Shown here: positions 1-21,783 of the stretch, one piece after another
Numbering within the stretch: the first letter of the stretch is position 1
Layout: every line of letters starts with the position of its first letter
IMG/VR virus record: IMGVR_UViG_3300047554_000128
Location: 1 to 21,783 of that record
Origin: a virus
Direction: 5' to 3' (one strand)
Length of the DNA stretch: 21,783 bases
Program-made: the position numbers and the translations under genes
The notes under the pieces: generated by a model
Database searches by the model: none
Seen by the model: the letters and a program-made list of their open reading frames with translations, nothing else
Told to the model about the DNA's origin: nothing

Positions 1-178
1 CCATCTGTTCGTTGCCAGACAGGTCTGCAATACGTTGTCCTTGGTATTGTACGAAAGGTGCGTCACCAGCAGCCGCAGCTCTGTTGAGCGACATATTTAA
101 GAAGTTCTGGTAGTTCTGGGGAACTTTGGTACTCGAAGTTGAACTACTTTTTGTCTTTGAACTAAATAAGCCGCTCAT
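1..178 (-). CDS. Virion protein N-terminus, cut by window edge
   Basis: Only the first 59 codons are present; the frame stays open to the left edge. The ATG at 178 follows a near-perfect ribosome binding site (GAGGAG, six bases before the ATG), which fixes the start. The peptide opens MSGLFSSKTKSSSTS, then a Gln/Asn/Ala-rich stretch and the segment PFVQYQGQRIADLSGNEQM. A Ser/Thr-rich start followed by a Y-x-G-x-R-[IV]-A segment is something I associate with the start of large internal virion or tail proteins of podoviruses, but this is recognition, not proof. It begins 13 bases after the GNAT-like gene ends and probably belongs to the same transcript. Function is not assigned; an ejection or internal virion protein is the best guess. 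Confidence 0.75.
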   Translation of the reverse strand, partial: MSGLFSSKTKSSSTSSTKVPQNYQNFLNMSLNRAAAAGDAPFVQYQGQRIADLSGNEQM

Positions 179-191
179 ACGTTACTCCTCG

Positions 192-668
192 TTATGGTGG
201 GGTATAAAGCACGGTACAACCTGCTGTTTTATACCCTTTGATCTGTAAATATCTTGCCAATTTATCGGTCTGTCCGTTTAAACTGAAGATATTCATCAGC
301 AACGGTACTTTAATTTCGTTGGAAAAATCTTTGGTAAGCTCAAGGAGCTTCTCTTGGACACGATATTTAGCTCTAAATTCGGGCGCTACGTAAAAGACAA
401 TATTGGTAAAGAAGTCTTTTTGACCCCACCAAAGTTGCATTTTACCTAGTGCAATTGCGCCAATAATTATATCATCTTTTAAAGCTACGAGGATTATCCC
501 CTTGTTTTCATTGAGGATTTCGTCTAACGTAGATTTAATCAAAGGAACATCGTGTTCTACCAGTTCTCCCAATGCGTTTTCTTTAGTTACATTGGTAAAG
601 AATAGTGTGAGTCCTAGTGTGTCTTCTTTAGTCGCTGCGCGGTATTGGATACCTTTAAAAGTGTACAT
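192..668 (-). CDS. GNAT-family N-acetyltransferase-like protein
   Basis: 158 residues, close to the usual single-domain GNAT length. The fold pattern can be followed: an N-terminal strand and helices (residues 6-55), beta hairpin GIILVALKDDIIIGAIAL (57-74), strand NIVFYVAPEF (89-98), an amphipathic helix, strand VPLLMNIF (121-128) and a C-terminal LARYLQIKGYKTAG segment (137-150) typical of GNAT ends. GNAT enzymes move an acetyl group from acetyl-CoA to an amine. The usual CoA-phosphate loop (Q/R-x-x-G-x-G/A) is degenerate here: residues 99-104 read RAKYRV with no glycine, so activity or cofactor use may be altered. The ATG directly follows the TAA of the preceding gene, with an AAGG site five bases upstream. 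The substrate is unknown; its place in a tail operon suggests a virion protein or a host surface component, but that is inference. Confidence 0.75.
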   Translation of the reverse strand: MYTFKGIQYRAATKEDTLGLTLFFTNVTKENALGELVEHDVPLIKSTLDEILNENKGIILVALKDDIIIGAIALGKMQLWWGQKDFFTNIVFYVAPEFRAKYRVQEKLLELTKDFSNEIKVPLLMNIFSLNGQTDKLARYLQIKGYKTAGCTVLYTPP

Positions 669-977
669 TTAGCCCTTCTTATTGTTCATCTTTGCTAGTT
701 TTGTTAACGGTCCTGCCTGCTGTCCTTTGGCAAGAGCTTTGCCTTTGGTCATACGAATTTCCTTGATAAACGCATCAAGAATCTTGGCCCCGGCGTCACT
801 ATGTCCATCTCCAAGCATGGAAACTACGTCAGCCGGGATTACATACTCCCCTTCCGAAAGAGCCGCAGGGTCGCTGCCGTTGATGGTAGCAGGAACATCG
901 TCCCTCATACCTGTACCGGGAGTACCGCTGTGAATCTTCTTCATAAGGTTCATTATGTCACTTTTCTTCATAGCCAT
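669..977 (-). CDS. Conserved small phage protein (EGEYVIPADVV motif)
   Basis: 102 residues, basic at both ends (MAMKKSDIMNLMKK; ...KLAKMNNKKG). The centre (about residues 25-70) reads DDVPATINGSDPAAL, then SEGEYVIPADVVSMLGDG, then a SDAGAKILDAFIKEIR helix. The pattern DVPA-x-x-EGE[FY]VIPADVV-x-LG-G is one I recognise from small proteins near the tail genes of aquatic podoviruses and from parts of some tape-measure-type proteins; its function is unknown. GGAG seven bases before the ATG at 977 supports the start. It abuts the GNAT-like gene (TAA then ATG, no gap) and follows the 88-residue gene by 15 bases, so it is part of the tail transcript. A virion or assembly role is an inference from context. 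Confidence 0.8.
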   Translation of the reverse strand: MAMKKSDIMNLMKKIHSGTPGTGMRDDVPATINGSDPAALSEGEYVIPADVVSMLGDGHSDAGAKILDAFIKEIRMTKGKALAKGQQAGPLTKLAKMNNKKG

Positions 978-992
978 GTCTTTTCTCCAATA

Positions 993-1259
993 TTAGGAAA
1001 TCTTACCAGATTCCTGCAAGTCTGCCAACAAAGTTCCTAGTACAGCCCGTACATCGGCAGCAGTACCCGCAGCAGCATCCAATGTGTATTGTTTAGTCAA
1101 ACCTGTAACTTTAATACGGTCCTTGGTAAAAGGCGTCTCTGGAAGCTTCTCCAAAGCTCTTTCAAGGGCTTGAATAAGATTGTGTAAATAATCTACAAGC
1201 TCGTCTATATTCTTTTCCTTTAACCTTTTTCGATCTGGAGTAGGTAATCTAATACGCAT
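993..1259 (-). CDS. Small phage protein, helical N-terminus
   Basis: 88 residues. I chose the ATG at 1259 because it overlaps the stop of the nozzle gene by one base (TAATG) and has GGAG seven bases upstream. A longer reading frame reaches 1295 but would run 37 bases into the nozzle gene. The first half (LKEKNIDELVDYLHNLIQALERALEKL) is a charged amphipathic helix likely to form a coiled coil. The second half has YTLDAAAGTAADVRAVLGTLLADLQESG, a pattern often seen in small structural proteins of phages (strand, then VLxTLxxDLxxxG helix). No enzymatic motif is visible. Coupled translation with the nozzle suggests a matched amount or a partner role in the tail. Function unknown. Confidence 0.8.
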   Translation of the reverse strand: MRIRLPTPDRKRLKEKNIDELVDYLHNLIQALERALEKLPETPFTKDRIKVTGLTKQYTLDAAAGTAADVRAVLGTLLADLQESGKIS

Positions 1260-3076
1260 TAACGTTCTCCATCGGGGCTTATCGCACCTCTCCAATTACC
1301 CATTCGAAAGTTACTGTCCACACCAGATACTTCTACCCGTAGTGAAATCTGTCTTGCACGTCCGCGCAGAGACACCTTCTTGGTAGTTGGACCAATAACA
1401 TAAGGACCTTTAACCTTGGCTGTCTCGGAAGGATGCTTCTTTAGTTTGATATAGGCACTCATGTAATTACCTTCGAGTTCTGTGATGTCAGGGATCAACT
1501 TGTCTACGAAGGTTAAAACCTGTCCTTCTTCAATGTCGAAATAACCTGACTCCAAATAAGCAGGCATCTCTGCTCCGTCTGCATTGTGTCCAACCTCGTG
1601 GCTGTAAGCAGCTTCACTTGTACCTGTAGCAATAGGGTAGTCGAAGAGATTGCTGTCTGCCCAAGTGGTTCGACCTATAGCACCGTCTGCCCAAGTCCCT
1701 TCTACGTAGTTATAGATTACGTAACGGTCATTTTCAGTAGAGTTTATGGAGGGGTAGAACCACCAAATCTCGTTAAACTCACTGTTGACACCTACGTAGA
1801 TCTTTTCTTTTTGGTCGTAGTTGATGGAGTAATTACTCTCAGGTTCAAATATTGTCTTGTGAATTGTACAGTCCATATTCTGTACTTGTCCGTCATATTT
1901 GAAGAACGAACGCTTGCCCATCCAATAAACAATACCATTTACGTCAATAGCAGCGTTAGGTCCAATAAGACCGCAAGCAACACCTAGACGTTCTTGAGAG
2001 AAGTAGAAAGGAGCGCCACGGTAAACAATGGAGTGGGCACCGTCGTCAGTAAAGACTACAATCTCCTTCTTGGATTTAACTGCGCCTACTGTATAAGAAC
2101 CACTGTTAAGTCTTCCTCCACCTGCAGCGTTGGTAACAGCAGGACTCCAAATAGCATAGTTCTCGCTTTGACTAAAGCGCCACACAAGAGGATCGTAGTC
2201 GCCTCCAAAAGCACTGGTTCCAAAGAGGATCATATGGCGGGCTTCTTCGCTGATAATCATGCTATCCGCGCGCGTAGGAATGTCTACGTGGGCAACAGAA
2301 GCACGTACTCCTGTACCATCAGACTTATCCCATCTGTAGATCAAACCTCCGCGTTGGAGTGCTAAGAGGTCCTCCCCCCACGTATCAAAGTCCCAAAGAC
2401 GCATGTTGGTAATAAGAGAACCTGTAGTTCCTGTTCCGTAAACACCAGAGCCGTAAGTACCTGATCCATATCCTGTAGTGGGTTCGTTATCTACTTTACC
2501 TGTTTGAAGAAGGTAGGAGAAAGTAACAGAACCACCTTTCTTAGTTTGAGCAGTGGAATTAGGAAGAGAGCAGTTGCCATTTACCGAAACTACATAGTTG
2601 TTGGCATTGGCACTTACAATTTCCATGACACCGTGTATGTCAATCTGAGCGTCACTTACCGATGTAAAGACTACGTAATCCCCTGCTACAGCTTGGTGTC
2701 CTGCGTCACTTACCTTTACTCGTGTTGTATTGGAAGCAAAAGTGTTAATGGCGGAAGTTTCGGTAGCTGTTGCGCGGATGGGAGTAATGTCGTACCATTG
2801 ACCTGCGTTGTACAGAAACAGACCTTTGTGTGTACCTACGCTATAGAATTTATCTCCGTCCAAAGCAGCCCAAGTAAGAGATTCGCGTGCAACCCCCCGG
2901 TAGTTGGTTGTTCCTCCTACAAGACGAGACCAACCCCCAAGCTTCTCTGGGTTGCCTTTGTGAAATCGTATCTTGTCTGCGTCAACCCACTTCCCTTGCG
3001 CTTGGTAAGATGTCATATTACGATCTATACCATTGGCAATTGTAAGGGTCTTTAGTTTGGTGTCACCGGAGGACAT
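1259..3076 (-). CDS. P22 gp10-like tail nozzle / DNA stabilization protein
   Basis: 605 residues. The N-terminus has NGIDRNMTSYQAQGKW, then DADKIRFHKGNPEKLGGWSR (residues 30-50), an opening I recognise from P22 gp10-type packaged-DNA stabilization (nozzle) proteins of short-tailed phages, which continue with a beta-propeller-like run of short strands. Here the body alternates short beta strands with W/G-rich turns (LLALQRGGLIYRWDKSDG, HMILFGTSAFGGDYDPLVWR, EIVVFTDDGAHSIVYRG), which fits. It is longer than P22 gp10 (about 470 residues). In P22 this protein forms a hexameric tube below the adaptor that keeps the packaged genome inside. It follows the fibre gene by five bases, and its stop overlaps the next start (TAATG). 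The start is ATG at 3076 with AGAGG about eleven bases upstream. Family assignment rests on motif recognition only. Confidence 0.8.
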   Translation of the reverse strand: MSSGDTKLKTLTIANGIDRNMTSYQAQGKWVDADKIRFHKGNPEKLGGWSRLVGGTTNYRGVARESLTWAALDGDKFYSVGTHKGLFLYNAGQWYDITPIRATATETSAINTFASNTTRVKVSDAGHQAVAGDYVVFTSVSDAQIDIHGVMEIVSANANNYVVSVNGNCSLPNSTAQTKKGGSVTFSYLLQTGKVDNEPTTGYGSGTYGSGVYGTGTTGSLITNMRLWDFDTWGEDLLALQRGGLIYRWDKSDGTGVRASVAHVDIPTRADSMIISEEARHMILFGTSAFGGDYDPLVWRFSQSENYAIWSPAVTNAAGGGRLNSGSYTVGAVKSKKEIVVFTDDGAHSIVYRGAPFYFSQERLGVACGLIGPNAAIDVNGIVYWMGKRSFFKYDGQVQNMDCTIHKTIFEPESNYSINYDQKEKIYVGVNSEFNEIWWFYPSINSTENDRYVIYNYVEGTWADGAIGRTTWADSNLFDYPIATGTSEAAYSHEVGHNADGAEMPAYLESGYFDIEEGQVLTFVDKLIPDITELEGNYMSAYIKLKKHPSETAKVKGPYVIGPTTKKVSLRGRARQISLRVEVSGVDSNFRMGNWRGAISPDGER

Positions 3077-3081
3077 TTATG

Positions 3082-4500
3082 TTAAGCCTCTGCGTAAATA
3101 CGCGCTGTCCAATTTGTTTCCGTAATTTCTACAATTGAACCCGTTGAGAAATTAATTAGATCCATCCCCGTGTCGCCAACTAAATAACCGAGACTGGTAT
3201 CCGAAAATTGCAGAGCAATGCCATAAGAACCTGTATCACCGTTACCAGAGGGGTTAAAAGGTACGACTGTACCTGCTGTATAACCTACATCAGCAGAATT
3301 ACAACTTAACATAACCCATACATTTAAAGGTTTGGTCCCTAATCCATGCGCTTCTTGTCCCGTGGCATTTACAGAAGGGGTGAAGCCCGTAGAACGATAA
3401 AGCCATCTGCCTGATTTTGTATACCAACCTGAACCATCACAAACAATTGTAATAGGTCCGCTAAAAGCAGTTCTTCGAGTTGCGTATGTATCAATAGTTT
3501 CACTGGCATTACCATCGACAGTTACATTATACGTCCGATCTGCATTTATAACTGTTAACTGCATACCGTTGCAAGACACTGCAGCAGGTAATGTTAACGT
3601 AGCGTCTGCGGAAAGACCGGAGAATCTAATTGTACTGTGGCTATCTCCAACTGAAGTTGTATAGGACGCTGCCTTTGAAACAACACCAGAACCTCGGATG
3701 TAACGAAGAAGTACTTTATCTGTTGTAGCAGCACTGCCATCATACATAGGTACAAAGTCATTATTGATGTCGGGAACTGTTTCTGCCGTAAGTAAATTAA
3801 CCCCCTTCATCAAATTGCCAAAGTTCATTACACGACCAACTGAAGCAGATAGATCGTGGATCAAAATACCATCTGATACAGCAACGGTCGTTTCTTCAGG
3901 TACACGAGAAACAATGTTATTATAAAAAGAAGATACAGGAACGTGATTTAAAGCACCGTTTTCACTAGCATCGTGAAACGGAATGAGATCTTCAGGGAAT
4001 CCACCAGTAGTATCCAGTGTTACGTTGGATACGGCTGCAACTACAGCACTAACAAAGCCTATTGCACCTCCTGCCGACACGGTACGTAGAACTTCTCTTA
4101 CGTTTGTACCGTCAGATACAACAAGTCCTTGCTCTGCACCTGAACCTGAACCTGAGAAGTCAACACCAACTGTGCCACCACTGTTCTTTAGTGTTACTTT
4201 GTTTGATCCGGTCATCTTGTTGCGAACGAGATAGAAACTCTGTACAGCAGGTGCAAACAGGCTGACGTTGGACGTAGGCGCTCCTGTAAGAACAATTTGA
4301 GACCTTCGTCCTGAATCTGTAGCACCGTTGGCAGTGTCAAGAGTAGAGTCCCCGTTTGTTGTCATGGCAACGCAAACAAGACCAAAACACTCGTCAATCA
4401 TGTCAATAGTGTTAGTGTTGAGATACCCGCCCCACGTATTGGAGTTTTCTCCGGGGTTCTGCTTTTCTAGGCGTTTTCGTGTGGAAAAACTGGAAACCAT
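3082..4500 (-). CDS. Tail fibre protein
   Basis: 472 residues. The N-terminal segment (about 8-36: RKRLEKQNPGENSNTWGGYL then NTNTIDMIDE) is a module I recognise from phage tail fibres: LEKQ-x-x-GENxxTWGxxLN followed by a Leu/Ile-rich IDxIDE helix; it probably docks the fibre on the tail. The middle is rich in Gly/Ser/Thr/Val short strands. A block at about 290-345 (SVGDSHSTIRFSGLSADATL, then TLPAAVSCNGMQLTVINAD) resembles the repeated stalk domain of fibres with a LTLPAA-type strand. The C-terminal third (AHGLGTKPLNVWVML onward) would be the tip that meets the receptor. GGAG nine bases before the ATG at 4500. It lies between the SU10-type adaptor and the nozzle. The receptor cannot be predicted. 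Confidence 0.8.
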   Translation of the reverse strand: MVSSFSTRKRLEKQNPGENSNTWGGYLNTNTIDMIDECFGLVCVAMTTNGDSTLDTANGATDSGRRSQIVLTGAPTSNVSLFAPAVQSFYLVRNKMTGSNKVTLKNSGGTVGVDFSGSGSGAEQGLVVSDGTNVREVLRTVSAGGAIGFVSAVVAAVSNVTLDTTGGFPEDLIPFHDASENGALNHVPVSSFYNNIVSRVPEETTVAVSDGILIHDLSASVGRVMNFGNLMKGVNLLTAETVPDINNDFVPMYDGSAATTDKVLLRYIRGSGVVSKAASYTTSVGDSHSTIRFSGLSADATLTLPAAVSCNGMQLTVINADRTYNVTVDGNASETIDTYATRRTAFSGPITIVCDGSGWYTKSGRWLYRSTGFTPSVNATGQEAHGLGTKPLNVWVMLSCNSADVGYTAGTVVPFNPSGNGDTGSYGIALQFSDTSLGYLVGDTGMDLINFSTGSIVEITETNWTARIYAEA

Positions 4501-4506
4501 TTATGT

Positions 4507-5187
4507 CTACTCCGCTGTCAAATTCGCATTTAAAGTGTTGCGATTACTGTGTTGATTTACAGGTTCTATGCCCTCGTCCCTACGCTCTCTTCGTGCTTCG
4601 TTTACAGTGTCGCGTAGGCAAATCTGGTAATTGGCTTCTAGTCGATCCACCATGCTGTTCTGTCTTGCAAACTTGGCCTGTTCGATCAAAGTAGCGTAAA
4701 AGAGCATGTCGCTGAAGCTGGAAGTAAATACGTTAACACTTACTGCTGCTGAAAGAGGCGTAGGACGGCCTGACCAAGAAAGCTTGAAATCTCCTGCATT
4801 AGAGCACGTAGGTGCAATTACGTACTGTGTTTCTGAATAATCTGAATAATATTTAGGACAACCTACAGAAGTTGTACCCCAAGGCCAATAGTCGTCAATA
4901 TAGGATTGTGTACGCTTTAAAAGGACTTTTGTCTCTCCTGTAGGGTCAACATATCGAAGATTGAATCCTAGTTTGTATCCTGAAGGTTTTGTAACAATAT
5001 TGTCAGAAGCCGCACAGGAGACATTGGTGTTAAATCGTAAATGTGTAGAGTCTATCTCTCGTGTCAGGCGTTGCTCTGCGAGGTCTACGGCTACTGGAAT
5101 GTAAGCTTTAAACTCTGCTGCATCGTCTTCGAAATAATCGACTACGGCAGACACCAGAGTTGTAAAAGAAGTAATTGGGTTTGTCAT
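4507..5187 (-). CDS. SU10-type head-to-tail adaptor protein
   Basis: 226 residues. The N-terminal helix pair ITSFTTLVSAVVDYFEDDAA (5-24) followed by YIPVAVDLAEQRLTREIDST, and the central WPWG, ...TQYVIAPTCSNAGDFKLSW then C-terminal SDMLFYATLIEQAKFARQ, match what I know of the Vibrio phage SU10 adaptor family: a helical bundle with the [IV]xxAExRLxRE[IL]D signature, and a strand module with Y-x-I-x-P. The adaptor ring sits under the portal and connects it to the nozzle. The C-terminus is charged (NEARRERRDEGIEPVNQ) and could insert into the portal clip. The gene is directly followed by the fibre gene (six bases between). The 10288-10998 gene is a second adaptor-like candidate, so which one binds the portal is open. 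Confidence 0.75.
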   Translation of the reverse strand: MTNPITSFTTLVSAVVDYFEDDAAEFKAYIPVAVDLAEQRLTREIDSTHLRFNTNVSCAASDNIVTKPSGYKLGFNLRYVDPTGETKVLLKRTQSYIDDYWPWGTTSVGCPKYYSDYSETQYVIAPTCSNAGDFKLSWSGRPTPLSAAVSVNVFTSSFSDMLFYATLIEQAKFARQNSMVDRLEANYQICLRDTVNEARRERRDEGIEPVNQHSNRNTLNANLTAE

Positions 5188-5207
5188 GACTCTATTTTAT
5201 CCTAATT

Positions 5208-5888
5208 TTAAAAATACCAATGAAATTGGATTTCTCCTACAGCACCAGAGCCTCCCGCAAACGTGCCTGTGGACCCCCCGCTGCCGCCCATCCCCGGTGT
5301 AAACCCCTCATTACCTGCTCCTGATACTGTTGCTGTATTTGTTTCTCCATAAGTAGGGGAGGCTCCTCCTTCTCCTCCAGTACTACCTATTCCTATAACA
5401 CCTGTTGATCCCGCCAAGCGTCCGTTTTGGGCGGACCCTAAAGTTACTTTCCCCGTACCTGCAGCACCACCTGTACCTGCAGCACCACCTGTACCTGCAG
5501 CACCACCTCCGTTACCTCCCCCGCCCCCTCCGGTAGTAGTAATAGTTCCTGTGGTAGCACCTCCCAGTGTTAAAGATGTAATACTAGTAGCACCTCCTGC
5601 AGTACCGTTGGCACCGGAAGCACCTCCCGGCCCACCATTACCAACTGAAAATGTTATTGTTTTGCCCCAGTCATCAGAACGAATTTGAAAAGATGCGATA
5701 GAAGCCGACCCTCCGCCTCCTCCTGATCCTGCTGTTCCAACACTGTCTCCCCCTCCGCCTCCTCCTCCCGCCTGTGTAACAATAGTTAAATAACTTGCAC
5801 CATACGGAACAAAAATACTTCCACCTGCTCTATATTTTTCAACACGCGGTCCTCGCAGTCTGCGAGGGTCTTGGTGGGGTCTAGGCAT
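5208..5888 (-). CDS. Glycine-rich tail protein, possible adhesin
   Basis: 226 residues, extremely rich in glycine. Residues 1-36 are basic and end in a strand IFVPYGASYLTIVTQAG that leads into runs of seven and five glycines; then short strands alternate with GG/GA/GT-rich segments up to a final GAVGEIQFHWYF strand. The plan (short strand, x-VP-x-G-x-x-x-[IL]-x-[IV], poly-Gly, final [IV]xFxWY strand) matches the glycine-rich domain found in phage tail proteins. Glycine-rich adhesins such as that of Salmonella phage S16 pack polyglycine-II helices at a fibre tip; a similar structure here is inference. The gene holds an exact in-frame 18-bp triplication (5455-5508). It lies between the 1194-residue protein and the SU10-type adaptor and may act as an adhesin or fibre tip. 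Confidence 0.7.
   Translation of the reverse strand: MPRPHQDPRRLRGPRVEKYRAGGSIFVPYGASYLTIVTQAGGGGGGGDSVGTAGSGGGGGSASIASFQIRSDDWGKTITFSVGNGGPGGASGANGTAGGATSITSLTLGGATTGTITTTGGGGGGNGGGAAGTGGAAGTGGAAGTGKVTLGSAQNGRLAGSTGVIGIGSTGGEGGASPTYGETNTATVSGAGNEGFTPGMGGSGGSTGTFAGGSGAVGEIQFHWYF
5455..5508 (-). repeat. Exact 18-bp tandem repeat, three copies, in frame
   Basis: Three adjacent identical 18-bp units (plus-strand unit GTACCTGCAGCACCACCT) encode three copies of the hexapeptide GGAAGT in the glycine-rich protein. The copies are identical in DNA, so the expansion looks recent, and the length (a multiple of three) lets copy number change without a frameshift. Confidence 0.95.
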
Positions 5889-5893
5889 TACCG

Positions 5894-8800
5894 TTATCCA
5901 TTAAAGCCTTCAATCTGTACGGTAAAGATTTCACCACTGATTGGAGTAAACGCAATACGTGTTTCTAGAAGTCCTTGGATGGACACTTGTGCAGCACTAA
6001 GGTCTACAATCATTTCGCCTGTACGCGCGGGTGCACCCCAGTAAACCTGAGTAGACACTGCACCACTGGTGCGAAGACCGGGGGCGCAAGCGATGGCTAC
6101 AAGATCAATATACCCCATCCAGTTACTTACTGGAGATGCGTTAAAGGCTGCGTTATCTCCACCTGCAACAGATACGCGTGTTGCTGTGTTAAACAAGTGG
6201 AGACGAATAGCACCTGTAATGTTATGCTGTCCTGTAGCAAGCGTACCACCTGTACGATACATACGGGCACCACGAATATAGGCTACTTGCCCCGGTCCTT
6301 TTGCAATACGAAACTTTAGTGGTTTAACTGATCCTGCTGTTGTGCTGTTGGCAATTAAATCACCTGCGTTACCCGGAGCAGCCGTAGCACCTGCGGCGTA
6401 AGCAGTCGTATCAGCAGGACGTGTAAACACATCTTGAGACATAAATGTACGTGTAGTGATATACGTAACGCCAGAGACATTGGTTTTAATAGTCCTTGCA
6501 TTCCCGCTTGGATCTTTACCTGCAATTTGAACAGCCTGTGTACTTACTGCACCTCCAACGGACACCATAGGTGTGCCACCACCAGACGCACCGCCGGGAG
6601 CAGTGTTGGATACGTGGACAACCAATGCACCACCAGTAGTCGTTAGAAGCGTTCTGGCATTGGTTCCATCTGTACCTACTACCTGCACACCTTGCGTACT
6701 TACAGGACCTCCTACAGACACAAGCTGCGTAGATCCTCCTGAAGAACCGCCCGGTGCAGTATTTGATACGTGAACTACCAACGCACCTCCCGTTGTAGTT
6801 AGTAATCTACGAGAGTTTGTACCATCGGAACCCAACATGGGGTATCCTTCTGTAGTTACGGCGGCACCTACTGTTGCCGTCATACTGGAACCACTGACTG
6901 CCAAGTTTCCTTCAATAGATACTTTGACAATGGAATTAACACTCGTCAACGCACCTATATTCCAAGTGCCGGATTGTGTAGCTGCTACAAGACCTGCGAC
7001 CGAAACCTTGTCATTTACAGATACCGTCCAAGCACCCGATTGTGTAACTGCATGTGTAGCTACGTTAATTGTGTTGGCTACACTCACAGGAATATTCAAT
7101 CCATTTGGACTGATGGATACCGCACCAACTAGATTTGTACCTGCGTTTAATCCTACATTCCAAGTGCCGGATTGTGTTACCGCAGGTGTTCCTGCCACTG
7201 ATACCGCGATGTTATTAGTATTTTCAACAGATACCGCTACTCTTGAGTTAATACTAGTAAGCGCTGCAATATTCCAAGTACCTGACTGAGTTACAGCGTG
7301 AGTACCGACTGTGATGGTGTTTGCGACGGATACAGGAATATTTAATCCGTTCGGACTGACAGATACATCGGCTATGTTGGCGATGGAAACTGCACCAATA
7401 ATATTTCCACGAACGGAAACTGCACCGATAAGGTTTGTACCTGCGTTTATTCCTACGTTCCAAGTACCGCTTTGAGATACCGCGGGGGTGCCCGCTATGG
7501 ATACAGGTACGTTAAAAGTAGGTGGTGCTAGGGATACAGCAATATTGTTTGTATTCTCTACACTAACGGCAACTCTAGAGTTAATGCTGGTTAAAGCAGC
7601 GATGTTCCAAGTACCCGATTGTGTTACTGCGTGCGTACCAACTGTAATTGTATTAGCAACTGATACAGGTATATTTAATCCATTTGGACTAATAGATACT
7701 CCCACCAGATGAGCAACAGAAGAAATAACCGTTCTTCCACCTGTATCTGTCAAGAATGTACGCGCATCTCCTGCACCGTCTGCACCAACTACTTGAACAC
7801 CTTGAGTGCTAACTGCGCCTGCAACCGATACAAGTTGAGTTGAGCCTGCCGCAGCTCCACCCGGCGCTGTATTGGATACGTGGACAACAAGTGCGCCACC
7901 TGTGGTTGTTAATAGTCTTCGCGCATTGGTTCCGTCAGAACCTAGCATCGGATAGCCTTCGGAGGTAACCGCCGCACCAACTGTTTGCGTCATGCTGGAA
8001 CCACTAACAGCCAAAGACCCTTCGATAGACACACGTGCAATACCACTAGCGTCAATGTAAGGTGTTCTCGCATTACCGGAACCATCGCGTCCTACAATCT
8101 GAACACCTTGTACAGATACAGGACCACCTACGGATACAAGCTGCGTACCGACACCAGAAATTGAAAGTCCTTCTACAGAAACTTTGCCTAGATGGTTAGT
8201 ACCTGCAGGCAGAGGTCCTGTAATTGAAACCGTACCTACGACAGCCAGACCAACACTGGTGCCCGTCATGCGATCCCAAGTATTAGATGCCCTGTTAAAT
8301 ACGTACCCTGCAGTTATTGAAATGCTGTGATTAAATCCTTGTAGAACTTTTGCATCTGTATCAGGAACTACAGTATTGGCGTCCCAAACAGACACAATAC
8401 CCGCAACCGAAGCTGCAGGACGTGCATTACTTACGTGTACAACAAGAGAACCATCAGTGTGGGTTTTTAAAACTCTGCTATTTGTACCGTCCGAACCGCC
8501 GACAGGCAGCATTCGTCCTGTAAATGCTGTTCCTGTAGATGTGTTAGGTTGTATGAAAACACCTGCACTGGTTCCTGTCAAACGGTCCCAAGTACTGGAG
8601 TTAGGGTTTAAAACTTCATTTCTTGTTATAAATGTGTAAGCACTAAAAGAATTGCTTGCTCCGTCTGCAGGAGAGCTTTCGAAATTATTGGCGGCGGCAT
8701 TTGAATAAAGAGTTACACCAAGATTGCCTCTTGCGTCTAACTGCATTACAGAAACATCACCTGAAGCTAATGTAGGACGTGAGCTGTTGTATTGTGCTTT

Positions 8801-9478
8801 CGATAAAGTAGCGATGCCTGTTCCTACACCGCCAACCGAAACTCCGATATTATCGGTATTTTGAATAACTACATTCTGACCTACCGATGTTCCTGTAACG
8901 CGATCCCAAGTGCCGGATGCTGCATTGTAGACCTTGCCCTGTGATTGAACAAAAAGACCTACTTGAACAAATTGTCCGTCGTTATTTGTACCTGTAATAG
9001 CGCCTTGAAGTGAAACCAACACAGGTAACGAATTAGCAATTGACACGGGCACATTAAATGTTGGTGGCGCTAGGGAAACCGCAATATTATTGGTGTTTTC
9101 AACACTTACAGCTACACGCGAGTTAATACTTGTAATAGCCCATGTACCGCTCTGTGTTACGGCATGAGTGCCAACGGTAATAGTGCCTGCAATTGAGACG
9201 GGGATATTTAACCCATTGGGACTTACGGATACATCAGAAATACCACGAACAGAAACACCACCAATAAGATTCGTACCTGCAGGCAACGCATCACGCTGGG
9301 CAACTACTAGTGCACCCATACCAGAAGCCACCGCCTGCCCACCCGAAACTACCGTAGCAGTATTGTTAGCAATATCCGTTGGAATGCTTTGGTTAAAGTG
9401 TACGCTTGTTGAATCTTCAATTGTGTGAAGAGTAACATTCGCGTTATTGCCATCTTTGATAAGAATATTGTTAGACAT
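5894..9478 (-). CDS. Giant repeat-built tail protein (1194 residues)
   Basis: 1194 residues, Val/Ser/Thr/Gly/Asn-rich, beta-repeat rich. The N-terminal 80 residues look like an attachment segment. Repeats seen: QSG[TA]W at residues 109, 620, 669, 731, 769, 813 and 835; SPNGLNIPVS at 86, 597, 708 and 790; NSRVAVSVENTNNIAVS at 119, 633 and 744; TWDRxTGTS near 190, 296 and 400; LVVHVSN at 345, 530, 900 and 952. The last 140 residues are different: a conserved-looking domain with LKFRIAKGPGQVAYIRGARM, IRLHLFNTAT, a GDNAAF segment and MGYIDL, a C-terminal module I have seen in phage virion proteins. No enzyme motif is seen. A long virion-exposed beta-repeat structure or tail appendage is likely. 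It starts six bases after the paralogue pair ends and is followed by the glycine-rich gene. AAGGGA lies upstream of the ATG. Confidence 0.8.
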   Translation of the reverse strand: MSNNILIKDGNNANVTLHTIEDSTSVHFNQSIPTDIANNTATVVSGGQAVASGMGALVVAQRDALPAGTNLIGGVSVRGISDVSVSPNGLNIPVSIAGTITVGTHAVTQSGTWAITSINSRVAVSVENTNNIAVSLAPPTFNVPVSIANSLPVLVSLQGAITGTNNDGQFVQVGLFVQSQGKVYNAASGTWDRVTGTSVGQNVVIQNTDNIGVSVGGVGTGIATLSKAQYNSSRPTLASGDVSVMQLDARGNLGVTLYSNAAANNFESSPADGASNSFSAYTFITRNEVLNPNSSTWDRLTGTSAGVFIQPNTSTGTAFTGRMLPVGGSDGTNSRVLKTHTDGSLVVHVSNARPAASVAGIVSVWDANTVVPDTDAKVLQGFNHSISITAGYVFNRASNTWDRMTGTSVGLAVVGTVSITGPLPAGTNHLGKVSVEGLSISGVGTQLVSVGGPVSVQGVQIVGRDGSGNARTPYIDASGIARVSIEGSLAVSGSSMTQTVGAAVTSEGYPMLGSDGTNARRLLTTTGGALVVHVSNTAPGGAAAGSTQLVSVAGAVSTQGVQVVGADGAGDARTFLTDTGGRTVISSVAHLVGVSISPNGLNIPVSVANTITVGTHAVTQSGTWNIAALTSINSRVAVSVENTNNIAVSLAPPTFNVPVSIAGTPAVSQSGTWNVGINAGTNLIGAVSVRGNIIGAVSIANIADVSVSPNGLNIPVSVANTITVGTHAVTQSGTWNIAALTSINSRVAVSVENTNNIAVSVAGTPAVTQSGTWNVGLNAGTNLVGAVSISPNGLNIPVSVANTINVATHAVTQSGAWTVSVNDKVSVAGLVAATQSGTWNIGALTSVNSIVKVSIEGNLAVSGSSMTATVGAAVTTEGYPMLGSDGTNSRRLLTTTGGALVVHVSNTAPGGSSGGSTQLVSVGGPVSTQGVQVVGTDGTNARTLLTTTGGALVVHVSNTAPGGASGGGTPMVSVGGAVSTQAVQIAGKDPSGNARTIKTNVSGVTYITTRTFMSQDVFTRPADTTAYAAGATAAPGNAGDLIANSTTAGSVKPLKFRIAKGPGQVAYIRGARMYRTGGTLATGQHNITGAIRLHLFNTATRVSVAGGDNAAFNASPVSNWMGYIDLVAIACAPGLRTSGAVSTQVYWGAPARTGEMIVDLSAAQVSIQGLLETRIAFTPISGEIFTVQIEGFNG
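6659..6913 (-). repeat. Coding repeat block 1b of the 1194-residue protein
   Basis: Residues 856-940, the second copy of a block of about 85 residues also found at residues 486-570 (7769-8023). Both contain AVSGSSMT, EGYPMLGSDGTN, RRLLTTTGGALVVHVSNTAP and STQGVQVVG. By eye about ten residues differ, while the DNA differs at many silent positions. Confidence 0.85.
7199..7357 (-). repeat. Coding repeat block 2b (53 residues)
   Basis: Residues 708-760, from SPNGLNIPVS to NNIAVS. The amino-acid sequence is identical to residues 597-649 (7532-7690), but 35 of the 53 codons differ by my hand comparison, all synonymously. Confidence 0.9.
7532..7690 (-). repeat. Coding repeat block 2a (53 residues)
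   Basis: Residues 597-649, the partner of 7199-7357. Protein is identical over all 53 positions. Shared codons are few; no stretch of identical DNA is longer than about a dozen bases. Confidence 0.9.
7769..8023 (-). repeat. Coding repeat block 1a of the 1194-residue protein
   Basis: Residues 486-570, the partner of 6659-6913, spanning IEGSLAVSGSSMT through STQGVQVVGADG. The two blocks are about 370 residues apart and bracket the QSGTW repeat zone, which suggests a larger modular duplication. Confidence 0.85.
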
Positions 9479-9484
9479 ACTGTT

Positions 9485-9943
9485 TTAAATCCCTTGAAAG
9501 ATAACTAGAATATACTGACTGTTGGCAGCGTTACTAAAGATGGCGCCTCCTACACAAACCCCTGTACCTACTGAAGGCGCTACTGAAATTCCTGTTCCAA
9601 TTGAAGGCCACACCGTACTGGAATAAAAAGTAGAAGCATGGCTTGGAAGCCCTAGTTGATCTGCACTTATAACAACTCCAATAAAAAGTTGTGTATCAGG
9701 ACTAGGGTGTCTTAAAGCAACACGTTCAGGTCTGTCTAGTTTTGCACTCCTGTAATTTTGAGGATGGTCAACTAAATTATATCTTCCATCCGACTCTTGT
9801 TTATGAACATAATAGTTAGTACCAGACTCAAACACCATATCACGTTGAAGATGTTTAAACCCCGTTCTTTGATCAATAGCTACTGCTCTGCCTGTTCGTC
9901 TAACATGCTTTTCAGGTTGATTCTTTCTGAAAACTACACTCAT
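9485..9943 (-). CDS. Small virion-type protein, paralogue of upstream gene
   Basis: 152 residues. Residues about 21-82 (AIDQRTGFKHLQRDMVF then ESGTNYYVHKQESDGRYNLV, DHPQNY, SADQLGLP) match the 113-residue product of the gene just before it; over a 45-residue core I count 28 identities. This copy has an extra C-terminal domain of about 65 residues rich in Ser/Gly/Val (SIGTGISVAPSVGTGVCVGG ... YILVIFQGI) that the other lacks. The ATG at 9943 overlaps the previous stop (ATGA), so translation is coupled. The function is not recognised. Position just before the giant repeat protein suggests a connector or base for that protein, as an inference. Confidence 0.8.
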   Translation of the reverse strand: MSVVFRKNQPEKHVRRTGRAVAIDQRTGFKHLQRDMVFESGTNYYVHKQESDGRYNLVDHPQNYRSAKLDRPERVALRHPSPDTQLFIGVVISADQLGLPSHASTFYSSTVWPSIGTGISVAPSVGTGVCVGGAIFSNAANSQYILVIFQGI

Positions 9944-10281
9944 TCAACGGAAACCCCCGTTGTAACCCAAACAGGTAAATAAAGTTTATCTGCACTAACT
10001 ACCGTTCCAATCGAAAGTTCTACGTCTGGAAAACTCCATTTTAAAAATATCCGATCTGTTAGATCTTCCGGTAAATAGTTCTGCGGATGAGTAACTATAC
10101 TATAGTCTCCGTCAGACTCACTTTTGTGAACAAAGTAGTTTGTTCCGGGTTCAAATACCAAATCTTTGTAAGGAACTTTAAAACCAGAACGATGACAAAT
10201 CCCAATGGCATTCTTGCCACGAGCGTAGTTGTCACCTCCCTGTTTTGTTATTGTCCTTACGAAAGTAGGTTTGAATGCCAT
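9940..10281 (-). CDS. Small virion-type protein, first of a paralogous pair
   Basis: 113 residues with a basic start (MAFKPTFVRTITKQGGDNYARGKNA) and the core CHRSGFKVPYKDLVFEPGTN, YFVHKSESDGDY, THPQNY, then SIGTVVSADKLYLP. It shares this core with the next gene, so the two arose by tandem duplication. The RxGFK and HPQNY signatures, with a cysteine near the start (C30), recall small conserved proteins next to podovirus fibre genes, but I cannot name a function. It follows the gp4-like adaptor by six bases and ends in an ATGA overlap with its paralogue. The start is ATG at 10281; a weak AGG-containing site lies upstream. Confidence 0.8.
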   Translation of the reverse strand: MAFKPTFVRTITKQGGDNYARGKNAIGICHRSGFKVPYKDLVFEPGTNYFVHKSESDGDYSIVTHPQNYLPEDLTDRIFLKWSFPDVELSIGTVVSADKLYLPVWVTTGVSVE

Positions 10282-10287
10282 ACATAT

Positions 10288-10998
10288 CTACCTAATCACT
10301 GGTCTTGCAAAGAAACTGGTTCGTTCACGATCTCCGTCAAAAGCCTCTTGTAAAAGCTCCTTGTAATCTCCTTTAATCAAAGCCAATCGCTCTGTAGAAA
10401 TTCCTTTACGCCCTTTGCCGAGACGATAAGCAAGTCCTTCTATAACAGCAGGAATATACCTGTTCATCAAGTCCAACTCTTGCGCACTGCGCGTAACTAC
10501 ATCAGGCTGAGTAATACCGTAGTAAACAAGGCGGCGTGGCGTTGTGTCATTAATAGGCCAAATCTTGATCTTCATCTGTTGTGCACTTACTTCTGTTGTA
10601 AAAGAAGTAGGTCTGGATGATTTGTTCTTGTCGTTAATTTGATGGAATTCCAAGAACGAATATCGCGCCATAGGAATGTCTTGATAACCATTGCCGTATT
10701 CGGAAGCAGAAGTGCCTACAGATACGACCGTGGAAGTCCTGCAAAGCATGTCTAGAATGCCGATAACACCATTCTCTACTGTAAACTCTCCATCTGAAGT
10801 ACCTACAGATACAGAGTACTCTTTGATGGTGCCTAGCGGAGCATCTCTGTTGATAAGCTCGAACATAAGAAGATTGAGTTCATCTCTGGCAAGGGATTGT
10901 TCCTCGGCAGAAGTCCATTCACCTCCTACTCTGTTGAGAGCAGTACGTACAATGTTATCTACTGGGAATACGAAGTTCTTTGTACCACTCGTTGCCAT
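10288..10998 (-). CDS. P22 gp4-like head-to-tail adaptor protein
   Basis: 236 residues. The N-terminal pattern VDNIVRTALNRVGGEWTSAE followed by LARDELNLLMFELINRDAPLG is the helix pair I associate with the gp4-like accessory factor or adaptor proteins of podoviruses ([IV]xxALxxxG...E...L..LN.M...). The middle (YSFLEFHQINDKNKSSRPTS; IKIWPINDTTPRRLVYYG) has a strand module with a WPxxD turn, and the C-terminal helices (YIPAVIEGLAYRLGKGRKG, LIKGDYKELLQEAF) end in a charged tail (DGDRERTSFFARPVIR). In P22, gp4 binds the portal after packaging and prepares the tail site. A second adaptor-type protein lies at 4507-5187. The ATG at 10998 has purine-rich AGGAAGAGG upstream. P22 gp4 (166 residues) is shorter, so relatedness is at family level at best. 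Confidence 0.7.
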   Translation of the reverse strand: MATSGTKNFVFPVDNIVRTALNRVGGEWTSAEEQSLARDELNLLMFELINRDAPLGTIKEYSVSVGTSDGEFTVENGVIGILDMLCRTSTVVSVGTSASEYGNGYQDIPMARYSFLEFHQINDKNKSSRPTSFTTEVSAQQMKIKIWPINDTTPRRLVYYGITQPDVVTRSAQELDLMNRYIPAVIEGLAYRLGKGRKGISTERLALIKGDYKELLQEAFDGDRERTSFFARPVIR

Positions 10999-11001
10999 TT
11001 G

Positions 11002-11691
11002 TTACGCCTCTTCCTGTGTCAAAGCTGTTGTTAAGGTCGGGCCTACGTAAGGAGGTAATTGTGTACCTTGAGAAAGCATTGCACCCCAAATATACAATCC
11101 TGAAGTATTATCACCTGTATAAGACACAGCATCGGATGCATTCACAAGTAAAACTCGCATGGAGCCGATGGTTCTACTATTATTCATGGTTGCACAAACA
11201 CCCACTCGAAGAAATCCATTTGGGTAGGCTGTAATGGATGTTGCAACAAGTGCACCTGCTCCACTAGGACTGGTGCTTATTAATTGCCTTGTAGAAAGAT
11301 TAAAAAGAGCCAAACACCCGTCTGTACCAGATGAATCTATGAAGAATACGCCGATCTTGGTTCTTGTATCAGGCTTTGCGAAAATAGAGGCAAAATATGG
11401 AGTTGAGGCGGAAAGTCCGCTGACATTTCCAGATACAATTCTATGTTGTCCAAGAGTTGTATCCTCAATTATCTGTTCTGCTGTCGCAGCTCCGGTTATA
11501 GGGTTTGCCGTTGCATTTAAAACAGATCCTGCGCCAAACGCACGAATATTCACCAGTGACCAAGTGGTTTGAAATGTTTCACTCTGCAATATTAAATTCG
11601 TAGAGAAGCGCCCACTGGAATTTCTAGCAGTGACTCCGTGACTAACACGTGGCGGTATGATGCGTTGAACAACAGGAATAATTGCAGGCAT
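11002..11691 (-). CDS. Virion protein with carbohydrate-binding-like module
   Basis: 229 residues. After about 30 residues, the protein reads NLILQSETFQTTWSLVNI, ...ITGAATAEQIIEDTTLGQHR, ...STPYFASIFAKPDTRTKIGV, FFID, LFNLSTRQLIS, ITAYPNGFLRVGVC, YTGDNTSGLYIWGAMLSQGT. This is the pattern of the jelly-roll module common in phage 'head spike fibre' type proteins (NLLxxSExFxxxxW...; Yx.S.FxK; FNLxTGxx; GNGWYRV; YIWGAQLExG). Such modules are related in shape to carbohydrate-binding domains and could bind host glycans; here that is inference. The N-terminal residues (PAIIPVVQRIIPPRV) are Pro/Ile-rich and could anchor the protein in the particle. The gene is flanked by virion genes with gaps of five and three bases. 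Confidence 0.7.
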   Translation of the reverse strand: MPAIIPVVQRIIPPRVSHGVTARNSSGRFSTNLILQSETFQTTWSLVNIRAFGAGSVLNATANPITGAATAEQIIEDTTLGQHRIVSGNVSGLSASTPYFASIFAKPDTRTKIGVFFIDSSGTDGCLALFNLSTRQLISTSPSGAGALVATSITAYPNGFLRVGVCATMNNSRTIGSMRVLLVNASDAVSYTGDNTSGLYIWGAMLSQGTQLPPYVGPTLTTALTQEEA

Positions 11692-11696
11692 AGCCG

Positions 11697-12068
11697 TTAA
11701 CCTACGATGGCAGGTTTACTACGGTTGCGTCCTGCAGCCAATCCAACGACTTTAGCTACTTGATCCCCTGCTTTGGTAAAGCGCACTGCAGCCCAAGGAC
11801 CATTTATTGAACCGCTGTAAGCAGTTGTAGCAAATGCATCAATGGAAACCCACATGGCTCCTGCGGCTGTTTCAATCTTGTAATCAGGGGATACTTGTAC
11901 CCGTACAATATCGGCTGCACCTACAGAGGCAAGAGTGCCAATGAAGTTAAGGGCGAAGTTGTTCTCGCCTGCAAAACGATAATCAAGGGGGACAATTGTT
12001 GCATCTGCCTGTCCAATGCTTGTAGCAGCATCAAGGCATGTGACGGGGGCGTAAGGAGTAGAACTCAT
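11697..12068 (-). CDS. Hypothetical small virion-type protein
   Basis: 123 residues, Ala/Gly/Val-rich with alternating short strands (LNFIGTLASVGAADIVRVQV; AMWVSIDAFATTAYS; AAVRFTKAGDQVAKVVGLAA) and a basic end (AGRNRSKPAIVG). No catalytic or membrane segment is visible. It is the first gene of the tail-side block and follows a 107-base non-coding spacer with an inverted repeat, so it may be the first gene of its own transcript. The ATG at 12068 has AGAGAGG eleven bases upstream. A virion surface or decoration protein is the likely role from composition and position; no family is recognised. Confidence 0.75.
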   Translation of the reverse strand: MSSTPYAPVTCLDAATSIGQADATIVPLDYRFAGENNFALNFIGTLASVGAADIVRVQVSPDYKIETAAGAMWVSIDAFATTAYSGSINGPWAAVRFTKAGDQVAKVVGLAAGRNRSKPAIVG

Positions 12069-12112
12069 TTAAGATGTAACCTCTCTTTTATTTAGCGTAA
12101 CGCATGTTACAT

Positions 12113-12146
12113 TGGTGAATAATTTCACGTAGATTATTATACACCA
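12113..12146 (-). promoter_or_regulatory. Strong inverted repeat with TATAAT in the tail-operon leader
   Basis: TGGTG-AATAAT (12113-12123) pairs with ATTATT-(ATA)-CACCA (12133-12146): eleven base pairs with a three-base bulge and a nine-base loop. On the minus strand the arm contains TATAAT (12136-12141), a possible -10 box for the 12068 gene, but no matching -35 is visible at 16-18 bases, so the promoter reading is weak. The stem could instead act as an RNA element, an operator or a terminator lacking a T tract for the metallopeptidase gene. The rest of the spacer 12069-12175 shows only a second short inverted repeat, GTAACGCATGTTAC at 12097-12110. Confidence 0.4.
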
Positions 12147-12175
12147 GTTGAACGAAGTGAGATTGGACTTATAAT

Positions 12176-12589
12176 TTAAGATGCCAGACCGCACCATTTT
12201 CGTATCTTGTAAGGTACTTTAGGCTTTGATTTATCTTCTTTTATGCAATTCTTAACGTATCTTTTGGCTTCTTTTAACATAGTCCTGCTAACAGGAACAC
12301 CTTCTCTGCGCATGGTGGCTATGGCCCACTGTTCTGCCTCATATTCCTGTTTCCACGTAGGAATGTTGATGTAAAGATGCCTTAAAATCACGTGAGCACA
12401 TTCGTGTAAATAGTAAAAAAGACCGTCTCTTGTGTCAGGTCTTGGGGTGTAAATCTCTTTTGTACCGTCTTCGAGCAACCTAGCGTATGCAGGCGCGGGA
12501 GAACAGTACTCCTTTTTAAAGCGGATTTTAACCCCTTTCGGCCTGTATCTTTTAGCTATTTCGTAGTATCTTTTCATATCTAGTAGCAT
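12176..12589 (-). CDS. HExxH zinc-metallopeptidase-like protein
   Basis: 137 residues with HECAH at 62-66, inside LHECAHVILRH, and EYEAEQWAIATM at 82-93. An HExxH helix followed about 15-20 residues later by an E-x-E-A-x-x-[FW]-A helix is the zinc-site layout of the ImmA/IrrE-like and SprT-like families, in which the two histidines and a downstream Glu bind zinc and the first Glu is the catalytic base. The C-terminus is basic. Its place between the capsid terminator and the tail genes is unusual; a repressor-cleaving role as in ImmA or processing of a virion protein are both possible. No strong ribosome binding site precedes either the ATG at 12589 or the one at 12577, so the start is uncertain and expression may be low. 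Confidence 0.75.
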   Translation of the reverse strand: MLLDMKRYYEIAKRYRPKGVKIRFKKEYCSPAPAYARLLEDGTKEIYTPRPDTRDGLFYYLHECAHVILRHLYINIPTWKQEYEAEQWAIATMRREGVPVSRTMLKEAKRYVKNCIKEDKSKPKVPYKIRKWCGLAS

Positions 12590-12610
12590 AGCACAATCTT
12601 AAACAGGCAA

Positions 12611-12649
12611 AGAAAAAGGAGCCTCGCAGTTCACGCGCGACTCCTCTTT
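12611..12649 (-). terminator. Intrinsic terminator after the capsid gene
   Basis: On the minus strand the sequence AGGAG-TCGC, a nine-base loop, GCGA-(GG)-CTCCT makes a nine-pair stem with a two-base bulge, followed directly by TTTTCTTT (run of T at 12613-12617 and beyond). The hairpin begins about 50 bases after the capsid stop at 12701 and ends about 20 bases before the metallopeptidase ATG, so it probably limits read-through from the abundant capsid message. The remaining bases up to 12700 hold only a weak CCTC/GAGG stem. Confidence 0.75.
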
Positions 12650-12700
12650 CCACGGTATCCCCTCGGCAGCGATGAGGAAGGGATTATTTACTGGCTTTTA

Positions 12701-13618
12701 TTACGAACCAGTTGAACCAAACCACTGTCTCCAATCGGAGAAGCCGAAGGTGTAGCGTTCACGAGCCTTGTAACGCATGTTACCTGTCTCGAAATCGCCT
12801 TCTACGGCTGTTGCCAATGGCTTACGGACGAACATCTTAGTGCCATTTGGGACCGAAGTCTTGATGAACCAAGCGTTGGTGTCCGTAAAGCGACTGTTGA
12901 TATACGTACCTTTGAAGATACCCATATCACGCATAGCGTTGGTGTCGTTCTTGTTGAACACACTTGCACCACCGGGGGTTGTGCTGAGCGTAGACTTCAA
13001 GATACGGTGGGCCGTAAAGCGCAGATGCGGAGGAATGTGGAGGGACTGGGCTGTTGCTCCAATCAAAACACCACGGTCATCTTTGGTCAACGTAACCGCA
13101 ATAACTGCAGATTCCAGAGCTGTTTCTGAAAGGTCTGAAGTTGTTGTGTTGGTCTGGTTACCCGCACTAAGAGTGGGGTGCGAAGCACTGAAGAGTGCAA
13201 CACCGTCACCACCGGGGCGCGTAGCAGAGAAACCAAAGTTGAATACGTTGGCAGCTTTGATCTGCTTGGCGTTAGCAAGGGCGCGACCAAGAGCCTTTGT
13301 ACGAATCTTGGTAAAGGTATCGTAGAGATTGTCTTCTACGGCCTCTTCCGTGATTGCGTAGGCAAGGGCTACGGTTTCCATTGTGTAACGCGCAGTCCAA
13401 AGTTCCTGCATTTCGTCGTATTGAACACCTTCACCTTCATTCTTGGTAGGCGCAGTACCTAGTGAACTAAGCAATACTTCCTCTTCGAATGCACGATTCG
13501 AGTTTTCAATCTCGAATAGTGGAGTGTGTTCATTGGCGACTTCGCCATAAGAAGCTCCCAGAATCTTATTTAAGCCGGGGACTAGCTCCTTTTGAAATTG
13601 ACCTCTTGTCATAATCAT
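12701..13618 (-). CDS. Major capsid protein (Mu gpT-like)
   Basis: 305 residues. The region NRAFEEEVLLSSLGTAPTKN, then EGVQYDEMQELWTARYTMET, VALAYAITEEAVEDNLYD (about 40-100) and ALGRALANAKQIKAANVFNF match the Mu gpT-type major head protein family (HK97 fold): the Y[DE][EQ]MxE...R.T...YxLGFxIT-type strand, then the long spine helix. The FxASHPTLSAGNQTN segment (about 143-158), the LHIPPHLRFTAHRILKS strand-helix and the C-terminal YKARERYTFGFSDWRQWFGS complete the pattern. It forms the icosahedral shell. It follows the cement protein gene and is closed by a terminator. GGGAG lies ten bases before the ATG at 13618; an in-frame ATG at 13612 is further from the site and less likely. Confidence 0.9.
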   Translation of the reverse strand: MIMTRGQFQKELVPGLNKILGASYGEVANEHTPLFEIENSNRAFEEEVLLSSLGTAPTKNEGEGVQYDEMQELWTARYTMETVALAYAITEEAVEDNLYDTFTKIRTKALGRALANAKQIKAANVFNFGFSATRPGGDGVALFSASHPTLSAGNQTNTTTSDLSETALESAVIAVTLTKDDRGVLIGATAQSLHIPPHLRFTAHRILKSTLSTTPGGASVFNKNDTNAMRDMGIFKGTYINSRFTDTNAWFIKTSVPNGTKMFVRKPLATAVEGDFETGNMRYKARERYTFGFSDWRQWFGSTGS

Positions 13619-13635
13619 GTTAGTCTAGCTCCCTC

Positions 13636-14235
13636 TTAGTTATAAATATGATTTGAGAAGATAACTTCAACAAGTGTCGAAGCATCTAGATCAAAGTCGT
13701 TGGTTTGAGCACCTGCAGATGTTACTTCGTCAATGCGGTAAGCGCCAATAACACGGAACATCGCGTTGCCAGCCGACACTGCTGTACCTGAACCGTCCAC
13801 TTCACAAGCAGCGCGGCCTGTTACTGCTGAACCAGCGCCAGCGTTGGTAACGCGAGCAAGTTCACCAATAAAAGAAGCTGCAGTTGAAGCATCCGTTTTA
13901 CAAATCCAAGTTCCACCGGGATTGTCATCTACGAGCGCAAAAGGCTGCGTGAATCCTTCAATGTAACCTGAGTTCTTGTTTGAAGTATTGGCAGGAATGT
14001 ACTTTGAATACTGAGGTTGGCCAGTAGTCTTGTCGATCCATGTAAAGCTGCGTGCAACACCTACGACGCCCGCTGTATTTGTAGCAACGTCAAGTGTACC
14101 TGCACTGAGTTTTACGGGGGTGCCTGTGTACATAGCAGAGTGAGCACCGTTCTTAATAGGATAAGCGCGGAGCTTGTTGCTGTGTGCACCAGCCGAACGA
14201 GAGCGTACTAGACCACCGGGAAAACTAACAGTCAT
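13636..14235 (-). CDS. Probable capsid cement/decoration protein
   Basis: 199 residues. The pattern AYPIKNGAHSAMYTGTPVKL then GTLDVATNTAGVVGVARSFT, a WID-TTGQPQYSKYIPANT segment, GYIEGFTQPFALVDDNPGGTW and the final NDFDLDASTLVEVIFSNHIYN fits the structural cement family that often stands next to the capsid gene in podoviruses: PxxxGxAxxxYxGxPVxL, GVxRxxxWxD, and [VI]x[DG]DP-type strand. Such proteins bind the outer shell and reinforce it after expansion. It lies 17 bases before the capsid gene and has the best ribosome binding site of the region (AAGGAG, eight bases before the ATG at 14235), in line with high expression. Family assignment is by pattern recognition and position. Confidence 0.7.
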   Translation of the reverse strand: MTVSFPGGLVRSRSAGAHSNKLRAYPIKNGAHSAMYTGTPVKLSAGTLDVATNTAGVVGVARSFTWIDKTTGQPQYSKYIPANTSNKNSGYIEGFTQPFALVDDNPGGTWICKTDASTAASFIGELARVTNAGAGSAVTGRAACEVDGSGTAVSAGNAMFRVIGAYRIDEVTSAGAQTNDFDLDASTLVEVIFSNHIYN

Positions 14236-14264
14236 GGTGGAATTCTCCTTCTATTTCAATAAAA

Positions 14265-14291
14265 GTTATAACAATTGCAACCTAGGATCAA
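14265..14291 (-). promoter_or_regulatory. Candidate promoter for the cement-capsid pair
   Basis: On the minus strand TTGATC (14286-14291, four of six bases of TTGACA) is followed after 15 bases by TATAAC (14265-14270, five of six bases of TATAAT). Transcription would start near 14258, ahead of the AAGGAG site of the cement gene. It lies in the 76-base gap between the 14312 and 14235 genes. The 15-base spacer is short of the ideal 17, so confidence is limited. Confidence 0.35.
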
Positions 14292-14311
14292 AGCACGCGC
14301 CCACTACGGAG

Positions 14312-14860
14312 TTATTCTGCGTCGTCGTCTGAGGCTACTGTTTCTTTCAGAGTTTTACCGAACTCTTGCGGGGCATTTTGACGATTGCCAACTCGAACTT
14401 GTGTACTAGATTCGTCACTGATGGGCAGCAGCTTGTTTAGCTTGCTGTTTCCACCTAGCTGTTTCATCTGTGCCCGTTCCGACTCCAGTGCCATCTTCTC
14501 GTAATATCGTTGACGAGCTTCGGCTTTACCCAGAGGGATTTTAAACAAGGCAAGATCTCCAACCATTGCAATACTAGAGTATTTTCCTGTAGAAGGTCCG
14601 AAAGACTTTGTTTCAAACAGATCCCTGAATTGAATAGGAAGATCTGAAATCATTACAGGTTCATATCCTTCTCGGCGTCTGTCTGCGACATTCTTGTAAT
14701 CGTCTTGATTATCTAGAATAACGCGCACCCATCGAAGGTGATACCCTTCACCGTTAAACTTCTCGCGAACCTCGTAAGGTATGTCATACGAAAAGGGCGG
14801 TGTGTAAGTCTCTTCTTTTGCTTCTGCTGCTCTGGTAGTACGTAAAGGTTGTCTAGCCAT
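14312..14860 (-). CDS. Conserved protein of unknown role in head module
   Basis: 182 residues, hydrophilic. N-terminal basic/Ala-rich region (MARQPLRTTRAAEAKEETY), then YDIPYEVREKFNGEGYHLRW, VRVILDNQDDYKNVADRRRE, GYEPVMISDLPIQFRDLF, a KSFGPSTGKYSSIAMVGDLA segment, ALFKIPLGKAEARQRYYEKM and an acidic C-terminus. The WVRxxxxxxDD-x-N...GYEPV and GDLxLFxIPxxxAExRxxYY patterns are ones I associate with a gene found between scaffold and capsid genes in aquatic podoviruses, but I know no function for it. Helical C-terminal half; no enzyme motif. AAGGAA seven bases before the ATG at 14860. Probably an assembly factor or minor head protein, by position only. Confidence 0.75.
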   Translation of the reverse strand: MARQPLRTTRAAEAKEETYTPPFSYDIPYEVREKFNGEGYHLRWVRVILDNQDDYKNVADRRREGYEPVMISDLPIQFRDLFETKSFGPSTGKYSSIAMVGDLALFKIPLGKAEARQRYYEKMALESERAQMKQLGGNSKLNKLLPISDESSTQVRVGNRQNAPQEFGKTLKETVASDDDAE

Positions 14861-14909
14861 TTCTTAATTCCTTTTTATTATAACACAATTTAAAATTTAA
14901 TTAATACGT

Positions 14910-16013
14910 CTACTGCCCCGGCACGTCAATAGTGACGTATCCCTTGTAGCCTTGTTGCGCGTACTTGTGCTTCTCCTTCATGAAAGAAGTCAAGTCAACC
15001 CCAAGACGATCTGCCATGTCCACGTCTTCTTTTGTAGGATTGGCGGTTACCCTATTACCACTTCGTACAAACTGCTTGTCATTGCTGTAGGAATAGCCAC
15101 CTGAATCCTCGTCTTGCCGGGAAGAAACAGGAGAACCTTTGCGTCGTGGAGCAGGTGTGTCCTCCTGCTGTTCGCGTTCCCTTCCTTTTGGGGGAACAGG
15201 TTTAATGTTGTAATCTTCCAACCGCTTATCCAGTTCTTCCCAATACTCTTCTCCTTCCGGGTCCAACTCACCTTCTTTGGTCAATTCTGCCGAAAGCATA
15301 CGGGCAATTACATGCTTCTTTTCATCTTGGTTAAACCATTTATTGCGAGCAATCCACTCACGCGCTGCATCAGGTACTTCCGGAGGAGCTTGTTGAGGTT
15401 GTCGAAGACGCGGCGTCTCCTGTTCTTCAAAAGCTTCGTCATCCACCGCTTCAAAGGCTGCATGGCGCATTTGAGCATCTGAAAGCTCCTTTGTCGCCTT
15501 TACAATGGCTTTAGGATCATCTTCTGCAATAGCCTTCTCTAATTCAGCTTCCTTCTGTTCTACCGTGGTTTTCCACTGTGAACGAAGTGATTCTGCTGAT
15601 TGTTTACGAAAGCCTACGTTACGCTTGCTTAATTCTTCAATAGCCCGTGCTTGCTCTGCGATAATGGCGTCTTTTTCGTTAACGCGCCCGAGCAAAGACT
15701 TGATTCGCTTGTGTGCTCTCTTTGAAGTTAGGTGATCGTCATCTACTTCGGCTTCCCTTGACGCCTCTTCCCTTTGCGTTCGCCTGCCTTTATCTTCGGC
15801 TTCTTTGGTGAAATCTTCTTCGTCTTCGTCTTTTTTGACTTCTTTATTTTCAACTCGTTCGATACTGTTTTTGCTTTTCCCATTGTTATTCTCCTGCTCC
15901 AGTTCTTGTTCTTCTAAATTCAAACGAAACTTGTTTGCTTCATTGTTGTTTGCAGATGAATCTTCATCCGTAATTTCAATGTCAGTCCAATTAACTCTAC
16001 GACTACCACTCAT
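14910..16013 (-). CDS. Capsid scaffolding protein
   Basis: 367 residues, strongly charged. Residues 15-95 are acidic and low-complexity. A coiled-coil region follows (ESLRSQWKTTVEQKEAELEK and IVKATKELSDAQMRHAAFEA). The segment VPDAAREWIARNKWFNQDEK then VIARMLSAELTKEGELDPEG, EEYWEELDKRLEDY (about 220-270) matches the W-x-x-x-N-x-WF...A...EG.DP.SEEY[WY]E.[LI]DKR pattern I know from podovirus scaffolds. The C-terminus KEKHKYAQQGYKGYVTIDVP (about 345-365) may be the capsid-binding end. Scaffolds guide capsid and portal assembly and leave the procapsid. The gene is between the GroES-like protein and the 182-residue head protein, the standard place. No protease domain is fused to it. ATG at 16013 with AAAGG upstream. 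Confidence 0.85.
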   Translation of the reverse strand: MSGSRRVNWTDIEITDEDSSANNNEANKFRLNLEEQELEQENNNGKSKNSIERVENKEVKKDEDEEDFTKEAEDKGRRTQREEASREAEVDDDHLTSKRAHKRIKSLLGRVNEKDAIIAEQARAIEELSKRNVGFRKQSAESLRSQWKTTVEQKEAELEKAIAEDDPKAIVKATKELSDAQMRHAAFEAVDDEAFEEQETPRLRQPQQAPPEVPDAAREWIARNKWFNQDEKKHVIARMLSAELTKEGELDPEGEEYWEELDKRLEDYNIKPVPPKGREREQQEDTPAPRRKGSPVSSRQDEDSGGYSYSNDKQFVRSGNRVTANPTKEDVDMADRLGVDLTSFMKEKHKYAQQGYKGYVTIDVPGQ

Positions 16014-16031
16014 GTCTTCTGCCCTTTCTCT

Positions 16032-16505
16032 TTATACGGCGAACATTGGATTAATATCTGTAGGATTTTCCAAAGTCATTAAAACCAATTCATCCTGCAA
16101 CAGAACAAAGGAAACCCCTTTGATCTTCATCTTCGTACCTTGGTGTTTACCCCAAACTACGTAGTCTCCTACCTTGCACCAAGGACCTGTATAGCGTCCG
16201 TGAGGGTAGTAAGCTCCATCCACAGGTTTAACATTGGGGTCGCGATAACATAAAGGCCCCATAGCTTTCACCTGTCCAACATTGGTTAAATACTGCATGT
16301 CTGAAACAAATTCGTCAGGAAGATATAAAGTTCCACCGGACTTTGTTTTAATCTTTTTACCGGGGTCTACCGGACGAATTAGAAGATTCCAGCCTGTAAC
16401 GACTGGTAAAGGATTGGGATCAGGGACAGTTTCGTCTGTAACCCAATGATTTAAACTACCGTCAAAGTTGGACATTTGTCCACTTAAAATTTCACTCGCT
16501 GCCAT
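16032..16505 (-). CDS. GroES-like co-chaperonin (Cpn10 fold)
   Basis: 157 residues, about 60 more than bacterial GroES, mainly an N-terminal extension (1-37). The core aligns with GroES: GWNLLIRPVDPGKKIKTKSG (38-57) with the beta strand and mobile-loop region, GTLYLPDEFVSDM in place of the mobile loop with its IVL motif, NVGQVKAMGPLC (75-86) matching RGEVLAVGNG, and WCKVGDYVVWGKHQG (109-123) matching VKVGDIVIF, then FVLLQDELVLM. GroES caps GroEL so that proteins fold inside. A phage copy (compare T4 gp31) usually adapts the host GroEL to fold a capsid protein that the host GroES handles poorly. The position next to scaffold and portal fits that role. Coupled start: TAA-ATG junction with GAGG upstream. 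Confidence 0.85.
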   Translation of the reverse strand: MAASEILSGQMSNFDGSLNHWVTDETVPDPNPLPVVTGWNLLIRPVDPGKKIKTKSGGTLYLPDEFVSDMQYLTNVGQVKAMGPLCYRDPNVKPVDGAYYPHGRYTGPWCKVGDYVVWGKHQGTKMKIKGVSFVLLQDELVLMTLENPTDINPMFAV

Positions 16506-16742
16506 TTAGTCCTCTTCTTCTTGTGTTACTTTTCGTTTGTTATTTTCTCGCACTTGTTGAATTGCATAGTTCAAGGCGGCGATTTGACCTTGAGCATATG
16601 AAATAGCACGGGGTTCTGAGATGGTTAGAAGTGCTTCAATCTGCACTTCCATGTACTGAATTAACTTTGCGGATACCGCATCGTCTAACTCAGAATCCCC
16701 CATGATATTACGGATACGTTTACTTAGAAATCTTTCGGTCAT
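16506..16742 (-). CDS. Small hypothetical protein between portal and GroES-like genes
   Basis: 78 residues, mostly helical and charged: MTERFLSKRIRNIMGDSELD, ...YMEVQIEALLTISEPRAI, YAQGQIAALNYAIQQVREN and a basic/acidic end (KRKVTQEEED). The pattern YAxGQIxALxYAxxxVxE is typical of short helical phage proteins next to portal genes; function is unknown. The start ATG at 16742 overlaps the portal stop by 23 bases and has only an A-rich AAGAAA site; an internal ATG at 16703, with no overlap and no visible site, is the other option. It directly abuts the GroES-like gene. Confidence 0.75.
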   Translation of the reverse strand: MTERFLSKRIRNIMGDSELDDAVSAKLIQYMEVQIEALLTISEPRAISYAQGQIAALNYAIQQVRENNKRKVTQEEED

Positions 16743-19317
16743 TAGGTTTCTTTTTGTTCTTCTCAGCCCTTGCTTTGTCTTGGCGGTTTCTCTCGCCTTG
16801 GACTAATTGTATATCAGCCTTTTTATTTTCAACTTTATTTCTTTGGTTGATTTCATGCTCCCTTAAAAGATTCTGCAAGCCCATTTGAACTGCAGCAGTG
16901 CCAGCTTTAAACTGGTTAATTTGAGCGTTAGTCCCCATTTCTTTTGCCTTCAACAAAGCTTCTACCCTGTCAATGTCAACCTTTTGAGCTTTGATCGAAA
17001 GATCCGCAAGATCCTTTGTCTTTACGTGATCTACTCGTTTGGCTTCTGTTTGTGCCTTCAGCATCTCTGCCTGTGCAATCAATTCCATAGGTTGGTTGCC
17101 GCCAATGGTGCTTGCAAGGGCTTCATTTGCCTTTTTAATCTCTGCAGCAGCTTGCGCTTGAATTTGAGCAATGACCTTTGGATCAGCGTTAGGCAGAGTG
17201 CCTTGTTCAGCCTGCATTCCATTAATCTGTTCTTGATAATGGATCAACTGGTGTTCCCTGATGTTGGCCATAATGTGAGGCACGAAAGACTGCATCGTCT
17301 GTGAAGCACCACCTACAAGAGGATCTTGAAGCCAAGTCATTTTAAATTCCACATGTGCTTTGTGATCTTGTCCCATAAAAGCTTTAATAGGCTTCCCTTG
17401 AACAATGGCCATTACGTCTTCCAGTGGGGAAAGAGGTTGCGCTTGAACATCCGGTGTGATGATGTCGTCAATATTTTCTTCTCCCAAAGCAAGATAAAAC
17501 TGCCTGTAAACAGATTTAAGATTGTGAATTTGTGGAGCCTGCATGGCAGCTTGCAGCTTGGTTTGTGCAATAGCCAGCCTGTGCGCGTTTGAAATTACAT
17601 TAGGATCACTGACAGGGACGACGTTAACTGTCTTTGGATCAAAGTCCATTTTAAAGACTTGACGCTCTCCACCCGGAACATCATAAGGGTATTCATCAGG
17701 CATGTAGTCAAAGTTAACCTGTTGAAGGAGTTTTAAATCCTGTTCCTGTGAGAAGTGTACACGCTTGTGAATGGCCGAGAAGAGCTTCATGGAAGCTTCC
17801 AGCAATGCCACAGTCGTTCCTACCGGACCATAGTTAGTTGAATCTTGGACTACTTGTTCCGTTGAGTCTGCGAAGGCCCCTGCACGTCCATCCATCCACT
17901 GTAGAAGGGCAAAGAGAACTTGGCTAGGTTCTTTGTAAGGAAGAGGGAATAGAGCCTTGCTAATGTCCTGCAGTGCTGCTTCTGTCTCTCGCCATTCGCC
18001 CGGAGCAATAGCAGTATTATCTCCGCTAATACGGACGCCTTTGAGTTTAAGACCACCTTGTAAGTTAGCAAATTGACCTGCATCGACCAGTGACCTCACA
18101 ACTGAAGTTAAAGTAACTTGGAAGTTACCTAAAAGATGGAAAAGACCAGCTCCGTAAAAACCAAAACTGGGAACGTACAAGTAGTGACTGAACCAAATCT
18201 TTTTATTGCGGTTTACATCCTCTTCATCCCAATTCCGTTTGATGCAAAGAATTTCTCCCGTGTCTTTGATAAAAGTAACGATATACGGATCTGTGTAACC
18301 CGGATTACCGTAAGGGGCAGGTAAAGACAAGTAACAATGCATCTCGACAAGATGGAATGCTTTTTCAAACATACCGTCAACATAGTTCTGTCCAGATGCT
18401 TTATTGGTGGCTAAAGTAATGTTATCCAATACTACACTGGATTCACCTGATACTTGGGAGTCTCCAGATACGTCAATCTCATCTGAGCTTTTATTTAAAA
18501 CCTTGCCGCGCCACTCTTTTGGTTCCAAGTATTCACCTTGAATAATACGGTTCTTTAATTCAGAACCACTCATCACAGGCAGTACTTCAGCGTATCTGCG
18601 GGCTTTCTCCAAAGATCGTGCGTTGTTGTTGATTACGAAGTCTTGGGCAGGAATAAAACAAGAGACAGGACGGTTTAAAGTAAAGTCCCAATAAGTCTTT
18701 TTAAATGCACTTCCGTACAAAGGTAGATAAAACAAAAGCTTCTCCATGTCTGGATAATACTCCGTCATCTTCTTTGTTATTTGGTAGTTCATGAATTCTT
18801 TAACTCTATTGGCTCTGTTCAAGACTTCTTCTGTCTGTTTGCCAAGTACTTCTGTCTTTACTGGACCTGTAGCAGGCAACAACTCTGCCGTTGCTTTGCT
18901 TTGGAATTTAACTGCTGTCTCCAAAATCAAAGGATGGACAGCCATGCAAGCTCCTTCAAAAGGAGCATCAGCATCTTCCGAACTCATGACATTCAAGCCT
19001 AGATTGTTAATACCTTTGACGATGGTATCTTCCCACTCTGCGCGGGATTCCAAATCTTTCTCCAACCAAGCTTTGCATTGAAGGCCCACACGAGTAATAA
19101 ACTTCTCGTCTAGCTCTCCTGCCAAATTGTCGTAGTGAGCTTCCGCAAAAGCGTTGTCCTGTTCTGCTTCAATCTCCAAAGGAGCAGAGTCTCCTACTTT
19201 CCCAAGAGAGAACTCCACAGGTGCGATAACAGAATTCTTTGCCGCTTTGTTCTTGCCGAACAGGGCAGGGGACATGGGATTGTAGTTATTGCTGTAACTA
19301 GGTTTTTCGATTGGCAT
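16720..19317 (-). CDS. Portal protein
   Basis: About 865 residues. The start is the ATG at 19317, which overlaps the previous stop (TAATG) and has GGAG eight bases upstream; a longer frame to 19389 would overlap that gene by 73 bases. The N-terminal half has a wing-type helix region (DADAPFEGACMAVHPLILET, FQSKATAELLPATGP; FLPLYGSAFKKTYWDF-type strand), SYLxVPSFGFYGAGLFHLLG, ANLQGGLKLKGVRISGD and a stem/crown region (GVPVGTTVALLEASMK-like segment near 520). The C-terminal about 170 residues are a Gln/Lys-rich helix, likely the barrel. Portals form a 12-subunit ring at one capsid vertex through which the terminase pumps DNA. At about 865 residues it exceeds the P22 portal (725), the excess lying mainly in the C-terminal helix. 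Confidence 0.9.
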   Translation of the reverse strand: MPIEKPSYSNNYNPMSPALFGKNKAAKNSVIAPVEFSLGKVGDSAPLEIEAEQDNAFAEAHYDNLAGELDEKFITRVGLQCKAWLEKDLESRAEWEDTIVKGINNLGLNVMSSEDADAPFEGACMAVHPLILETAVKFQSKATAELLPATGPVKTEVLGKQTEEVLNRANRVKEFMNYQITKKMTEYYPDMEKLLFYLPLYGSAFKKTYWDFTLNRPVSCFIPAQDFVINNNARSLEKARRYAEVLPVMSGSELKNRIIQGEYLEPKEWRGKVLNKSSDEIDVSGDSQVSGESSVVLDNITLATNKASGQNYVDGMFEKAFHLVEMHCYLSLPAPYGNPGYTDPYIVTFIKDTGEILCIKRNWDEEDVNRNKKIWFSHYLYVPSFGFYGAGLFHLLGNFQVTLTSVVRSLVDAGQFANLQGGLKLKGVRISGDNTAIAPGEWRETEAALQDISKALFPLPYKEPSQVLFALLQWMDGRAGAFADSTEQVVQDSTNYGPVGTTVALLEASMKLFSAIHKRVHFSQEQDLKLLQQVNFDYMPDEYPYDVPGGERQVFKMDFDPKTVNVVPVSDPNVISNAHRLAIAQTKLQAAMQAPQIHNLKSVYRQFYLALGEENIDDIITPDVQAQPLSPLEDVMAIVQGKPIKAFMGQDHKAHVEFKMTWLQDPLVGGASQTMQSFVPHIMANIREHQLIHYQEQINGMQAEQGTLPNADPKVIAQIQAQAAAEIKKANEALASTIGGNQPMELIAQAEMLKAQTEAKRVDHVKTKDLADLSIKAQKVDIDRVEALLKAKEMGTNAQINQFKAGTAAVQMGLQNLLREHEINQRNKVENKKADIQLVQGERNRQDKARAEKNKKKPNDRKISK

Positions 19318-19556
19318 TATAAAAACTCCACTTGTTTGTTCGGAGGTAATTTGGTTTGTAGAAAACCTACTAATTCTTTTACCGTCCAACGTGTCTCTAA
19401 TTTCTCTTTTACAGGATCAAATAGAAAGATGATTCTTTCAAAGCTTCTCCCGCTTAATATACTTCCAATAGTAATAAATTCAAACTGATTAAGATCACCC
19501 CAAATACTTTTAGCGCGTTCAATTTGACTTTGATCTTTACAAACTAATAGAATCAT
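19317..19556 (-). CDS. Small hypothetical protein between terminase and portal
   Basis: 79 residues from the ATG at 19556, which overlaps the terminase stop as ATGA; a longer frame would need a TTG at 19571. A GGAA site lies six bases upstream. The sequence runs MILLVCKDQSQIERAKSIWG, then FEFITIGSILSGRSFERIIF, LFDPVKEKLETRWTVKELVG, FLQTKLPP. It alternates hydrophobic strands (ILLV, FEFITI, RIIFLF) with charged helices, a layout like half of a Rossmann-type or NTPase-like fold, but there is no P-loop or other catalytic motif. Its place between terminase and portal, coupled to both by overlaps, points to a packaging role. I do not recognise a family. Confidence 0.8.
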   Translation of the reverse strand: MILLVCKDQSQIERAKSIWGDLNQFEFITIGSILSGRSFERIIFLFDPVKEKLETRWTVKELVGFLQTKLPPNKQVEFL

Positions 19557-21529
19557 GCTGCTGAATTCCAATAAGAAGTTCTTCTCTTTCTGCCGAAGTC
19601 GTCATCTTCATCTTGATCTTCGCTCATGTGATGTTCTGTACTTAAAGCCATCAAGTTTGACCTTAAGTGAATAATACATTGTGTAACTGTATCTACAAGG
19701 TCATCGCTAGATCCAAACGGAAACTCCAGCATGTCCTTTAAAAGTACGTTTGTAAACTGTTGACCATCCGGCACCCAAACTCTTCCATTCCTGCAGTAGG
19801 GGGTAATTTGGTGTGCCCTCATAACTTTATCCCCCCACTTCTGGGGTTCGAAAGGTACAACCGGATAGCCCATAAGTTGAAGTTCAGGTATTAACGATTG
19901 TCCGCTTGCTTTGTTTTCAATTAAAATTATATCAGGCTTGTAATAGTCCTGCATCTCTATTACCTGTTTTAAAAGTTCCGGGTACTCCCACCTCTTCTTG
20001 TCACATTCGATTAAAACAAGATTAGGCACAAAATGTTCCCTGCCTTTTGCATCTACCCTTCGTTCGCTGAATATTCCCCAAACCGAATAAGCACTGTAGT
20101 CTGCAGAAGATTTAACACTGTAGGCTGTATCCAAAGACAAAACTATATATTCAATATCCGGTGGCTTTTTATTAGTCCAAACTTTAAAGTCACTCTCTTT
20201 AAAGATACTCCCTTCCTCCGGTATGGGCTCCTGCATGTAAAGGGAACTCCATTTAGGAGCAGTCATGGAAGGATCTGACCTTCTTTCATCCAAGAACTCC
20301 AAAGGCTGGAACTCTGGCCAGAAAGACTCTCCTTCCTTCAACCCAAGAAGATCAGCAGCTCTTTTATCCAAGATGGCAGGTATTTTAATAATGTTCCAAG
20401 GTCGTTTGCTCTTCTTGTCATTGTTCTCTAGATAGCCACTAAGGTCTTCTGTATGCCATCGGGTATTTACAATAATCTCGCTGCCGTTGGGCAAGAGACG
20501 GGTACGCAGGCCCGGTACATACCAAGCGTTAATCGCCCTGCGCTCCACAACCGAGTACGCCGTCTGTTCCGATACCACGTCGTCGCAGATGGCAAGGTGA
20601 GCACGGCGTCCAGCAATCTGTGTCCCCACCCCTGCCCCGTAGTATTTACCTCCGTCGGAAAGCTCCCACCTTCCTGCAGCACGAGAGTCGGACTTAATAC
20701 GAATGTGACCAAATATAGATAAGTATTCTTCAGTCCTCATCAAGTCTCGAATAGGTCTACCTGCGTTGTCTTCAACAAACTGTGTACCGTGGCCTATGTG
20801 CAGGATATTCCACTTTGGGTGTTTACCTAGGCACCAAGATATAAAAAGGTTGATTAGCTTGGATTTCATAGCTCCCGGAGGACAGAAGATCATAGTCCTT
20901 ACCGGAGCCCCTTTGAACGTAGCTTTCTCCACCTTCTGCAACTCTCCTGCTATGAGCTTTATATGCCTTCCGTCTTTGAATCCTTCAGGCAGGGTAAAAG
21001 GAGCCATGTACTTGACATACATATAGAAATTGGTCTTGGCTAGTTCTTTTATCCGTTTGGAAAGGAAGGTGACAAGGAACTCCTGTTCCTCTTTTGGAAG
21101 AGTAGGTCCGATGGATAAAATATCATCGTAGATCTTCTCAAAAGCCTCCAAAGACAAACTAGTGAGTTGCTTGGTCCGCATCCCTTCAGAGTCAGTGTTC
21201 AAAAGTATCTTCTCTACCAACTTGTTGTTGGTCAGTCCTGCTACTGTATTGGATACTTCCAAATCCCTCTCCAAGTCGGAGAAGTCGGTAGGGACATCCT
21301 CCTCCGGTAGTTTAAAGCCCTCTAGGAGCCCTTTAGAAGCTCCTACAGAGGCGTTAGGAGGGGTGGGAGCTACATGGGTAGCCAGAAGAGGTGAATCGCT
21401 CTGTACGGCCTCCTTAGAGGGTTTATCTTCGGCCACCCCTTCTTCGCCTCGCTTACGCTCGGCTGCGGAAGACAAATAAGATAAAAGAGATTCGATGCTT
21501 GTGTTTTTATCGTTGTCGGAAGACATCAT
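19553..21529 (-). CDS. terL: Terminase large subunit (packaging ATPase-nuclease)
   Basis: 658 residues from the ATG at 21529 (a TTG codon at 21532 lies in frame just before it, and a second ATG is at 21526). Walker A-like CPPGAMKSK is at 216-224, Walker B LAICDD at 312-317, and a coupling motif VNTRWHTEDLSG at 354-365. The nuclease domain has acidic residues at D467 (SLDTAY), E538 (IENKASG) and D610/D613 (SSDDLVD), the RNase H-like cluster that cuts concatemers. The enzyme pumps DNA through the portal and cuts it at headful or cos sites. The first about 160 residues are a low-complexity acidic extension not usual in the family. Weak GGGA ribosome binding site before the start. The adjacent 11-bp array ends 12 bases upstream of the ATG. 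No terminase small subunit is visible in the window. Confidence 0.92.
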   Translation of the reverse strand: MMSSDNDKNTSIESLLSYLSSAAERKRGEEGVAEDKPSKEAVQSDSPLLATHVAPTPPNASVGASKGLLEGFKLPEEDVPTDFSDLERDLEVSNTVAGLTNNKLVEKILLNTDSEGMRTKQLTSLSLEAFEKIYDDILSIGPTLPKEEQEFLVTFLSKRIKELAKTNFYMYVKYMAPFTLPEGFKDGRHIKLIAGELQKVEKATFKGAPVRTMIFCPPGAMKSKLINLFISWCLGKHPKWNILHIGHGTQFVEDNAGRPIRDLMRTEEYLSIFGHIRIKSDSRAAGRWELSDGGKYYGAGVGTQIAGRRAHLAICDDVVSEQTAYSVVERRAINAWYVPGLRTRLLPNGSEIIVNTRWHTEDLSGYLENNDKKSKRPWNIIKIPAILDKRAADLLGLKEGESFWPEFQPLEFLDERRSDPSMTAPKWSSLYMQEPIPEEGSIFKESDFKVWTNKKPPDIEYIVLSLDTAYSVKSSADYSAYSVWGIFSERRVDAKGREHFVPNLVLIECDKKRWEYPELLKQVIEMQDYYKPDIILIENKASGQSLIPELQLMGYPVVPFEPQKWGDKVMRAHQITPYCRNGRVWVPDGQQFTNVLLKDMLEFPFGSSDDLVDTVTQCIIHLRSNLMALSTEHHMSEDQDEDDDFGRKRRTSYWNSAA

Positions 21530-21783
21530 CAAATTTTCCCATACTAAGATATTACTAAGATATTACTAGGATATTACTAGGATATACCTAGGATCTTAAA
21601 AACAGAAGATAAACATAAAATAAAATATCCTAGGATCTTAGGAGTTTATTAGGATCTTAGTAATTACTAGGATACTCCTAGGATAAATACAGATTAAGAC
21701 AATAAACAATAAACTGTTAATTTATTTACTAGTGTTACTTAGATAATACTTATATAACACTATTGATAAGACAATTAAAAGAT
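21530..21783. other. AT-rich non-coding leader with 11-bp repeat array
   Basis: No gene is seen here to the right edge. The bases 21542-21596 hold five direct tandem units of TACTA[AG]GATAT-type (the last is ACCTAGGATCT). Four more units of the same type lie at 21628-21638, 21647-21657, 21665-21675 and 21676-21686, and inverted versions (TCCTAAGATCC, TACTAAGATCC) at 21633-21643 and 21652-21662. Perfect palindrome ATCCTAGGAT at 21627-21636. The rest of the region is plain A/T-rich sequence with no strong promoter pair that I can defend. Possible uses: packaging start site, replication-origin iterons, or operators of the terminase transcript. Confidence 0.7.
21542..21596. repeat. Five-unit 11-bp tandem array 12 bases before terL
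   Basis: Units: 21542-21552, 21553-21563 (both TACTAAGATAT), 21564-21574, 21575-21585 (both TACTAGGATAT) and 21586-21596 (ACCTAGGATCT). The period is close to one turn of the DNA helix, so a protein would bind every copy on the same face, which is the layout of iteron-type or packaging-site arrays. Confidence 0.9.

Follow-up and report, generated by a model that had tools for sequence, protein, structure and literature searches.

Identical protein repeats with randomised codons in a fibre-like tail gene

Two 53-residue repeats within a 1194-residue, fibre-like phage tail protein are identical in every residue, and their codons are randomised relative to one another rather than selected to avoid matching, a state of complete synonymous saturation. 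The gene lies in a 21.8-kb virus record (IMG/VR IMGVR_UViG_3300047554_000128, referred to as the window), probably a metagenome contig, in which the recognisable genes are all on the minus strand and run in the order terminase large subunit, portal, major capsid protein and tail module. The 1194-residue protein belongs to no Pfam family and to no confident PHROG family, with a short, weak match to phrog_6064 (function unknown) being the only PHROG match. It was considered fibre-like from its location in the tail gene cluster, its conserved N- and C-terminal parts and its repetitive middle. The reading frame is uninterrupted across all 1194 codons and contains at least two module types, each present in several copies (Table 1). 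The constraint on the protein presumably comes from the fold or the assembly of a fibre, although structure models of the repeat region and the C-terminal region stayed at a pLDDT of about 28–30.

Table 1. Coordinates of the repeat-bearing gene, its conserved ends and its repeat modules within the window.
Feature	Residues	Position	Strand	Remark
Repeat-bearing, fibre-like tail-module gene	1–1194	5894..9478	-	1194 aa; among head-tail/tail module genes
Conserved N-terminal region	1–81	9236..9478	-	84–94% identical in L006 and L007
Third copy (N-terminal), second half of the A/B module	116–148	9035..9133	-	33/33 aa identical to residues 630–662
Second module type, copy 1	486–570	7769..8023	-	73/85 aa identical to residues 856–940
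Repeat copy A	597–649	7532..7690	-	53/53 aa identical to copy B
Partner of residues 116–148, overlapping copy A	630–662	7493..7591	-	
Repeat copy B	708–760	7199..7357	-	53/53 aa identical to copy A
Partial copy	787–804	7067..7120	-	18 aa identical to residues 594–611, 9 codons shared
Second module type, copy 2	856–940	6659..6913	-	73/85 aa identical to residues 486–570
Second module type, partial copy 3	944–964	6587..6649	-	21 aa identical to residues 522–542
Conserved single-copy C-terminal region	1001–1194	5897..6478	-	87–94% identical in L006 and L007

The identity of copies A and B was located exactly, in both residues and coordinates, by the original prediction, as was the count of differing codons. 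Only 18 of the 53 codons are the same and the remaining 35 all differ synonymously, with 34 of the 37 base differences at third positions, again as anticipated, giving a nucleotide identity of 77%. The third copy, which lies towards the N terminus and spans the second half of this module, shares 9 of 33 codons with its partner. The second module type had been put forward as a further pair of the same kind; copies 1 and 2 do share few codons (22), but their residues are not identical. Its partial copy 3 shares 7 codons with residues 522–542. Further shared blocks within the gene span 33, 22, 21, 20 and 18 residues. A chance origin of the protein repeat is ruled out by its length.

Two other features of the tail module and its surroundings were recorded. 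The tail-type gene at 11002–11691, unlike its conserved neighbours, varies even between relatives whose capsid proteins are alike; the homologous stretch in L010, L012 and L014 is only 32–37% identical and lies in much longer frames (647–825 codons), and L006 and L007 yielded no match to this gene. Just upstream of the terminase gene, an 11-bp tandem repeat (21542–21598; consensus TACTAGGATAT) extends over 5.2 copies with 86% matches.

Codon sharing between repeat copies lies at the level of chance

When codons were drawn independently according to the codon use of the gene itself, 20.3 ± 3.3 shared codons were expected for copies A and B, compared with the 18 observed (P(≤18) = 0.29), and with codon frequencies taken from the other genes the expectation was 18.9 ± 3.3. 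The longest run of identical bases between the two copies is 11 (about 13 expected), and the longest exact direct repeat anywhere in the gene is 21 bp, compared with 17.7 ± 3.2 after permuting codons among synonymous positions. The 12 blocks of at least 12 residues in the gene together hold 258 codons, of which 90 are shared (z = −0.5). Taken at its upper 95% limit, the residual similarity of copies A and B still implies about two or more synonymous changes per codon. Because both the shared codons and the longest exact matches sit at the random level, the scrambling reflects saturation and not avoidance.

The proposal that the DNA had been selected to differ, so as to stop recombination between copies, was therefore not supported by independent codon draws or by codon permutation, and it sits poorly with the exact patches of 20–63 nt that relatives keep inside such repeats. 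The original prediction had tied this proposal to a codon distance beyond that of unrelated genes; against independent codon choice the distance was at chance, close to the level at which the proposal falls. Natural scrambling directed against recombination would be recognised by codon sharing and exact-match lengths below random, and in the 1194-residue gene neither is below random. The same held in a survey of 21 repeat-bearing frames, none of which shared significantly fewer codons than random (lowest z −0.7), while several frames lay far above.

The glycine-rich tail gene adjoining the fibre gene carries an exact 18-bp tandem repeat (5455–5508, three copies, 100%), as had been reported, which is likely a young repeat of the slippage type. 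It had been held up as a contrast to the fibre gene; it shows only that a short tandem repeat is young.

Codon distances to related phages suggest duplications no later than their split

Only two relatives of the gene were present in the searched viral contigs, L006 (IMGVR_UViG_3300049489_000013) and L007, with queries from the N-terminal region, the C-terminal region and the repeat modules in agreement. No relative was found among 50,697 phage records, and a genome search with the gene returned one weak match, in a Coriobacteriia MAG contig. The other genes of L006 and L007 are 49–91% identical in amino acids to those of the window and share 0.36–0.61 of codons at identical residues; for the capsid protein the figures are 90–91% identity and 0.51–0.56. 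Given that orthologues share so few codons, synonymous sites are near saturation genome-wide in this lineage, with structural proteins staying conserved. Within the repeat-bearing gene, identical residues shared by the window and L006 form runs as long as 70 (0.47 of codons shared), 55 (0.53) and 47 (0.62), so that the 53-residue identity of copies A and B is unexceptional. The pairing of conserved residues with scrambled codons, in orthologous genes and in blocks shared across phages, bears out the part of the original prediction that had invoked an old duplication.

Copies within one genome are no closer in DNA than those of different phages. For 40-residue segments with a paralogue, mean amino acid identity was 0.84 to the best paralogue and 0.79 to the best match in other phages, with 0.34 and 0.35 of codons shared, respectively, which is the opposite of homogenisation. 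Both relatives carry modules as in the window, in other orders and numbers, and have scrambled repeats of their own (45 identical residues with 0.31 shared codons in L006; 50 with 0.42 and 41 with 0.41 in L007). Of the two properties that had been singled out for comparison among related phages, the divergence of codons therefore recurs, whereas the number of blocks, like their order, does not.

On a codon similarity scale (S) on which 0 is random and 1 is identical codons, the single-copy parts of the gene gave S = 0.23 and 0.31 between phages and the repeat parts 0.09 and −0.04, while the repeat copies of the window itself lie at about 0. The single-copy parts thus remain more similar between phages than the copies are within the window, which dates the duplications to the split or earlier and gives the synonymous sites of the copies an age equal to or greater than it, in line with the strong constraint since an old duplication that had been proposed. 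Because the full 53-residue unit is absent from both L006 and L007, this dating is drawn from codon distance rather than from a shared arrangement. At aligned, identical residues codon similarity is lower in repeats than in single-copy parts (p = 0.012 for L006; p = 3e-7 for L007), a contrast to which the well-conserved C-terminal region contributes part, and in the comparison of L006 with L007 the difference was not significant. The simple reading is that the modules have been shuffled and the aligned ones are not true orthologues; a raised synonymous rate in repeats could also account for the difference.

Short exact patches can exist within these genes, as shown by L006, where a 40-residue identical repeat contains an exact 44-nt patch (residues about 195–209 and 604–618) with sharp borders and scrambled codons on both sides (random longest run 15 ± 3.5). 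This patch is likely a recent short recombination or gene-conversion tract. A 31-nt identical patch also links the window at residue 807 to L006 at residue 596.

Repetitive tail genes of other phages span a continuum

Identical repeats with scrambled codons also occur in more distant relatives, whose capsid proteins are about 60% identical, and there in different repetitive tail-type proteins: 45 residues with 0.47 shared codons in L072, 58 with 0.50 in L081 and 23 with 0.26 in L031. Pooled over L081, 0.52 of codons are shared and 0.52 are expected. Younger repeats share about 0.9 of codons in L065 and L038 and 0.6–0.8 in L101, and in the temperate Ruminococcus phage phiRM10 (L106) the repeat contains 203 identical nt. 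The genes of L072, L081, L101 and L106 resemble that of the window in that each encodes long protein repeats with identical residues; they differ in that L081 is saturated, L101 partly so and L106, not proven to be a fibre gene, identical in DNA. The window repeats sit at the old, saturated end of this continuum.

Exact short-range direct repeats reached at most 63 nt across 93 loci (1.31 Mb), phiRM10 excepted, and exact patches of 41–63 nt persist in several fibre genes. The loci are mostly contigs assembled from metagenomes, and assembly of short reads, which breaks or collapses exact repeats beyond the k-mer, yields the same ceiling, so that the 63-nt value does not decide for or against a purging of longer identical copies.

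Origin of the repeats

The repeats are most probably explained by a modular tail-appendage gene whose modules predate the split of the phages, in which strong purifying selection has acted on the protein, synonymous sites have saturated and reshuffling continues. A long tail-appendage protein would have been built from a few repeat module types placed between conserved ends, with the modules duplicated before this phage separated from its known relatives. Modules may later have been reshuffled, lost and sometimes overwritten by short recombination tracts, while purifying selection would have preserved the residues and synonymous drift continued until the codon choice of two copies became independent. 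Reshuffling by recombination may have occurred between phages that had already diverged, in which case copies would differ in codons from birth. Copies A and B are a clean yet ordinary case, with differences at the level of chance after long and strong conservation of the protein.

How far age is needed depends on the source of the second copy. Were it acquired by unequal recombination from a diverged phage of the same group, its codons would have differed at the moment of duplication, and any donor in the group would have brought scrambled codons given that these phages approach synonymous saturation at 70–90% protein identity. The differing module order among the three phages and the sharply bordered 44-nt and 31-nt patches suit such an import, but neither of the two gene relatives, nor any of the phage records searched, supplied a donor with matching codons. 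Import is a plausible if somewhat doubtful account, and is a variant of the preferred explanation of ancient, conserved modules rather than its opposite. A filter on the DNA, as distinct from any tuning of it, would also leave only scrambled repeats, if copies were born identical and long identical repeats were then deleted by homologous recombination. The low ceiling on exact repeats across the 93 loci is consistent with this, set beside the residue-identical blocks of the window and of L081, which reach 53 residues (159 nt) and 58 residues (174 nt); the same ceiling is produced by short-read assembly of what are mostly metagenome contigs, and the 41–63 nt patches have persisted, making such survivorship rather unlikely. 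The combined proposal, that identical copies are purged and the long tail-gene repeats of this lineage are kept only in scrambled form, having been built mostly by importing diverged modules, is unlikely to hold. If a filter against identical copies held up in isolate or long-read genomes, it would explain how long fibres arise and are retained in phages despite recombination.

Active selection for codon differences, protecting the gene from internal recombination, would account for the completeness of the scrambling and for the lower codon similarity of repeats than of single-copy parts in two of the three comparisons between phages. Such selection is very improbable given that, here and in the other genes surveyed, codon sharing and the longest exact matches are no lower than random, and that relatives retain exact patches. 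The probable metagenomic origin of the window raises the further concern that versions of one module from two strains were falsely joined as a duplication; with an unbroken frame, multiple copies of each of two or more module types, and similar repeats in two independent contigs from other metagenomes, an assembly artefact is extremely improbable.

Comparison with known repetitive genes

Polyubiquitin is the closest known parallel to the window repeats. The repeats of polyubiquitin genes specify the same protein unit while their synonymous sites have diverged (PMC10457151), and that article sets the birth-and-death evolution of Nei et al. 2000 against the concerted evolution of Sharp and Li. 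In both systems the repeats within a gene are identical in residues and differ at synonymous sites, and the same question is debated, whether purifying selection with birth-and-death or slow concerted evolution is at work. The marks of birth-and-death evolution, namely residue identity with saturation, an absence of homogenisation, and gain and loss of units between relatives, were all found in the window gene. Homogenisation of copies at the DNA level, as concerted evolution entails, was not seen in the fully saturated window, and appears only locally, in the 44-nt patch of L006. The polyubiquitin repeats of one Plasmodium locus usually resemble one another more than they resemble those of other species, whereas the phage codons are fully randomised; unlike polyubiquitin, the phage gene also has several types of module, which have been shuffled and have diverged in part.

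Engineered genes offer a second comparison, in which scrambling or diversifying the codons of repeats stops recombination between them (PMC12365220), an algorithm for this by Tang and Chilkoti being cited in the same source. As in the phage gene, one protein repeat is written in different codons; long DNA matches are thereby removed and recombination blocked. The engineered genes, however, minimise DNA similarity, whereas the phage gene stays at the random level and not below it. No report of natural codon-scrambled phage repeats was found in the literature searched, whose coverage leaves out most subscription papers. The window gene provides a clean natural example of a repetitive protein made from non-repetitive DNA, and shows that saturation and selection for difference can be distinguished when codon sharing is judged against two references, independent draws and orthologous genes.

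A Val-Ser excess in the fibre proteins

Separately from the codon scrambling, the dipeptide Val-Ser is over-represented three- to fourfold in the fibre-like proteins of the window (52 vs 16.7 expected), L006 (55 vs 15) and L007 (44 vs 11). It ranks first among dipeptides when repeated 6-mers are masked (32 vs 10.7, 38 vs 10.3 and 25 vs 6.3, respectively), and holds the same rank in six repetitive fibre proteins from marine relatives, which look different in sequence; the fibre genes with this signature are those of the window, L006, L007, L071, L072, L079, L081, L086 and L087. Val-Thr was below expectation and Ile-Ser about as expected, and most of the control phages (cyanophages, HTVC023P and HTVC027P) lack the signature in their large tail proteins. 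No DNA motif behind Val-Ser, either avoidance of GTNAC or a fixed hexamer, was found, and no O-GlcNAc-transferase-type enzyme (PF13844) was detected in the ten relative contigs searched. The codons used for Val-Ser are scattered, so the signal lies at the protein level, and the excess is a lineage-specific signature. In the marine group Val-Cys is also raised (14 vs 3.1).
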